A stretch of DNA of 64,000 nucleotides from Rhizobium sp. SL86 (lineage in GTDB: Bacteria; Pseudomonadota; Alphaproteobacteria; Rhizobiales; Rhizobiaceae). The notes below the pieces were generated by a model. That model saw only the letters and a program-made list of their open reading frames with translations. It was not told the origin of the DNA and did not search any database. This document shows positions 1 through 64,000 of the stretch, piece after piece; position 1 is the first letter of the stretch, and each line of letters opens with the position of its first letter. Location of the stretch: NCBI RefSeq assembly GCF_026672545.1, contig NZ_JAPPRJ010000009.1:124001-188000 (forward strand), given 5' to 3'. Position numbers and translations under genes: made by a program.

Positions 1-137
1 CTATGTGTTTTGCTAGGGCAAAGCCGCAAACGGTGGGGCTGGAGACGGACTACATCCAGAATTGTCCGCACATTCCAACGGTCAATCCTTGGATGTTCTG
101 GCGCTGGAGCAGGCGGCCGCTCGTGATGCCAGCATGA
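1..137 (+). CDS. C-terminal end of an unidentified protein (partial)
   Basis: A reading frame is open from the left window edge to a TGA at 135-137. Its last 44 codons end in a Trp/Arg/Pro-rich tail (VNPWMFWRWSRRPLVMPA) that looks like a real protein C-terminus. An in-frame ATG at position 3 has no visible ribosome binding site, so this is most likely the 3' end of a gene starting outside the window. A strong hairpin terminator lies about 30 bp downstream, which supports a gene ending here. I do not recognise the family. Confidence 0.4.
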   Translation, partial: MCFARAKPQTVGLETDYIQNCPHIPTVNPWMFWRWSRRPLVMPA

Positions 138-167
138 CGTGTGATGCGGTCAGCAAACCTACCGTGA

Positions 168-203
168 AAAGGCCCGTCGTCACGACAACGACGGACCTTT
201 TTT
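168..203. terminator. Bidirectional hairpin terminator
   Basis: A 13-bp stem with one mismatch (168-180 with 188-200) and a 7-nt loop, with an A-run on the left and a T-run on the right. It sits between two convergent genes, the partial gene on the left and gpt on the minus strand, so it can serve both. Confidence 0.75.
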
Positions 204-278
204 GGGGGGGGGCGGCGGGGACGGCAAGGCGGTGGTCCGGCACTGATGGGTGCCATTCCGCTTGCCCGCAAGGCCTTC

Positions 279-776
279 TCAGCCCTTGTGTCCCTTGGCA
301 ATCGGTTCCTGATAGGTGAACCCCATGTCCCAGGGGAAATAGATCCAGGTGTCCTGCGAGACTTCGGTGATGAAGGTATCGATGGTCGGCACGCCCTTCG
401 GTTTGGCGTAGACGCAGGCGAAATGCGCCTTCGGCATCAGCGTGCGGACTTCGGACGCGGTCTTGCCGGTATCGGTCAGGTCGTCGATGACGAGCACGCC
501 GTCGCCCTCGTTGGCGGTCAGTTCCGGCGCAATGCCCTTCAGAAGGTGGAATTCACCCTGGTTGACATAGTCGTGGTAGGAGGCGACGCAGACCGTGTCG
601 ATCAGGCGGATGTTGAGTTCGCGCGAGATGATCGCCGCCGGAACCAGTCCGCCGCGGGTGATACAGACGATGGCGCGGAAATCCCGGCCAAGGCCGGCAA
701 GACGCCAGGCCAGCGCCCGGGCATCACGGTGGAACTGATCCCAGGAAACGGGAAAGGCTTTATCGGGTAGAGACAT
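279..776 (-). CDS. gpt: Xanthine(-guanine) phosphoribosyltransferase
   Basis: This 165-aa protein is a type I phosphoribosyltransferase that converts xanthine or guanine plus PRPP to the nucleotide in purine salvage. The PRPP-binding loop [14 protein letters not shown] lies near residues 93-106, and the N-terminal half carries the [10 protein letters not shown] strand-loop of XGPRT. The length is close to E. coli Gpt (152 aa) with a short N-terminal extension. The frame stays open for 24 more codons upstream, but that stretch is low-complexity and does not look coding, so the ATG at 776 is the better start. The gene is convergent with the partial gene to its left and shares a terminator with it. 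Confidence 0.9.
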
Positions 777-925
777 GCGTGGGCTCCAGACGGCGCGGAA
801 ACGAAAAAAAAAGGGCGCGCCGAGGATGCGGAGCAGCCCGCGGGCCACGCGTGTTCCACGCGAGGTCCGTTGGCCGTTGCTATTAGCGGCAAGTCATCGG
901 ATTAGGCAAGCGGCACGGTGAATGT

Positions 926-1768
926 TCACCGCGATAGCAGTGTCACCGCCGTCATGCTTTCAAGAACGCTGCGGGTCACGCCGCCAAACAGCATCTCCCA
1001 CCAGCGGGAATTGCCATAACCGCCCATGACGAGAAGATCGACACCTTCCTCGGTCAGACGGTTCTCGATCGCGGCAGCCGTCGGGATCTGGCAGTTCTCT
1101 TCGGTGCGCAGGTTGACGTGGATGCCATGACGGGAGAGAGCTGCGGCCAGATCGGTGCCGGCAAGCTCCGGCGCCTGGCGCGGCATGCCCGGCGGATCGA
1201 CGGAAAAGATCTCGACGCTCTCGACGGACTTCAGGAACGGAAGTGCGTCGAAGGCGGCGCGCGTCGCCTCCTTCGATCCGTTCCAGGCGATCAGCGCGCG
1301 GCGGATCGGCTGCGCCTCCATCATCACATGCGGCACGAGAAGCAGCGGACGACCGCTTTCGAACAACAGCGTCTCCAGGCTGGCGCTGTTATCGGCTCCG
1401 GTGCGCTCGTCGGTCTGGTAGGCGATGATCAGGTCGCTTGCTCTGACGCATTCCAGCACGCTGTCGGAACCGTAACCGGCGGATGAGACGTAACGTCGGA
1501 ATTCATAAGAGAGCCCTTCCGGCTCCATCCGGGTCCGAAAAATGTCTTCGATGCGCGTGCTCTCGGCCTGCGCTGCCTTCTGCAGGGCTTCGACCGCCGT
1601 CGGATCGGGGATCTCCATCGGCGCAATCAGCGGGATGGTGGCCAGCGTCTCCGCATGCAGACCGACGACATGCGCCGAAAACTGGCGCCCGAGCGCCGCC
1701 GCAAAATCGCTGATCGGCCTCGCATTGTGTTCGCTGTCCAGAATGGCGACGATCGTCCTGTAGCCCAT
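926..1768 (-). CDS. Universal stress protein, tandem UspA domains
   Basis: This 280-aa protein contains two Usp folds. The first begins with YRTIVAILDSEHNARP at the N-terminus. The second begins near residue 155 (IRRALIAWNGSKEATRA) and ends with the typical nucleotide-binding tail VMGGYGNSRWWEMLFGGVTR. Two-domain Usp proteins of this size are common in rhizobia and usually respond to starvation, oxygen limitation or envelope stress. The ATG at 1768 was preferred over an in-frame GTG at 1777 because an AGGAG motif lies 8 nt upstream of the ATG and overlaps the GTG. A 14-bp palindrome lies about 30 bp upstream. Confidence 0.85.
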   Translation of the reverse strand: MGYRTIVAILDSEHNARPISDFAAALGRQFSAHVVGLHAETLATIPLIAPMEIPDPTAVEALQKAAQAESTRIEDIFRTRMEPEGLSYEFRRYVSSAGYGSDSVLECVRASDLIIAYQTDERTGADNSASLETLLFESGRPLLLVPHVMMEAQPIRRALIAWNGSKEATRAAFDALPFLKSVESVEIFSVDPPGMPRQAPELAGTDLAAALSRHGIHVNLRTEENCQIPTAAAIENRLTEEGVDLLVMGGYGNSRWWEMLFGGVTRSVLESMTAVTLLSR

Positions 1769-1799
1769 GGCGGTCACTCCTCAGTGCATGCCGGAAGAT

Positions 1800-1813
1800 G
1801 ATGATGCATCATC
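1800..1813. promoter_or_regulatory. 14-bp perfect palindrome upstream of the usp gene
   Basis: GATGATGCATCATC is a perfect palindrome 31 bp upstream of the universal stress protein start codon, in the promoter/5' UTR zone. It could be an operator. No known regulator consensus is recognised. Confidence 0.25.
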
Positions 1814-1889
1814 TCCTTCAAGACATGGGAGGTCTTTGAGATGGGTCAAGACACAAGGCGAGCCTCAGATTTTCGCTCGGCGCCCGTCA

Positions 1890-2663
1890 TCAGGCCTCCG
1901 GCCCGGGATTGCTTGCTGCCGCCTTGGCGGCGGTGATCTCGGCGATCATCGCAAGAATGGCATCCGTCGCCGCCTCGAGGGCGACCTGTTCGCGGGCGCG
2001 CACCACAAGTTCGGTCGAAAACCGCTGTCCGTCATATTTCGGATACGAGCCGATGCTGGTCTCAGGATGCGCCTTCTGGATCGCGCCGAGCAGTATTCCG
2101 ATATCACCTTCGCCGTACGGGCAGGGGAGCGCCCGGGTCAGCATCCGGCTGCCGGTCTTCAGGTCCGGCAGGATATTGTCGACCATTGCCTGAAAGACCT
2201 GCGGCACGCCCGCCATCACATAGACATTCTCGACGATGAAGCCCGGTGCCGTGGAGACGGGATTGGGAATGTGACGGGCACCGCGCGGCATGCGCGCCAT
2301 GCGCTGGCGGGCTTCGGTAAACTCCATCTCGCGGCGCGCATACATGTCGCCGAGAAGCCGCATGGCCTCGGCATCGTGTTCGCAGGGCAGGCCGAAGGCT
2401 TTCGAGACGGCATCGGCCGTGATGTCGTCATGCGTCGGCCCGATGCCGCCGGAGGTAAAGACGTAGGTGTAGCGGGCGCGCAGCGCATTCAGCGCTTCGA
2501 CGATCGCCTCCTCCTCGTCCGCCACGATGCGGACTTCCTTCAGATCGATGCCGGCCAACAGAAGAACATCCGCCAGATGGCCAATGTTCTTGTCCTTGGT
2601 GCGGCCGGAGAGAAGCTCGTCGCCGATGGCAAGAATGGCGGCGGTCACGATCTCGGATGTCAT
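1890..2663 (-). CDS. Molybdopterin-binding (MoaB/CinA N-domain) protein
   Basis: This 257-aa protein has the MoCF-binding fold shared by MogA/MoaB and the N-terminal half of CinA. It opens with TAAILAIGDELLSGRTKDKN and contains the signature FTSGGIGPTHDDITADAV near residues 70-87. It lacks the CinA C-terminal amidohydrolase domain, so it is the short CinA-like form common in alphaproteobacteria and often labelled competence/damage-inducible protein A. The true substrate is unknown; a nucleotide or pterin pyrophosphatase role is possible. It starts at ATG with a GGGG-type ribosome binding site, and lies 121 bp upstream of the usp gene on the same strand, possibly co-transcribed with it. Confidence 0.8.
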   Translation of the reverse strand: MTSEIVTAAILAIGDELLSGRTKDKNIGHLADVLLLAGIDLKEVRIVADEEEAIVEALNALRARYTYVFTSGGIGPTHDDITADAVSKAFGLPCEHDAEAMRLLGDMYARREMEFTEARQRMARMPRGARHIPNPVSTAPGFIVENVYVMAGVPQVFQAMVDNILPDLKTGSRMLTRALPCPYGEGDIGILLGAIQKAHPETSIGSYPKYDGQRFSTELVVRAREQVALEAATDAILAMIAEITAAKAAASNPGPEA

Positions 2664-2903
2664 GGGAACCCCTCTTCAGGACAATGCGGTCTGCCACCCG
2701 TGCTTTAAGCCAAATTCCGTCGTCCCGGAAGCAGACTTCGGTGGTGTTCGGTTGTTACGGATTTGTGACCGATTTGGATCGGTCGTTCGTGGATGATGAA
2801 CAGTGCGTGCGCGAGTTGGGCACTGGCAACTTTCGAGATTATGCATAAATCTCTTCTCGCAACGCAGGCACCTGTCGGGCCGCGTCATTCAACGGAGAGA
2901 GAC

Positions 2904-3503
2904 ATGGCAAAGGTTCTGGTTCTTTATCATTCCACCTATGGTCACATCGAGACGATGGCTTATGCCGTTGCCGAAGGCGCCAAAGCCGAAGGCGCGGATG
3001 TCACCGTCATGCGCGTTCCCGAACTGGTGCCGGAAGAGGTCGCCAAGGCATCGCACTACAAGATGGACCAGGCCGCACCGGTCGCCAAGGTCGATGACCT
3101 GCTGGACTATGACGCGATCATCGTCGGCGCTGGTACCCGCTTCGGCACGGTTGCCTCGCAGATGCGCAACTTCTGGGACCAGACGGGCGGCCTGTGGTTC
3201 CAGGGCAAGCTGATCGGCAAGCTCGGCTCGGTCTTCACCTCGACCGCCACCCAGCACGGCGGCCAGGAATCCACCATCCTCTCCTTCATCCCGACCTTCC
3301 TGCATCATGGCATGGTCGTGGCTGGTCTGCCCTATGCGTTCCAGGGACAGATGGGCACCGAAGAGGTGAAGGGCTGCTCGCCCTACGGCGCATCCACCAT
3401 CACCAATGGTGACGGTTCCCGCATGCCTTCCGCCATCGAACTGGAGGGTGCACGTTTCCAGGGCGCCCACGTGGCAAAGCTTGCCGCCAAGCTCGCCGGC
3501 TGA
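2904..3503 (+). CDS. wrbA: NAD(P)H:quinone oxidoreductase WrbA
   Basis: This 199-aa flavodoxin-fold protein matches WrbA in length and motifs. It has the FMN phosphate loop [12 protein letters not shown] at residues 7-18, the segment [21 protein letters not shown] and the [11 protein letters not shown] loop. WrbA carries out two-electron reduction of quinones with NAD(P)H and protects against redox cycling. The frame is open for 37 codons upstream, but the ATG at 2904 follows GGAGAG and gives the canonical N-terminus MAKVLVLYH. It is transcribed divergently from the MoaB-like gene and ends at a strong bidirectional terminator. Confidence 0.92.
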
Positions 3504-3520
3504 TCGATAGACAAGACGAA

Positions 3521-3552
3521 ACAAAGGCGCGAACCGCGGTTCGCGCCTTTGT
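3521..3552. terminator. Perfect 15-bp hairpin between convergent genes
   Basis: The arms 3521-3535 and 3538-3552 are exact reverse complements with a 2-nt tip, bounded by ACAAAGG and CCTTTGT. Placed between wrbA (+) and the response regulator (-), it can terminate both. Confidence 0.8.
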
Positions 3553-3571
3553 CGTTTCAGCCTGCGTTCTG

Positions 3572-3988
3572 TCAGGCAAATGTCGAGCTGATCGGCTGGA
3601 ACAACCGCAAACGGGCCGGCGGTTGCCGTCGGCGGCCATTTTTCCAGTCGATGACAAAATCGATGACATCGGCCGCGGCCTGATGGGTGAGGGGTTTCGG
3701 GATCACGCCGAGCGCACCCGCATCGCGTCCCTCGAGCAACATCGGATTGCCGGTCACGAAGATGACGAGCAGCCCGCGTTCCACCAGCATCCGCGCCAGC
3801 CGCGGTCCCGTCTCGCCATCGGCAAGCCGTACGTCGACGAAGGCGATATCCGCCTCTGGCGCGTAGTTGAGGGCAACCCGCATGTCAGGCGCAATGCCCA
3901 CCACCTCGTGGCCGGCGCGGCTGACGGCTTCTTCCAGATCCATGGCGATGAGGAGACTGTCCTCAACGATGAGAAATCGGTGTTTCAC
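3572..3988 (-). CDS. Single-domain response regulator (receiver only)
   Basis: This 138-aa protein has a CheY-like receiver fold and no output domain. Using the GTG at 3988, the acidic pair is E9/D10 (FLIVEDS), the phospho-acceptor is Asp52 (IAFVDVRL), the conserved Thr lies in VIFVTGNP, and the Lys lies in GVIPKPL. Such proteins act as diffusible phospho-relays or allosteric partners of histidine kinases; no kinase lies nearby. The frame extends 18 codons upstream to an ATG at 4042, but that stretch does not resemble a receiver N-terminus. The C-terminal tail is basic (GRRRQPPARLRL). The start choice is moderately certain. Confidence 0.8.
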   Translation of the reverse strand: MKHRFLIVEDSLLIAMDLEEAVSRAGHEVVGIAPDMRVALNYAPEADIAFVDVRLADGETGPRLARMLVERGLLVIFVTGNPMLLEGRDAGALGVIPKPLTHQAAADVIDFVIDWKNGRRRQPPARLRLFQPISSTFA

Positions 3989-4074
3989 GAGCCATGCCTT
4001 TGTTCTTGCGCTCGGATATAGAGTGCCCGCGAGCGGTGGCAATGGTTGTTAACGTACCGATCGCGACGGCCCGC

Positions 4075-4329
4075 TCACCGTTCCCAGATCGGCCTGAACC
4101 GGCGGTCGATCAATTTCAGCGAGCGGTCCGGCTGAAGCACATAGGTCTCGATCGCCACCCGACCGTCGCTGTAGAACTGATGGGTGAGAAGGCTGCCTGC
4201 CGGTGACTTCGTCAGTTTCGTGCGCGGCTGGCCACCATAGGTGATGCTGCCCGGAATGGGCTCGACCTGGGGTGTGGTGCAGCCTGCAAGCAGAACACCG
4301 GCAAGGGCGGCTGCAATGAGCGTCTTCAT
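4075..4329 (-). CDS. Small lipoprotein
   Basis: This 84-aa protein has a lipoprotein signal peptide (MKTLIAAALAGVLLAGC) with a lipobox LLAG and lipidated Cys17. The mature part is about 68 residues and ends in LIDRRFRPIWER. The ATG at 4329 follows an AGAGGA ribosome binding site; the open frame further upstream is Arg-rich and non-coding in appearance. The product is probably an inner-face outer-membrane or periplasmic lipoprotein. I do not recognise a named family, and the neighbours give no functional clue. Confidence 0.7.
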   Translation of the reverse strand: MKTLIAAALAGVLLAGCTTPQVEPIPGSITYGGQPRTKLTKSPAGSLLTHQFYSDGRVAIETYVLQPDRSLKLIDRRFRPIWER

Positions 4330-4514
4330 GGATCTGGTCCTCTTTCTGGACGTGGGATAACGGGCAGGCAAGGAGCGGGTTCCCGACCGGGTCAATCGTT
4401 GATTGCGACGACAGATGTCGTGCTGCGGCCTGCCGTCATCAAGGCGGGCCGAACGATTCTTGTGCAACATGCCCTTGCATTTTTTGCGCAACCTGCTGAA
4501 TAAGGCCCTCGATT

Positions 4515-4599
4515 GCGGACGTGGCGAAACTGGTAGACGCAAGGGACTTAAAATCCCTCACCTTCGGGTATACGGGTTCGACCCCCGTCGTCCGCACCA
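4515..4599 (+). tRNA. tRNA-Leu (anticodon UAA)
   Basis: An 85-nt class II tRNA: the acceptor GCGGACG (4515-4521) pairs with CGTCCGC (4589-4595), followed by discriminator A and an encoded CCA. The anticodon loop is CTTAAAA, giving UAA. It has a long variable arm and a T-arm GGGTTCGACCCC. Its 3' 18 nt are duplicated at 11971-11988, which marks it as the integration target of the island. The tRNA copy at this end remains complete. Confidence 0.97.
4582..4599 (+). repeat. attL core: 18-bp direct repeat in the tRNA-Leu 3' end
   Basis: CCCCCGTCGTCCGCACCA, including the encoded CCA, is identical to 11971-11988. The flanking bases on both sides differ between the two copies, so the repeat is exactly 18 bp. 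It covers part of the T-arm and the acceptor 3' strand. Confidence 0.93.
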
Positions 4600-4663
4600 C
4601 TACAAAGAAAACCCTTGTAGTTTCAGATTGTTGATTGATATCAAAGCTTTTCAGACGCCCATC

Positions 4664-4684
4664 GCTACAAAGGGCGCTACAAAG
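4664..4684 (+). repeat. Paired GCTACAAAG motifs, candidate integrase arm sites (left)
   Basis: GCTACAAAG occurs at 4664-4672 and again at 4676-4684, a 12-bp period. A further CTACAAAG lies at 4600-4607, and its reverse complement CTTGTAG lies at 4614-4620. A matching pair with the same period is found just inside the right end of the island. The last copy ends one base before the preferred integrase ATG, so protein bound here could repress the integrase gene. Confidence 0.6.
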
Positions 4685-4685
4685 C

Positions 4686-6335
4686 ATGGTTCAGATGACG
4701 ACGTTGAGCAAAGCCACAAACGGAGATTGGTTCGCCAGAAAAGCGATTCCCGCTGATGTCCGTGAAGCCTATCAGGCAGCCTATAAAGTGCGTCGAGAGG
4801 AGCGCTTCCGTCGATCCTCATCTCTGCCTCAGGGACATGCCAAGGCCGACTTCAGGGATTGGGATGCTGAGATCACCAGCAGAATCGAAGCGCTCAGGGC
4901 GAAGGCGGCTGACAGCGAAATCCGTCTGACGCCTCGGAAGATCAGTGCCCTATCAGGGCAATGGTACGCGTGGTTCGTTGACCAGCACAGTGACGAGCCG
5001 GGAGAACCGGAGGACTGGGACTCTCGCGACGAGATGCTGACGGCTGTCTATGATCGCTTCAACATCGGCTTTCCCGGTGAGGGTCGCGACACGATCGGTG
5101 CAGCCGCGAAACGACACATTCACGCCAAGCTCGTCGAGATGGGGAAGGTGGAGACGTTCCTCGCGGAGCATTCGCAGAAGCTGGACATTGAGACACGCAG
5201 CGCCTTCCTCGATGTCCTTGAGCTGGAGCTGCCAGCTGCCTTTGGTTTGCTTCGTCGTCGTGCTGGGGGAGACTTTTCGCCTGACGAGAGGCTGGCACGT
5301 TTCGCCCTGGCATCCGCTCACACGCCAACCAGAGGGCAGAAGCTGGCTGGTCTGGATTGCTGGCAGGCATTTGAAGCGTGGGTCAAGGAGCGTCAGCCGG
5401 CACCCGCAACGGTGGACCGCTGGAGAAGCGTCTTCCTCGGACTGAATACCCATTTCCACAGGCGCGATGTTGCCACTATCACCGCTGACGATGCGGTGAA
5501 GTGGAAGGACACTCTGGTCACCGAGAAGCGGTCTGGACAGGTGGCCAATGACATCTGGATCACGGCAGCGGTCACCATCTTCAATTGGCTCAAGGAGAAC
5601 CGGAAGATCAGCGAGAATCCGTTTGCTGGCGTTCGTGTAGCGACCGCAAAGAAGGTGAAACGTCGGGAGAGGGCCTTCACCGATGAAGAGTGGAAGAAGA
5701 TTTTGGCGGCATCACTTGAGCCCTCAACCGGACGTCTGAAGGCGCAAAAAGCCGCTGCACGTCGATGGGTGCCGTGGTTGTGTGCCTATACAGGATCGCG
5801 ACCGGGAGAGATGACGCAGCTCAGAGGGACCAGTGTCCGTCGCGAGGGAGCGATCTGGATTATCGACATCACGCCGGAAGACGGCACGGTAAAGGGTGCG
5901 TCCTACCGGAAGGTGCCGATCCATGAGCATCTGATCGAAATGGGTTTCCTTGAGTTCGCTCGATCAGCCGGCGAGGGGCCGCTTTTCTACGATCCCAAGG
6001 AGAAGAGGGCTGCGAGCGACGACCCGACAAAGCCAGTTCGTGAGCCGTATGTCATCGCTCGCAACAAGCTGGCTGAATGGGTGCGCAACAGCGTGAAAAT
6101 TGTCGACCCGGACATCAGCCCCAACCACGCATGGCGTCACACCTTCAAGCGAATGGCGGCACGACACGGGATGGAGAAGCGCTTCAGGTTCGCGTTCTGT
6201 GGGCACGAGTCGGATGACGTGGGCGACATCTATGAAACTCCCACGCTGGAGGACATGGCGGAAGAGCTGAAAAAGTTCCCCCGCTATGTTCTCGACGGAG
6301 ACAGCGTTGACCCTGATGAAGATGAAACGGCCTGA
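4686..6335 (+). CDS. int: Tyrosine recombinase / phage-type integrase
   Basis: This 549-aa integrase has the catalytic set of the tyrosine recombinase family visible: Arg372 (YTGSRPGEM), His481 and Arg484 (HAWRHTF), His507 (CGHESDDV) and the nucleophile Tyr516 (DIYETP). An N-terminal SAM-like core-binding region lies around residues 240-330. The protein is longer than lambda-type integrases (about 350-400 aa) because of an extended N-terminal half, as in many island integrases of Rhizobiales. It lies directly beside the attL tRNA-Leu and very likely catalyses the 18-bp site-specific integration. The ATG at 4686 was chosen; a TTG at 4635 and an ATG at 4695 are alternatives. Confidence 0.93.
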   Translation: MVQMTTLSKATNGDWFARKAIPADVREAYQAAYKVRREERFRRSSSLPQGHAKADFRDWDAEITSRIEALRAKAADSEIRLTPRKISALSGQWYAWFVDQHSDEPGEPEDWDSRDEMLTAVYDRFNIGFPGEGRDTIGAAAKRHIHAKLVEMGKVETFLAEHSQKLDIETRSAFLDVLELELPAAFGLLRRRAGGDFSPDERLARFALASAHTPTRGQKLAGLDCWQAFEAWVKERQPAPATVDRWRSVFLGLNTHFHRRDVATITADDAVKWKDTLVTEKRSGQVANDIWITAAVTIFNWLKENRKISENPFAGVRVATAKKVKRRERAFTDEEWKKILAASLEPSTGRLKAQKAAARRWVPWLCAYTGSRPGEMTQLRGTSVRREGAIWIIDITPEDGTVKGASYRKVPIHEHLIEMGFLEFARSAGEGPLFYDPKEKRAASDDPTKPVREPYVIARNKLAEWVRNSVKIVDPDISPNHAWRHTFKRMAARHGMEKRFRFAFCGHESDDVGDIYETPTLEDMAEELKKFPRYVLDGDSVDPDEDETA

Positions 6336-6352
6336 CAGAGCCAACCTTGCTG

Positions 6353-7405
6353 TCAGTCTGCGTATTTTTTCGCTGTCGCCCTCAGCCGATCAGTGAAGTC
6401 ATAAATCTGGTCGAGGCTGTCAACGATAACGCGCTCCTCGTTCTCGCCATCGAAAAGTCCGATGTATTTGACCGATCGGTTGAACCAAAGCCGGGCGAGG
6501 GGCTTGCGATTGTTGTTGTCGATGAGGATGCCGCAATAGGACTTCTGGTCCCTCATTACGACACGCTTGGGAGCGATTGTGTCCCGCACGATGGCCTTCA
6601 CGATCATGTAGCCTTCACGCTCTTCCTCGGTCGTGACGACATCTGGTTCCTCTTCAACCGGGACATCTATCTTCTCGATCACTTCCTCGGTGTCAGCCAA
6701 CGCGCTGGATAGCCGGCTCTTCACGGTGTCCATAATGACCTCTCGGAAAGCCGCTCTGACCACCCCGGTGAACATCTCACGCACTTGCGCGGTCATTCGG
6801 CCTTCGTAGACGCTTGCCGAGACGAGGCGCACGAAGTCCTCTGTCGGCTCCTCCACAAGTTTGGAAATGACCTGCTTCACGCCAGACGTGTACTTCAGCC
6901 GCTCCGCTGTCGCCAAGATCGCATTCACATCGAACGCGGCCTTCTCAAATTTCTTCAGCTCGCTGAGGATGCCCGTGTTGAAGTCAGCTATGTCGAAGAT
7001 GAAGAATGGGCGCGTGTCCAGTTTGTTTGGGGCGTCGAGGTCCGTGTAGAAATTAAATGTGCGCCCGTTCGTCAGGATCGCAAACTTGGCATTCGTGACG
7101 CTGAAGTAGCGATAGAGCTGGTCGAGGTGCTTCTTCTCCAGTGTCACCGAGATCGGTTTGCACTCGATCAAGATACGAATTTCCCCGTCAATCTTGATCG
7201 CATAATCGACTTTCTCCCCCTTTTTGCCAACCGCATCAGCGGTGAACTCAGGGACGACCTCGGAAGGGTCGAATACGTCGTAGCCCAACGAGCGCAAGAA
7301 CGGCAGGACCACTGCTGTCTTCACCGCTTCCTCGGTCGCCATTGTGCTGGAATGGGATTTCACGCGTTCCGATATGGCGCGAAGACTCTCTTCTAGTGTG
7401 CTCAT
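6353..7405 (-). CDS. Stand-alone type I restriction R-subunit N-domain nuclease (HSDR_N-like)
   Basis: This 350-aa protein carries a PD-(D/E)XK-type core: Asp67 (KVDYAIKIDG) followed by Glu81-Cys-Lys83 (RILIECKPI), then the helix HLDQLYRYFSVT. This matches the HSDR_N domain of type I restriction R subunits and their free-standing relatives. There is no helicase, methylase or specificity subunit, so it cannot form a normal type I system. The C-terminal half (after residue 200) has an acidic linker and a small beta-rich domain (YCGILIDNNNRKPLARLWFN) I do not recognise. The ATG at 7405 follows GGGGAG. It is convergent with int, with 17 bp between them. A role in DNA defence is likely but not shown. 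Confidence 0.78.
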   Translation of the reverse strand: MSTLEESLRAISERVKSHSSTMATEEAVKTAVVLPFLRSLGYDVFDPSEVVPEFTADAVGKKGEKVDYAIKIDGEIRILIECKPISVTLEKKHLDQLYRYFSVTNAKFAILTNGRTFNFYTDLDAPNKLDTRPFFIFDIADFNTGILSELKKFEKAAFDVNAILATAERLKYTSGVKQVISKLVEEPTEDFVRLVSASVYEGRMTAQVREMFTGVVRAAFREVIMDTVKSRLSSALADTEEVIEKIDVPVEEEPDVVTTEEEREGYMIVKAIVRDTIAPKRVVMRDQKSYCGILIDNNNRKPLARLWFNRSVKYIGLFDGENEERVIVDSLDQIYDFTDRLRATAKKYAD

Positions 7406-7538
7406 CAAGCTCCCCTCACGTTATTCGTGCATGGTTGCCCAGCGCTGGTCCTGCGTCAACTGCTCGGAAGGGGGATTACCACCCACTTAAGCAAACCGAA
7501 ATCGCGACCCTGATTGGGCGCTTGTCAGGAACATTAAA

Positions 7539-7799
7539 ATGACCAACGAACTCACGCTTCACACCGTCAATGAAGAGCCCCGCGTGTTTGATGCCGACCT
7601 AGCCGAGCGGCTGGGCATGGATCGCTGAACGAATATCCGCGGTCAGATCATTAAGTCCGACCGACCTGAACTGCCAACCTGCGGTGAGCTTTGCACTTGT
7701 CGGTGGCTGTTGAGAACCGCGCATATTTGGTGCCGAGACGGGATTACGGCGAATCTGGACGCGGCGGACAGGGCCCTGAGATTATTGCAAAGGTTTTGA
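7539..7799 (+). pseudogene. Broken phage antirepressor-like gene remnant
   Basis: The frame begins at ATG 7539 with MTNELTLHTVNEEPRVFDAD followed by LAERLGM, which resembles the start of Rha/antirepressor-type phage proteins. It is interrupted by a TGA at 7626-7628. In the same frame, similarity appears to continue (TNIRGQIIKSDRPELPTCGE) to a second stop at 7797-7799. The protein is therefore truncated at 29 residues. I treat it as a decayed prophage or island gene. Family assignment is from memory of the typical N-terminus and is tentative. Confidence 0.5.
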
Positions 7800-7810
7800 T
7801 GGGGGAGATG

Positions 7811-7864
7811 AGCGCGGGATGTGGCGTCAGGAGCCCGGAGGGCGACTGAGGCACATCCCGCGCT
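7811..7864. repeat. Long hairpin: perfect 13-bp inverted repeat
   Basis: AGCGCGGGATGTG (7811-7823) is the exact reverse complement of 7852-7864, with a 28-nt spacer. It has no T-run, so it is a weak terminator candidate. It could be a mobile-element end, a small structured RNA or a protein-binding site within the island. Confidence 0.55.
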
Positions 7865-8086
7865 GCGTCCGTCAATGATAGACTGGCGGAGCGCCGCAAA
7901 CAGACATCGACCAAAGCTACCAGGCCAATTCGATGTCCAATCCCTCAGGCATCTGTGAGATGACGTGGCTGTCATCACGCAGGACTGCCGACTGGTTCAC
8001 GGTGAGCGTCATTATAATGGTATTGGCGCATTCCGTCGAGCTTCTCCGATCAATCCCGACGGCGCTTCGAAAGGTGCGCCGCCGCG

Positions 8087-9280
8087 ATGCAAACTGCTCG
8101 TTTCTTCCTCTGCGGGCGGTGTCGCGCGCAGGTTCTGCTTTGCCGCCATTGCGATCGGGGTCAGCGCTATTGCGGTTCTGCCTGCGCCCATGCGGCGCGC
8201 CGTGACAGCCTGCGGGCAGCCGGACGGCGCTACCAGAGCACCCGGCCGGGGCGCTTTGCCCATGCCGATCGCTCCCGCCGATATCGGCAGGCTCGCAAAA
8301 ACGTGACGCATCACTCTCCACCCGTCGTTCCAGAGGGTTCACGACTGAAGGCGTCCACAAACGGCGGCATCGTTGCACCGGGCGATGGCACCGCTGGCGT
8401 GGTGTCATCGATCGAGCCGTGGTGCCGGCGCTGCGGCAGCTCTGTGCCGCTGTTCTTTCGCCGCGGCTTCGTGCGTCGCCGGGGGACACACGTGCGTCCA
8501 GACACGGCGACGACAAGCTGGTTGGGGATGGCGAGGGACGTTTCCACAGTGGGGGTGTCAGCGAGCCTTTTGGTGGGCGTCAGCTACCTAACTGGTACCT
8601 GTGCAGCAATTGGTTGGCACACCTTCGGTTATCTGACTGCAACCGATATTGCGAGAAGCGCGCTCAGGGTTAGCCCTTGGTTGGTCCTTGCGTTCGCGGC
8701 GGGGCAGCTTCTTCGCATACTGATTCCGGCGCTAGATTTGTTGTCTCCAATTCCGCGCGGTGACGGATCACGTGGACAGCTTCGCTTCCTCCGGTTCCAA
8801 TTCGTTGTTGTTCCCATCTTTCTGCTCCCCGCCTACCTCTTCCTAAGTGATCGTTCATTTAATGCGGTCGCCCCTCCACTAGTGATGGCGTTGTCCTTCG
8901 CCCTTTCGGACTATGTGAACGATCTCTACAGGGAAGGCGCACTCGATGCGGCAACACGGATAGCCTCAAACATGGCAATCCTCTGCGTATGCGTCGCAAG
9001 TTTCGGATATCTTGGCACCGCCAACACCGTCTTTGCGGAGAGGAAAACGGTACGCGAGGTCGTCTGTCTCAACTCGGGTTGTCGAGATGCGAAGATCATC
9101 GCCCGCTTCTCCGAAGCTACGTTTCTTCAGTGGGAGAAAGATGATGACATCACCATTTTGATGAATGGCGAGATAATCGGCATCACCCTGAAGCAAGGGA
9201 GGCCAGGCGGGCCGATAATCGACCTTCGCCCTTACTTCCGTGCCTTAAAAGTTCGGGTCCAAGCGTGGCTCAATCTTTGA
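8087..9280 (+). CDS. Chimeric protein: Cys-rich zinc-finger-like N-domain plus membrane domain
   Basis: The 397-aa frame reads as two unrelated halves. Residues 1 to about 140 form a Cys/Arg-rich domain (CGRCRAQVLLCRHCDRGQRY, more Cys at 29 and 33, then WCRRCGSSVPLFFRRGFVRR) resembling a small protein I associate with transposon regions. From Met148 (nt 8528) the protein changes to a membrane protein with about five hydrophobic segments (for example FQFVVVPIFLLPAYLFL) and a soluble C-terminus. Either this is a genuine fusion created by recombination, or a separate membrane protein begins at ATG 8528 and the upstream frame is a remnant. No catalytic motif is visible in the membrane part. Confidence 0.5.
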   Translation: MQTARFFLCGRCRAQVLLCRHCDRGQRYCGSACAHAARRDSLRAAGRRYQSTRPGRFAHADRSRRYRQARKNVTHHSPPVVPEGSRLKASTNGGIVAPGDGTAGVVSSIEPWCRRCGSSVPLFFRRGFVRRRGTHVRPDTATTSWLGMARDVSTVGVSASLLVGVSYLTGTCAAIGWHTFGYLTATDIARSALRVSPWLVLAFAAGQLLRILIPALDLLSPIPRGDGSRGQLRFLRFQFVVVPIFLLPAYLFLSDRSFNAVAPPLVMALSFALSDYVNDLYREGALDAATRIASNMAILCVCVASFGYLGTANTVFAERKTVREVVCLNSGCRDAKIIARFSEATFLQWEKDDDITILMNGEIIGITLKQGRPGGPIIDLRPYFRALKVRVQAWLNL

Positions 9281-9413
9281 CGTGTCTCACACGTGCAGGG
9301 TCTAATGACTCCCCTGAAAACCATCACCTGATGGTGTCACACAAGTGGGTATTGCATTTTGACACTGATGGTGTCACAAGGTCTAAGAACCTTTTGGCCC
9401 TCAGGAGATCAAT
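9280..9413 (+). promoter_or_regulatory. Inverted and direct repeats upstream of the serine recombinase (candidate res site/operator)
   Basis: Three short inverted repeats are present: ACGTGT/ACACGT (9280-9294), CCATCA/TGATGG (9321-9334) and TGACAC/GTGTCA (9360-9376). A 14-bp direct repeat CTGATGGTGTCACA occurs at 9328-9341 and 9365-9378, 37 bp apart. Resolvase genes often lie next to a multi-site res region that also serves as their operator, so this 130-bp block is a candidate for both. Confidence 0.5.
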
Positions 9414-9974
9414 GTGCCATCCACCGTTATCGGCTACGCCCGCACCTCCACCCTCGATCAGACCTATGGCCTCGACGCCCAGCTCAGAGACCTGACCGCT
9501 GCCGGCTGCGAGAAGATATTTCAGGAGCAGGTGTCCTCGGTCGACAAGTCTAGACCCGAACTGGAGAGGGCGCTCGATTACGTTCGCGAGGGGGATGTCT
9601 TCGTCGTTACCAAGCTCGACCGTTTGGCGCGATCCATGGCCGATCTGGTCAAGTTGCGGGATACGCTCCAATCCAAGGGTGCGACACTAAAAGTCCTGGC
9701 ACTTGGGATTGATACCTCCACCCCGACAGGCAAGCTGATGATGAACCTCCTCGGCTCCATCGCTGAGTTCGAACGGGACATCATGCTGGAGCGTCAGCGT
9801 GAAGGGATCGCCAAGGCGAAAGAGGACGGCAAGTACAAGGGCAGGGCACCGACCGCGCTTCGTCAGGCCGATCAGGTCAGGCAGCTCAAGGGGGAAGGCA
9901 AGACAGCCGATCAGATTGTCGAAATTCTGGGGATAAGCAGGTCCAGTGTTTTCCGCATCTTGCGCCAGGAATAG
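9414..9974 (+). CDS. Serine recombinase (resolvase/invertase family)
   Basis: This 186-aa protein has the canonical resolvase layout. The N-terminal catalytic domain has Ser12 in IGYARTSTLDQ and the arginine motif TKLDRLARS. The E-helix region follows (GKLMMNLLGSIAEFERDIML, then ERQREG), and a C-terminal Hin-type helix-turn-helix (TADQIVEILGISRSSVFRIL) ends the protein. The length matches TnpR/Pin enzymes (180-200 aa). The start is a GTG at 9414 with AGGAG about 7 nt upstream. No transposase or invertible cassette is visible beside it, so its target may be the repeat block immediately upstream. It is part of the island. Confidence 0.93.
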   Translation: MPSTVIGYARTSTLDQTYGLDAQLRDLTAAGCEKIFQEQVSSVDKSRPELERALDYVREGDVFVVTKLDRLARSMADLVKLRDTLQSKGATLKVLALGIDTSTPTGKLMMNLLGSIAEFERDIMLERQREGIAKAKEDGKYKGRAPTALRQADQVRQLKGEGKTADQIVEILGISRSSVFRILRQE

Positions 9975-10104
9975 GTCCGCTGAGACCTGAGCTTTGGAGG
10001 GGGCGATAATGAGTTTTCGCGATCGCGGATTGCTACCAGTTTCTGCTGAAGGCACTTGTGGTGGGGAACCGGTCGCGATTCGTTAGCGGCACCTTCCGGT
10101 GCGA

Positions 10105-11181
10105 CTATTCCTCGTCGGTCTCGCTCGGACTTTGTAGGGAAGAGGGATCTACAAGTTCGTGTCTTACGAGCTCCTTAAGAAGCTCCTGCTCACCCATTCC
10201 GTACAATAGGCCCTCAACTATGAACCCGCGCCTCAGTCGGTTCAGCCGGTCGTTAGAGGCCTGAATCGCCGCTTTGTAATAAATGCTTGCGAGCTGCGCA
10301 CTTCCAAATCGTTGAGCGTCTACCTCATCAAAGAAGTCTGATAGGGTTTCGACCACCGTCGTGGGATTGAGCGGCCCCTTCGACTCAAGGTGTCGATCTA
10401 GTTCAATGAATACGGTAAACAAATCTGCCTTTCTCCAAACCCGACTTTTCGGCGGGAAACCGCATTCTTCAATAAGTCCAAGAACTGCATTGATGCGACG
10501 CGCTATTTCTCCCTCGCGGACGAACGCGTCATTGTTCAGCTTAAGCACATCCTCAAGCTCTTCATCTCTGTTGAAATAGTCCGCCATCATAGTCGCGATG
10601 ATTGTAAGGCCGAACCTCAAGTCACCCATGCGCCTGTAGTCGAGGCTCGAGAATACCTTGTGATCAGAGAAGACGTGGTTATCTACGAATTTCTGAGCAA
10701 ATTTGTTTATCTCTCCCGAGTATACGGCGTTATTTATTTCTATATCTTCAAGAGAGTACTTTGTGGCGTTTATGCGCTGGAATGCCTCAACTATTTCTGA
10801 GCGTTTGATATTGCCCAGGTCTCTGACGGCTACGTCATATTGAAGGAACGCTTTTTTCTGGTCTTCATCGAGTTCCTTGTATGGCGGGATGGTGATTAGT
10901 TTCAGCGAAGGGTCTCCGGTAAAATACTGAACCAATGTGTTCACCCGCTGAAGTCCATCAACAAGAAGCTGTGTTCCCTCACCAGAGTCGAGGTCTACGT
11001 CCCCATCTGCCACGTATATTTCTGGAAATGGGAAGCCCTTCAACACTGAGTCTAGAAAGAAATCCTTGTCTTTATTCGTCCACACCAGCCTTCTCTGGAA
11101 CTCAGCGCGGGGGACGAGCCTGTTTTCTTTCACAATCGTAATGAGTTCGCGTATTTTCTTATTGGACGCCGAGGTCTTCAT
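10105..11181 (-). CDS. DUF262-domain protein (ParB/GmrS-like), partner of the upstream nucleotidyltransferase-like protein
   Basis: This 358-aa protein shows the DUF262 signature: an N-terminal PRAEFQRRLVWTNKDKDFFL block, then LLVDGLQRVNTLVQYF, the DGQQR-type motif with Leu replacing the first Gln. DUF262 is a ParB/sulfiredoxin-like domain found in GmrSD and SspE-type modification-dependent enzymes and other defence proteins, where it is linked to nucleotide binding or hydrolysis. No HNH/DUF1524 nuclease domain follows; the C-terminal 150 residues are helical and unrecognised. The start codon overlaps the stop of the upstream gene by 4 nt (ATGA), so the two are translationally coupled. Base composition is AT-richer than the core genome. 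Confidence 0.85.
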   Translation of the reverse strand: MKTSASNKKIRELITIVKENRLVPRAEFQRRLVWTNKDKDFFLDSVLKGFPFPEIYVADGDVDLDSGEGTQLLVDGLQRVNTLVQYFTGDPSLKLITIPPYKELDEDQKKAFLQYDVAVRDLGNIKRSEIVEAFQRINATKYSLEDIEINNAVYSGEINKFAQKFVDNHVFSDHKVFSSLDYRRMGDLRFGLTIIATMMADYFNRDEELEDVLKLNNDAFVREGEIARRINAVLGLIEECGFPPKSRVWRKADLFTVFIELDRHLESKGPLNPTTVVETLSDFFDEVDAQRFGSAQLASIYYKAAIQASNDRLNRLRRGFIVEGLLYGMGEQELLKELVRHELVDPSSLQSPSETDEE

Positions 11182-11762
11182 TTCATTTTCTCCAAAGACT
11201 GGCAGGCTCTTACCGAGCGCTCAATGTACTGTTTTAGGTGGTCGGTCGAGTAGAACAACCCGCCGGCGATCTTATGAAAACCCACGACCCGATTTTTGGT
11301 CAGGGTTGAAAAGCAATCCCACCATACGTTCCGATAGTAGAGGTCAATTGGTAGTTTGTCGGGCCGAAGCCATCCGTAGATCATGTAGTTTCCGAGGCCG
11401 TCGATTGAGTTGGGCCATGGGGCCAGTCCGTGTCCGTGACGGGAGACTTCCCTCCACAGCATCGTGAACAAGCGCGCCGAGACGACTGCGCAGTCTATGT
11501 CTGATTCAGCACTAAACGGGCGATATCGGGCAAGGCCGAGTTTCGGCTTTTCTACGAGCGAGAAACCAAGGTGCGCTGAGCCAGTGATGTGAAGGCGTAG
11601 ATCGTGGGACTTGAGGCCATAGGCAGATCTCACTTCTTCTACTATCCTCTCCTTCTGGGTTATCGATACTTTCTGTGACGGCGTGTCGAAGAAAAACTCT
11701 TGGACTATGGCGTCACATTCCTCAGTCGCGAGCTTGGAGATGAAGTCTTTAAGTGTCGCCAT
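11178..11762 (-). CDS. Small nucleotidyltransferase-like protein, operon partner of the DUF262 gene
   Basis: This 194-aa protein has the minimal nucleotidyltransferase pattern: GSAHLGFSL (Gly61-Ser62), then SDIDCAVV (Asp88, Asp90), and a third acidic residue Asp140 in the strand KLPIDLYY. The spacing fits the Pol-beta fold GS...DxD...D, which suggests it transfers a nucleotide to a protein, RNA or small molecule. It is much shorter than CBASS CD-NTases (about 300-400 aa), and its partner is DUF262 rather than a HEPN toxin. It is first in a two-gene operon. The start is ATG 11762 or GTG 11768; neither has a strong ribosome binding site. I know no named system with exactly this pairing. Confidence 0.65.
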   Translation of the reverse strand: MATLKDFISKLATEECDAIVQEFFFDTPSQKVSITQKERIVEEVRSAYGLKSHDLRLHITGSAHLGFSLVEKPKLGLARYRPFSAESDIDCAVVSARLFTMLWREVSRHGHGLAPWPNSIDGLGNYMIYGWLRPDKLPIDLYYRNVWWDCFSTLTKNRVVGFHKIAGGLFYSTDHLKQYIERSVRACQSLEKMK

Positions 11763-11889
11763 CTGCACATTTCTAAGTCAACGAGAACGTGTGTCCTCAA
11801 TTGACACTCAATCCTCCCCGGCAGTCAAGATAGAGCTTGAGCAGGGCTGGAAATCCCCGTTAATGGAGTTGTCTAGGCCCGGGCAACTT

Positions 11890-11909
11890 GCTACAAACAG
11901 CGCTACAAA
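11890..11909 (+). repeat. Paired GCTACAAA motifs, candidate integrase arm sites (right)
   Basis: GCTACAAA occurs at 11890-11897 and 11902-11909, in the same orientation and with the same 12-bp period as the pair at 4664-4684. The intervening bases end in GC in both places. The pair lies about 60 bp inside the right 18-bp repeat. Confidence 0.6.
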
Positions 11910-11970
11910 ACGAAATCAGGGCGTTCAAAATAGCTAAATGATATCAGTGCTTAAGGCGGCTTCATCCGGT

Positions 11971-11988
11971 CCCCCGTCGTCCGCACCA
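11971..11988 (+). repeat. attR core: 18-bp copy of the tRNA-Leu 3' end
   Basis: Identical to 4582-4599. The rest of the tRNA is absent, so this is the displaced 3' fragment left after integration and it marks the right end of the island. Confidence 0.93.
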
Positions 11989-12052
11989 AGTTACAGCAGA
12001 ATTGTTGTTGGTTGAGGCCCTGCGTCGTGGGCCGTGGACGAATTGTGCCTTG

Positions 12053-13507
12053 TTACCGGCGCCAGAAGATTGGCGTGATCAGCACCATCACGGTCAGGAT
12101 CTCCAGTCGGCCGAGCAGCATCATCAGCGATAGGAGATAGAGCGCCGGTGTCGTGAGCGTTGAGAAGTTGCCCGCCGGGCCAATGATGTTGCCGATTCCC
12201 GGACCGACGTTCGAGAGGCAGGTGATGACGGCCGACACCGAGGTGATGACGTCATATCCGAGCATTGCCATGCACAGGCTGCCGAAGGCCCACAGCAACA
12301 CGTAGAGGCTGACGAACAGGAAGATGCCGCGCAGCACTTCCGGATCGACCGTCGCATTGCCGTAGCGAACGGGATAGATCGCGTTCGGGTAGATCAGCCG
12401 TTTGGTGCCGGCCCGGATCACGTTGAAGATCACCACAAGCCGGTAGGCCTTGATGCCGCCGGCCGTGGAACCGGAGCAGCCGCCGAGGAAAGTGGCGAAA
12501 AAGGCGAGCACCACGAGGAAGGGCCCCCAGAGTGTGTAATCCTCGCTGGCAAAGCCGGTCGTCGACAGGATCGACGAGATGTTGAAGAACGAATGCGTCA
12601 TCGCCACAGAAATGTCGACGCCGTTTCTGACATGGTTGTAGAGGCCTGCCAGAATGGCGAACAATACGAGATAACCGAGAAAGAATCCCACCTGCGGATC
12701 ACGCAGGCTGTCCAGCCGTCTGCGAATCGCAAACAGGATGAGGATCGAGAAGGGCAGACTGCACAGGGTCATGAAGAAGGTGCCGATCCACATCAGTGGC
12801 AGGCTCTGGAAATACCCAAAGGATGCGTCATGCGTGGAGAACCCGCCCGTGGCGACGGTCGCCATCGCATGGTTGATGGCGTCGAAATGGCTCATGCCGA
12901 ACATGTCGTAGCTGACCGTGCAGGCGACCGTGATGCCGACATAGACAGCCATGAAGGCCCGGGTGAAGCTCGCAATCTTGGCGAAGGGTTTGTCGTTCGT
13001 ATCCGAGGATTCCATCTTGAAGAACGACATGCCGCCAACCCGCAGGAACGGCAGGACAAAAAGCCCGAGCGCGACGATCCCGATGCCGCCCAGCCAGTGC
13101 AGCAGCGAGCGCCACATCAGAACGCCGGGCGGCATCGAATCGAGGCCGCTCAACACCGTGGAGCCGGTGGTGGTGATCGCCGAGATTGATTCGAACAGCG
13201 CCTGGGCAAAGCTCAACCCGATCGGCGACAGGTAGAGCGGGATCGCGCCGATCAGCGAAAAGACCGCCCAGAGAAGATTGACGATGAAGAAACCGAAGCG
13301 TTTGTTGAACACCGGCGGCGTGCCGCGTGTTGCCATGGCGGCGGCCAGCGACAGACCGCCGACCATGGCGGCCGACAAAGCGAAGATCCGCCAGTCCGGA
13401 TTGCCGTAATACAAATCGGCAAGCGCCGGGATCAGCATCGCCGCCGACAGGTAAAGTCCACACAGCCCCGAGATGTAAATCGAAGAGCGGAATAGGTTCG
13501 CGTTCAA
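12053..13507 (-). CDS. trkH: Trk potassium uptake membrane subunit TrkH
   Basis: This 484-aa polytopic membrane protein belongs to the TrkH/KtrB superfamily of K+ translocators. The four pseudo-repeats of the selectivity filter are visible: ITTTGSTV, ATVATGGFST, SSILSTTGFA and TCLSNVGPG. TrkH normally works with the cytoplasmic NAD(H)/ATP-binding TrkA, which is not in this window. The apparent start is a TTG at 13507 with no clear ribosome binding site; the resulting N-terminus (MNANLFRSSIYISGLCGLYL) fits the family. It is divergent from the threonine ammonia-lyase gene, and its 3' end lies just outside the island. Confidence 0.93.
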   Translation of the reverse strand: MNANLFRSSIYISGLCGLYLSAAMLIPALADLYYGNPDWRIFALSAAMVGGLSLAAAMATRGTPPVFNKRFGFFIVNLLWAVFSLIGAIPLYLSPIGLSFAQALFESISAITTTGSTVLSGLDSMPPGVLMWRSLLHWLGGIGIVALGLFVLPFLRVGGMSFFKMESSDTNDKPFAKIASFTRAFMAVYVGITVACTVSYDMFGMSHFDAINHAMATVATGGFSTHDASFGYFQSLPLMWIGTFFMTLCSLPFSILILFAIRRRLDSLRDPQVGFFLGYLVLFAILAGLYNHVRNGVDISVAMTHSFFNISSILSTTGFASEDYTLWGPFLVVLAFFATFLGGCSGSTAGGIKAYRLVVIFNVIRAGTKRLIYPNAIYPVRYGNATVDPEVLRGIFLFVSLYVLLWAFGSLCMAMLGYDVITSVSAVITCLSNVGPGIGNIIGPAGNFSTLTTPALYLLSLMMLLGRLEILTVMVLITPIFWRR

Positions 13508-13626
13508 AAGCTGAATGTCCCGAAAGCTGGATGGCCCGAATTGTTGGCTGCGAAAAGAAGCTTTTGTCTCTCTCGATCAGCTATGGCATAGCGGGCCTTG
13601 CTTTGAAATTCAACGGACGGACAACA

Positions 13627-14877
13627 ATGACGATGCAAGCTGTGGATGAGGCAATGCTGGCCATGCGGGAGATTTTTCCGGAAACGCCATTGCAGTTGAA
13701 CGAGCATCTCAGCAGCCGCTTCGGTGCAGACGTCTGGCTGAAGCGCGAGGATCTGTCGCCGGTCCGCTCCTACAAGATCCGCGGCGCCTTCAATTTTTTC
13801 CGCAAGGCGATTGCTGAAGGCGGTGGCGACCGTGTGTTCGTCTGCGCCTCCGCCGGCAATCATGCGCAGGGTTTTGCCTTCGTCTGCCGGCATTTCAAGG
13901 TGCATGGCGTGGTCTTTATGCCGGTGACGACACCGCAGCAGAAGATCGACAAGACCCGCATGTTCGGTGGCGAATACATCACCATCCGCCTCGTCGGCGA
14001 TATTTTCGATCAGTGCTATGCCGCAGCGCGTGCGCATGTGGAGGAGATCGATGGTGCCATGGTGCCGCCCTTCGATCATCCGGACATCATCGAGGGTCAG
14101 GCGACCGTCGCGGCCGAAATCCGGGCGCAGTTGCCGGAAGGCGTGAGACCGGATCTGGTGATCATGCCGGTCGGCGGCGGCGGCTTGTCCTCCGGCATGA
14201 CGGGTTACCTGCGGGCGGATCTGGGAGACGAGGCCTTCCTGATGGTGGAGCCGGCCGGCGCGCCGAGCCTGAAGCAAAGCCTTGAGGCAGGCCGGGCGGT
14301 AACGCTGTCCAAGGTCGACAATTTTGTCGACGGTGCCGCGGTGGCCCGCATCGGCGACCTGAATTTCGAGGCACTCAAGCATTTTCCATCGACGCAGGTG
14401 ATGGCGGTGCCGGAGAATGCGATCTGCGTGACGATCACCGAGATGCTGAATATCGAGGGTGTGGTTCTGGAGCCGGCCGGTGCGCTGTCTCTAACGGCGC
14501 TTGCATCGCTTGATCCGGAGACGGTGCGGGGCAAGACCGTGGTGGCTGTCGTCTCGGGCGGCAATTTCGATTTCGAGCGCCTGCCGGATGTCAAGGAGCG
14601 CGCCATGCGCCACGCCGGCTTGAAGAAATATTTCATCCTGCGCCTCGCCCAGCGTCCGGGCGCACTGCGCGATTTCCTCAATCTGCTGGGACCGGACGAC
14701 GATATCGCCCGGTTTGAGTATCTGAAGAAATCGGCTCGCAACTTCGGTTCGATCCTGATCGGTATCGAGACCAAGCGTTCGGAAAACTTTGCGGATCTGC
14801 TGCAGCGCTTCGAAGCGGCAGGCCTTGGTTATCAGGACATCACCGAAAACGAGATCCTGGCGAACTTGATCATCTAA
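13627..14877 (+). CDS. ilvA: Threonine ammonia-lyase (threonine dehydratase)
   Basis: This 416-aa PLP enzyme converts threonine to 2-oxobutanoate and ammonia, the first step toward isoleucine. The PLP-lysine motif VRSYKIRGAFNFF lies near residues 42-54, the phosphate-binding loop is VGGGGLSSGM, and a C-terminal ACT-like regulatory domain (FILRLAQRPGALRDFLNLLG onwards) fills the last 90 residues. One ACT-like domain rather than two matches the short alphaproteobacterial form; a catabolic role cannot be excluded. Frame-open sequence extends 100 codons upstream into trkH, but the ATG at 13627 fits the family N-terminus. Confidence 0.92.
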   Translation: MTMQAVDEAMLAMREIFPETPLQLNEHLSSRFGADVWLKREDLSPVRSYKIRGAFNFFRKAIAEGGGDRVFVCASAGNHAQGFAFVCRHFKVHGVVFMPVTTPQQKIDKTRMFGGEYITIRLVGDIFDQCYAAARAHVEEIDGAMVPPFDHPDIIEGQATVAAEIRAQLPEGVRPDLVIMPVGGGGLSSGMTGYLRADLGDEAFLMVEPAGAPSLKQSLEAGRAVTLSKVDNFVDGAAVARIGDLNFEALKHFPSTQVMAVPENAICVTITEMLNIEGVVLEPAGALSLTALASLDPETVRGKTVVAVVSGGNFDFERLPDVKERAMRHAGLKKYFILRLAQRPGALRDFLNLLGPDDDIARFEYLKKSARNFGSILIGIETKRSENFADLLQRFEAAGLGYQDITENEILANLII

Positions 14878-14951
14878 CAGGGTTTGAAGTATCCCGATAA
14901 CCACGCGCGGGCCTTTCTTGAGGCTCCGGCGATACAGGAGAGGCAAAGCCC

Positions 14952-15272
14952 ATGGCGTCGATTTTCTCAAAATTCTTTTCCATGCTGTCCGGTGGTGGTG
15001 CCGAACCGAAGGCCGAGGCGAAGCTGGAGCCGCAGGACCATGCCGGCTGCCGGATCTTTGCCGAACCGATGCGGGAAGGTGCGCAGATCAGGCTTGCCGG
15101 CCGCATCGAGAAGGATGTCGATGGCAAGACGCTGGTGCGCACCTTTGTGCGGGCGGATATGTTTACGACAATGGAGGATGCCGTCGATTGCACGTTCCGC
15201 AAGGGACGCCAGATCATCGACCAGAACGGCGCCTCCCTGTTTGGCGACGGCCAGGAAAACCGGCCGGCCTGA
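14952..15272 (+). CDS. HlyU-family protein
   Basis: This 106-aa protein matches the short HlyU family of Rhizobiales. It has an N-terminal helix (MASIFSKFFSMLSG) and a compact beta-rich core around GAQIRLAGRIEKDVDGKTLV and FVRADMFTTMEDAVDCTFRK, ending QIIDQNGASLF. The family is named for a Vibrio haemolysin activator, but that name rests on distant similarity and the rhizobial role is unknown. It starts 74 bp after ilvA, possibly co-transcribed, behind an AGGAG-like motif. Confidence 0.8.
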   Translation: MASIFSKFFSMLSGGGAEPKAEAKLEPQDHAGCRIFAEPMREGAQIRLAGRIEKDVDGKTLVRTFVRADMFTTMEDAVDCTFRKGRQIIDQNGASLFGDGQENRPA

Positions 15273-15377
15273 ATGTGAGGATATGACATCTCCCTGATGG
15301 ACGATCACTGAATTTTAAGGGGTTTTCTCTAGGGTTGGCGGATATTTTGCCTCACCCGAGTATTCCCCGGTGTATTG

Positions 15378-18300
15378 ATGTCTTTACGCTCCAGCATTCA
15401 TGTACTGATCGGTGCTGGTATAGCGTTTCCGTTTTGCGGTCCGAGATCCGCATTGTCAGCGGATATGCTGCAGTCCTTGAGTTTCAACATCGATTTGACC
15501 TGGCTGATGGCCGCAGCCGGGCTGGTCATGCTGATGCAGGTCGGTTTTCTTCTGCTCGAAGCCGGCATGGTCCGTTCGAAGAATTCGATCAACGTCGCCC
15601 AGAAGAACCTTCTGGATTTCGTCTTCGGTGTGGTCGCGTTTGCGGCAATCGGTTTCATGCTGGCCTTTGGTCGCTCCGATGGCCTGCCGTTCGGCTGGGA
15701 TGCGGACTTTCATTTCCTGAAGGACCTTGATGCGTGGGAATCGGGTTTCTTCGTTTTTCAGATGATGTTTTGCGGGACGGCCGCCACCATCGTTTCCGGC
15801 GCCGTTGCCGAACGCATGCGGTTATCCGTCTACGTCTTCGGATCGATGTTCCTGTCTGCGGTCATCTACCCCATCTTTGTGCACTGGGCCTGGGGATCGG
15901 CGCTGACAGAGCAGACCTCCGCCTTTCTCGGCAAGCTCGGCTTCGTCGATTTCGCCGGCTCGACGGTCGTCCATGCCACCGGGGGATGGGTGGCGCTGGC
16001 CGCCTGCCTGGTCATCGGCTCTCGCATCGGCCGTTTCGATGAGGAGGGCCGGCCGGTTCGGATCGCGGGTCACAATCCGGTGTTGTCGACGACCGGCGCC
16101 TTTCTCCTGTTCATCGGCTGGATCGGCTTCAACGGCGGCTCGACACTGCATGCCAATGCCGACATTGCGCCGATCATCATGAACACCGTGCTGGCGGGCG
16201 GCATGGGAACCTGTGTCGGTTACCTGATCGGTTATTTCCAGGATGGCGCCATTCTGCCGGAAAAATCGAACGGCGGCATGCTGGGCGGGCTGGTCGCGGT
16301 CACGGCCGGCTGTCACCTGCTGGAGCCCGGCGGCGCGCTGATGATCGGTGCCATCGGTGGTGCGGTGGCGCTGTTCGGCAACGCCTTCGTCGAGCAACGG
16401 ATGAAGGTGGACGACGCGGTGGGCGCAATCGGCATCCATGCCTTCGCTGGCGTGGTGGGAACGCTGGGGCTTGCATTGCTCGCACCCGTCGAAAGCCTGC
16501 CCGCCGGTAGCCGGCTGGCGCAGCTTTATGTGCAATTCGTCGGCGTCGGGATCAATTTCTACTGGGCCTTCGGTCTCGGTTACGCCTTTTTCTGGGTTCT
16601 CGGCCGCACGATGAACCTGCGTGTGACCGCGGAAGACGAGGAGGCCGGCCTCAACACCGCCGAACATGCAACGCGGCTGGGCGTCGGCCATGTCGAGGAC
16701 GCGATTTCCGATCTGCTGGACGGACAGGCGGATCTGGAAAAGCGCCTGACCGTGGTGCGCGGCGACGAATCCGAACGGTTGACCCGCCTGTTCAACCGGT
16801 TGATGGACAATATCGAAGAGGATCAGCGCAATCGCGGGGAGCTTCTGGAGCTCAAGCGGAATCAGGAGGAGACCGAGCGCGTCACCGCGCTTGCCAACTC
16901 GACCTTCGAGGCGATCGTCATTCATATCGACGGGCAGATCGTCGATGGCAATCAGCAACTGGAAAATCTGATCGGCCTGCCGCTGTCGGAGATCGCCGGG
17001 CGGCCTCTCCAGGATTTTCTCGAAAGCGGGATTGGGCCTGATCTAGCAACGCTGATGACCCTTAACGACGACAGTGTTCACGAGGTCATGCTGCTGCAGA
17101 ACAATGGCGAGCGTATTCCCGTGCAGGTGAGGGGACGCGACATCCGTTACCGCGGCGAGAAGGCGCGGATCGGGTGTCTTGTGGATCTACGCGAACGCAA
17201 GGAAGCGGAGAGACGGATCCGTTTCATGGCGCTTCACGATCCGTTGACGGAACTGCCGAACCGGACCCTGTTTGCCGAACGCCTCGAAAGTCTCATCCAT
17301 TGGGCCGATCGCGGTGCACGCTGTGGCGTGGTGCTGGTCGACATCGACCACTTCAAGGACATCAACGATATCCATGGCCACCAGGCAGGCGACGCCGTGA
17401 TCCGCGAGGTCGGATTGAGACTGCAGGCAGAGGCGGGACCCGCGGATGTCGTGGCGCGCCTCGGCGGTGACGAATTCGCGGTGATCCTGACGAAGGCCGC
17501 CTTTGCCAGCCAGTTGGAGGATTTCGCCCATCGTGTCCTGAGGGCCATGATGGCGCCGGTGATCGTCGGCCAGCGTGACAAGGTACATGTCGGTGTCAGC
17601 ATCGGCGGCGCGCTTTGCCCCGATCATGCCAACGATGCCGATACCCTGATCGGCTGCGCCGACATTGCTCTCTACAAGGCGAAGGACGGCGGACGCAGCA
17701 CGGCGCGCATCTACAAGCCTGGCATGAACGAACTCATCGAAAAACGCCGTGCGCTGGAAGCCGATCTGGAACTTGCCCTCGAGCGCGAAGAACTGGAGCT
17801 CTACCTGCAGCCACGCGTTGATACGGCGACGGCGCAGATATCGGGTTACGAGGCACTCGTGCGCTGGCGGCATCCCAAACGAGGCCTGATACCACCCTCG
17901 GATTTCATCCCCGTGGCAGAAGCCTCGGGCCGCATCATTCCGCTTGGACGGTGGGTGGTGGCGGAAGCCTGCCGGATGCTGCCGCATCTGGGTGGACGCC
18001 GGATCAGCGTCAATGTCAGCCCGCTGCAGTTCCGTCATTCGGACTTCGTGTCGAACCTGATGGATGTGCTGAGGAGCGCGCATGCCAATCCCAAACTCAT
18101 CGAGCTGGAAATCACCGAAAGCATGCTGCTGGACGACGACAAGCGTGCGGTGCAGATCCTGAAGGATCTGAAAAACATCGGCTTTTCGATCGCACTTGAT
18201 GATTTCGGCACCGGTTATTCGTCGCTGAGCTATCTGTCGCGATATCCGTTCGATTCGATCAAGATCGACCGCAGCTTCGTCTCCAATGTCGATGCCTCGG

Positions 18301-18581
18301 ATAAGGAGCAGGCGATCATCCGCACCATCATCGGCCTCGGCACCAGCCTCGGCATGAAGATCGTCGCGGAAGGCGTCGAGAGGATCGAGGAGGCGCGGTT
18401 CCTGTGCGAGGCAGGCTGCGACGAACTGCAGGGCTATCTTCTGGGGCGTCCGGTGCCTTTCCCGGACAGGATCATCAAGGTCGAACCGACGATCGTTGCT
18501 CAGATGATGTCGGCAGCCGTCCCGGACGTAAGGCGCAGTGCCGATGTCAGCGACGTTGTGGCGATGGCGCGCCGTTTCTGA
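15378..18581 (+). CDS. Ammonium transporter-PAS-GGDEF-EAL fusion protein
   Basis: This 1067-aa protein joins an Amt/MEP channel domain to c-di-GMP enzymes. Residues 1 to about 425 form the Amt domain with its twin pore histidines His199 (TVVHATGG) and His354 (GIHAFAGVV), and the YPIFVHWAWG and QMMFCGTAATIVSG segments. A helical linker (about 430-515) and a PAS domain follow. A GGDEF domain with intact motif at 696-700 and RxxD-like upstream region comes next, then an EAL domain with intact EAL at 825-827, DDFGTGYSSL and EGVE. Both cyclase and phosphodiesterase activities look possible. The likely role is to sense or transport ammonium and adjust c-di-GMP. The ATG at 15378 follows an in-frame TTG and has only a weak ribosome binding site. 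No glnK gene is adjacent. Confidence 0.93.
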   Translation: MSLRSSIHVLIGAGIAFPFCGPRSALSADMLQSLSFNIDLTWLMAAAGLVMLMQVGFLLLEAGMVRSKNSINVAQKNLLDFVFGVVAFAAIGFMLAFGRSDGLPFGWDADFHFLKDLDAWESGFFVFQMMFCGTAATIVSGAVAERMRLSVYVFGSMFLSAVIYPIFVHWAWGSALTEQTSAFLGKLGFVDFAGSTVVHATGGWVALAACLVIGSRIGRFDEEGRPVRIAGHNPVLSTTGAFLLFIGWIGFNGGSTLHANADIAPIIMNTVLAGGMGTCVGYLIGYFQDGAILPEKSNGGMLGGLVAVTAGCHLLEPGGALMIGAIGGAVALFGNAFVEQRMKVDDAVGAIGIHAFAGVVGTLGLALLAPVESLPAGSRLAQLYVQFVGVGINFYWAFGLGYAFFWVLGRTMNLRVTAEDEEAGLNTAEHATRLGVGHVEDAISDLLDGQADLEKRLTVVRGDESERLTRLFNRLMDNIEEDQRNRGELLELKRNQEETERVTALANSTFEAIVIHIDGQIVDGNQQLENLIGLPLSEIAGRPLQDFLESGIGPDLATLMTLNDDSVHEVMLLQNNGERIPVQVRGRDIRYRGEKARIGCLVDLRERKEAERRIRFMALHDPLTELPNRTLFAERLESLIHWADRGARCGVVLVDIDHFKDINDIHGHQAGDAVIREVGLRLQAEAGPADVVARLGGDEFAVILTKAAFASQLEDFAHRVLRAMMAPVIVGQRDKVHVGVSIGGALCPDHANDADTLIGCADIALYKAKDGGRSTARIYKPGMNELIEKRRALEADLELALEREELELYLQPRVDTATAQISGYEALVRWRHPKRGLIPPSDFIPVAEASGRIIPLGRWVVAEACRMLPHLGGRRISVNVSPLQFRHSDFVSNLMDVLRSAHANPKLIELEITESMLLDDDKRAVQILKDLKNIGFSIALDDFGTGYSSLSYLSRYPFDSIKIDRSFVSNVDASDKEQAIIRTIIGLGTSLGMKIVAEGVERIEEARFLCEAGCDELQGYLLGRPVPFPDRIIKVEPTIVAQMMSAAVPDVRRSADVSDVVAMARRF

Positions 18582-18593
18582 CGGGACGCGAAA

Positions 18594-18616
18594 AGGCCGC
18601 GGTTTTGCCGCGGCCT
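18594..18616 (-). terminator. Terminator of azoR
   Basis: AGGCCGCGG (18594-18602) pairs with 18608-18616 around a TTTTG loop. Read on the minus strand the stem is followed by TTTT. It also lies 13 bp past the Amt-GGDEF-EAL stop codon and may serve both genes. Confidence 0.75.
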
Positions 18617-18647
18617 CGAAGTTTTGGAAGCTTGTCTTTCCGGACAA

Positions 18648-19262
18648 TCAGGCCGCGCGAGCGAGTTCCTGCGTGCGGTTCTGAGCCGCGGCCATAGCCT
18701 TTTCCACCGCTTCCGGACCAAAGGCGAGGCCTTCCACGTACAGAACTTCCACATCCGTCATGCCCAGGAAACCCAGAACCGTCTTGAGGTAGGGAACGGC
18801 ATGGTTCATCGATGCGGCCGGGCCATCCGAATAGACGCCGGCTGCGGCGAGAACGATGTAGACCTTCTTGCCGGTGACCAGGCCTTCCGGGCCATTGGCC
18901 GTATAACGGAAGGTCACGCCGGCGCGCGCGATGTTGTCGATCCAGCTCTTCAGGCCGGAATAGATGTTGAAGTTGATCAGGCCGGTGCCGATGACGATCT
19001 GGTCGGCGGCAAACAGTTCGGCGATCAGTTTGTCGGACATTTCCGCCGCAGCCGCTTCTTCCGGCGTACGGTCGGCGGGTGCCTTGCGGATGGCCGAGGT
19101 GGTGACAGTATCAAGATGCGCGATCGGCGCGGCGCCGAGGTCGCGCTGGGCAACGGAAGCGCCGCTGGCCGAAGCGAGTGCGGACGCGAGATCGGTCGCG
19201 ACCTTGGTGGAAACGGATTCGGCACCACGCGGGCTGGAGGTAACGAGAAGGATCTGAGACAT
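18648..19262 (-). CDS. azoR: FMN-dependent NADH-azoreductase
   Basis: This 204-aa flavodoxin-like protein matches AzoR. It has the N-terminal SQILLVTSSPRGAESVSTKV FMN-phosphate segment, the dimer/FMN loop LINFNIYSGLKSWIDNI, and VYIVLAAAGVYSDGP. These enzymes reduce azo compounds and quinones with NADH and usually act in thiol or quinone stress. The ATG at 19262 gives the family N-terminus MSQILLV; five extra codons upstream are unlikely. It is divergent from a LysR-type gene 94 bp away, which is the usual layout for a regulator and its target. Confidence 0.92.
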   Translation of the reverse strand: MSQILLVTSSPRGAESVSTKVATDLASALASASGASVAQRDLGAAPIAHLDTVTTSAIRKAPADRTPEEAAAAEMSDKLIAELFAADQIVIGTGLINFNIYSGLKSWIDNIARAGVTFRYTANGPEGLVTGKKVYIVLAAAGVYSDGPAASMNHAVPYLKTVLGFLGMTDVEVLYVEGLAFGPEAVEKAMAAAQNRTQELARAA

Positions 19263-19356
19263 CGGGTTCTGGTCCACTGTGTTGATGGGAGGCGGCAGAA
19301 AACATCTGCGTCGCCCGATTACTTAGGAATGGACACCTATCGAGAAAATCCGGATA

Positions 19357-20361
19357 ATGTCGAAGAAAGCAATCGAATTACTGGATGAACTAATGGATGC
19401 GAATCCGACGCTGGATCAGTTGCAGGTTTTTCTGGCCGTGGCGGAAACCGGCAGCTTCACCGCGGCCTCACGCCAGATGAACCGCGCGCAATCCGTGATC
19501 AGCTACACGATCGGCAATCTCGAGGCCCAGCTCGAGGTCTCGCTTTTCGAACGCAACGGTTCGCGCCAGACGAAGCTGACGGAGGCCGGCAAGGCGCTGC
19601 TCGCCGACAGCCGCCGTATCGTGTCCGATCTCCAGGTCATGCGGGCTCGCGCCAAGGCTCTCAAACAGGGGCTGGAGGCGGAGGTTTCGCTTGCCATCAG
19701 CAACATGGTGCCGACCGATGCCATCGTCGATACGCTCGCCGAATTCGGCAGCCGATATCCGTCCGTTTCGCTCAGCCTGAACTCCGGCGAACTCGGAATG
19801 GTCATGGACATGGTGCTGAGCGGCAAGGCGTCGGTTGGGGTCGGCGGTGCGCTGCTGAAACCGGAAGATACGCTGACTGTCCAGAAGATCGGTCATACCT
19901 ACATGATGCCGGTTGCCGCTGCCGACCACCCGCTTGCAAAGCTCGACAGGCCGCTGATGCGGGCGGACGTACGCGAAGAGGTTCAGTTGGTCGTGACCGA
20001 TGCTTCGGGCATCACGCATGGCCGGAACTTCAACGTGCTCTCCTACAAGATCTGGCGCGTCAGTGACATTGCCACGAAACATCAGCTCATCCGCGGCGGG
20101 CTTGGCTGGGGCGGGCTTCCGGCTGCACTGGTGCGCGAGGATCTGGCGAGTGGCCGGTTGCGGGCACTCGAGATCGATGCCTATGAAACCAGCGAATATC
20201 CGCTCTATGCCATTCGCCGCATCGCAAATCCGCCTGGACCTGCGACACAATGGCTGATCGGATCGCTCGCCGAACGGTTGAGCCGGTGCCCGAGCCGAGA
20301 GGATTTCGATCAGATGGTGAAGGGCAACATTGCCTTTGAGCGCAACCTCGCGGCAGAATGA
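19357..20361 (+). CDS. LysR-family transcriptional regulator
   Basis: This 334-aa protein has an N-terminal winged HTH (TLDQLQVFLAVAETGSFTAA, then SRQMNRAQSVISYTIGNLEA, residues 18-75) followed by a LysR substrate-binding domain. It is divergent from azoR across 94 bp and is the likely quinone- or aromatic-responsive regulator of that gene. The first 17 residues (MSKKAIELLDELMDANP) precede the usual LTTR start; an internal ATG at Met13 (nt 19393) is an alternative. Confidence 0.9.
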   Translation: MSKKAIELLDELMDANPTLDQLQVFLAVAETGSFTAASRQMNRAQSVISYTIGNLEAQLEVSLFERNGSRQTKLTEAGKALLADSRRIVSDLQVMRARAKALKQGLEAEVSLAISNMVPTDAIVDTLAEFGSRYPSVSLSLNSGELGMVMDMVLSGKASVGVGGALLKPEDTLTVQKIGHTYMMPVAAADHPLAKLDRPLMRADVREEVQLVVTDASGITHGRNFNVLSYKIWRVSDIATKHQLIRGGLGWGGLPAALVREDLASGRLRALEIDAYETSEYPLYAIRRIANPPGPATQWLIGSLAERLSRCPSREDFDQMVKGNIAFERNLAAE

Positions 20362-20495
20362 CGAACGGTGTCCTGCACCGGGAGCACGATCGATTCTCGG
20401 CCAAGTGTTTGATTTTAGAAAACGTGGCAGTGAACCGAACTCGACCCTCGGCGTACTGTTAGGCAGTCGTGCAGTGCCTAGGAGGGTTTCATCGG

Positions 20496-20858
20496 GTGCA
20501 GAATTTCGAGCTGATTGTGATCGCCAGTCCTGGCATCGTCAGCGATGATGTAAGGCGGGCCTGGCATAGGGCCGGTGTCATCCTGACGGGACCTGTGGAA
20601 CCGGATCTGGTGGATTTTGAAGTGGTACGCCGCACAGGTGGTGTGTTGATGGACCTGTCGCTGGATTCGGCGACGCTTTTCACGCTTTCCGAACGCTTGA
20701 TGTCGCTGAAGGTGCCGTTCCTTTTTGTCGTGACAAGCGACGAGACACGCAGCGCCGTTCATCCTTTCGTGTTGTCAGAGGATGGCGAGGCACGCGATGC
20801 GATCCTCGACGCCTTGGCGCGGGAGGCGGAGGAATATCACCCGAATATCCTGCATTAA
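20496..20858 (+). CDS. Receiver-like domain protein
   Basis: This 120-aa protein has a CheY-like pattern: a hydrophobic strand (FELIVIASPG), helix, a second strand ending in Asp (GGVLMDLSLDSA), then VPFLFVVTSDE. The acidic pair normally present after strand 1 is missing, so phosphorylation is doubtful and it may be a degenerate receiver. The GTG at 20496 follows AGGAGG by 10 nt, which decides the start against a GTG 27 nt further upstream. It is a lone gene beside the Crp/Fnr region. Confidence 0.6.
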   Translation: MQNFELIVIASPGIVSDDVRRAWHRAGVILTGPVEPDLVDFEVVRRTGGVLMDLSLDSATLFTLSERLMSLKVPFLFVVTSDETRSAVHPFVLSEDGEARDAILDALAREAEEYHPNILH

Positions 20859-20899
20859 CATCCTGCATAGACCGTATGTTTATCTTGGGATGCCGTCCG

Positions 20900-21157
20900 T
20901 CATGATCGCGCCTGCATCAGGGCGTGGATGAGGCAAAACAACATGCGTCGCATCTGACCGTGTTGCAGGACGTCTTCGCCGGCCGCCCGGACGATCTCCT
21001 GGGTCTGGCGAAGCGCTTCTTCCACCAGACGCCGTGCTTCTGCCTCCTGCGGGCAAAAATGCCGGACCAGATCGGTAATCTCGGCTTCCAGGCCTTTCGG
21101 CAAGGTGCCCGGCAATGCCTGGCGATCCGGCGGAGACGTTATTGATCCCTTACCCAC
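20900..21157 (-). CDS. Small hypothetical helical protein
   Basis: This 85-aa protein is predicted largely helical (GLEAEITDLVRHFCPQEAEA, then RRLVEEALRQTQEIVRAAGE). The start is a GTG at 21157 with a strong GGGGAGG ribosome binding site 5 nt upstream, which supports expression. I do not recognise a family; the middle faintly resembles a sigma-factor region 2 helix. It is divergent from the Crp/Fnr gene across about 207 bp. Confidence 0.5.
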   Translation of the reverse strand: MGKGSITSPPDRQALPGTLPKGLEAEITDLVRHFCPQEAEARRLVEEALRQTQEIVRAAGEDVLQHGQMRRMLFCLIHALMQARS

Positions 21158-21364
21158 GTCAACCTCCCCTATGGCTTTTCCGATAGTGGGAATGGGGCGA
21201 ATAGATCGAAGTTCCAGTACGTTCCCGTACGAAGCGGCCTTGTTTTACGTGCGTCTTCTGGAACAAGGACGCCCGTTTCTTGTTCCTTCTCATAACGTGA
21301 CGGCGGAAAACGCGGCATCGGACGTGTGCCGGACCGCCAGTCAAGAACAATGTTAGGAGCCTAG

Positions 21365-22105
21365 GTGACCGATCCGGCAGCCCTGATGCAATTCAATCGC
21401 CTTCTGTCGCTCCTGCCGGAGCGGGAGATGTTGGAACTGAAACATCACGGGGAACTGGTGCATCTTGAAAAAGGCAGCCTGCTCGTCCGGTCGGGTGTCC
21501 CCGTCAGCCACATCTATTTTCCGGTTTCCGGGATCGCATCGGTGATTGCCGTGTCGTCGTCCGGCAAGCGGGCGGAAGCCGGCCTTGTCGGACGCGAGGG
21601 TTTTTTCCCTGCCGTTGCGGCCGTGGGCGCCGAGCAGGCGCACAGTGATATCGTCATGCAGCTTGCCGGGCGGGGCTGGCGTTTTCCGATCGCTGCCTTC
21701 GATCAGCTCCAGCATGAACAGCCCGTGCTGCAGCACTTATTGCTGAAGGCGGTGATTGCCTTTTCCGCGCAGGTCGCAGCAACCGCGCTCTCGAACGCTG
21801 TTCATAGCGTGGAAGAGCGCCTGACCCGCTGGCTTTTGATGTGCCATGACCGGGTCGACGGCAATGAGATCGCCCTGACCCATGATTTCATCGCTTTGAT
21901 GCTGGCCGTGCGGCGCCCGAGCGTGACGTCGGCGCTGCATGTTCTGGAAGGCCACGGTTTCATCCGGTCCGAACGCGGTCGCATCACCATCCGAAACCGG
22001 CTGGCGATGGAACAGTTCGCCCACGACGCTTATGGCAAGGCGGAAAAGGACTATCGTCGCCTCATGCAGGGATCGTTGAAGGGCGCGGATCTCCCGCCGG
22101 CCTAG
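21365..22105 (+). CDS. Crp/Fnr-family transcriptional regulator
   Basis: This 246-aa protein has a cyclic nucleotide-binding-like beta roll (residues 10-130, GELVHLEKGSLLVRSGVPVS) and a C-terminal winged helix (LTHDFIALMLAVRRPSVTSA, then LHVLEGHGFI). The N-terminal Cys cluster of Fnr/FixK-type oxygen sensors is absent and the Arg/Ser cAMP pocket is not clear, so its signal is unknown. The GTG start at 21365 lies 5 nt after AGGAG. Such short Crp-like regulators are abundant in Rhizobiaceae. Confidence 0.88.
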   Translation: MTDPAALMQFNRLLSLLPEREMLELKHHGELVHLEKGSLLVRSGVPVSHIYFPVSGIASVIAVSSSGKRAEAGLVGREGFFPAVAAVGAEQAHSDIVMQLAGRGWRFPIAAFDQLQHEQPVLQHLLLKAVIAFSAQVAATALSNAVHSVEERLTRWLLMCHDRVDGNEIALTHDFIALMLAVRRPSVTSALHVLEGHGFIRSERGRITIRNRLAMEQFAHDAYGKAEKDYRRLMQGSLKGADLPPA

Positions 22106-22226
22106 GGACAGATTTTTAGGCGCGGATTTTGTCCTAAAACGCGCCGATCAGCCGAAAATGCTCCTTTTCCGGCTTGCCAGCAGATCGTGGCACATCGGCA
22201 GCGAACGGTTTCAAGACCCCAAACGA

Positions 22227-22256
22227 AAAGATCGCCGGCGTTTCCGCCGACGATCT
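22227..22256 (-). terminator. Terminator of cpdB
   Basis: GATCGCCGGCG pairs with CGCCGACGATC (one mismatch) around a short TTTC loop. On the minus strand the hairpin is followed by a T-rich stretch (TTTTCGTTT). It lies about 30 bp beyond the cpdB stop codon. Confidence 0.65.
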
Positions 22257-22284
22257 CCAACGTCCTGATTGCCCGGGCTGCCGA

Positions 22285-24273
<1,989 letters not shown>

Positions 24274-24422
24274 GGAGTTCTCCCTCAGTCGTTGCGGTGA
24301 AACTCTAGGGCGAATGTCATGCCAACGCATCAGGAAAATGACAGGCCGCGGGAAATGAAACAGCCGCTGCCGTGACAGGGTGACGCTATCCCATCACGGC
24401 AGCATGGGGCGGCTCGACAATG

Positions 24423-24815
24423 TCATCGCCTGCCATTGACCATCAAGGTGTGCGGCGGGGGAGCGCTAGGCGAGTTTGCCGCGATCTGCTTGTGATAATG
24501 CTTGAAATAGGAGTTGATCTGAGCCGTCGTATTGGTGGTCTCGGTGAGCTTGATGCCCATCTTGCCGGCCCGGTACCAGCGGATCGTGCCTTCGATGAAA
24601 CCGAGCTCGTTGGTCCTCAAGCGGACGGTGCTGCCCGGTTTTGCGCCGATCCAGTCCTTCAGGCTGATGCAGATGCCGGTTCTCGATATATCGATGAACC
24701 GGACTTCGACAACATCGTCGCCCGAATAGAGAAACGCTGCGAAGTGACAGCGGAGGCGTTCCGCACGACGGTTATCTCCTGACTTGGTGACCATTTGCTG
24801 ATAGTTCCCCGGCAT
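24423..24815 (-). CDS. PilZ-domain protein (first of two)
   Basis: This 130-aa protein has a PilZ fold with c-di-GMP-binding motifs visible: an RxxxR-like block (DNRRAERLRCHF, residues 14-25), then the (D/N)xSxxG motif DISRTGICI and the strand IRWYRAGKMGIKLT. It likely binds c-di-GMP directly. A second PilZ gene lies 211 bp upstream on the same strand, so this may be a duplicated pair. The start is uncertain: ATG 24815 lacks a ribosome binding site, while an internal ATG (Met8, nt 24794) has a GGGGAA motif about 11 nt upstream. Confidence 0.75.
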   Translation of the reverse strand: MPGNYQQMVTKSGDNRRAERLRCHFAAFLYSGDDVVEVRFIDISRTGICISLKDWIGAKPGSTVRLRTNELGFIEGTIRWYRAGKMGIKLTETTNTTAQINSYFKHYHKQIAANSPSAPPPHTLMVNGRR

Positions 24816-25026
24816 TGCAATCTGGAAGGCCGGGATATCAGCACTCGAATCCGTTGCACGGAGGTTGCTCGAAAAGGTTGCATTTTAAATATGATGACGT
24901 ATCAGTTTATGTGTATATGTGCAGGAAAATGAGAGGTCTATCCGTGTGGCGGACGGCGTGGTGGTGTCGGTTCTGCTGCGTGATGTAGGGCCGCCAGCCG
25001 GTGTCGCTGACGGCATCGACGACGGA

Positions 25027-25353
25027 TTAGCGTTCGCGCCCGGGGCGATTGTGGAAGAAACGGAAATAGGAAGCGACCTTCGCCCAGGCGTTCGAACTGC
25101 GGTCGAATTGCAGACCGAGGCGGGTTCCCTGGCACCACTGGATGGTGCCGTCGATCAGGCCGAGTTCGGGGCTTTCCACAAAGATCCTGGATCCGGTACG
25201 GGCCGAGATAGGGCGGGATAACTCAAGCGCCAAACCACTGCCGGAAAGGTTCAGGACACGGCCTTCCGTGTGCTCGTTGAAGTAGCGGACCTTGGTCTCG
25301 ATGCGGCAACGGCTGCGCGGAACCTTTCGTGCCTTCAGCATCAGAGCCTGCAT
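25027..25353 (-). CDS. PilZ-domain protein (second of two)
   Basis: This 108-aa protein contains the PilZ elements RSRCRIETKVRYF, LNLSGSGLAL (the xNxSxxG motif) and IQWCQGTRLGLQFDR. It shares the overall layout and the C-terminal SYFRFFH/SYFKHYH ending with the neighbouring PilZ gene, which suggests an old duplication. The ATG at 25353 follows GGGAGGCGGATTG, a good ribosome binding site; the 69 upstream open codons are Pro/Arg-rich and not credible. Probable c-di-GMP effector. Confidence 0.75.
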   Translation of the reverse strand: MQALMLKARKVPRSRCRIETKVRYFNEHTEGRVLNLSGSGLALELSRPISARTGSRIFVESPELGLIDGTIQWCQGTRLGLQFDRSSNAWAKVASYFRFFHNRPGRER

Positions 25354-25490
25354 CAATCCGCCTCCCTCGAGCCACCTCGTCTTGGTTGCATCCTGCAATG
25401 GGGGCGGTTGCGAAATCCTTACCGGACCCCTGTGCAAACTGGCAGCCTCTGGCCCGAGCACCTGACCTGAGGGCCGACGAGGACAGGGGC

Positions 25491-25922
25491 TCAGTAAAGG
25501 CAGCCGCGACCCTCGAGGCGGAATTCGCCCGTGCCATCGTCGACAATATGCGCGTCGCATTTGCGACCGGCAGGTGCAGCGATCGGCCCGAGGCAGACGG
25601 ACCCATCGGGCGTATAGATCTCGATATACCAGTCATGCCCGGCGTAGGTATCGTAGCTGTAGCTTTCGTCGGGTTGCGCAATGGCATATTCAGCCAGGAC
25701 ACCATCGAAATTCGACCAGTAGATGCGGTAGGCAAACATGGTCTCGTTGGTGAAGCGGATCGACGCCTTCTGGCGGTTCCTGGGTGACGCCGGCTGTTCG
25801 ATGCCGCAGGCATCCCCCACGCCCTGAGCCCGAGCAACAGAGACCGGTGCAGAGGGCAGGGGCAGGGCAAGTGCAAAAGCCGCCGGTATGGCAATAAAAA
25901 TCTTCCGCACGGTGGCGCGCAT
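25491..25922 (-). CDS. Secreted protein resembling the VHL beta domain
   Basis: This 143-aa protein has a Sec signal peptide (MRATVRKIFIAIPAAFALAL, cut near VARAQ) and a single mature domain. The core IRFTNETMFAYRIYWSNFDG, then YAIAQPDESYSYDTYAGHDW, follows the pattern of the von Hippel-Lindau beta domain (F-N-x-S ... W-x-x-F-D-G ... Y-x-x-L-x-P-G ... Y-x-G-H-x-W). Three Cys (in GDACG, VCLG and RKCD) plus a C-terminal Cys could form disulfides. The function is unknown; bacterial versions are usually uncharacterised exported proteins. The ATG at 25922 lies 8 nt after AAGGGG; a GTG 18 nt further upstream is possible. Confidence 0.6.
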   Translation of the reverse strand: MRATVRKIFIAIPAAFALALPLPSAPVSVARAQGVGDACGIEQPASPRNRQKASIRFTNETMFAYRIYWSNFDGVLAEYAIAQPDESYSYDTYAGHDWYIEIYTPDGSVCLGPIAAPAGRKCDAHIVDDGTGEFRLEGRGCLY

Positions 25923-26031
25923 ACCAGTTTCCCCTTGCACATCTCTCGGAATTGTTTGCTCGGGAAGTATTGCTAGAAAGAGGCTGTGTGTTCGTCAAGT
26001 AGAGTTCGGGGAATTATGAGCGACGGCTGTC

Positions 26032-26499
26032 TCAGCTCCGGTCGATGCGGCACTGATAACAGTTGTTGCGGGCCGAACGCACATGCAGATAGGCGATATC
26101 GGCGCGGGCGAGGAGTTGTGCCGCCCGGTCGGTGATCCGTTCCGTCGGCGTCACGGCGCCGGTGCCGTAGACGATCCGGTCGTCCTCTCCATAACCGCGC
26201 AGGATGTAATCCGGGCTTTCCAGCATCGGCGGCAGAACCTCGCTTGCGGCATAACGTTCGCATGGCTGCGCGTGCAGGAAGACTGGTACGGTCTCGGCAT
26301 AGGGCTGCAGGGCCGGGAAGGGGCGGTAGGCGACAAGCAGCATCTCCTCGCCCGCCTCGATCATTCCAAGACAATGGCGGCACGGCATGCCGCCCGGCGA
26401 AATCATGCGTTCGGGTGTGCTGCCATAGGCGTCCGGCTGGCCGGTGCGAAAGGCGCTGGCATCGTGTTCCGGCATGGCGGTGAACTGAAGGGCGGGCAT
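26032..26499 (-). CDS. DUF1203-domain protein
   Basis: This 155-aa protein matches DUF1203: the N-terminus PALQFTAMPEHDASAFRTGQ, a middle CRHCLGMIEAGEEMLLVAYR (two Cys, possible metal site), FLHAQPCERYA and a C-terminal VRSARNNCYQCRIDR. The family is widespread in proteobacteria and has no known function. The four CxxC/His-type residues suggest metal binding. The ATG at 26499 follows AGGAGAG; upstream open codons are rejected on that basis. Confidence 0.85.
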   Translation of the reverse strand: MPALQFTAMPEHDASAFRTGQPDAYGSTPERMISPGGMPCRHCLGMIEAGEEMLLVAYRPFPALQPYAETVPVFLHAQPCERYAASEVLPPMLESPDYILRGYGEDDRIVYGTGAVTPTERITDRAAQLLARADIAYLHVRSARNNCYQCRIDRS

Positions 26500-26589
26500 C
26501 ACATCTCTCCTCGGCTTCGGTTGGCAGAAGAGACCATGGCCGGGTGGCGAAATATCCGCCACCCGATTCCTGCGGGGCTGAGGCCGTGC

Positions 26590-28011
26590 TCAGTCGCGTT
26601 TGGCAAGCGCCAGCAGTTCGGCATCCGACATCGGCTCGACCCAGGCTTCGCTGGTGCCGACCGGCGCAAAACCCATCATCTGGTAAAGCGGCAGTGCACG
26701 GGGATGGTCGAGCGTGTTCGTCGTTACCGTCACCTTCTTCGGGTTCATCTGCCAGGCGGAATAGAGTGCCTGCAGCAGGAACCATTTGCCGATGCCGAGC
26801 CCCAGCGCATGTTCGAACAGCCCGAAATAGGAGAGTTCGACAACGGTATCGTTCAGCCGGTTGAGTTCAAAGAAGCCGGCCGGCGCGCCGTTGACATACA
26901 GAACGGTCACCGACACGCGCTCGTCGCGCAGGATCGTCTGCAACTCTTCGTCCGACAGCCGCAGACGGTTGTACCAGTGCCAGCGCTTGCCCACCTGACG
27001 GTAGAGATAGCGGTAATAATGCAGCGGAATATCCTTTGCCACGATGATCGCCGTGTGCAGGTTGACCGGCATCGGCAGGCTCTGGCGGGGCGGAGACGTC
27101 ATTTCCAGCCGCGTCACATATGCCTTGACTGGTCCGTGTTCCGGCTGTTCGAGCTTTTCGGCCGGGCCCGTGACCACGGGCGTATCGGCGCGGCCGCCCC
27201 ATTCGGACCAGGAACCGTCATAGAGCGAATTGTTGGTGTGCCCGAGCGATTCGAGCGCCAGGGTAACAACCGCCGCCGTGACGCCGGAACCACAGCTGGT
27301 CACGACCGGCTGCGACAGGTCGACGCCCGCTTCGTCCATCAGCGCCTTCAGGCTGTCGAGGTCCTTCAGGTGGCCGCCCTCCGACAGGCTGGCGGCCGGC
27401 AGGCTGCGGGCGCCCGGCATATGGCCGGAGCGCATGCCCTCGCGCGGCTCGGGCTCCTCGCCGGTGAAGCGGCCCGCACCGCGCGCATCCACCACCTGGG
27501 CCGAACCGCTGTCGACGATGGCGCGCATCTCGTTCAGCGTGGTGACCCGGCGGCCGCGGAATTTCGGGGTGAAGACGGCAGGTTCCGGTTCCGGAAGCTC
27601 GGTTTCCAGCGGCCGTCCGTCTTTTTTCCAGCCATCGAGGCCGCCATCCAGCACATAGACCTTCTCGGCGCCCATGGCGCGCAGCATCCACCAGACACGC
27701 GGCGCGGAAAAGAAACCGGGGCCATCATAAACGACGATCACGTCGTGTTCGCTGATCCCGAGCTTTCCCATCTCGTCCGCAAAAAATTCCGGTGAGGGCA
27801 GGGAGTGCGGAAGACCGGTGGAATGATCGGCGATCGCATCCTGATCGAAAAATACCGCGCCCGGAATGTGCCCTGCGGCATAGTCGAGGGCGCCGTTGCG
27901 CTTCTGGGCCGGCAGATACCAGGAGGCATCCACCACACGAAAGCCGGGTTTGCCCAGCTGCTGTTCGACCCAATCGCCCGATACGACGAAACGGCTTTTG
28001 CCGGTGCTCAT
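26590..28011 (-). CDS. sseA: 3-mercaptopyruvate sulfurtransferase fused to a GNAT acetyltransferase
   Basis: This 473-aa protein has two parts. Residues 1 to about 285 are a two-rhodanese-domain sulfurtransferase with active-site Cys240 in TSCGSGVTAA, the loop type of 3-mercaptopyruvate sulfurtransferase rather than thiosulfate rhodanese. It moves sulfur from mercaptopyruvate to thiols or cyanide. Residues 304-473 form a GNAT-like domain (HYYRYLYRQVGKRWHWYNRL, then LSYFGLFEHALGLGIGKWFL with the acetyl-CoA loop). No stop separates them, although a Met-containing junction (RLEMTSPPRQ) looks like a former start. The ATG at 28011 follows GGAGAGGACAG. AlaX lies 41 bp upstream and cysK beyond it, giving a sulfur/cysteine-related run. 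Confidence 0.88.
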   Translation of the reverse strand: MSTGKSRFVVSGDWVEQQLGKPGFRVVDASWYLPAQKRNGALDYAAGHIPGAVFFDQDAIADHSTGLPHSLPSPEFFADEMGKLGISEHDVIVVYDGPGFFSAPRVWWMLRAMGAEKVYVLDGGLDGWKKDGRPLETELPEPEPAVFTPKFRGRRVTTLNEMRAIVDSGSAQVVDARGAGRFTGEEPEPREGMRSGHMPGARSLPAASLSEGGHLKDLDSLKALMDEAGVDLSQPVVTSCGSGVTAAVVTLALESLGHTNNSLYDGSWSEWGGRADTPVVTGPAEKLEQPEHGPVKAYVTRLEMTSPPRQSLPMPVNLHTAIIVAKDIPLHYYRYLYRQVGKRWHWYNRLRLSDEELQTILRDERVSVTVLYVNGAPAGFFELNRLNDTVVELSYFGLFEHALGLGIGKWFLLQALYSAWQMNPKKVTVTTNTLDHPRALPLYQMMGFAPVGTSEAWVEPMSDAELLALAKRD

Positions 28012-28052
28012 GCTGTCCTCTCCATGTGTCGGCAGGAGAGGGACCGTGCCGT

Positions 28053-28787
28053 TCATGCGTCCTCGGCGCCTGTGCCGAACCGGATGCGGAAGCGACGGTT
28101 CTCCTTGCCCTTCTTTTCGATCTTGGCGATGTGAATCGCGCCGACCTCCTGGGTTTCGGAAACATGTGTGCCGCCGCATGGCTGGCTGTCAACGCTCAAG
28201 TCTTCGCCGATGCAGACGAGGCTGACGCGCCCGAGCCCGACCGGCGGGCGGACATTCTTCGATTTGACAATGTCCGGATTGGCAATCAGCTCCTCATCGG
28301 TGATCCATTTGACGAAAACCGGATGGTTTTCCGCAACGAGCTGCATCAGTCTGTCGGTCACGTCTTGACGATCGATCGTCTCGCCCATGTCGAAATCGAC
28401 ACGCGATTCCTCCTCGCCGACGGCAGCACCGGTGATCGGATAAGGGCAGACGACGGAAAGCAGGTGGCAGGCGGTGTGCATGCGCATCAGCCGGTAACGT
28501 CGCGCCCAGTCCACATGTAGCACCAGTTTTTCGCCCAGCACGGGCGTCGGCTGGTCGTCCAGGGGGATGTGAAGGATGACCTCTTTCGTCGCCCCGTGGC
28601 GGGTCTGGCCGAGCAGGATGCGTGTGCCGTCGGCCCGCTCGAAAAAGCCCGTATCCCCCGGCTGGCCGCCGGAGGTGGCATAAAAACAGGTCTGGTCGAG
28701 TTCGATTGCACCATCTTCATGGATGGCGGTCACCACGCCCTCCGCCGTCGAGAGATAAAAATCGTCGCGGTAGAGGGCCTTGGTCAT
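28053..28787 (-). CDS. alaX: Alanyl-tRNA editing protein AlaX
   Basis: This 244-aa free-standing editing domain hydrolyses Ser- or Gly-mischarged tRNA-Ala. The zinc-binding pair HTACH and CGGTH is present (near residues 104-108 and 207-211), with the AlaX-type N-terminus YRDDFYLSTAEGVVTAI and the GGQPGDTG loop. The size corresponds to the medium AlaX-M class. It lies 16 bp downstream of cysK and is probably in the same transcript. Confidence 0.92.
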   Translation of the reverse strand: MTKALYRDDFYLSTAEGVVTAIHEDGAIELDQTCFYATSGGQPGDTGFFERADGTRILLGQTRHGATKEVILHIPLDDQPTPVLGEKLVLHVDWARRYRLMRMHTACHLLSVVCPYPITGAAVGEEESRVDFDMGETIDRQDVTDRLMQLVAENHPVFVKWITDEELIANPDIVKSKNVRPPVGLGRVSLVCIGEDLSVDSQPCGGTHVSETQEVGAIHIAKIEKKGKENRRFRIRFGTGAEDA

Positions 28788-28803
28788 CAGAACTCGCTTT
28801 GCG

Positions 28804-29841
28804 TCAGACAGTCTGGAAGGGAACGGTGATGTCCCGCTTTTCTATCAGCCAGGCCGGCACCGGCAAGCCCTTGGACGTAAGGAAGTCCGGATTGAAGAGC
28901 TTGGACTGGTAGCGGTTGCCGTAATCGCACAGAATGGTCACGATCGTGTGGCCTGGACCGAGATCCCTGGCCAGCCGGATGGCGCCGGCAATGTTGATGC
29001 CGGAGGAGCCGCCGAGGCACAGACCTTCGCGCTCGACGAGGTCAAAGACCAGCGGCAGGGCTTCGGCATCGGAAATACGATAGGCGAAATCAGGCGTGAA
29101 ACCGTCGAGATTGGCGGTGATGCGGCCCTGGCCGATGCCTTCGGTGATGGAAGAGCCTTCCGATTTCAGTTCGCCATGCGCGTAATATTCATAAAGGGCG
29201 GCGCCGTCCGGATCGGCGAGACCGATCTTGATCGCGGCGTTTTTCGCCTTGAGACCGATGCCTGTGCCGGCTAGCGTGCCGCCGGAACCGACGGCGCAGA
29301 TGAAACCGTCCACCTTGCCGTCCGTATCCCGCCAGATCTCTTCTGCCGTCGTATCGATATGCGCCTGACGATTGGCGACATTGTCGAACTGGTTGGCCCA
29401 GATGGCGCCGTTCGGTTCGCTCTTGGCCAGTTCCTCCGCGAGCCGCCCGGAGAGCTTCACGTAGTTGTTCGGGTTCTTGTAGGGAACAGCCGGCACCTCG
29501 ACCAGTTCGGCGCCGAGCAGCTTCAGCGCGTCCTTCTTTTCCTGGCTCTGGGTTTCCGGAATGACGATCACGGTGCGATAACCCAGCGCCTTGGCGACCA
29601 GCGTCAGCCCGATCCCCGTATTGCCCGCCGTGCCCTCGACGATGACGCCGCCCGGCCGCAGCAGACCCTTGCGTTCCGCATCGCGGATGATGAAGAGCGC
29701 CGCGCGATCCTTCACCGACTGGCCGGGGTTGAGGAATTCCGCTTTGCCCAGGATCTCGCAGCCGGTGAGGTCGGACGGCCCCTTCAGACGGATGAGGGGC
29801 GTATTGCCGATCGTATCCAGGACGGAGGAATGAATGGTCAT
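28804..29841 (-). CDS. cysK: Cysteine synthase (O-acetylserine sulfhydrylase)
   Basis: This 345-aa PLP enzyme makes cysteine from O-acetylserine and sulfide. The PLP-lysine motif PGQSVKDRAA lies at residues 39-48, the TAGNTGIG substrate loop near 71-78, and the phosphate loop GSGGTLAGT near 185. It is slightly longer than E. coli CysK (323 aa), as is typical of this rhizobial form. It is the first gene of a likely cysK-alaX-sseA run. The ATG at 29841 gives the family N-terminus. Confidence 0.92.
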   Translation of the reverse strand: MTIHSSVLDTIGNTPLIRLKGPSDLTGCEILGKAEFLNPGQSVKDRAALFIIRDAERKGLLRPGGVIVEGTAGNTGIGLTLVAKALGYRTVIVIPETQSQEKKDALKLLGAELVEVPAVPYKNPNNYVKLSGRLAEELAKSEPNGAIWANQFDNVANRQAHIDTTAEEIWRDTDGKVDGFICAVGSGGTLAGTGIGLKAKNAAIKIGLADPDGAALYEYYAHGELKSEGSSITEGIGQGRITANLDGFTPDFAYRISDAEALPLVFDLVEREGLCLGGSSGINIAGAIRLARDLGPGHTIVTILCDYGNRYQSKLFNPDFLTSKGLPVPAWLIEKRDITVPFQTV

Positions 29842-30053
29842 GAAGCTGCCCTATCTTGCAAAACGTGCTTGTGCGCTTTTCCTACGTTGTCGCGTCGCGG
29901 GCAAGGAATTCCGTTCCGTCAGATGCTCATCCCCGGCAAAAACGTGCTGCAACTTGGTGGGAGATCGTTTGCCTGCCCGGACGGCAGAAGGGCCGGCTTT
30001 CCAGCCGACCCTTGTCAAATGTGCCTATGTCAGATGCGGATAGCGTCTGACGA

Positions 30054-30359
30054 TCAGTCGCAGAGCTTCGGAGCCGAAGCCGACTCGTTGATGTCGCGCT
30101 GGTTCTGGTTCGGCGTGACATTGCTGCAATCGCCGCTGATCGTCTGCGACGTGCCGGACGATGTGCCGCCCGAAGCCGAGGTGCCGCCGCTGACCGAGCC
30201 AGTCGTGCCGGAATCAGTGCCGGAGCCGGCGGTGCCGGAACCCGTGGTGCCGGACGACGTTCCGCTCTGGCCGGAAGAGCCACCGCTGGAGGTCTGTGCG
30301 ACAGCGCCGGTGGCGAGGCCAAGAGAAAGGGCTGATGCCAGCAGAAGTTTCGAAATCAT
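30054..30359 (-). CDS. Exported Ser/Gly/Thr-rich low-complexity protein
   Basis: This 101-aa protein has a clear signal peptide (MISKLLLASALSLGLATGAV, cut after VAQ). About 50 residues of Ser/Gly/Thr follow in loosely repeated blocks (SGTTGSGTAGSGTDSGTTGS). The end is a short tail with two Cys (GDCSNVTPNQNQRDINESAS, then KLCD), which may form a disulfide. It resembles flexible surface or periplasmic linker proteins of Rhizobiaceae. The ATG at 30359 follows GGAGG. The function is unknown. Confidence 0.7.
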   Translation of the reverse strand: MISKLLLASALSLGLATGAVAQTSSGGSSGQSGTSSGTTGSGTAGSGTDSGTTGSVSGGTSASGGTSSGTSQTISGDCSNVTPNQNQRDINESASAPKLCD

Positions 30360-30489
30360 GTGTTTCCTCCATGTTATCTGGATTGTCTGCTTGGGAGTGG
30401 GCTGTTCTTGTGTACCCGCTTAACAAACAGCTATCCGCGGCACTTGTTCCGCAAAAAAACATGGAGCCGCCGGAGAAAATCTTGCCGCC

Positions 30490-30663
30490 TCAGCTGAGGT
30501 TCAGCGTCAATTGCACGCCCTTCGGCACGTAAAGCGGCTTGCGGCTCGCAATCTCGATCCGCTGGAACGTCTTGCGTCGCTCCGCTGCCTCGCGTTCCCG
30601 CAAGGCGCGCGCCACAGCCACCGCTTTCAGGGCATTCTGCACGGTCTGTTCTGCACTGGTCAT
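30490..30663 (-). CDS. Small conserved-looking protein, 57 aa
   Basis: The frame runs from ATG 30663 to TGA 30490-30492 behind a perfect GGAGG ribosome binding site 5 nt upstream. The peptide is a charged helix (QNALKAVAVARALREREAAE, then RRKTFQRIEI) with a basic end ASRKPLYVPKGVQLTLNLS. The strong translation signal and regular composition argue for a real gene. I recall similar short proteins in Rhizobium genomes but know no function. Confidence 0.6.
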   Translation of the reverse strand: MTSAEQTVQNALKAVAVARALREREAAERRKTFQRIEIASRKPLYVPKGVQLTLNLS

Positions 30664-30775
30664 GAGCACCTCCGTGTTTGTTCTTGTTATGTTCTAATCA
30701 AAAACAACCGAGATGTCAATGCGAACATCAGCGATGGGTGATGAAGGACGATTGAGGGAGAACGGAAAAACAAAA

Positions 30776-30802
30776 GAGCCGGTTCGAAAAACGAACCGGC
30801 TC
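30776..30802 (-). terminator. Terminator downstream of tRNA-Asn
   Basis: A perfect 11-bp stem (GAGCCGGTTCG, 30776-30786, with 30792-30802) and an AAAAA loop. On the minus strand it is followed by TTTTGTTTTT, an ideal intrinsic terminator, 30 bp past the tRNA 3' end. Confidence 0.85.
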
Positions 30803-30832
30803 GATTTATGTCAGCATAAACGCTGAGGAATT

Positions 30833-30907
30833 TGGCTCCCCGGGCCGGATTCGAACCGGCGACCTGTCGATTAACAGTCGAATGCTCTACCGCTGAGCTA
30901 CCAGGGA
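30833..30907 (-). tRNA. tRNA-Asn (anticodon GUU)
   Basis: A 75-nt tRNA on the minus strand: acceptor TCCCTGG pairs with CCGGGGA, discriminator G and encoded CCA. The D-arm is AGCTCAGCGGTAGAGC, the anticodon loop CTGTTAA gives GUU, and the T-arm is CCGGTTCGAATCCGG. All arms pair. Confidence 0.97.
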
Positions 30908-31046
30908 ACACCGCTCGCCGCGGCGTGAGCGGGGTAATACTCAGGACCGTTCGATTTGCCAAGCGGTTTTTTCAAAAAAATTTCGCGTGCTTGTCTTATC
31001 CACACTCCCTTCCCATCTGCAGCAGGAGTTTTGATGGGAAAACCAA

Positions 31047-31328
31047 TTGGAACAGAAGGCAAAAAAACGCAGGTTCGGTGTTGATCCCGCAACCGGACGC
31101 CTCAATCTCGGAATCGTCGAGACGCCTCTGCCACGCTCGAAAGCCGGGCGTATCGTCATCGGTGCCGGACTGGTCGGAGGAGGGGTGCTCGGTTTCCTGC
31201 CGGTGCTCGGCTTCTGGATGGTGCCGGTCGGCCTGCTGGTCTTGTCGCAGGACCTTGGTTTCGTGCGCAGAGGACGGCGGCGCGTGACGCTGTGGTGGGC
31301 TCGCCGGCGGCAGGGCCGGCGAGGGTAG
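31047..31328 (+). CDS. Small membrane protein
   Basis: This 93-aa protein has a basic N-terminus (KKRRFGVDPATGRLNLGIVE), a Gly-rich membrane hairpin (GAGLVGGGVLGFLPVLGFWM, then VPVGLLVLS) and an Arg-rich C-terminus. The only in-frame start is a TTG at 31047. An out-of-frame ATG at 31034 with AGGAG just upstream encodes a 16-residue peptide overlapping it, which may couple translation or may indicate a frameshift. It is convergent with exoD. The family is not recognised. Confidence 0.55.
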   Translation: MEQKAKKRRFGVDPATGRLNLGIVETPLPRSKAGRIVIGAGLVGGGVLGFLPVLGFWMVPVGLLVLSQDLGFVRRGRRRVTLWWARRRQGRRG

Positions 31329-31361
31329 TTTTCACGTCCGAGGTTCGGTCAGCCGAAGACC

Positions 31362-32003
31362 TCAGCCGAAGATCGATGCCAGGCCCTGACCGGCACTGAC
31401 CGCCAAGATGGCGAGAACCGCGAAATAGATCACGGTGATCACCAGGAACAGGTAGCCCGCGAGAACCACGAGGCCGTCGCGCTGGATCATGCCGGTGGCA
31501 AGAAGCAGGATGGCGACCGCGGGAAGCGTGTTCGAGAAGGGCACGAGCCCGAGCGGAAACATCAGCAACACGCCGCCCGCCGTGATGCCGAGCGCATTGA
31601 CCCGGTTCATCGTGCCGGATGCCGTCAGTCCGCTCATCCGTGGCTTCAGCAGTCGGTCGATGCGCGAGACGATGCCGACGCCCTTTTCGAGCGCCGGAAC
31701 GAGCTTGGCCGTCTCCAGCCTGCGGTCCAGGATCTTTTTCGGCAGCCATGGCAGGCGGTTGAGGAAAATCGCGATGCCGACCAGAATGATGGCGGCGCCG
31801 AAAACCGTGCTGACGCCGGGAATCGAGACCGGGATCAGGAAGGGCAGAGAGGCCAGCGCGCAGATCAGCAGCAGCCCCTGTTCGCCCACTGCATCCATCA
31901 GTTCCCGCAGCGTGACGGTTTCGCCCTCAATGCCATCGATCAGGCCCCTCAGTGTTTCACTCAAGGGTTTCGATGTGTCTTTAAACTCGTAAGCCTGCTG
32001 CAA
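31362..32003 (-). CDS. exoD: ExoD-family exopolysaccharide-related membrane protein
   Basis: This 213-aa protein matches ExoD. It has the N-terminal LSETLRGLIDGIEGETVTLR and LMDAVGEQGLLLICALASLP FLIPVSIPGVST region, and three to four C-terminal membrane helices. ExoD mutants of Sinorhizobium meliloti have altered exopolysaccharide and alkali sensitivity; the biochemical role is unknown. The apparent start is a TTG at 32003 with GGAGAGG about 4 nt upstream. This is unusual but has better spacing than any internal start. It lies alone between small genes. Confidence 0.82.
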   Translation of the reverse strand: MQQAYEFKDTSKPLSETLRGLIDGIEGETVTLRELMDAVGEQGLLLICALASLPFLIPVSIPGVSTVFGAAIILVGIAIFLNRLPWLPKKILDRRLETAKLVPALEKGVGIVSRIDRLLKPRMSGLTASGTMNRVNALGITAGGVLLMFPLGLVPFSNTLPAVAILLLATGMIQRDGLVVLAGYLFLVITVIYFAVLAILAVSAGQGLASIFG

Positions 32004-32139
32004 TCTGCCTCTCCGCCTTCAGGTGGCATCGCCACGATGGTTGTGGTGCAGCATTAGCAGCGATTGAGCCAAGGTTGAAGGCAGCAGAACGGCTCCGCAC
32101 GCGGCGTGCGCTATCCTGTCTGCCGTGTAACCTTTGTTC

Positions 32140-32244
32140 TCAGTGCGTCTTGATCCACCAGTCGAACGCCCCGCAGGCAAGCACGGCGGCAAGAATGGCA
32201 AAGACGTATGGATTGAGGTCTGTCAGAATGCTCAGGTAGTGCAT
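32140..32244 (-). CDS. Single-pass membrane peptide, 34 aa
   Basis: ATG 32244 to TGA 32140-32142, preceded by GGAGGAG 6 nt upstream. The peptide is MHYLSILTDLNPYVFAILAA followed by VLACGAFDWWIKTH: one hydrophobic helix with a short charged tail. The excellent ribosome binding site and amphipathic design suggest a real small membrane protein. The function is unknown. Confidence 0.5.
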   Translation of the reverse strand: MHYLSILTDLNPYVFAILAAVLACGAFDWWIKTH

Positions 32245-32492
32245 GGCGGTCTCCTCCAACCGGTCTGCTCTGGCCATTGTGGCCGCTCCCGACGGCCAAC
32301 GGGACGATCATATCACGTTCAGGCGGGATTACCCATCGAAAACATGTGCATCTCCAAGGCGCCTGTCGGACAGTGCGACAGAGCGCGCACTGGTCCGTGC
32401 ACGATTAAGTATATCTTCGGAATTATTCCGCAACCTGGTGAGTTTATGCGAAAATCTGGCCTCGTAAAATCCAGTTCTATGTGTTGTGTCTC

Positions 32493-32732
32493 ATGAAGAT
32501 TGTTTACAAACTGAATTTAAAACAAGGTCTGAAGGCTGACACGCAGCAGCAGGATGATGCTCTGCAGACGATGCTGGACTGGAAAAAGAGCAAAGCTCCG
32601 GAGTTTTCCGCAACGCTGCGCCTCTACCTGTCCGCTCGACGTTTTCTTCGATCCATCCAGGAGAAGCGCCTGTTGATGCTGACCCTGCTCACCGGAGCCG
32701 CGGTGCAAGACGTCGCTCTGCTGGTGGTATAG
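32493..32732 (+). CDS. Hypothetical protein
   Basis: This 79-aa frame (MKIVYKLNLKQGLKADTQQQ start) is helical and basic, with a hydrophobic C-terminal helix (KRLLMLTLLTGAAVQDVALL). No clear ribosome binding site precedes the ATG at 32493; an in-frame GTG lies 12 nt upstream. It sits at the start of an AT-richer accessory stretch. No family recognised, moderate chance of being spurious. Confidence 0.35.
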   Translation: MKIVYKLNLKQGLKADTQQQDDALQTMLDWKKSKAPEFSATLRLYLSARRFLRSIQEKRLLMLTLLTGAAVQDVALLVV

Positions 32733-32841
32733 GTCGGCTGGTAGTATGGGTGCGACGGGACTGCGTTAGAACAGTCTTTGCAACTCTCTGCGCGGCGTCT
32801 CCGCTAGGGGTGCGAGCGCCCTGCATAATAGCCGGCTGGCA

Positions 32842-33045
32842 TCAGTCTCGCTCGTAGCTCGGTCGCCATCCTCGCGTCATGCCGGTACTCATCGCACCTT
32901 CTGCCAATGCTAGCTGTTGGCGCAGAAATCGGAGGTCTTCCAACAATGTGGCGATCGTCGCCTCAGCATTGCCGTCATGGTAGGCCAGCGCTGCTTCGAC
33001 CTCGTTGACGTAAGATTGTTCGGGATAGGCCTGCTGTGCGGACAT
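32842..33045 (-). CDS. Small hypothetical protein of a rhizobial family
   Basis: This 67-aa protein reads PEQSYVNEVEAALAYHDGNA, then EATIATLLEDLRFLRQQLAL, ending MTRGWRPSYERD. I recall a family of short rhizobial proteins with the same helical core and the TRGWRP ending, without known function. The ATG at 33045 follows GGAGA. The central helix has coiled-coil-like leucine spacing, so a small protein-protein adaptor is possible. Confidence 0.6.
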   Translation of the reverse strand: MSAQQAYPEQSYVNEVEAALAYHDGNAEATIATLLEDLRFLRQQLALAEGAMSTGMTRGWRPSYERD

Positions 33046-33291
33046 CGGGTCTCCGTCGCGCGGTGTGCACGTTGCTGGAAGATGATATACGAATTCACAC
33101 CCCTCACGGGACGACGTTCCTATTATGTTCTCTTGATGGGGCGAGTCAATATGGCTTCGTCGTCACCGATTGGGGTGAACTGTCTAACCACCGCAGTCCG
33201 GTCTGCTTTCCACTTCTGATTAAGGGAGTCGTAAAAATTCACGTCCTAGTCTGGCGCGGGACGAACTCTGTCGAACCTCGGGAACACCGTC

Positions 33292-33615
33292 ATGTATGTT
33301 TACAGAGAGAAATCCGTTCAGATGGCAGCGGTAGGGTGGATGGCCGCGCACTGGTCCTATCGTGAGTTGACGTCCGATGAAGAAGCGACTGGCGACCGGA
33401 TGGACACGATCGGCCTGCTTGGCCAGGACTTGATTGCGATCGAGGTCAAGCCAAGTGTTCACAAAGGGATTGTCTTCCATCGGGACGGACGGGGAGGATC
33501 GCTGGAAGCCAAATTAGCCTCCACACTGTCTGATCTATATGCCGGCGTGACGGGCCGGCAACAACTTCATGTGCTCCATGCTCATTGGGATCGATTGGAA
33601 CCGCTGGAGAAATGA
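33292..33615 (+). CDS. Possible PD-(D/E)XK-type small protein
   Basis: This 107-aa protein contains DRMDTIGLLGQDLIAIEVKP: Asp38 or Asp46 followed by Glu51-Val-Lys53, the layout of a PD-(D/E)XK nuclease core (D...ExK) on two strands, then a helix (LEAKLASTLSDLYAGVT). It lacks extra domains, so it would be a minimal nuclease or a non-catalytic relative. It has no strong ribosome binding site. It lies in the accessory stretch before tRNA-Cys that also encodes an HNH protein. Assignment is from motif reading only. Confidence 0.4.
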   Translation: MYVYREKSVQMAAVGWMAAHWSYRELTSDEEATGDRMDTIGLLGQDLIAIEVKPSVHKGIVFHRDGRGGSLEAKLASTLSDLYAGVTGRQQLHVLHAHWDRLEPLEK

Positions 33616-33655
33616 AGAGGCTGTTCGAGATTATTTCTCTGAGGGAAAATAAAAA

Positions 33656-33913
33656 ATGAGATTGTTTCTATTTTTGGTTGGAATGGGTCTTATTCTGGCG
33701 GTCGGCCTGCCATTTGCTGCTTCCATGGTGGGGCAACGAGCGTTCGCTGCTTGTGTGAGTAGGCTTGGGGAGGACCCACCCAATCTGCCCACCGCTGTTG
33801 AGGCTTTTGACGCATGCGCGATGGAAGAGGGAGCGAAGCTTCGTGCGGTCGAAGTTCCACCAATGCCGCGCAGGCCAAATTCCTACACTGCCAGTTGGGC
33901 ATTCTGGGACTAA
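33656..33913 (+). CDS. Small exported or membrane-anchored hypothetical protein
   Basis: This 85-aa protein begins with a signal peptide or signal anchor (MRLFLFLVGMGLILAVGLPF) and has two Cys (AACVSRLG, FDACAMEEG) that could pair in the periplasm. The start codon follows GGAAAATAAAAA, a loose ribosome binding site. It lies 40 bp after the PD-(D/E)XK-like gene and may be co-transcribed. The family is not recognised. Confidence 0.45.
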   Translation: MRLFLFLVGMGLILAVGLPFAASMVGQRAFAACVSRLGEDPPNLPTAVEAFDACAMEEGAKLRAVEVPPMPRRPNSYTASWAFWD

Positions 33914-34209
33914 ATACCTGCCCGGTCGGCAGCAGTATCTCGCATAGGCGCCACGATCGGCTGCTGAGCAGGTACGCTGGCGAGCGACAGCTTTTGTGCC
34001 TTCATGTCGGTCGTAGAGGCAATCTCCTGTGGTGCTCGAAAGCAGACATGCCTCTATGACGACTTCACTTCACCTGTGCGCCAATAGGAGACATGGACTG
34101 CTTCGACGTTAGAGGCTGGAATGGGGCCGATACCGGACTGATAGCTTGCGACTCATTCTGAGGTTTATGGCCATCGAGACCGATCCGTTTGACCGATGCG
34201 TTTCACCTT
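33914..34209. other. Non-coding stretch, nothing recognised
   Basis: About 300 bp between convergent genes. Frames are short and lack ribosome binding sites; no clear hairpin, repeat or RNA was seen. Confidence 0.5.
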
Positions 34210-34878
34210 TTATTTGCCGAACTTTGTAATGCGTGTTTGTTCATCGGCGCAGATCATTGCTAAGAAGTTTGTGCGCCCGAAGAACTGGAGTACCCACGCG
34301 GAAAGCATCCCATCGACACCACCCAATGAAAGGAAAGCATAGGCGCAAATATCTGAATCAGTAGTGCCGATTTCAAATCCTGCCAGCGTTTGTTCAGGAA
34401 TTTCCTCCCGTTGAACATCAGCGAAGACCTGGCCATCGGCAACAACAGGCGACAAATTGTGATATCTCGACAATCCCCGTACTATTTTGCGGACACTCCG
34501 CAAAATCCGCTCGTCTTCTGCGGGAAATATTCGATAGCGCTCAGGTCCCGCGTCCGGCGCCGGCCGCATAATCGCAAACATATCGAGCGCCCTACGACGG
34601 CCGTCGATTTGAGCGAATCCTCTTCGAATAGGTCCTTCCCAGAGTTCTTGGACCGCATCTGTCGCGTCACCTGCAACGGACATAACATTGCGAAAGTGCG
34701 CGTCATCATCGGAAGTCCCACTGTTGCATGCCGTGCAGTCTGGTATCGTGATCCTTTGAACCTTACTGGTCGCACTCGATAGCGGATAAATACCGCGAGG
34801 AAATATGTGCTCCCGCGTCGTCAATTTGTATCTGCCGCAAAAGCTACAATCGCCCCAATGCCCCTTCTTTTTTGACAA
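34210..34878 (-). CDS. HNH-type zinc-finger nuclease-like protein
   Basis: This 222-aa protein has an N-terminal CSFCGRYKLTTREHIFPRGI followed by IPDCTACNSGTSDDDAHF. This pattern (CxxC, EHxFP, CxxCN) is typical of HNH endonucleases with a structural zinc, although the catalytic His pair should be checked by modelling. The C-terminal 150 residues are not recognised. The apparent start is a TTG at 34878 with a weak ribosome binding site. It may be a homing- or restriction-type nuclease in the accessory stretch bounded by tRNA-Cys. Confidence 0.65.
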   Translation of the reverse strand: MSKKKGHWGDCSFCGRYKLTTREHIFPRGIYPLSSATSKVQRITIPDCTACNSGTSDDDAHFRNVMSVAGDATDAVQELWEGPIRRGFAQIDGRRRALDMFAIMRPAPDAGPERYRIFPAEDERILRSVRKIVRGLSRYHNLSPVVADGQVFADVQREEIPEQTLAGFEIGTTDSDICAYAFLSLGGVDGMLSAWVLQFFGRTNFLAMICADEQTRITKFGK

Positions 34879-35044
34879 ATTCTCAAAACCTCTTTGCCGA
34901 AGTGCAAGCCGAATCGGTCCTTATATTGGACCACATTTACCTTTCCGTCGCCTACGTCTTCGATATTCCCGAAGAACTGCGTGTCATGACGCTTCCTGAT
35001 TTCGACGCGCCCGTCTAGGAAGAGACCAGCAACGGGGGAGCGTC

Positions 35045-35572
35045 ATGGAAGATTGGACAACGAAGGAAATTGTCGGCACCATCATTGCCACCGGTTTAGT
35101 GTCGGCAATCTTCACGACGGCTATGGGGTGGATCGGCAGTGCATTTTCGTCGTGGCTCAAGACAAGGCAGGAGCGTTCCTATCTTGCAAGCCGTGTCGCC
35201 GCCGCACTCGAGAACTACGCGGCACAATGCTCGTCGCTCTCGGGCGACGTGAGCAGTGAATACGATCGGTACCAGGAAGTTTCGTCATTGGCTCTGCCGC
35301 GTCCGCCACAGTTTCCCGCAGATGCGGACTGGCGGTGCATGAAGGTCGGATTGGCCTACAAGGTGCTTACGTTCCTGAATGAGATCGAGGCCGAGGACAG
35401 GTATGCGAACTACGCCCGGCACTTTGAAAACAACCCGTTTCAGGTGGCATCTGGAGCGCGCGCCAGCGGCGAACGGGCACTGGCACTCGCCGCCGAAGTC
35501 CGGCGGTCCATCGGCCTGAGAATTGATCAGGACCATGAGGCGGCGCTGGCCAAACTTTTCCCGAAGAAGTGA
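35045..35572 (+). CDS. Hypothetical single-pass membrane protein
   Basis: This 175-aa protein has one N-terminal transmembrane helix (EIVGTIIATGLVSAIFTTAM) and a helical cytoplasmic or periplasmic domain with conserved-looking LASRVAAALENYAAQCSSLS. The ATG at 35045 follows GGGGAG, a good ribosome binding site, which supports expression. No family is recognised and the neighbours give no function. Confidence 0.55.
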   Translation: MEDWTTKEIVGTIIATGLVSAIFTTAMGWIGSAFSSWLKTRQERSYLASRVAAALENYAAQCSSLSGDVSSEYDRYQEVSSLALPRPPQFPADADWRCMKVGLAYKVLTFLNEIEAEDRYANYARHFENNPFQVASGARASGERALALAAEVRRSIGLRIDQDHEAALAKLFPKK

Positions 35573-36117
35573 GCGCCGCAGCTCATCTGCCAACAACTGA
35601 CCCAAAGTCGGTGCCGGCCCGAGCCACGTCTGGGAGCCCCAAAAATTGCCCGATTACGGTCTGCTTTTGAGGAGGTCGCCAAAGGAGCTGAACGGCTGAC
35701 TTGGAAGCAAAGCTGCCCATTCAGATTCGCTCGGCAACGTCCGCTTCGGGCCGAACTGAGACGCTGGCACTCCAACCTCTAATGTCCGCTATCGCCTTTC
35801 TACGCTCGACTTCGGACAGTCCCCTCCCAGCCCCATAGTGACCGCTGGCAACTACAAGGCTAATCACCGCTACCGGCCCCTTTGCCGTCGCTGTCACTCT
35901 GCGAATCGGTTGCTGTCCAAATTCCGCATTTCATCCCCTGCGGTTTTGAGCCGATCGCCGTCGATCGTGTTTCTGGAAATGGTTGCCGCCTTTGTGACCA
36001 AACAGGAACACTTTGCCACACCTCAGAGAAGTGTGGCGGAACGGTTCAAGTCCAAACTGCCACACCTTTGAAATTGTGTAGCCACTTGAAGCGGTTATCT
36101 GTCTGATTTGGGTCGGT
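35573..36117. other. Non-coding accessory stretch before tRNA-Cys
   Basis: About 545 bp without a credible gene. It contains the hairpin GCCACAC/GTGTGGC (36015-36037) and the repeat TGCCACACCT at 36014-36023 and 36058-36067. No copy of the tRNA-Cys 3' end was found in it or to its left. Confidence 0.4.
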
Positions 36118-36191
36118 TGGAGGCCTCGCCCGGAATTGAACCGGGGTACAAGGATTTGCAGTCCTCTGCGTCACCACTCCGCCACGAGGCC
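36118..36191 (-). tRNA. tRNA-Cys (anticodon GCA)
   Basis: A 74-nt tRNA on the minus strand: acceptor GGCCTCG pairs with CGAGGCC, discriminator T and encoded CCA (36118-36120). The anticodon loop CTGCAAA gives GCA, and the T-arm is CCCGGTTCAATTCCGGG. Its 3' end faces the weakly annotated stretch at 32-36 kb. Confidence 0.96.
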
Positions 36192-36331
36192 AACCGAGAT
36201 TTTGTAAGTGCGTGTGGTGACGGCGCATTTAGAATGGATCTCGAAACTGTGCAAGCCCCTTCCTCCGCGCCGTCACTCTTTTTTCATGTGGAGAGGAAGA
36301 GGGCGGTGACGGCCCTCCTCCTCTCCAGCGC

Positions 36332-37291
36332 TTAAGCCGCCATCGTCTTGGTCAGTGCCGCGATCTTGCGGCGGAACAGGTCGGTGCCCTGTGTGATATG
36401 GTCCAGCACCGCTTCCGTGCCCCAGTAACGCTCGTGGATGTCGAAGGGGATGGCGCGGCTGCTCGTGCCGGAAAATGTGCCGAGCCGGCGATGGAAGATT
36501 TTTGCGAGCTTGGGGTAGCCCATCGGTTCGGTCTGCGCCGAAAGGACTAGGAAGGTGGAAAGCTCCGCGGCAAGCTCGGGATGCTCGGCGCCGTGGTCCT
36601 GAAGCCAGCGATAGAGATCCGGATGAAAGTTGTTCATGACGCCGCAGAAACCGGCCTCGGTCACCTGCATGGCCGGATAGGCGATGGCGGCATGTGCATT
36701 GCAGATCTTGAGCGGCGACCCGGCAACCAGCGCCGCGCGGCGCTTGATGGTGTCGAGGTCGCAGGAGACGTCCTTGATCAGCACGAATCGGCCGGACTGG
36801 GCGCAGAAATCCATCTCGTCGTCGCTCAGCAGTCGCCGGTAGGGGGCCGGGCATTCGTAAAGGCCAAGCGGCATGTCGTGCGGCAGGGCCGACAGCAGCC
36901 TGTCGAGTGTTGCCCGCACCGTGGCGGACGGCTCGGCATCGGTGGCCAGCCTGTTGGTGACGAGGATCACCGCATCCGCGCCGGTGTCGGCGATGGCGGT
37001 CAGTTCCGCGATCTGGTCCTCGATCGGATCGGAGACATGGCCGGAGGAGACGACGGGGATACGCCCGGCTACCTGGCGCACGGTGAAGCGGGAGAGCTCC
37101 ACCCGCTCCTCAAGCGAGAGGAAGCGCATCTCCGAGGACTGGCAGACGGCAAACAGCGCTTCGGAGCCGTTGTCGATGTACCATTCGATCAGCGCCTCGT
37201 AACCCGCCCAGTCGATCGTGCCGTCCTCCTGGAACGGCGTGATCATGACAGGGATGATGCCCGTGATCGGAGCGGAAGAGGGAGGTGTCAT
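36332..37291 (-). CDS. Dihydrodipicolinate synthase (DapA)-family aldolase/lyase
   Basis: This 319-aa TIM-barrel protein has the Schiff-base lysine in GRFVLIKDVSCDL and the partner Tyr in PLGLYECPAP. The usual GTTGE-type motif is changed to AVCQSSEMRFLSLEER, so it is probably not lysine-pathway DapA. A KDG-aldolase, N-acetylneuraminate-lyase-like or similar sugar-acid enzyme is more likely. The gene sits 21 bp downstream of a TRAP transporter operon and likely acts on the compound it imports. The ATG at 37291 lies after GGAGACCCGT; two earlier in-frame ATG codons are alternatives. Confidence 0.85.
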   Translation of the reverse strand: MTPPSSAPITGIIPVMITPFQEDGTIDWAGYEALIEWYIDNGSEALFAVCQSSEMRFLSLEERVELSRFTVRQVAGRIPVVSSGHVSDPIEDQIAELTAIADTGADAVILVTNRLATDAEPSATVRATLDRLLSALPHDMPLGLYECPAPYRRLLSDDEMDFCAQSGRFVLIKDVSCDLDTIKRRAALVAGSPLKICNAHAAIAYPAMQVTEAGFCGVMNNFHPDLYRWLQDHGAEHPELAAELSTFLVLSAQTEPMGYPKLAKIFHRRLGTFSGTSSRAIPFDIHERYWGTEAVLDHITQGTDLFRRKIAALTKTMAA

Positions 37292-37312
37292 ACGGGTCTC
37301 CATAAACATGGG

Positions 37313-38608
37313 TCAGCCGGCGTAACCGAACAGGCGCGGCAGCCAGAGGACGATTTCGGGAAAGACAATCATCAGCACCAGCGCGAAGACCAGGGCGGCG
37401 AGGAAGCCCCAGATTTCGCGGATGATCTCGCCGAGCGGAATGCGCGCAGTGGCATTGATGACGAACAGCAGGATGCCGTAGGGCGGTGTGATGAGGCCGA
37501 GCATGGTGTTGACGACGGCGACGACGCCGAAATGGATGAGATCGATGCCGAGTTCGCGGCAGGCCGGTAGGAAAAGCGGCAGAATCACCAGAATGATCGT
37601 CGTCGCATCCAGCACGCAGCCGAGCAGCAGAAGCAGGATGTTGATGCCGAAAAGGAAGGTCAGCGGCGAGACATTGAGACCGGTTAGCGATTGCGCGATC
37701 TGCACGCCGATATTTTCCGAGGCGACGATATAATTGAGCACCAGGGCGCCTGCAATCACCAGGCCGACGGCTGCAGAGGGGCGCGCGCTCTCGACCAGAA
37801 TCTGGTAGAAGGCCTTCAGCGATAGCGACCGATAGACAACGGTCGAGAGGAACAGGGCATAGGCGGCGGCGATGGCGGCCGCCTCCGTCGGCGTCGCGAC
37901 ACCGCCGTAGATGCCGTAAAGCAGGATCGCCGGCATCAGCAGCACGGGAAAGGCCTGGACGGTTACCCGCGGAATCTCTCGCAGTGGAATGTCGCTTTCC
38001 GGCGGCAGGCCGCGGCGGCGTGCATAAAGGGCGTTCATCACCATCAGCACCACGCCCATCACCAGTCCGGGAACGATTCCGCCGAGAAACAGGAAACCGA
38101 TCGAGGTGTTCGAGACGAGTGCGTACAGCACCATCGGGATCGACGGCGGAATGATCGGACCAATCGTCGCGGAAGCCGCGGTGAGGGCTGCCGCATAACC
38201 GCGCGAATAGTGGCCGCTCTTGATCATCATGTCGATGACGATGCGTCCGACGCCGGCGGCATCGGCGACAGCCGAACCTGACATGCCGGAAAAGATGAGC
38301 GACGAAACGATGTTGACGTGGCCGAGCCCGCCGCGGAAGCGGCCGACGGTGGCCACACAGAACTTCAGCAGCCGTTCGGATACGGTGCCGGCATTCATGA
38401 TGTTGGCGGCGACGATGAACAGCGGCACGGCCAACAGCACGAAACTGTCATACATGCCGGAGACCATCTGCTCGCCGGCGAGAGCCAGATCCTGGCCCTT
38501 GACGCCGAGATAGATCAGAGAGCCGGCAATGATGGCATAGGCGATGGGAGCGCCGATTGCCGCCAAAAACAGGATCGACAGGAGGCACAAGGAGAGGGCA
38601 AGGCTCAT
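37313..38608 (-). CDS. dctM: TRAP transporter large permease DctM
   Basis: This 431-aa protein has about 12 transmembrane segments and the family block AALTAASATIGPIIPPSIPM. It is the ion-coupled channel subunit of a TRAP transporter that takes up carboxylates or sugar acids using a Na+ or H+ gradient. It overlaps dctQ by 4 nt (ATGA), so the two are translationally coupled, and is followed by the DapA-family gene. Confidence 0.93.
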   Translation of the reverse strand: MSLALSLCLLSILFLAAIGAPIAYAIIAGSLIYLGVKGQDLALAGEQMVSGMYDSFVLLAVPLFIVAANIMNAGTVSERLLKFCVATVGRFRGGLGHVNIVSSLIFSGMSGSAVADAAGVGRIVIDMMIKSGHYSRGYAAALTAASATIGPIIPPSIPMVLYALVSNTSIGFLFLGGIVPGLVMGVVLMVMNALYARRRGLPPESDIPLREIPRVTVQAFPVLLMPAILLYGIYGGVATPTEAAAIAAAYALFLSTVVYRSLSLKAFYQILVESARPSAAVGLVIAGALVLNYIVASENIGVQIAQSLTGLNVSPLTFLFGINILLLLLGCVLDATTIILVILPLFLPACRELGIDLIHFGVVAVVNTMLGLITPPYGILLFVINATARIPLGEIIREIWGFLAALVFALVLMIVFPEIVLWLPRLFGYAG

Positions 38609-39096
38609 GCGTCCGCTCCTTCGTCCTCGTCGAGGCCCCGACGCAGCAGCGTGACCGTCCGCCAGAGGCAGGCGGCAATCACCGCGACGAGGAAGATCAT
38701 GTAGACGGAAAAGATATCACGCATGGGAATGCGCAGGGTGGCGCTGCGTTTGATGCGCAGAAAGTCGATCCAGTCCCATGTCGGCAGGAAGGACCAGATG
38801 AGCAGGGCGGCAATCGACAGCGAGGAGATGATCGCCATCACCCGCCGCGGGCCTTTCGGCGCGGCCAGGTAGAGAAGATCGAAGGTGATGTGGTCGGTGC
38901 GCCGCACGATGAAGGCGGCGCCGAAAAACACGATCCAGACCCAGAGAAGGAGGCAGAGTTCGAGCGTCCAGCCGAACGGCGCGTTCATCGCGTAACGGGA
39001 AAAGATCTGCAGCAGAAACGTGGCAAACAGAGCCAGCATCAGCAGGGCGCCGATCGCTTCCGCCCCTTTGCGCAGCCAGTGGGAAAAGGCATTCAT
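38605..39096 (-). CDS. dctQ: TRAP transporter small permease DctQ
   Basis: This 163-aa protein has four predicted membrane helices and the DctQ pattern LLQIFSRYAMNAPFGWTLEL. It is the small membrane subunit that pairs with DctM. The ATG at 39096 follows GGAGA; the preceding TTG is unlikely to be used. A stable GC hairpin separates it from dctP upstream. Confidence 0.92.
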   Translation of the reverse strand: MNAFSHWLRKGAEAIGALLMLALFATFLLQIFSRYAMNAPFGWTLELCLLLWVWIVFFGAAFIVRRTDHITFDLLYLAAPKGPRRVMAIISSLSIAALLIWSFLPTWDWIDFLRIKRSATLRIPMRDIFSVYMIFLVAVIAACLWRTVTLLRRGLDEDEGADA

Positions 39097-39118
39097 CAAA
39101 GATCTCCGGTCCTGAGGC

Positions 39119-39149
39119 CCCGCGCGCCGGCATACAGACGGCGCGCGGG
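39119..39149 (-). terminator. Intercistronic hairpin between dctP and dctQ
   Basis: An 11-bp all-GC stem (39119-39129 with 39139-39149) and a 9-nt loop, with no T-run. Its position suggests an attenuating or mRNA-stabilising structure that allows more binding protein than permease to be made. Confidence 0.5.
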
Positions 39150-39172
39150 AGGAGGCAGTCGAGGGCGGCGCG

Positions 39173-40180
39173 TCAGGCGCCCAATGCGTTGATCTTGTCG
39201 ATCAGACCCTTCGGCCAGGCGGCGGCGAGATCACTGCCGAGGAAGGCCTTCTGCACATGCGAGCGGAAGGCCGAAAGATCGGGTTCGTAGACATCGAGCC
39301 CCTTGCCTTTCAGGAAGGCGACCAGCTCCTCTTCCTTCTTCAGCTGGTTCTGCCGGCCGAATTCGGCCGTCTCGTCGGCGGCCTTCTGCAGGGCCGCTTG
39401 TTGTTCACTGCCGAGCTTGTCGAAGACCTTTTTGGAGATGGCGAGATAGTTCAGATCCACCAGATGCGAGGTCATGCAGATCTGCTTCGTTACTTCGTAG
39501 AACTTCGCGTCGACCACGGTCGGCAAAGGATTGTCCTGCGCATCGATGGCACCGGTCTGCAGGCCGGTATAGATTTCGGTGAAGGCCATCGGCACCGGGT
39601 TGGCGCCGAGTGCCTTGCCGAGGAACTGCCAGGCATCGGTGCCGGGCATGCGCAGCGTCACACCCTTCAGATCTTCCGGCTTCATCACGGTCAGTTCGGA
39701 TTTCGGCTTGCGCAGGTTGAGCTGCCGGCGGCCGAGATACATGACGCTGAGCAGCTTGACGCCGAGCTCGTCCTCGACCTTCTTCTTGAACGGATCCATC
39801 AGTGGATCCTTGAAGACCTTGACCTGATGCGCCGCGCTCTGGTGCACGTAACCTGCCGAAAAGATCGAAAACTCCGGCATGAAGACGGCAAGTTCCTGGG
39901 CCGAGGTGATCGACATTTCCAGGTTGCCGCGGGCAATTGCCTCCAGTTCGGACCCCTGCTTGAACAATGTTGCGTTCCAGTGCGGCTCGAAGGTCGCGAA
40001 GGACGAAACCGCGGGCCCGAACTTCTGCATCAGCGCCACGGCGCGCTGGTCCGTATCGGAGGCCGGCGTTGAAAGCCTGAGCGTTACCTTGTCGGCAGCA
40101 TTGCCGCGTCCGGCGAGTGGCAGCGTCGCTGCGGCCGCGGCGAGCGACAGCATCGTCCGGCGGGTCAGTTGTGTGGTCAT
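39173..40180 (-). CDS. dctP: TRAP transporter substrate-binding protein DctP
   Basis: This 335-aa periplasmic binding protein has a signal with a twin-arginine look (LTRRTMLSLAAAAATLPLAG), then the DctP fold. The carboxylate-binding Arg lies in GVTLRMPGTDAW, and the family block is TEIYTGLQTGAIDAQDNPLP. It captures a carboxylate or sugar-acid ligand for DctQM. It is the first gene of the operon dctP-dctQ-dctM-dapA-like, divergent from a GntR regulator. Confidence 0.92.
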   Translation of the reverse strand: MTTQLTRRTMLSLAAAAATLPLAGRGNAADKVTLRLSTPASDTDQRAVALMQKFGPAVSSFATFEPHWNATLFKQGSELEAIARGNLEMSITSAQELAVFMPEFSIFSAGYVHQSAAHQVKVFKDPLMDPFKKKVEDELGVKLLSVMYLGRRQLNLRKPKSELTVMKPEDLKGVTLRMPGTDAWQFLGKALGANPVPMAFTEIYTGLQTGAIDAQDNPLPTVVDAKFYEVTKQICMTSHLVDLNYLAISKKVFDKLGSEQQAALQKAADETAEFGRQNQLKKEEELVAFLKGKGLDVYEPDLSAFRSHVQKAFLGSDLAAAWPKGLIDKINALGA

Positions 40181-40320
40181 GACTTCCTCCCAAGAGTGTT
40201 GACCGGCGTGGTCAAGGCTTGACCCGCCGCTTTCGAAATGTCTGAGGACGGACGCGCATTTCCTCCCGCAACGTCATCCCGGGGTGGAGGATAACGAGAT
40301 TTCCTGCCGTGACAAGTGGG

Positions 40321-40330
40321 TAACATGTTA
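40321..40330. promoter_or_regulatory. TAACATGTTA palindrome, candidate GntR operator
   Basis: A perfect 10-bp palindrome 26 bp upstream of the GntR start, in the 176-bp divergent region with dctP. Its position fits an autoregulatory and operon-controlling operator. Sequence alone does not prove binding. Confidence 0.4.
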
Positions 40331-40356
40331 GTAGTATGTCAGTGAATGAGGTGACC

Positions 40357-41130
40357 ATGTCCAACGACCAGACCGCCCGGCCTGACGATCCGACCGCTGA
40401 CCGAGCCGCCGTGACGGCCGCTGGTATCGTGCCCGTGGAGCCCGTGCGCGGGTTCGGGCGTGAGGCGCCGGCTGTACCGCTGCGCCAGGCAGCCTATGAG
40501 AAGATCGAGGCCTACCTCAATGAGGGGGATCTGATTCCGGGGCAGGTGGTGTCGCAGCGTGAACTGGTGGAAAGAACCGGCCTCACGCTGGGGGCAATCC
40601 GCGAGGCCATTCCGCGCCTCGAAGCCGAAGGCCTATTGCAGACGCTGCCGAAGCGCGGCCTCATCGTGCCGAGCCTCGATGTGTCTTTCGTCCGCGAAGC
40701 CTACCAGATGCGGCTGATGATCGAGATGACGGCCTGCCCCATTGCGGTCCGCTCCATCCCGAAACAACAGGTCGAGCGCTGGATCCACGAGCACGAGGAG
40801 GCTCAGCAAAAACTCTCCGTCAGTGCGGATCCGCAGGTCGCCATTGCATTCCAGAGGCTGGACTGGGCGCTGCACGATGCAATCGTTGCGGCGCTGGGCA
40901 ACAGGCTGATTGAAAATGTCTACCGGGTGACGGCGATCAAGACCCGCATGGCCGTGCAGCGCCACATCAAGGTGACGCCGTCGAATGCCGAACGTGTCAT
41001 CCGCGAACATCTGGTCTTCCTGACGGCGATGCGCGACGGACGGCTGGAAGAGGCTGTCGAGGGGCTGAGGACACATGTGACGAATTCGCAGACGCTGGCT
41101 TTGGGCGGCAGTCTCGACGCAACACGCTAG
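40357..41130 (+). CDS. GntR-family (FadR subclass) transcriptional regulator
   Basis: This 257-aa protein has a winged HTH (VPLRQAAYEKIEAYLNEGDL, then VSQRELVERTGLTLGAIREA, residues 43-95) and an all-helical FCD ligand-binding domain after residue 110 with likely metal/ligand histidines (LDWALHDAIV). It begins with an unusual Asp/Pro-rich N-terminal extension of about 35 residues. The ATG at 40357 follows GAGGTG; ATG 40336 is seven codons upstream. It is divergent from the TRAP/DapA operon and is its likely repressor. Confidence 0.9.
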   Translation: MSNDQTARPDDPTADRAAVTAAGIVPVEPVRGFGREAPAVPLRQAAYEKIEAYLNEGDLIPGQVVSQRELVERTGLTLGAIREAIPRLEAEGLLQTLPKRGLIVPSLDVSFVREAYQMRLMIEMTACPIAVRSIPKQQVERWIHEHEEAQQKLSVSADPQVAIAFQRLDWALHDAIVAALGNRLIENVYRVTAIKTRMAVQRHIKVTPSNAERVIREHLVFLTAMRDGRLEEAVEGLRTHVTNSQTLALGGSLDATR

Positions 41131-41237
41131 ACGAGGTCTGCGATCGCAACCGCCACCGAATCGACCGCCCGGAGCGTTGGCGCCGGGCGGTCCAGATCAA
41201 TTGAGGTGCCAGATCAATTCAGGCACAAGGGCCGGCC

Positions 41238-41432
41238 TCAGGCCGCGCCCGCGGGATCGCCGATCGGCAGAAGAGCCGGGTTGAGCGGCGGATCGTTCGG
41301 GTTCTTGGTGTCGGCCGGATCCTGCGCCGGTGTCAGTGGCGGTTTTTCCTGAACACGGTCCGGAACGCCGGGGGCCGGGGTTGGTCCGCGCGGTGTATCG
41401 ACGGGGTTATCGCCGGGAATTGTCGTCGGCAT
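41238..41432 (-). CDS. Pro/Asp-rich small hypothetical protein
   Basis: This 64-aa protein (MPTTIPGDNPVDTPRGPTPA start) is disordered and rich in Pro, Asp and Asn. The ATG at 41432 follows GGGAGG, a strong ribosome binding site, which favours a real gene. An in-frame TTG at 41468 is possible. Short proline-rich proteins of this kind are frequent and unexplained in Rhizobiaceae. Confidence 0.5.
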   Translation of the reverse strand: MPTTIPGDNPVDTPRGPTPAPGVPDRVQEKPPLTPAQDPADTKNPNDPPLNPALLPIGDPAGAA

Positions 41433-41610
41433 CGAAGCCTCCCTTCGTTGCTTGGGTTCGATAGCCAACTCGCAAGGTCCGGGCTTTGTTCCGGATCTGC
41501 GGACCCGGTCGCGAACGATTCCGGCGCCGGACTGACGCTGCGGTCTTGAAAGCTTGGACCGGCACCAGTAATACGGACGCCAGACAGACGCTTTGACGGG
41601 GCGAACAACA

Positions 41611-42264
41611 ATGATCGATTACGAAGCAGCACGCATCAAGATGGTGGACAATCAGGTGCGCACCACCGATGTCACCTCCCATTCCGTGCTGCGCGCTTTC
41701 CTGACGGTGCCGCGCGAAGCATTCGTGCCGGAAAACATGAAGAGCCTGGCCTATATCGACAACGACATCCAGGTTTCGCCCGGACGCTACATCATGGAGG
41801 CGTCGCCGCTGGCAAAGCTGCTGCAGCTGGCCGCGATCACCAAGAATGATCTCGTCCTCGAAGTTGGCTGTTCCACCGGTTATGCGACGGCACTCCTGTC
41901 GCAGGTGGCAAGTGCGGTTGTCGCAGTGGAAAGCGATGCGGACCTCGCCGCCAAGGCGACCGCGACGCTCGCAAGCCTCGGCTGCGACAATGCCGTCGTC
42001 GTGACCGGCGATCTGGAACAGGGACATGCCGCTGAGGCGCCCTATGACGTGATCTTCATCAACGGTGCCGTCGAAGAGGTTCCGGACGCTCTCTTCGGAC
42101 AGCTTCGTGATGGTGGCCGCCTGGTGACGGTGGTCGGTTACGGCAACGCTTCCACGGCGCGGATGTACCTGAAAGAGCACGGTGTGGTGTCGGAAAGTGT
42201 CTATTTCAACACCAGCGTCCGGCCATTGCCGGGCTTCCGCAAGGCTGCGGAATTTGTATTCTGA
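41611..42264 (+). CDS. pcm: Protein-L-isoaspartate O-methyltransferase homologue
   Basis: This 217-aa SAM-dependent methyltransferase has motif I LVLEVGCSTGYATALL near residues 81-96, an acidic post-I residue (VAVESDA) and motif II DVIFINGAVEEVP. The N-terminal DYEAARIKMVDNQVRTTDVT matches the alphaproteobacterial group. The family repairs isoaspartyl residues, but this group is divergent and its substrate is unproven. In rhizobia this gene often precedes tolC; here the next gene is popZ after only 182 bp. The ATG at 41611 was chosen for family fit; six extra codons upstream are possible. Confidence 0.88.
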   Translation: MIDYEAARIKMVDNQVRTTDVTSHSVLRAFLTVPREAFVPENMKSLAYIDNDIQVSPGRYIMEASPLAKLLQLAAITKNDLVLEVGCSTGYATALLSQVASAVVAVESDADLAAKATATLASLGCDNAVVVTGDLEQGHAAEAPYDVIFINGAVEEVPDALFGQLRDGGRLVTVVGYGNASTARMYLKEHGVVSESVYFNTSVRPLPGFRKAAEFVF

Positions 42265-42270
42265 TGCAGG

Positions 42271-42292
42271 AGGGCGGCCGCTGAGCCGCCCT
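42271..42292 (+). terminator. Terminator-like hairpin after pcm
   Basis: AGGGCGGC (42271-42278) pairs perfectly with 42285-42292 around a 6-nt loop, followed by a weak T-rich stretch. It lies 7 bp past the pcm stop codon. Confidence 0.55.
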
Positions 42293-42446
42293 TCTCGTAT
42301 CCGGCCTCCGACAAAGCTGTGCATCCGGCGAACCATCTTGGCGCATGCAATTGTGGTGTGCCCCATGCATCGCTTACACTGATTCCCGATTCGGCCGTCC
42401 GGGATCAAACAGACTGCGGCGGCTCCAAGGCAGATCGGGGATGAAT

Positions 42447-43424
42447 ATGGCTCAGCCAAGTGTCGCGCGTGAACCGTCCATGGAAGAGATTCTCGCTTCC
42501 ATCCGCAGGATCATCGAGAGCAATGACCCGATCACCGAGAGCATGGGGGCATCTGCTTCCAGCGAGGTCGAGTTCGAGGATGAAGAAGACGCGTTTGAAC
42601 TGACCGACGAGGTCGACAATCCCTTCCTCTCGCAGGTTCCCGCCAATGATCCGGGTTCTCCCATGACGTCTGAAGCACCCAGCCTTCGCCCGACCCACGA
42701 ACCGGCGCAGGTGCAGCGGGTTGAAACGCCCGAACCTGAGGAAAAGACCCTGTCGCTTGCCGATGTCGCAGCACGCGTCCGGGCAGCGGCCGGCCGCGTT
42801 CCGGAGCCGGTGGCGCAACGCCCCGCAGCGCCGTCGTCCGGTCCGAACCCTGCAGTCCCGCAGATGCCGTCGGCTGCCGCACCGCGCCAGCGCGTTGTTG
42901 CCGTTGATGCGCCGGTGCAGCCACGCGCATCGGAGCTTTCGCCGGTTCTGCGCGAATTGCACAACATGCGTGCCGACACGCCGTCCGACAACCGTCGCGC
43001 CGAACCTGTCCTGTCGGCTGGCGAGGCGCAGCGAATGTCCGGTGCCGAGAGCGCCCAGATGCATCTGTCCGAGATGCGGGCGCCCGAACCGAGAGTGCCG
43101 GAAACAAGAATGTCGGAAACAGGAATGTCCGAAACGCTGCCGATCCTGCATGTGGCCGAAACCGCGGAAGAGCCGATGACCCTTCCGGTGAAGATCGAGG
43201 AAGCGGCATCGCTGATCTCGCAGGAAGCCGGTGAACAGGTGGCGCGTTCCTTCAAGCAGCTCGCCGATGTCTTCAACGGCATCGAGCGCCAGTCGGTGGA
43301 GGACATGGCCCGGGAAATGCTGAAGCCGATGCTGCGCGAATGGCTCGATGACAACCTTCCGACGCTCGTGGAGCGGATGGTGCGGGAGGAAATCGAACGG
43401 GTGGCGCGCGGCCCGCGCCGCTGA
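42447..43424 (+). CDS. popZ: Polar organizing protein PopZ (DUF2497)
   Basis: This 325-aa protein has the PopZ/DUF2497 layout. It has a conserved N-terminal helix (PSMEEILASIRRIIESND, residues 11-28), a long disordered Pro/Ala/Glu-rich middle, and a conserved C-terminal helical oligomerisation module (MAREMLKPMLREWLDDNLPT, then LVERMVREEIERV). PopZ forms a polar hub that anchors chromosome origins and, in Agrobacterium, marks the growing pole. The ATG at 42447 has GGGGA at good spacing; ATG 42441 overlaps that site. It has its own terminator and precedes valS. Confidence 0.9.
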   Translation: MAQPSVAREPSMEEILASIRRIIESNDPITESMGASASSEVEFEDEEDAFELTDEVDNPFLSQVPANDPGSPMTSEAPSLRPTHEPAQVQRVETPEPEEKTLSLADVAARVRAAAGRVPEPVAQRPAAPSSGPNPAVPQMPSAAAPRQRVVAVDAPVQPRASELSPVLRELHNMRADTPSDNRRAEPVLSAGEAQRMSGAESAQMHLSEMRAPEPRVPETRMSETGMSETLPILHVAETAEEPMTLPVKIEEAASLISQEAGEQVARSFKQLADVFNGIERQSVEDMAREMLKPMLREWLDDNLPTLVERMVREEIERVARGPRR

Positions 43425-43449
43425 ACGCATCGCGTTGCCACTCCCGAAG

Positions 43450-43475
43450 GGCCGCTTTCCGGAGCGGCCTTTTTT
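43450..43475 (+). terminator. Intrinsic terminator after popZ
   Basis: GGCCGCT (43450-43456) pairs with 43463-43469, 6-nt loop, followed by TTTTTT. Confidence 0.85.
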
Positions 43476-43540
43476 ATTGACTCGTCTTGGTCAGTCCTAT
43501 TTACAGCCAAGCAAAGCGAACTCGAAATTCTGGTCGGAAA

Positions 43541-46456
43541 ATGCTCGAAAAAACCTACGATTCCGCCGCCGTCGAACCCAAGATAGCAGCCGCATGGGAT
43601 GAGGCCGATGCCTTCCGCGCCGGCGCGAACGCCAAGCCCGGCGCCGAAACCTTCACCATCGTGATCCCGCCGCCGAACGTGACCGGTTCGCTGCACATGG
43701 GCCACGCGCTGAACAACACGTTGCAGGACATCATGATCCGCTTCGAGCGTATGCGCGGCAAGGATGTGCTGTGGCAGCCGGGCATGGACCATGCCGGCAT
43801 CGCCACTCAGATGGTCGTCGAGCGCAAGCTGATGGAAGCCCAGCAGCCGGGCCGCCGCGAACTGGGCCGCGAAGCCTTCATTGAGAAGGTCTGGGAATGG
43901 AAGGCCGAATCCGGCGGCTTGATCTTCAACCAGCTGAAGCGGCTGGGTGCTTCCTGCGACTGGTCGCGTGAGCGCTTCACCATGGACGAGGGCCTGTCCA
44001 AGGCCGTTCTGGAAGTTTTCGTGACCCTCTACAAGCAGGGCCTGATCTACCGCGGCAAGCGCCTGGTCAACTGGGACCCGCATTTCGAGACGGCGATTTC
44101 CGACATCGAGGTCGAGAACCGCGAAGTCGACGGCCATATGTGGCATTTCAAGTACCCGCTGGCCGGCGGCGAGACCTACACCTATGTGGAGAAGGACGCC
44201 GACGGCAATATCGTTCTGCAGGAAGAGCGTAACTACATCTCGATCGCCACGACGCGTCCCGAGACGATGCTCGGCGACGGTGCGGTCGCCGTCCATCCGT
44301 CGGACGAACGGTATGCGGCAATCGTCGGCAAGCTCTGTGAAATTCCGGTCGGTCCGAAGGAACACCGCCGCCTGATCCCGATCATCACCGACGAATATCC
44401 GGATCCGACCTTCGGATCGGGCGCGGTGAAGATCACCGGTGCGCATGACTTCAACGACTATCAGGTTGCCAAGCGCAACAACATTCCGCTCTATCGCCTG
44501 ATGGATACGCAGGCGCAGTTGCGCACCGACGGCGAGCCTTATGCCCGCTGTGCCGAACTGGCCCTGGAGATCACCCGCTCCGGCAAGCTTCCAACGGAAG
44601 CCGAGGTCGATGACATCAACCTCGTTCCGGAAGAGTATCGCGGTCTTGATCGTTACGAGGCGCGCAAGCGCATCGTCGCCGCCATCAATGCCGAAGGCCT
44701 TGCCGTCACCGTCAAGGATGCCGAAGGCAATGACGTGCCCTACGTCGAGAACAAGAAAATCATGCAGCCGTTCGGCGACCGTTCGAACGTCGTCATCGAG
44801 CCGATGCTGACCGACCAGTGGTTCGTCGATGCCAAGACGCTGGCCGAGCCGGCCATGGCGTCCGTGCGCGAGGGCCGCACGAATTTCGTGCCGAAGAACT
44901 GGGAAAAGACCTATTTCGAATGGATGGAAAACATCCAGCCCTGGTGCATCTCCCGTCAGCTGTGGTGGGGCCACCAGATCCCGGCCTGGTACGGCCCGGA
45001 TGGACAGGTCTTTGTTGAAAAGACCGAGGAAGAGGCGCTCGATGCTGCCGTCCAGCACTATCTCGCCCATGAAGGCCCGTGGAAGGCCTGGGTGCAGGAA
45101 AAACTCGAAAACTTCGAACCGGGCGCCATCCTGACCCGCGACGAGGACGTGCTCGACACCTGGTTCTCGTCCGCGCTCTGGCCCTTCTCGACGCTTGGCT
45201 GGCCGGATGAGACGCCGGAGCTTGCGCGCTATTATCCGACGAACGTGCTCGTCACCGGCTTCGACATCATCTTCTTCTGGGTCGCCCGCATGATGATGAT
45301 GGGCCTGCACTTCATGAAGGACGAGGACGGCAACCCCGTCGAACCCTTCAACACTGTCTATGTCCATGCGCTGGTCCGCGACAAGAACGGCCAGAAGATG
45401 TCGAAGTCGAAGGGCAACGTCATCGATCCGCTCGACCTGATCGAGGAATACGGCGCCGACGCGCTGCGCTTCACGCTCGCCATCATGGCAGCGCAGGGGC
45501 GCGACGTGAAGCTCGATCCGGCCCGCATTGCCGGTTACCGCAATTTCGGCACCAAGCTCTGGAATGCGACGCGTTTTGCCGAGATGAACGGTGTCAAGCG
45601 CGACCCGCATTTCCTGCCGGAAGCGACGGTTCTCAACGTCAACCGCTGGATCCTCACGGAACTCTCCCGGACCATTGCCGACGTGACCGCGGCAATCCAG
45701 AGCCAGCGTTTCAACGATGCGGCGGCGAGCCTCTACCGTTTTGTCTGGAACCAGGTCTGCGACTGGTATCTCGAGCTCTTGAAGCCGATCTTCTCTGGCG
45801 AGGACGAGGCCGCCAAGGCGGAAGCCCAGGCCTGTGTCGCTTACGTCCTGGAGGAGACCTACAAGCTCCTGCATCCGTTCATGCCGTTCATGACGGAGGA
45901 ATTGTGGGCGCATACCGCAAGCCGCGAGAGCCTTCTGTGCCATACGGACTGGCCGGTGGCCACGTTTGCGGATGACGCGGCAGCTGCCGAGATCAACTGG
46001 CTGGTGGACCTCGTCACCGGCCTGCGCTCGGCGCGTTCGGAAATGAACGTTCCGCCTGCCGCCAAGGCTCCTTTGATCGTCGTGGGCGCCACGGCCCTGA
46101 CCGAAGGCCGTCTGCAGCGCCACGACGCCGCGATCAAGCGGCTCGCCCGTGTCGAGACGATCGAACTCGCTGACACCGCACCGCGTGGCGCGGCCCAGGT
46201 GGTTGTCGGTGAGGCCACCGCCTGCCTGCCGCTCGGCAGCCTGATCGATCTGGTCGCCGAGCGTGCCCGTATCGAAAAGTCGCGTGCAAAGACCGAGGTC
46301 GAGATCGACCGTGCGGAAAAGAAGCTTGGCAACGAGAAGTTCGTCGCCAATGCCGATCCGGAAGTCGTGGCCGCCGAGCGTGAGCGTCTTGCAGAACTGC
46401 TGGTGCTGAAGGCGAGCCTGGAGACAGCACTGCAACGAATCGACGAAGCCACCTGA
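43541..46456 (+). CDS. valS: Valyl-tRNA synthetase
   Basis: This 971-aa class I synthetase charges tRNA-Val. The HIGH-type motif PPPNVTGSLHMGHALNN lies at residues 42-58 and KMSKSKGNV near residue 622. A CP1 editing domain lies between them, and a C-terminal coiled-coil arm (after residue 900, ERARIEKSRAKTEVEIDRAE) is typical of ValRS. The ATG at 43541 gives the family N-terminus MLEKTYDSAAVEPKIAAAWD. It is a single transcription unit between two hairpins. Confidence 0.97.
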   Translation: MLEKTYDSAAVEPKIAAAWDEADAFRAGANAKPGAETFTIVIPPPNVTGSLHMGHALNNTLQDIMIRFERMRGKDVLWQPGMDHAGIATQMVVERKLMEAQQPGRRELGREAFIEKVWEWKAESGGLIFNQLKRLGASCDWSRERFTMDEGLSKAVLEVFVTLYKQGLIYRGKRLVNWDPHFETAISDIEVENREVDGHMWHFKYPLAGGETYTYVEKDADGNIVLQEERNYISIATTRPETMLGDGAVAVHPSDERYAAIVGKLCEIPVGPKEHRRLIPIITDEYPDPTFGSGAVKITGAHDFNDYQVAKRNNIPLYRLMDTQAQLRTDGEPYARCAELALEITRSGKLPTEAEVDDINLVPEEYRGLDRYEARKRIVAAINAEGLAVTVKDAEGNDVPYVENKKIMQPFGDRSNVVIEPMLTDQWFVDAKTLAEPAMASVREGRTNFVPKNWEKTYFEWMENIQPWCISRQLWWGHQIPAWYGPDGQVFVEKTEEEALDAAVQHYLAHEGPWKAWVQEKLENFEPGAILTRDEDVLDTWFSSALWPFSTLGWPDETPELARYYPTNVLVTGFDIIFFWVARMMMMGLHFMKDEDGNPVEPFNTVYVHALVRDKNGQKMSKSKGNVIDPLDLIEEYGADALRFTLAIMAAQGRDVKLDPARIAGYRNFGTKLWNATRFAEMNGVKRDPHFLPEATVLNVNRWILTELSRTIADVTAAIQSQRFNDAAASLYRFVWNQVCDWYLELLKPIFSGEDEAAKAEAQACVAYVLEETYKLLHPFMPFMTEELWAHTASRESLLCHTDWPVATFADDAAAAEINWLVDLVTGLRSARSEMNVPPAAKAPLIVVGATALTEGRLQRHDAAIKRLARVETIELADTAPRGAAQVVVGEATACLPLGSLIDLVAERARIEKSRAKTEVEIDRAEKKLGNEKFVANADPEVVAAERERLAELLVLKASLETALQRIDEAT

Positions 46457-46480
46457 AGCGACAGCATTTTTTCGTCTCGT

Positions 46481-46509
46481 GGCCCTGCAGAGTCGCCCTC
46501 TGCAGGGCC
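46481..46509 (+). terminator. Hairpin after valS
   Basis: A perfect 12-bp stem GGCCCTGCAGAG (46481-46492) with 46498-46509 and a 5-nt loop, followed by only a short T-stretch. Likely transcript end of valS. Confidence 0.6.
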
Positions 46510-46812
46510 ATTTGCATTCAAGGTCTGCATCCGGCCGGGCTAAGGCAGGCAAATGTGGCAAAAATTCGCGTTTCGGCACATTGTTGCGGAATTGCAACGT
46601 TTGTTTCTGGTTTGAAACAAATTTCCCTGAAATCGTTCATGTGAGCCACAATGAGGAAATCCGTTCCTCTGAGTCGGTTTTTCGGGCCGTTGGTTCAGAA
46701 GTTTACGTAAAATAATAGAATTGTTGTTGCGGTGCGGTATCTGTTTCGGAGATTGTCTTTTGATTCTGCGCAGTTACGCTGTGGCAGTCACTTACCTGGG
46801 AGTGGGAGAATT

Positions 46813-48045
46813 ATGGTAAGAAACACGATTATGCGGGGGCTGCTTGCCACGGCAGCTGTCTGCGCGGTTCACACCTCGGCCACGGCGGGCGGCCTTGAGC
46901 GTGGCGGCTACAACATCGATCTCTTGTTCGATCCGTCTTCCGTTGCGGTGGAATCAAGCGCGACCTACGTGTCGCCACAGCGCAAGCTGAAGAACGTTCA
47001 GGACATTGACCGGACGGATGGGCTTGGGTCCGACGGGCGCAATGGCGGCACGACGACGGCCGATGACGCGGAGGGCTATTGGGTGCCGCGCGTCGGCGTG
47101 AAGGCTGGTTTCGGGGACAGCGTCGACTGTATGGCTGATTATTCTCAGCCATGGGGTGCACACACAAAGCCGGGCGCCAACTGGCGCGGCGCCAACGAAA
47201 ATATCGAGACGAAGGTCGAGAGCGACAACTACGCTGTCACCTGCTCTTACAAGTTCGATCTGGGCAAGGGTCAGTTGCGTCTGATCGGCGGTGGCTTCTA
47301 CCAGGAAGTCAGCGGCTTCAAGGAGCGTCTTGTCGTGCCGGCAAGCGCAACGCCGTTCGGCAACGGGATCGGTCGCCTGGAACTGGCCGGTGACGGTTGG
47401 GGCTGGCGCGCTGGTCTCGCTTACGAGATCCCGGAATATGCCTTCCGGACGAGCCTCGTCTACAACAGCGAAGTCGATCTCGACGACATCACGGGAACGC
47501 TGGATCTGCGCACCGTCAACGGTCGTCTGCTCAACGTGTTCGGCGCCCAGAAGATGCCTGATACACTTGAACTGAAGATGCAGACCGGCGTCGCGCCGGG
47601 CTGGCTGGTGTTCGGTTCGGTAAAGTGGGTCGACTGGAGCCAGCTCTCGACGATCCCGTTCTGTGTCGTTGGTACGGTGTCCACCTGCACGACCCGCAGT
47701 CAGGTGACGTCCCTCGATCTCGGTTATCGCGATGGCTGGACGATCAGCGGCGGTGTCGGCCACAAGTTCAACGATCAGTGGAGCGGTGCGCTGAGCCTGA
47801 CCTGGGATCGCGGCACGAGCCAGGGATATGGCACGCTGACTGACACCTGGACGGTTGGTGCCGCAGTCTCCTATTCGCCGAGCCAGAACGTCGAGCTGCG
47901 CCTTGCCGGTGCTCTTGGTGTCCTGACGAGCGGTTCGTCTGGTCCGGTGACGATCGATGGTATCAGCTACGGTAGCGATACGCGCTATGATTTCGAAGAT
48001 GATCTCGTGGCGGCCATTTCGACCTCTCTGAAGATCAAGTTCTGA
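46813..48045 (+). CDS. OmpP1/FadL-family outer membrane transporter
   Basis: This 410-aa protein has a signal peptide (IMRGLLATAAVCAVHTSATA, cut near TAGG), a FadL-like hatch segment (GGLERGGYNIDLLFDPSSVA) and a beta-barrel rich in alternating hydrophobic strands. It ends in the outer-membrane signature SLKIKF with C-terminal Phe. FadL proteins move long-chain fatty acids or aromatics across the outer membrane. The ATG at 46813 lies 4 nt after GGGAG. It is monocistronic, with a long AT-rich upstream region and a strong terminator downstream. Confidence 0.88.
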   Translation: MVRNTIMRGLLATAAVCAVHTSATAGGLERGGYNIDLLFDPSSVAVESSATYVSPQRKLKNVQDIDRTDGLGSDGRNGGTTTADDAEGYWVPRVGVKAGFGDSVDCMADYSQPWGAHTKPGANWRGANENIETKVESDNYAVTCSYKFDLGKGQLRLIGGGFYQEVSGFKERLVVPASATPFGNGIGRLELAGDGWGWRAGLAYEIPEYAFRTSLVYNSEVDLDDITGTLDLRTVNGRLLNVFGAQKMPDTLELKMQTGVAPGWLVFGSVKWVDWSQLSTIPFCVVGTVSTCTTRSQVTSLDLGYRDGWTISGGVGHKFNDQWSGALSLTWDRGTSQGYGTLTDTWTVGAAVSYSPSQNVELRLAGALGVLTSGSSGPVTIDGISYGSDTRYDFEDDLVAAISTSLKIKF

Positions 48046-48063
48046 TCAACCATGTTGATATCT

Positions 48064-48101
48064 GAAGGGCCCGGTTCCAACGACCGGGCCCTTCTTTGTT
48101 T
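48064..48101 (+). terminator. Intrinsic terminator after the FadL-like gene
   Basis: GAAGGGCCCGGT (48064-48075) pairs with 48083-48094, followed by TTTGTTT. Confidence 0.88.
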
Positions 48102-48602
48102 AGACTTGCCGGTGGCCAGACCTTCGTGACGAATCTGCAACAGTTTTTTTGCACATTCATGCCTATCGTTTCCGTCGAAGGTTTTGTCTACTTCCCGCCA
48201 CAAACGAGGCGCAGCGAAGAGAGCAGCAAAGTGTGCGGACCTGCGGGGGCGGGGCGCGTGACGGGTAAAAATGGGCGAATTCTCTTTTGAAATGGCAGGG
48301 ATGGCCGCGGTCGATACAGTCGTATCGTTTCGACGGGCTTCCAGTTCATGTGTCGCAGACAGGGGTCGCAGTATTGCCGAAAACGCAGCCTACAGTCGTT
48401 TTGCCTTGCGATCGTCCGCAAGGCTGGCGGCACGGCCAAAAATGGTCCGTTTTACTGGTTCGGTTGAGAATAGCGTGTTCGGAGTACAAAAGATGACCCG
48501 TCATCGGAATTGCAATGGCTTCCTCACAGAAGCCGATGGAACGTCAATGGACCGCTTATTCTCCCGTACTCTAACCACCGGCATGGTTAAGGAAATCTGA
48601 AC
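48102..48602 (+). promoter_or_regulatory. Long exoR upstream region, no credible gene
   Basis: About 500 bp with only weak frames. Long leader and promoter regions upstream of exoR are expected because its expression is feedback-controlled in rhizobia through the ExoS/ChvI system. No ChvI box could be assigned by eye. Confidence 0.4.
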
Positions 48603-49400
48603 ATGCCGCAATTATCCTTGCCCGGTGCCGGGATGCTCGCATTCGGCCTCATGATCGGACTGCTGCCGGCGCAGCCCTGTTTTTCCTTCGACATAAATTC
48701 CGGTGTCAGCAAGGAGTCGGGTCCCTTCGATCTCTTCAAGTTCGGCTTCAAGGCCTATAAAAACGGTCAGAAGCAGGATGCCGTGGAAGCCTATCGTTAT
48801 GCGGCGGAGAAGGGCCATACCGGTTCGCGCTGGGCGCTGGCCAATATGTATGCCGATGGCGATGGTGTCGCCCAGAACGATCTGGAAGCCTTCAAGATCT
48901 ACAGCGAGATCGCCAGTCAGGGTGTCGAGCCCGGTTCGGAAGACACCGGCTTTTTCGTCAATGCGCTTCTCGCTTTGGCTGATTATTACCGGCACGGCAT
49001 TCCGGGAACGGCGGTGAAGACCGATCTGACCCAGGCGCGCCAGATCTATTTCCAGGTTGCCTCCACATTCGGTGTGGCCGAAGCGCAGTTCCAGCTTGCC
49101 CGTATGATGATGACGGGTGAGGGTGGCAGCGCCAACGTGCAGCAGGCAAAGAAATGGCTGAACCAGGCCCGCAAGGCGGGTCATCCGGGTGCCATGGCGA
49201 TCTTTGGCAACGTGCTCTTCCAGGAGGGCCAGACCGTGCGCGGCCTTGCCTTCCTCACCGCAGCGCTGGACCGTTGCAGCAAGCGGGATTGCCCCTGGAT
49301 GGAAGAAATGCAGGAAAACGCCTTTGCGCTGTCGAGCGAAGGTGACCGCCGCAGCGCCGTGGCGCTTGCCCAGCAGTTTGCCGCCGGCGCAACGGAATAG
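48603..49400 (+). CDS. exoR: Exopolysaccharide regulator ExoR (Sel1-repeat periplasmic protein)
   Basis: This 265-aa protein matches ExoR closely: signal peptide (residues 1-28), mature start FDINSGVSKESGPFDLFKFG, and four Sel1-type repeats (for example AAEKGHTGSRWALANMYADG, GVAEAQFQLARMMMTGEGG). ExoR is a periplasmic inhibitor of the sensor kinase ExoS/ChvG; its proteolysis in acid releases the kinase and switches succinoglycan, motility and host-associated genes. Length agrees with the S. meliloti protein (about 268 aa). No exo biosynthesis genes are adjacent. Confidence 0.95.
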   Translation: MPQLSLPGAGMLAFGLMIGLLPAQPCFSFDINSGVSKESGPFDLFKFGFKAYKNGQKQDAVEAYRYAAEKGHTGSRWALANMYADGDGVAQNDLEAFKIYSEIASQGVEPGSEDTGFFVNALLALADYYRHGIPGTAVKTDLTQARQIYFQVASTFGVAEAQFQLARMMMTGEGGSANVQQAKKWLNQARKAGHPGAMAIFGNVLFQEGQTVRGLAFLTAALDRCSKRDCPWMEEMQENAFALSSEGDRRSAVALAQQFAAGATE

Positions 49401-49477
49401 CCGGAAGACTGAGGGCGCGATCGCCAGCCGTCAGCAAACCCGCCACAGGTTATCGTGCTGTGGCGAGGGCTGCTCGC

Positions 49478-50263
49478 TCAGAACGAAAAATAGCCGACCA
49501 CCGGTACGTGGTCCGATGGTTTTTCCCAGGCTCGCACATGTTTTTCGATGCTGGTGGAGGTAAGCCTGTCGGCGGCTTCCGGTGAGAGCAGCAGGTGATC
49601 GATGCGGATGCCGTTGTTCTTCTGCCAGGCGCCGGCCTGATAATCCCAGAATGTGTAGAGTTTTGTCTGGTCGGTCGTGGCTCGCACCGCATCGGTCAGG
49701 CCGAGCTGTTCCAGCCGGCGGAAGGCCGCGCGCGTCTGTGGCAGAAACAGCGCGTCCGTCTCCCAGGCGCGCGGATCGAAACAATCATGCGGCTCGGGAA
49801 TGACATTGTAGTCGCCCGCCAGAATCAGCGGTTCTTCCAGACGCAGAAGCGCCTCGGCATGCCGGCGAAGCCGTTCCATCCAGGCGAGCTTGTAGGGATA
49901 TTTCACCGGATCGTCGGCGGGGTTGCCGTTCGGCAGATAGATCGATGCGACCCGGATGACGCCGGATGGGACCGAAAACACCGCCTCGATATAACGTGAC
50001 TGCTCATCGTTCTCGTCACCGGGAAGCCCGCGCATCACCTCGTCCGGTTTTGTTTTCGACAGGATGGCGACGCCGTTGAAGCCCTTCTGGCCATGCGTTT
50101 CGACGTGGTACCCGAGCGCCTCGATCTCCAGGCGCGGAAAACCTTCGTCGACCGACTTGATCTCCTGGAGGCACACGATATCCGGCGCGGAATCGCTCAG
50201 ACACTGGCGGAGATTGTCGATGCGTGCCTTGACGCCGTTGATGTTCCAGGTGGCAATCTTCAT
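49478..50263 (-). CDS. xthA: Exodeoxyribonuclease III
   Basis: This 261-aa protein is an ExoIII-type AP endonuclease/3'-5' exonuclease acting in base-excision repair. The metal and catalytic motifs are present: WNINGVKARI, Glu in LQEIKS, YLPNGNP, the AGDYNVIP loop and C-terminal RIDHLLLS with SDHVPVV. The ATG at 50263 gives the family N-terminus MKIATWNINGV; 21 open codons upstream are unlikely coding. It is convergent with exoR. Confidence 0.95.
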   Translation of the reverse strand: MKIATWNINGVKARIDNLRQCLSDSAPDIVCLQEIKSVDEGFPRLEIEALGYHVETHGQKGFNGVAILSKTKPDEVMRGLPGDENDEQSRYIEAVFSVPSGVIRVASIYLPNGNPADDPVKYPYKLAWMERLRRHAEALLRLEEPLILAGDYNVIPEPHDCFDPRAWETDALFLPQTRAAFRRLEQLGLTDAVRATTDQTKLYTFWDYQAGAWQKNNGIRIDHLLLSPEAADRLTSTSIEKHVRAWEKPSDHVPVVGYFSF

Positions 50264-50338
50264 GAAAAAGGGATTCCTTGATGCGGATCCCTTTTTATCG
50301 CATGGGCGGCCCTTGGGAAGCCTCAAATGCCGCTTTCC

Positions 50339-50671
50339 TCAGATGGAAAAGCTGGTGCCGCAGCCGCAGCTCGCCACCGCATTCGGGTTCTTGATCTGGA
50401 ACGACTGACCGAGCAGGTTGTCGACGAAATCGATCTCCGAGCCCGTCATGTAGACGAGCGACAGGCTGTCGATCAAAACCTTGGCATCGCCTTTGGCGAT
50501 CACCAGGTCGTCGTCCTGCGGGGCCTCGACCAGATCAAATTTGTAGGAAAAGCCGGAACAGCCTCCGCCTTCGACGGAAACGCGAAGGGCCTGCTTGGAG
50601 GCGTCGGCGCTGACGATTTCTGCGATCCGCTTGGCGGCCGCTTCGGAAAGGGTAACGGGTTGTTCGCTCAT
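50339..50671 (-). CDS. erpA: Iron-sulfur cluster insertion protein ErpA
   Basis: This 110-aa A-type Fe-S carrier has the three conserved cysteines in GGGCSGFSY and [10 protein letters not shown]. It transfers 2Fe-2S or 4Fe-4S clusters to apoproteins. Size and C-terminal motif match ErpA/HesB-like proteins of alphaproteobacteria; discrimination from IscA is by overall family feel. It is divergent from dgt and possibly co-transcribed with xthA, 75 bp downstream. Confidence 0.92.
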
Positions 50672-50819
50672 TTTCTTGCCCTTCTGCCGGGGTCAAGGCC
50701 CGGAGATTGCCGTGATCGGCTTTGCGCTGTCACGCTCTATAGGTATGAAGGGTGAAATCAAGCGTCAATGGTGCTTCGCATGTGCCGGGCGCAAGACCTA
50801 CATGAGTGCAGGGGTTCCG

Positions 50820-52037
50820 ATGACGATCGATACACGCAGTCTGGGATTTGGCTCCGGAGAGCGGGCCGTCTACGCCGCCGATCCCTGGGCGACCCGCGGG
50901 CGGCTCGTTCCGGAAGGCTCCTCGCTCACGCGGTCCGAATTCCAGCGCGACCGCGACCGCATCGTCCATACCACCGCCTTTCGCAGGCTCAAGCACAAGA
51001 CGCAGGTTTTTATCGGCGTCGACGGTGATCATTACCGCACGCGCCTGACCCACACGATCGAGGTGGCGCAGATCGCCCGTGCGCTCGCGCGGGCCTTGAA
51101 GCTTGACGAGGATCTCGCCGAAGGCGTGGCACTTGTCCATGATTTCGGCCACACGCCCTTCGGCCATACCGGCGAGGATGCCCTGCACGAGTGCCTGCAG
51201 CCCTATGGCGGCTTCGACCACAATGCGCAGTCGCTGCGAATCGTCACCAAGCTCGAGCGGCGTTACGCCGAGTTCGACGGCATCAATCTCACCTGGGAAA
51301 GCCTGGAGGGTCTCGTCAAACACAACGGTCCGCTGGTGGACAAGATCGGCGCCGGAACGCGCGGACCCGTGCCGCAGCCGATCCTCGATTATTGCGAGCT
51401 GAACGACCTGGAACTGTCAAGTTTTGCCAGCCTTGAGGCGCAGGTTGCGGCGATCGCCGATGACATCGCCTACAATACGCACGACATCGATGATGGTCTG
51501 CGCTCCGGTTACCTGACATTCGAAATGCTGGAGGATGTGCCGTTCCTCGCGGCCATGATGCAGGAGGTGCGGGCAAAATATCCGCACCTGGAACCGGCCC
51601 GTTTTGCCAACGAAATCATGCGCCGACAGATCACCCATATGGTGGAGGATGTGATTGGCGTGGCACAGGACCGATTGTCGCTGCTAAAACCCCAGAGCGC
51701 GACCGATGTCCGGCAGGCCGATCACGTCATCGCGACCTTTTCGCCTGACATGATGGAAACCGATCGCGCCATCAAGAAGCTTCTGTTCTCACGTATCTAT
51801 CGCCATCCGGACATCATGGAGATCCGGGCAGGGGCGGCACGCATCGTCACCGACCTATTCCACGCCTACATGGCAGATCCCAGCCAGATGCAGAGCCATT
51901 ACTGGGTCAGCCACATTGCGGGGCTGAGCGAGGCGGCCAAGGCCCGGCATGTGGGCGATTATCTGGCCGGCATGACCGACACCTATGCGCTGAAGGCGCA
52001 TCGCCGGATGTTTGACCATACCCCGGATTTGGGCTAG
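50820..52037 (+). CDS. dgt: Deoxyguanosinetriphosphate triphosphohydrolase-like protein
   Basis: This 405-aa HD-superfamily protein carries the metal site His ([12 protein letters not shown]), HD ([14 protein letters not shown]) and a later Asp ([17 protein letters not shown]). Such enzymes hydrolyse dGTP or other dNTPs to deoxynucleoside and triphosphate. It is of the shorter alphaproteobacterial type-2 class, which lacks an insert found in E. coli Dgt. The ATG at 50820 fits the family ([12 protein letters not shown]); upstream open codons have no ribosome binding site of quality. It is followed by argS. Confidence 0.92.
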
Positions 52038-52102
52038 GCACCCCACCAAACGAACCTTGACGGGCCGTTCCACGGGACGGTCCGCATGCTGGGATGCAGC
52101 AC

Positions 52103-53860
52103 ATGAACCTTTTTGCCGAATTCGAAGTCCGCATCAAAGCCGCTCTGGAAGCGATCGATATCGTGAAGGAAAAGCGCGACAGCGTCGATTTCAGCCGCGT
52201 CACCATCGAGCCGCCGCGTGATTCGAGCCACGGTGACGTCGCAACGAACGCTGCGATGGTTCTGGCAAAGCCGCTCGGCACCAATCCGCGAGCGCTCGCC
52301 GACATCATTGCCGCAAAGCTGAAGGAAGACGCCGACATCATCGAGGTGACGGTCGCCGGCCCGGGCTTCATCAACATCCGCCTGTCGTTGTCCTATTGGC
52401 AGAACCTGCTGGCCGGCATGATCAAGGCGGGCACCGATTACGGCCGCTCGAGCGTCGGTGCTGGCAAGAAGGTCAATGTGGAGTTCGTCTCCGCCAATCC
52501 GACCGGCCCGATGCATGTCGGCCATTGCCGTGGCGCCGTTGTGGGCGATGCGCTGGCCAACCTCATGGGCTTTGCCGGTTACGAGGTGGCCAAGGAATAC
52601 TACATCAACGATGCCGGCTCACAGATCGATGTGCTGGCGCGCTCCTGCTTCATTCGCTACCGCGAAGCGCTGGGGGAGACTGTCGGTGAGATCCCGGCTG
52701 GTCTTTACCCGGGCGATTATCTGGTGCCGGTTGGCCAGGCGCTCGCCAAGGAATTCGGTACCCGTCTGCACAACATGCCGGTCGAAGACTGGATGCCGCT
52801 CGTCAAGGAGCGCGCCATCGATGCGATGATGGTCATGATCCGCGAGGATCTGGCCGCTCTCAACGTGCATCACGACATCTTCTTCTCCGAGCGGACCCTG
52901 CATGCCGATGGCGGCGCGCCGATCCGCCAGGCGATCAACGATCTGACCTTCAAGGGCCATGTCTATCGCGGCACCTTGCCGCCGCCGAAGGGGCAGCTGC
53001 CGGAAGATTGGGAAGATCGCGAACAGACGCTGTTCCGCTCGACAGATGTCGGCGACGATATCGACCGGCCGCTCATCAAGTCCGACGGCAGCTATACCTA
53101 TTTTGCCGCCGACGTTGCCTATTTTAAGGACAAGTTCGAGCGCGGTTACGACGAGATGATTTACGTGCTCGGCGCCGACCATGGTGGCTATGTCAAGCGG
53201 CTTGAGGCGGTTGCCCGCGCCGTCTCCGGCGGATCTGCGAAGCTCACCGTGCTTCTGTGCCAGCTCGTGAAGCTTTACCGCAACGGCGAGCCGGTCAAGA
53301 TGTCGAAGCGCTCCGGCGACTTCGTCACCTTGCGTGAGGTGGTGGAGGAAGTGGGGTCGGATTCGGTCCGTTTCATGATGCTCTACCGCAAGAACTCCGA
53401 GCCGCTGGATTTCGATTTCGTCAAGGTGACCGAGCAGTCGAAGGACAATCCGGTTTTCTACGTGCAGTATGCCCATGCCCGCTGCATGTCGGTGTTCCGC
53501 CAGGCCGCAGAAGCGTTTCCGGATCTGGATTTCGAATCACTTGATCTTTCCGAAGCCGTTTCGGAGATCAAGGATCCTGCTGAAATGCAGCTTGTTGCCA
53601 AATTGGCCGAATATCCGCGTCTGATTGAGGCCGCTGCACAGTCGCAGGAGCCCCATCGGCTTGCTTTTTACCTCTATGATCTGGCAAGCTCCTTCCATGC
53701 GCATTGGAATAAGGGCAAAGATAATCCCGACTTACGGTTTGTTAAGGATAACGACCGAAAATCCAGCATCGCCAGACTTGGGTTGGTGCGCGCCGTAGCG
53801 TCTGTTCTGAAATCTGGTCTTGCCATAACCGGCACGACCGCTCCGGACGAGATGCGATAA
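52103..53860 (+). CDS. argS: Arginyl-tRNA synthetase
   Basis: This 585-aa class I synthetase charges tRNA-Arg. The HIGH-type motif is [19 protein letters not shown], and the KMSKS equivalent is [13 protein letters not shown]. The C-terminal anticodon-binding helix bundle (DALR domain) ends in [24 protein letters not shown] sequence. An N-terminal Arg-tRNA recognition domain occupies the first 100 residues. The ATG at 52103 ([11 protein letters not shown]) is preferred over one three codons upstream. It lies 65 bp after dgt and 65 bp before the SPOR gene. Confidence 0.96.
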
Positions 53861-53925
53861 GCACGCCACCATTTCCCCACAAAGCGCTGGCATTGGTGCG
53901 TTGGCGTAGGTGAGTGGACGAGGGA

Positions 53926-56922
53926 ATGGCAGATAGTAGCGTTGCACGTGGCCGTATCGGCGGAGCGGACTTCTTTGCAGATGACGATCCGTTGGCGGAA
54001 CTCGCTCGCATTGCAGGCTATGAGGAAAAGGTCGTCGCGGTCCCGCAGGCCTCCGTTTCCGCTCGTCGCGAGCCGAGCTTCAACCTGGAAGACGAGCTTC
54101 TCCGCGAATTCGAACAATATGACGAGCCGCGGACGGAGCCTGTTGCTCCGGTCGCTCCGGTTGCCGCTGCACCCGCTCGGTTCGTCGAACCGGAGGCGCC
54201 TGTTGCGCGCGTCGAGGCCGATCCGTTTGCGGATGTCGAGCCCACGGAACAGCCGTCGGTGACGTTCCGTGCGTCTGGTGATCAGTCGCTGGCTCAGGCT
54301 CCCCTCGTTGATAACTGGCAGCAGCCTGACGGGATGTTGCTGGTCGAAAATCTTCCTCCGTTGGCATCGGCCTTTGCGCAGCCGCCGTCGCCTGATGTCG
54401 AAGCTGAGCCTGATTTCAGCGGCTTTGATGCGGATCTGATCGCGGAGCTGGAGACATCGATTGCCTCGCCGGCCCTGTCGCAATTGGCGGCGCGTGCGCC
54501 GAGCCGCGGTGCCTACGAGCCCGGTTTTCGGATGCCGTTGACGAATTTCGTTGTGGCTCCGCCGCGTGCGCGGCCGCACGATGTCGATCCGGTTCTGGAT
54601 GGCGGCGCAGACGTTCAGCCGCAGCCGGTTGCCTCGACCTGGGCCACGGATTTTGCCTCGGACGTCGCTGCCGTTCGTGCACGGCCCGTTTCGCCGGAGC
54701 CGAAGGTTCCGACGCCCGTGCCGGTGCCTGAGGTTGAGCCGGTCTTTGCCCAGCCCGTCGTCGATGTCCTGTCGCTTCAGGATGAATTGGCGCAGGTCTT
54801 CGAAAGAGCGGACGAGCCCGTTCGGACGCCGGACATCGAGCCTGTCCCTGCCGTGCAGTCTGCGGCCCCCGTGATCAGTGAACGTCGCTCCGAGCCGGTT
54901 TTCGAACCGGTCGGTCGGCAGGATCTGGATGTCCAGCTGAAGGAGCCTGTTGCGGTAAAGCCCGCGCAGGCACCCGATATGATGGATGATGACTTCGAGC
55001 TGATGCTCGATGATCTCGAGCTCGATCTTGCCGACCTGATGCAGGACGAGAAGCCGGCGCAGGTGGCGCAGGCAGAGGTGGCGCGCCGGGAGCCGGTTGC
55101 CGAACCCGTTGTCGAACCGTCGCCGGCGGCTTTCGTGCCGCGCACGCAGCCCGTGCCGACGCTTGCCCCGGAAATCCCGGCCTTCCTTGCCCAGTCGCGG
55201 CTTGCGCCGGAGGCGGCGGTGAAGCCGGCGGTGCCCGTTGATCCCGTCCCGTCCGCGGTGCCGGCTCCGGCGGTGCAGCCCGCCCCTCTTGTTGGCGACG
55301 GCGATGCGTTCGATCCGACCCTGCTCGCGGATGCCGAGGAAATGCCGGAAGCGGTTCCGGACCTCGACGTACCCGAAATTCCGGTACACGAGCCTGAAAA
55401 GCCCGTAGCACCCCCGTCGGATTTCGATCTGGATCTTGATTCCGAGCTTGCCAGCTACCTCGATACGGCCGGCATGTCTCAACGTGCTGTGCCCGCCCAG
55501 ACTGCGGCAAAGCCGCAGGAGCGGACGCTCGGCCGGGCAACCGCCGTCGCCTCTTCTCCGTCTGCTGCGTCTGCCGCCCCGGCTCAGAGCCCGGCTGCGA
55601 CCGTGACGAAACAGAAGCCGGACGACGGGCTGGATGATTTCGAGCGTGCGCTGGAAGAGGATTTCCGTCGCAGCCTCGCCACTCCCTTGCGTCCGACGCC
55701 GGTCGACGAAGCCTATGCGGACGAAACGCCTGTCTATGAGACCGGTCGCCGGTCGCTGGCTTCCTTCGCCATGCCGCTGTCGATCGCCGGCTTCGTGGGG
55801 ATCGTCGGGATCTCCGCCTATGCCTGGTACGCGACCGGAAAATCGACTGCCGGCAATGACGGAAGCCCGGTGGTCATCGCCGCCGATTCCGAGCCGGTGA
55901 AGGTGGTCCCGGAAAATCCGGGCGGCAAAACCGTCCCGAACCAGGACAAGGCCGTCTACGATCGTGTGGCCAGCGGCTCGCTCAGCGATCCGAAGCAGCC
56001 GTCGCTGATCTCTTCCGAGGAGCAGCCGGTCGACGTGGTGCAGAAGACCCTCACGCCGGAAACCCTGCCGCTTGAAGGCGAGGATGAGGCGCAGTCGGAG
56101 ATGACGCCGGTTGGCGATACGCAGGACGCGCGGCTTCTGCCGACCAACGCTCCCACCGGGCAGGCGAAGTCTGCTGATTCGGAACAGCTGGCCGTTATGC
56201 CGCGCCGTGTGAAGACGATGATCGTGCGTCCTGACGGAACGCTGGTGGAGCAGGTGACCGAGGTGCCGGCGACCCAGCCGGTGAGGACGCCTGCCGCGAG
56301 CGTATCGACTGAAAAGGTTCCGGCAGCCCCGGCGCTTGCCGAGCCGACGCAACTGGCGGGAACCGGACCCGCCGCCAGCAGCACGCCGACGAACCTTGCC
56401 GATGTGAATGTCGCGCAAACCACCGCTTTGACGGGCGCGACGAACGTGGCGCAAACTACGCCTTCGACGGCACCCGCCGGGGTTCCTGCACCGAAGGCAC
56501 CGGTTCCGACGGCTCGTCCGACCGACCAGCCTGTTCAGGTCGTGGCCGCCGTCACCAGCCAGGGCAATGTCCGCAACGATCTGAGGACGGCAACGACGCC
56601 GGCTGCTCCGGCCCCCGCGCCGGTTGCCGCGGCAACGCCGGCTTCGGTTCCGGCCTCGGCTCCGGCTGCCCAGGCGGGTGGTTATTTCATCCAGATCGCC
56701 TCTCTGCCGTCTGAAGCCGACGCCCAGAAGTCCTATCGCAACCTGTCCTCCAAGTTTGCAGGGGTGATCGGTGGCCGCGGCATGGATATCGCCAAGGCGG
56801 AGATTGCCGGCAAGGGGACATTCTACCGGGTGCGGATTGCTGCAGGCAGCACGCGCGACGAGGCTGCCGCTCTCTGCGAGCGTTACCGCGCCGCCGGTGG
56901 CACCTGCCTGATCGCCCGCTAA
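53926..56922 (+). CDS. Large SPOR-domain membrane protein
   Basis: This protein of about 998 aa has a long, disordered, Pro/Val/Glu-rich N-terminal region (residues 30-590) with loosely repeated VxPxPxVxP segments. A single transmembrane helix follows near residue 615 (MPLSIAGFVGIVGISAYAWY), and a C-terminal SPOR domain (about 918-998, GGYFIQIASLPSEADAQKSY) that binds denuded peptidoglycan at division sites. It is typical of the Rhizobiales argS-SPOR-nagZ-scpAB block and likely works in division or polar growth. The start is Met 53926 or GTG 53914; neither has an ideal ribosome binding site. Confidence 0.88.
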   Translation: MADSSVARGRIGGADFFADDDPLAELARIAGYEEKVVAVPQASVSARREPSFNLEDELLREFEQYDEPRTEPVAPVAPVAAAPARFVEPEAPVARVEADPFADVEPTEQPSVTFRASGDQSLAQAPLVDNWQQPDGMLLVENLPPLASAFAQPPSPDVEAEPDFSGFDADLIAELETSIASPALSQLAARAPSRGAYEPGFRMPLTNFVVAPPRARPHDVDPVLDGGADVQPQPVASTWATDFASDVAAVRARPVSPEPKVPTPVPVPEVEPVFAQPVVDVLSLQDELAQVFERADEPVRTPDIEPVPAVQSAAPVISERRSEPVFEPVGRQDLDVQLKEPVAVKPAQAPDMMDDDFELMLDDLELDLADLMQDEKPAQVAQAEVARREPVAEPVVEPSPAAFVPRTQPVPTLAPEIPAFLAQSRLAPEAAVKPAVPVDPVPSAVPAPAVQPAPLVGDGDAFDPTLLADAEEMPEAVPDLDVPEIPVHEPEKPVAPPSDFDLDLDSELASYLDTAGMSQRAVPAQTAAKPQERTLGRATAVASSPSAASAAPAQSPAATVTKQKPDDGLDDFERALEEDFRRSLATPLRPTPVDEAYADETPVYETGRRSLASFAMPLSIAGFVGIVGISAYAWYATGKSTAGNDGSPVVIAADSEPVKVVPENPGGKTVPNQDKAVYDRVASGSLSDPKQPSLISSEEQPVDVVQKTLTPETLPLEGEDEAQSEMTPVGDTQDARLLPTNAPTGQAKSADSEQLAVMPRRVKTMIVRPDGTLVEQVTEVPATQPVRTPAASVSTEKVPAAPALAEPTQLAGTGPAASSTPTNLADVNVAQTTALTGATNVAQTTPSTAPAGVPAPKAPVPTARPTDQPVQVVAAVTSQGNVRNDLRTATTPAAPAPAPVAAATPASVPASAPAAQAGGYFIQIASLPSEADAQKSYRNLSSKFAGVIGGRGMDIAKAEIAGKGTFYRVRIAAGSTRDEAAALCERYRAAGGTCLIAR

Positions 56923-56948
56923 GGGTGGTCTTATCCGATCCTGAAATG

Positions 56949-56973
56949 CGGGGCGCTGATGACGCCCCGTTTT
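56949..56973 (+). terminator. Intrinsic terminator after the SPOR gene
   Basis: CGGGGCG (56949-56955) pairs with 56963-56969, 7-nt loop, then TTTTCGTTT. Confidence 0.85.
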
Positions 56974-57025
56974 CGTTTCCGCCCGCCACGGGCTCCGTTT
57001 TCACATCCTGACGAAGAGTTTTTCC

Positions 57026-58048
57026 ATGAGCCAGTCGAAGGCAATGATCCTCGGGTGCGCCGGCCTTTCCCCGACGAAGGATGAGCTTGCGCTCTATCGT
57101 GATGAACGCCCCTGGGGTTTCATCCTGTTTGCCCGCAATCTCTCCGAGCCGGAACAGATCAGGGATCTCGTGGCGAGCCTGAAGGACACGATCGGCCGGC
57201 CGGATGCGCCGGTGCTGATTGACCAGGAGGGCGGGCGGGTTCAGCGCATCCGCGCGCCGCATGTGGAAGCCTATCCGCCGGCCGCCCGGCTTGGTGAGGT
57301 CTATGAGGCCGACCGCGGCGCCGGCCTTCGCGCCGCATGGCTGATGTCGCGTCTGCACGCCTTCGATCTGACCCGGCTCGGCATCACCGTCAACTGCCTG
57401 CCGGTGCTCGACGTTCTGGTGGAAGGCTCCACCCAGGCGATCGGCAACCGTTCCTATGGTCGCGACCCGGCCATGGTGACGGCCCTCGGGACTGCCGCCT
57501 CGGAAGGGTTGAAGGCGGGCGGCATGTTGCCGGTGATGAAGCACATCCCAGGGCACGGGCGCGCCATGGTCGATTCGCATCACGACCTACCGGTGGTGAC
57601 AGCCTCGCTCGAGGACCTGGATGCGCAGGATTTTGCGCCCTTCCGGGCCCTGAAGGACGAGGTGATGGCGATGAGTGCCCATCTGGTCTTCACCGCCGTC
57701 GACCCGGACCGCCCCGCCACGACCTCGCCGAAGGTGATCGAGGAGATCATCCGCGGCCGGATTGGTTTCCACGGCCTGCTTCTCTCTGACGATAGCTCGA
57801 TGAACGCCTTGAAGGGCACGCTTGGCGAACGCGCTGCGGATATTGTCGCGGGCGGCTGCGATATTGTCTTGCATTGCAATGGGGTGATGGACGAAATGAA
57901 GCAGGTGGTGGCCGAGGTGCCGGAGCTTGCGGGCGAGGCATTGCGGCGCGCAGAGGCGGCACAAGCGGCCTTCCGTCCGGCAGATGGCACGGATGAGCGG
58001 GCGGCAAGGGCCGAGTTCTGGGCACTGGTCAGCCAGGCACAGGCATAA
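57026..58048 (+). CDS. nagZ: Beta-N-acetylhexosaminidase NagZ
   Basis: This 340-aa GH3 glycosidase removes GlcNAc from peptidoglycan turnover products in the cytoplasm. The signature KHIPGHGRAMVDSHHDLP (with the catalytic Asp-His dyad in DSHHD) lies near residues 172-189, and LIDQEGGRVQRI precedes it. The length matches NagZ (about 335-345 aa). It is the first gene after a terminator and probably starts an operon with scpA (37 bp) and scpB. Confidence 0.95.
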   Translation: MSQSKAMILGCAGLSPTKDELALYRDERPWGFILFARNLSEPEQIRDLVASLKDTIGRPDAPVLIDQEGGRVQRIRAPHVEAYPPAARLGEVYEADRGAGLRAAWLMSRLHAFDLTRLGITVNCLPVLDVLVEGSTQAIGNRSYGRDPAMVTALGTAASEGLKAGGMLPVMKHIPGHGRAMVDSHHDLPVVTASLEDLDAQDFAPFRALKDEVMAMSAHLVFTAVDPDRPATTSPKVIEEIIRGRIGFHGLLLSDDSSMNALKGTLGERAADIVAGGCDIVLHCNGVMDEMKQVVAEVPELAGEALRRAEAAQAAFRPADGTDERAARAEFWALVSQAQA

Positions 58049-58085
58049 GCGGGAGCCTTGAACGGCCCCGGGAACAGGGGCGGGG

Positions 58086-58967
58086 ATGGCCGTTGAGACA
58101 TCACAGCCTGCCATTCCGATGGACAGGCTCTGGCAAGACAGCGACGCGCGGGGTGTCAGCGAGCCCGCGCTCGTCATCGATGTCGGCGGTTTCGAAGGTC
58201 CGCTCGACCTGCTTCTGCATCTTGCCCGCACCCAGAAGGTCGATCTGCAGCGGATCTCGGTTCTGGCGTTGGCTGAACAGTATCTGCTGTTCGTCGAAAG
58301 CGCCCGGCGTGTGCGTATCGAGCTTGCCGCCGATTATCTGGTGATGGCGGCCTGGCTCGCTTATCTCAAATCGAAACTTTTGATCCCGCAGCAGTCGCGC
58401 CAGGATGATGGCCCGACGGGCGAGGAAATGGCCGCGACGCTGGCCTTCCGGCTGAAACGGCTGGAGGCGATGCGCGAGGCGGCAACACGGCTCGTCAACC
58501 GCAACCGGTTGGGACGCGAGATTTTTGCGCGCGGTGCGCCGGAACATATTGCCGAGCGGAGCGGCGCGACCTTCGAGGCTGAGCTTTACGATCTCCTGAA
58601 GGCCTATGCCAACCTGCGCCAGCGCCAGGCGGTAACCCAGGTGACAATCGAGCGGCGCAAGGTCTGGTCTCTGGTGGAGGCCCGCGAATTGCTGACCACG
58701 ATGATGGGCGACATCGGCGACTGGACGGCGCTGCAGAGTTATCTCCTGGAGTTTCTTTCGCCTTCGGACCGTGTCACGGCAACCGCCAGCGCCTTTGCGG
58801 CATCGCTCGAACTGGTGCGCGAAGGCAAGATCGAGATGCGTCAGGAGGGTGCCTTCGGCCCGCTGTACCTGCGGCGCGGTGCAGGCCGAACGCATCTGGC
58901 TGATCGTGATGCGACCGCTAAGAGTACAGGCGACAAGGCTGGTGATCGTGCGAGTGATAAGGAATGA
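58086..58967 (+). CDS. scpA: Segregation and condensation protein A
   Basis: This 293-aa kleisin has the N-terminal block FEGPLDLLLHLARTQKVDLQ (residues 37-56) and the ADYLVMAAWLAYLKSKLLIP segment characteristic of ScpA. It bridges the SMC ATPase heads and recruits ScpB to compact and segregate the chromosome. It overlaps scpB by 4 nt (ATGA). The C-terminal 30 residues are charged and low-complexity. Confidence 0.94.
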   Translation: MAVETSQPAIPMDRLWQDSDARGVSEPALVIDVGGFEGPLDLLLHLARTQKVDLQRISVLALAEQYLLFVESARRVRIELAADYLVMAAWLAYLKSKLLIPQQSRQDDGPTGEEMAATLAFRLKRLEAMREAATRLVNRNRLGREIFARGAPEHIAERSGATFEAELYDLLKAYANLRQRQAVTQVTIERRKVWSLVEARELLTTMMGDIGDWTALQSYLLEFLSPSDRVTATASAFAASLELVREGKIEMRQEGAFGPLYLRRGAGRTHLADRDATAKSTGDKAGDRASDKE

Positions 58968-59683
58968 GTGGCGTGCCGGTCGAGGATGACGATCTTTTTA
59001 CGGAAGACAGGCAGGACATGGCTCCGAGCGCGCTGGAGCTTGAGGCGGAACGTATCGCCGAGGCGCTGGTGTTTGCCTCGGCGGAGCCGGTTTCGGAAGG
59101 CTTCCTGATGGAGCGCCTGCCACGCAACGTCGATGTGAAGACGATCATGTCGCGGCTCGTGCGCCTGTATGCCGGGCGTGGTGTGAACCTGATCCGGATC
59201 GAGGACAGATGGGCCTTCAGAACCGCGGCGGATCTTTCCTTCGTCTTCCGGCGCGAGGATGGCGAAGCCAAGAAACTCTCCCGTGCCGCACTCGAGGTAC
59301 TGGCGATCATCGCCTACCACCAGCCGGTGACGCGGGCCGAGATCGAGGATATTCGTGGCGTGCAGACCTCCCGCGGCACGCTTGATGTGCTGATGGAAGC
59401 CGGCTGGGTGCGTTTTCGAGGACGCCGGCGGACGCCAGGCCGGCCGGTGACGCTCGGCACGACATTGCGGTTTCTCGATCATTTCGGCCTGGAGGAAATC
59501 CGCGACCTGCCGGGTCTTGAGGAGTTGAAGGGGGCAGGGCTGCTGTCCGGCCGTATTCCTCCGGATTTCCGCATCCCGCTTCCCGCGAGCGCCGACGAAC
59601 TCAGCGAGGACGAGGACCCGATCACGCAGCTTGATCTGGAGGAACTCGGCCTCTTGACACCGGGCGGCGGAGCGGACGAATAG
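58964..59683 (+). CDS. scpB: Segregation and condensation protein B
   Basis: This 239-aa ScpB has two winged-helix domains (residues 20-190) with family blocks ALEVLAIIAYHQPVTRAEIE and RGVQTSRGTLDVLMEAGWVR. It works with ScpA and SMC. It is translationally coupled to scpA. The last 40 residues are acidic, as in other alphaproteobacterial forms. Confidence 0.94.
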   Translation: MSGVPVEDDDLFTEDRQDMAPSALELEAERIAEALVFASAEPVSEGFLMERLPRNVDVKTIMSRLVRLYAGRGVNLIRIEDRWAFRTAADLSFVFRREDGEAKKLSRAALEVLAIIAYHQPVTRAEIEDIRGVQTSRGTLDVLMEAGWVRFRGRRRTPGRPVTLGTTLRFLDHFGLEEIRDLPGLEELKGAGLLSGRIPPDFRIPLPASADELSEDEDPITQLDLEELGLLTPGGGADE

Positions 59684-59780
59684 CATGCCGTTTGCCGTGG
59701 ACGGCGTTGCGCGGCGTTCGATGGGACCATCGATCGACCGTTCGGCGGCAGCACAGGGCGATAAAGTTAGGCCGGAGAGC

Positions 59781-60884
59781 ATGACCCATTCCACGCCCGC
59801 TCGGGCATCGACTGCCATTCGTCGCACCGCGGGCGTCACATTCGCCTCCAGCCTTTCCTTCGAGGCGATCGAGCACAGCTATCACGGCAAGGAGACCATC
59901 CGGGGCATCGATCTCGAAGCCAAACATGGCGAGGTCCTGTGCCTGTTGGGACCGTCCGGATCCGGCAAGACGACGCTCTTGCGTATTGCTGCCGGGATCG
60001 AGGTCCAGACCGGTGGTCGTGTGTTGATCGACGACCGCGAAATGGCCGGACCCAACGTCTTCGTCCCACCGGAAAAACGCGGTGTCGGGCTGATGTTCCA
60101 GGATTACGCGCTGTTCCCACATCTCTCGGTCGTCGAGAACGTCCGCTTCGGCCTCACTGCTTTGCCCGCCCGGGAGGCGGTTGCCGAAGCCATGGTGGCG
60201 CTCGAACGGGTGGGGCTGTCCCATTACGCGGACAAATATCCGCATGCGCTGTCCGGCGGCGAGCAGCAGCGTGTGGCGCTTGCCCGTGCGCTCGCCCCCC
60301 GTCCCAATGTTCTCCTGATGGACGAGCCCTTCAGCGGGCTTGATTCGCGCCTGAAGGATACGATCCGCGCCGATACGCTGGACGTGCTGCGCCAGACGCG
60401 GGCGACCGCCATCGTCGTCACCCATGATGCGGAGGAGGCCATGCGCATGGCAGACCGGATCGCGCTTCTGAATGACGGCAGGCTGGTCCAGGTCGGCCGC
60501 TCGCAGGACCTCTACCGGCGTCCGCAATCCTTGTTCGCGGCCGGCTTCTTCTCCGAGATCAACCGTCTGGAGGGAAGGGTGGTCGGCGGTCGTGTCACGA
60601 CTCCGCTGGGGTCTTGCGGTGCAGGCGACCGCAAGGATGGCGAGGATGTGGATGTGGCGGTGCGTATTTCCTCGATCTCAGTTCTGCCCGAGGGCGGCGC
60701 GGTTGCCGCCCGTATCCTGACGCGGCGGTTCCTCGGCGTCGTCGAACTGCTGACGCTTGCGGTCGACGGACTGTCCGAGCCGTTGCGCGCGCGCATCCGC
60801 GCCGACCAGCTTCCGGACGGTCTCACGGACGTGACCGTAAAGGTTCAGCCGGACGACATTTTGGTGTTTGAAAAAGATCCCTAA
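59781..60884 (+). CDS. Orphan ABC transporter ATP-binding protein (FbpC/PotA type)
   Basis: This 367-aa ATPase has Walker A GPSGSGKTTL, Q-loop MFQDYALFPHLS, signature LSGGEQQRVALARALA, Walker B VLLMDEPFSGLD, H-loop VVTHDAEEAMRM and a C-terminal TOBE-like domain (after residue 250). This is the CUT1/iron/spermidine type of importer ATPase. No permease or binding protein gene lies nearby, so it may serve transporters encoded elsewhere. It is inserted between scpB and tatA, in the same direction. The ATG at 59781 follows GGAGA; an in-frame ATG at 59685 would add 32 residues. Confidence 0.88.
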   Translation: MTHSTPARASTAIRRTAGVTFASSLSFEAIEHSYHGKETIRGIDLEAKHGEVLCLLGPSGSGKTTLLRIAAGIEVQTGGRVLIDDREMAGPNVFVPPEKRGVGLMFQDYALFPHLSVVENVRFGLTALPAREAVAEAMVALERVGLSHYADKYPHALSGGEQQRVALARALAPRPNVLLMDEPFSGLDSRLKDTIRADTLDVLRQTRATAIVVTHDAEEAMRMADRIALLNDGRLVQVGRSQDLYRRPQSLFAAGFFSEINRLEGRVVGGRVTTPLGSCGAGDRKDGEDVDVAVRISSISVLPEGGAVAARILTRRFLGVVELLTLAVDGLSEPLRARIRADQLPDGLTDVTVKVQPDDILVFEKDP

Positions 60885-60926
60885 ACGTCTTACATCGAAC
60901 ACGACGCGCAATCATGGAGTGGAGTC

Positions 60927-61124
60927 ATGGGTTCTTTTAGTGTTTGGCACTGGCTGATCGTTCTGGTCATCGTGCTTATCTTCTTCGGACGCGGCAAGAT
61001 CCCGGAACTGATGGGCGACGTCGCAAAGGGCATCAAGAGCTTCAAGAAGGGTATGTCCGACGAAGAAACCGCCGATACCACGGCGACGAAGACCGTCGAC
61101 CACAAGCCGGAAGAAACCAAGTAA
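60927..61124 (+). CDS. tatA: Sec-independent protein translocase subunit TatA
   Basis: This 65-aa protein has the TatA layout: one N-terminal transmembrane helix ([15 protein letters not shown]), the [20 protein letters not shown] amphipathic helix and a short acidic tail. It forms the oligomeric pore of the twin-arginine system. The start at 60927 follows GGAG. First of the tatABC operon. Confidence 0.95.
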
Positions 61125-61174
61125 CCTGATTGGTGCCGCGCCCGAAACGGCGCGTCTTCCGAGGAGCATAACAT

Positions 61175-61975
61175 ATGCTGGACATCGGCTGGACCGAGCT
61201 TTTAGTCATCGCGGTCGTCTTGATCGTTGTCGTCGGGCCGAAGGACTTGCCGCCGATGCTCCGCGCCTTTGGCAAGATGACGGCCAATCTGCGCAAGATG
61301 GCGGGCGATTTCCGCACCCAGTTCGATCAGGCCCTGCGCGAAGCCGATATGGATGACGTACGCCAGACGATTTCGGATGCGCAGCGTTTCCACCCGGCCA
61401 ATGCGATCCGCGAGGCGATCAATCCGCTGCGCGAAATGGGCAACGAGATCCGGAGCGATCTCCAGAAGGCCACAACGATGACGCCGCTTGCCGAGGCGAA
61501 GGCTGAAGACGGGGAGGCATCCGCTTCTCCGCTTGAGGACCTGATCCCAGCGCCGGAGCTTTCGCTTCCGGAAAGCGCGCCGGCCTCGGTTGCCGCAACG
61601 CCAGCCCCATCGCCGGCTCAGGGCTCGACGACGGCACCGGTTGCTGTCACGGCCACAGGCTCTTCCGCCGCTGCCGGCCAGCCGTCCGTCACCGCGTCGG
61701 GTCCACAGCAGGCGGCGCCCTCCGGGTCGTCGTCCGCACCTGCGGCAGGAACACCGGCCGCCGAAAAGAAGCCGCGCGCGCCGCGCAAGCCGAAGGCGAA
61801 TGCAGCTGCGGAACCAGCCGTCGACGTGGTTCAGGCCGAAGCGTCGACCAAATCCGCCCCGAAGAGAACCCGCACGCCCGCCAAGGCTGCAGACACAACC
61901 GAAACCTCGGTTGTTGCTGCCAAGCCCGCGACCCGCGCCCGCAAGAAGCCGGCGACCCCCAAGGATAACGCATGA
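61175..61975 (+). CDS. tatB: Sec-independent protein translocase subunit TatB
   Basis: This 266-aa protein has an N-terminal helix (MLDIGWTELLVIAVVLIVVV) with the TatB-type GPKDLPPMLRAFGKMTANLR amphipathic segment. A long, disordered Ala/Pro/Lys-rich tail (residues 110-266) is typical of the extended alphaproteobacterial TatB. It forms the receptor complex with TatC that binds RR signal peptides. It overlaps tatC by 4 nt. Confidence 0.94.
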   Translation: MLDIGWTELLVIAVVLIVVVGPKDLPPMLRAFGKMTANLRKMAGDFRTQFDQALREADMDDVRQTISDAQRFHPANAIREAINPLREMGNEIRSDLQKATTMTPLAEAKAEDGEASASPLEDLIPAPELSLPESAPASVAATPAPSPAQGSTTAPVAVTATGSSAAAGQPSVTASGPQQAAPSGSSSAPAAGTPAAEKKPRAPRKPKANAAAEPAVDVVQAEASTKSAPKRTRTPAKAADTTETSVVAAKPATRARKKPATPKDNA

Positions 61976-62802
61976 ACGGCGAAATCGACGACAAGCCTCA
62001 GCCGCTCATCGAGCATCTGATCGAGCTGCGCACGCGCCTCATCTGGTCGCTTGCGGCCTTCTTTGGGGCCTTTCTGGTCTGCTTTTTCTTTGCCAAGCAG
62101 CTGTTCAACCTGCTCGTGGTTCCCTACAAGTGGGCCGTGGTCTGGGCCGGACTTGATCTCGCAAAGTCGGAACTCATCTACACCGCGCCGCAGGAGTTCT
62201 TCTTCACGCAGGTGAAGGTTGCCATGTTCGGCGCGCTGGTGATTGCCTTCCCGATCATCGCCTCGCAGCTCTACAAGTTCGTGGCGCCCGGCCTTTACAA
62301 AAACGAGCGGGCGGCTTTCCTGCCGTTCCTCGTCGCTTCGCCCATCCTCTTCCTGCTCGGTGGTGCGCTCGTCTATTTCTTCTTCACCCCCATGGTGATG
62401 TGGTTCTTCCTCGCCATGCAGCAGGCGCCGGGTGAAGGGGAGGTCGCGATTTCCCTGATGCCGAAGGTCTCGGAATATCTGTCCCTGATCATGACGCTGG
62501 TGATGTCGTTTGGCCTCGTCTTCCAGCTGCCGGTCGTCACGACGCTTCTGGCGCGGGTTGGCATTTTGACCAGCGACTGGCTGCGCGAGAAGCGGAAATA
62601 CGCGATCGTCATCGCCTTCGTTGTCGCAGCAGTGCTGACGCCGCCCGATCCGCTGTCTCAGATCGGCCTTGCGCTGCCGACCATCCTTCTCTACGAGATT
62701 TCCATCTATGCTGCCCGACTCGTGGAGCGCAAACGTGCGAGCGAAGAGGCCGCTGTTGCTGCCGATTCCGGCTCCAACGTGGCCAGTTCGGACCAGACAT
62801 AG
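61972..62802 (+). CDS. tatC: Sec-independent protein translocase subunit TatC
   Basis: This 276-aa protein has six predicted transmembrane helices and the TatC blocks [20 protein letters not shown] and [20 protein letters not shown]. It is the signal-peptide receptor of the Tat system. Candidate Tat substrates in this window with RR signals are CpdB and DctP. Confidence 0.95.
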
Positions 62803-62897
62803 CATTCGTTCCGGCAGAACCGGGTTCGGGGGTCGGAACACCACTCTTTCGGCCGCCGGTTTGCTGTGCGGTCCAACGCAGGCAATCTGGAACGACG

Positions 62898-64000
62898 ATG
62901 CTCGATATCAAGTGGATACGTGAAAACCCCGCGGCTCTCGATGCGGCTCTTGCCAAGCGGGGCGCCGAGCCCCTGGCCGACGCCATCATTCAGCTCGACG
63001 AGACCCGCCGCTCCGTCATCCAGAAGCTGCAGGACATGCAGTCCCGCCGCAATGCCGCCTCCAAGGACATCGGCGCGGCGATGGCGCAGAAGAATTCGGA
63101 GTTGGCCGAGAAACTGAAGGCGGAAGTGGCAAGCCTGAAGGACGAAATGCCGGTCCTCGAGCAGGAAGAGCGCGACGCGATCGCGGCACTCGATGATGTC
63201 CTGTCGCGCATTCCGAACATCCCGCTCGATGACGTGCCGACCGGCAAAGACGAACACGACAACGTGGTTGCCCGCGTCGTTGGCGAAAAGCCGCGCTGGA
63301 ACCACCCGGCCAAGGAACATTTCGAAATCGGCGAAGCGCTCGGCATGATGGATTTCGACCGGGCGTCGAAGCTCTCCGGCTCGCGCTTCACGGTGCTGAC
63401 GGGCCAGCTTGCCAAGCTGGAACGCGCGCTCGGTCAGTTCATGATCGATCTGCACACGACGGAACACGGTTATACCGAAGTCTCCTCGCCGCTGATGGTG
63501 CGGGATGAGGCCATGTATGGCACCGGCCAGCTGCCGAAGTTTGCCGAGGACCTGTTCAAGACGACGGATGGCCGCTGGCTGATCCCGACGGCGGAAGTCA
63601 CGCTGACCAACCTCGTCTCCCAGGAGATCCTCGAGCAGGAACAGCTGCCGCTGCGCTTTACGGCACTGACGCCGTCCTTCCGCTCGGAAGCGGGGTCTGC
63701 CGGCCGCGATACCCGTGGCATGCTGCGTCAGCACCAGTTCTGGAAGTGCGAGCTGGTGTCGATCACCGATGCGGAAAGCTCGATTGCCGAACATGAGCGG
63801 ATGACCGCCTGTGCCGAAGAAGTGCTGAAGCGCCTCGGCCTGCATTTCCGCACGATGATGCTCTGCACCGGCGATATGGGTTTCGGTGCCCGCAAGACCT
63901 ATGACCTGGAAGTCTGGCTGCCGGGACAGAACACCTACCGCGAAATCTCGTCCTGCTCCGTCTGCGGTGATTTCCAGGCCCGTCGTATGAACGCGCGTTA
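62898..64000 (+). CDS. serS: Seryl-tRNA synthetase (3' truncated by the window edge)
   Basis: The first 367 codons of a class II synthetase that charges tRNA-Ser. It has the N-terminal coiled-coil tRNA-binding arm (residues 25-110, [20 protein letters not shown]) and the catalytic domain with motif 2 [20 protein letters not shown]. The sequence runs off the window at [10 protein letters not shown], about 60 residues before the expected end including motif 3. The ATG at 62898 gives the family N-terminus [11 protein letters not shown]. Confidence 0.95.

Follow-up and report, generated by a model that had tools for sequence, protein, structure and literature searches.

A nucleotidyltransferase-like gene paired with a stand-alone DUF262 gene on a tRNA-Leu island of Rhizobium sp. 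SL86: a candidate anti-phage module

Results

The gene pair and its carrier island

The stretch of DNA analysed (64,000 nt of Rhizobium sp. SL86, hereafter the window) carries a gene for a nucleotidyltransferase-like protein (NTase) followed by a gene for a stand-alone DUF262 protein (Table 1). The stop codon of the former and the start codon of the latter overlap by 4 nt (ATGA, 11178-11181). A 98% identical protein (P0001) has the same 194 aa length as the window NTase. Both reading frames and their overlap were found as described in the initial annotation of this DNA, which had also placed them in an AT-rich segment of a tRNA-integrated island. The two 1-kb blocks holding the pair have GC contents of 0.495 and 0.510, the lowest in the window (0.511-0.672 in the other 62 blocks), and the island could be delimited from its integration site at a tRNA-Leu gene to an exact copy of the 18-bp att sequence at its far edge. 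It is approximately 7.4 kb in size, with the NTase-DUF262 pair as its last cargo at the attR end.

Table 1. Features of the island and its integration site (window coordinates)
Feature	Position	Strand	Remarks
tRNA-Leu (taa)	4515..4599	plus	integration site of the island
attL, 18 bp	4582..4599		3' end of tRNA-Leu
Tyrosine recombinase (integrase)	4635..6335	plus	adjoins the tRNA gene; sub-threshold Pfam Phage_integrase match (3.5e-4; 20.8 bits, cut-off 27.1)
Serine resolvase	9414..9974	plus	PF00239, 5.7e-45; beyond the DUF262 gene on the opposite strand, outside the pair
Stand-alone DUF262 gene	10105..11181	minus	358 aa; N-terminal ParB/Srx-like part with DGLQR, C-terminal helical part
NTase gene	11178..11762	minus	194 aa from ATG 11762; 196 aa from GTG 11768
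attR, 18 bp	11971..11988		exact copy of attL, far island edge; empty sites in G444 and G403

Empty sites were sought in 40 genomes of the same genus and read off in two. In G444, the tRNA gene ends 72 bp from the point where the far flank begins to match (window 12057). In G403, 5 bp lie between the matched flanks, as against approximately 7.4 kb in the window.

Two further frames of the island were inspected. Window positions 6353-7408 encode an HSDR_N nuclease-like protein (Pfam, 1.7e-13; phrog_4225 'endonuclease', 371 bits), possibly a second defence gene of the island. The 397-aa frame at 8087-9280 matched no family above cut-off, and its second half resembles a membrane protein by eye.

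The NTase protein

The window NTase contains the motif GSAHLGFS...SDID, a polymerase-beta-type pattern, together with an RPDKLP block. The GS...DxD...D pattern of the initial annotation is present and conserved. In an alignment of 96 NTases, window included, G63, S64, D90 and D92 (196-aa numbering) are invariant and D137 is kept in 95, and GS and DxD are invariant in 96 + 12 proteins. The closest solved folds are minimal NTases, the best listed being MNT chains, so that the fold looks NTase-like, at modest scores. One long C-terminal helix follows the last strand. Searches of Pfam, NCBIfam and PADLOC gave no family match for this protein at E ≤ 1. A known-phage collection gave no NTase match with the window protein or its relative from locus L138 as query, and Foldseek against viral models gave nothing at E ≤ 0.001.

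These properties bear on a CBASS-like reading, in which infection would prompt the NTase to produce a soluble (oligo)nucleotide, with DUF262 as its receptor or effector. The window NTase has no match to PADLOC cyclase models at E ≤ 1, although a few relatives match weakly. At 194-196 aa, with its single C-terminal helix, it is shorter than CD-NTases (about 300 aa and upwards). Related DUF262 proteins adjoin HEPN-like or ATPase genes with no NTase next door. Such signalling is judged very improbable.

The DUF262 protein

PF03235 (GmrSD_N/DUF262) matched aa 22-152 at 60.8 bits, above the cut-off of 33.2, and the DUF262 domain has a ParB/Srx-like fold. The DGLQR motif reported in the initial annotation, a variant form, lies at aa 75-79. 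An alignment of 75 proteins that includes the window DUF262 shows no change at D75, G76, Q78 or R79, and D75, Q78 and R79 are kept in all 110 rows of the tree described below. The best PADLOC match was NsnA of Menshen (PDLC03877; 5e-27, 93.1 bits, aa 5-215). The PADLOC model PD-T4-2_A matched partially, at 61.6 bits, with aa 12-95 of the 358 aa as its best stretch. The best Foldseek match was BrxU, at 6.2e-4. Neither the DUF262 protein nor any of five further scanned proteins of the island matched DUF1524/HNH at E ≤ 1.

Linkage of the pair across genomes

A single-sequence search of genome contigs gave no match. A profile search of one-per-species genomes gave 137 pattern matches and from these 93 NTase relatives, of which the best 80 were analysed. 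In 77 of these 80 loci the next gene downstream, on the same strand, encodes a DUF262 homologue, and the NTase gene comes first in each of the 77. Of the three unpaired loci, two (L018, L080) are on contigs that break off within the NTase gene or shortly past it. The third (L036) has a decayed NTase, a fragment sharing 57.7% identity with the L026 protein over 111 residues; DUF262 was not found there. With the window included, 54 of 78 pairs overlap and 24 are spaced by 0-10 nt; starts were set as far upstream as possible, so the overlaps are upper bounds. The paired loci span 12 named phyla, with one locus of no assigned phylum. The loci analysed here and below are not all independent, since three pairs of loci (L136/L145, L137/L149, L139/L154) are the same contigs taken twice and L152/L153 are near copies; L082 is probably the same locus as L015, as their contigs are equally long.

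Pairwise distances of the NTase and DUF262 proteins were correlated over the 78 pairs (r = 0.83; 0 of 2000 permutations as high), a correlation of which shared ancestry alone can explain a part. All-against-all comparison of 738 neighbouring ORFs from the 77 loci revealed no widely shared third gene. The largest cluster, an ABC/AAA-type protein, occurs in 13 loci, and the next ones mostly reflect shared Poribacteria chromosomal surroundings. The pairing is far beyond chance, and the pair is a real unit. The initial annotation had proposed a tightly coupled pair with no third partner, to be doubted if the two genes were rarely adjacent elsewhere; adjacency proved to be the rule.

The pair is rare: the NTase profile matched 5 of 385 genomes of the class and three of 60 close relatives, the own genome included in both counts; one of the five is weak and, by eye, of another type. 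The weak match in G129 (3e-4) was not counted as a relative; by eye, it resembles an ordinary MNT with a HEPN-like part. The close relatives G398 and G429 have a more distant NTase and gave no DUF262 match. In G398, of the same genus, this distant 258-aa relative follows a PIWI-like gene (L097:6678-10739; PF02171 4.2e-4, below cut-off) and a gene that by eye is SIR2-APAZ-like; genes resembling type I restriction by eye lie downstream. The 258-aa protein may accompany a short-Argonaute system. The idea of PIWI as partner of the NTase, prompted by L087/L097, was dropped because L098, another relative from that subfamily, lacks such a neighbour.

No nuclease family common to the neighbourhoods of the pair was found among the neighbouring ORFs. 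This, with the lack of a DUF1524/HNH match in the DUF262 protein, argues against type IV-like, modification-dependent restriction, in which the NTase would mark DNA or RNA and DUF262 would read or cut it. In favour of such a system, DUF262 acts on or senses modified DNA in GmrSD, BrxU and SspE (available text of PMC10952713 and PMC12137116), and some DUF262 genes adjoin EcoRI-type methyltransferase-like genes by eye. Restriction of this kind is considered the least probable of the readings weighed here.

Genomic location and defence context

The pair was placed in mobile DNA by the initial annotation, and islands, plasmids and prophages all carry it. In the phage loci L138 and L140 it lies between the P2 gpA (PF05840) and portal (PF04860) genes, and in L138 three further ORFs share this gap. 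A main-type pair of E. coli strain 1500 (L228:3286-4880; NTase 203 bits, DUF262 460 bits) lies between genes annotated 'replication endonuclease' and 'phage portal protein'. The gpA-portal spot is thus occupied in three P2-like (pro)phages by two different clades of the pair. PMC9519451 reports this spot as a defence hotspot; according to its available text, four of the systems described there sit at this position, which was known for tin and old. A divergent pair matched three pig E. coli genomes among 5426 searched, and in one of them (L227) phage genes surround it. A main-type pair is carried on a 6.2-kb Cronobacter plasmid. On the phage contig of L139, a KAP-family NTPase gene (PF07693; 7025-8767) was observed 537 bp downstream of a divergent NTase-DUF262 pair.

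Neighbours were scanned as the nearest ORF of at least 150 aa on each side in 71 of the 77 genome loci, covering 127 of 131 ORFs (all except L019:5352-5966, L031:2001-6674, L057:8529-13697 and L077:9286-12453). In uncontrolled raw counts, the immediate neighbours have only a modest defence content. The argument for defence therefore rests on the hotspot and on the exchange of partners described below, not on general island enrichment.

The modestly defence-like neighbours, the presence of the pair on a small plasmid, an island and prophages, and a layout resembling that of toxin-antitoxin (TA) operons would also suit a non-immune role, as a plasmid or island maintenance or addiction pair or a stress regulator. 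Occupation of the P2 defence hotspot in three (pro)phages by two clades of the pair, and the occurrence among related operons of DUF262 with HEPN, the make-up of PD-T4-2, make such a role improbable.

Partner exchange and the DUF262 tree

Phage contigs were searched with DUF262 as bait, and the best 80 of 109 relatives were analysed. Among the 14 loci scoring at least 170 bits, 13 have the NTase upstream, and the other (L141) starts at a contig edge. One of the 13, L147, has a split NTase frame beside an open DUF262 frame. At 100-170 bits (12 loci), the downstream gene is HEPN-like in nine, an ATPase in two and unlabelled in one; below 100 bits (54 loci), the corresponding counts are 32, 13 and 9. 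A HEPN-like or ATPase gene instead of the NTase is thus present in 56 of these 66 more distant loci.

The same bait matched 71 of the 385 genomes of the class. The NTase-paired genomes G351, G000, G063 and G292 were counted under other ids. None of 26 further class loci (L110-L135) reached 170 bits. Two HEPN-like and two unlabelled loci scored 100-170 bits, and below 100 bits there were five HEPN-like, three ATPase, one methyltransferase and 13 unlabelled loci. The nearest non-NTase case (L110, HEPN-like) scored 168 bits against 174 for the lowest NTase case (L104), a narrow gap on a score that is biased since the profile was built from NTase-paired proteins; the partner tree is independent of this score.

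Partners were labelled for 198 loci: 100 NTase, 50 HEPN, 18 ATPase, 2 kinase, 1 methyltransferase and 27 unlabelled. A HEPN label means that a downstream ORF of 140-300 aa contains the permissive motif R[NDHS]xxxH. Of 306 control ORFs, 22 contain this motif too, and 3 contain the strict form RNxxxH. ATPase, kinase and methyltransferase labels are based on motifs or assigned by eye. An E. coli plasmid locus (L107) has DUF262 with an annotated HEPN protein.

Several other arrangements were observed. On two Asticcacaulis plasmids (L105:3989-6135, L106:2938-5080), DUF262 overlaps an annotated protein-kinase gene, another partner type. By eye, DUF262 adjoins an EcoRI-type adenine methyltransferase-like gene in four loci, placed upstream in L123, L131 and L135 and downstream in L125. 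Five phage contigs (L170, L176, L184, L205, L211) have, consecutively, a cytosine methyltransferase-like gene, a long DUF262 gene (539-658 aa) and an ATPase gene.

A quick tree was made from 110 DUF262 rows: 42 NTase, 45 HEPN, 17 ATPase, 4 methyltransferase and 2 kinase. NTase rows (42 of 100) were chosen for spread, and 45 of 50 HEPN and 17 of 18 ATPase rows were kept after removal of near-identical sequences. L125, L131 and L135, methyltransferase-paired by reading, were also taken, and the 24 other unlabelled loci were left out. Long rows were flagged (L208, L111, L120). Partner labels change five times on the tree, where the minimum is four (mean 50.3 after shuffling; 0 of 200 shuffles as low). 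The main NTase group of 36 rows and a divergent NTase group of six rows form separate clades, each with an SH-aLRT of 99. Partner class follows the DUF262 tree.

Two DUF262 residues, recognised post hoc, track the NTase. Among the 42 NTase-paired rows, 40 have E54 and 39 have R120, whereas none of the 68 rows with other partners has either residue; the two were picked as seemingly invariant with the outlying rows L148, L150, L084 and L085 left out, and the final counts include these rows. Both residues are absent from the NTase-paired L084 and L085. Confinement to NTase-paired rows suggests that E54 and R120 mark a partner-specific site on DUF262.

Discussion

Proposed mechanism

The preferred reading, to which a probability of roughly 0.5 is assigned, is that the pair is a compact anti-phage or anti-mobile-element module of the stand-alone-DUF262 kind, with DUF262 as an NTP-dependent sensor and switch and the NTase as effector. 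We infer the defence role from context, and likewise NTP use, the polarity of sensor and effector, the trigger and the acceptor. The DUF262 protein, as an NTP switch of ParB/sulfiredoxin fold, would sense infection or foreign DNA and would keep its partner NTase in check until triggered. Once released, the NTase would nucleotidylate a target in the cell, most likely RNA ends (for example those of tRNA) or a protein, and this modification would stop phage growth.

The roles are assigned in this way since DUF262 is constant across the related operons and its partner varies (predicted RNase, ATPase, kinase or NTase). Precedents exist for both halves of the proposal: GmrSD-type DUF262 is described as a sensor of modifications that uses NTP and governs an effector domain (PMC12137116, available text), and NTase toxins modify tRNA acceptor ends (PMC10435456, available text). 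The reversed gene order argues against the NTase as effector.

The polarity could also be the opposite, TA-like one, with the NTase as an MntA-like antitoxin or regulator that nucleotidylates and silences DUF262, and DUF262 as a toxic or DNA-attacking effector. The MNT-like fold of the NTase would suit an antitoxin. The main 36-row DUF262 clade is all NTase with no HEPN, however, and GmrSD-type DUF262 is viewed as a sensor controlling an effector domain in the available text of PMC10952713 and PMC12137116. L147 argues weakly in the same direction: with its NTase split, an intact and toxic DUF262 would be left unrestrained, provided that the split is not a sequencing error. The antitoxin role is accordingly regarded as unlikely.

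The two-component anti-phage module of the initial annotation, in which the NTase makes a signal or mark read by DUF262, thus stands in part. A tight pair in mobile DNA was found; an NTase-made signal or modification fares poorly, with no PADLOC cyclase match (E ≤ 1) and a partner tree that fits DUF262 as sensor better.

The sensor-DUF262 reading may be extended, more tentatively. Stand-alone DUF262 could be a general NTP-switch sensor with swapped effectors (HEPN RNase, ATPase, kinase, NTase). The window pair would then represent the branch with NTase effectors, an ancient and so far unnamed immune system of many phyla that links phage sensing to nucleotidylation of RNA or protein, coupled through branch-specific DUF262 residues such as E54 and R120.

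Novelty and significance

The initial annotation knew of no named system with these two genes, and no description of the NTase-DUF262 pair was found in the literature searched, which was mostly open-access, in accessible text, and covered few subscription papers or preprints. DUF262 proteins lacking DUF1524 are already described for PD-T4-2, Menshen and Dazbog (PMC10952713), PtuX (PMC11980606), and TgvA and GrwB (PMC12409362, PMC12137116), as far as the available text of these sources goes. What is new here is therefore limited to a candidate NTase-partner version of stand-alone-DUF262 modules.

The pair spans 12 phyla, yet the window NTase falls outside the Pfam, NCBIfam and PADLOC families (E ≤ 1). 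If the pair defends, it would add an NTase branch to the DUF262 systems, and the same sensor domain could be compared across partners of the HEPN-like, ATPase, kinase and NTase types, some of its residues varying with the partner type. Since E. coli prophages carry natural copies, the pair can be tested directly in laboratory strains.

Comparison with known systems

Like PD-T4-2, the window has a stand-alone DUF262, which the PD-T4-2_A model partly matches. PD-T4-2 is listed under both DUF262 and HEPN in PMC10952713, and phage protection by it is reported in PMC9519451 (available text in both cases). The window partner, in contrast, is an upstream NTase-like protein, not HEPN, with no PADLOC or Pfam match. 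The E. coli plasmid locus with the PD-T4-2 make-up lies far from the window DUF262 in the tree and is likened to PD-T4-2 by gene content only.

Menshen shares NsnA, the best PADLOC match of the window DUF262. It is a three-gene operon, whereas no OLD/ATPase gene was found beside the window pair (among the island proteins scanned) or widely shared in the 77 loci, and ATPase-paired DUF262 proteins form another group of the tree. In PtuXYZ, too, a DUF262 protein lacking DUF1524 is encoded together with effector-like genes; this operon includes a P-loop ATPase and a BECR-fold RNase, and no NTase is described for it in the available text of PMC11980606.

MenAT/AbiE NTase toxins provide the precedent for tRNA acceptor-end modification (PMC10435456, available text). 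The window NTase has no match to the AbiEii/MenT families (Pfam, NCBIfam, PADLOC; E ≤ 1), which is compatible with a distant kinship, and no AbiEi/MenA antitoxin gene is present, the NTase gene being flanked by DUF262 and the island end. HEPN-MNT systems (MntA-HepT, type VII TA) also place a small NTase beside its partner, and MNT chains are the best listed folds, at modest scores. Here, both for the window and for 77 of the 80 loci, the partner is DUF262 rather than HEPN, and the window NTase has extra N-terminal helices and the RPDKLP block. The spacing from GS to DxD is shorter in the MNT motif than in the window NTase.

Type IV restriction enzymes of the GmrSD/BrxU/SspE kind have the DUF262 domain in common with the window, BrxU being the best Foldseek match. 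The window DUF262 shows no DUF1524/HNH match, either within it or in the scanned island proteins, and is accompanied by a second gene with an NTase motif. Judged from its predicted proteins, the pair is without a defining part of GmrSD, Menshen, PD-T4-2 and HEPN-MNT. It has the two-gene make-up of stand-alone DUF262 modules, namely a DUF262 protein without DUF1524 and one conserved partner gene.
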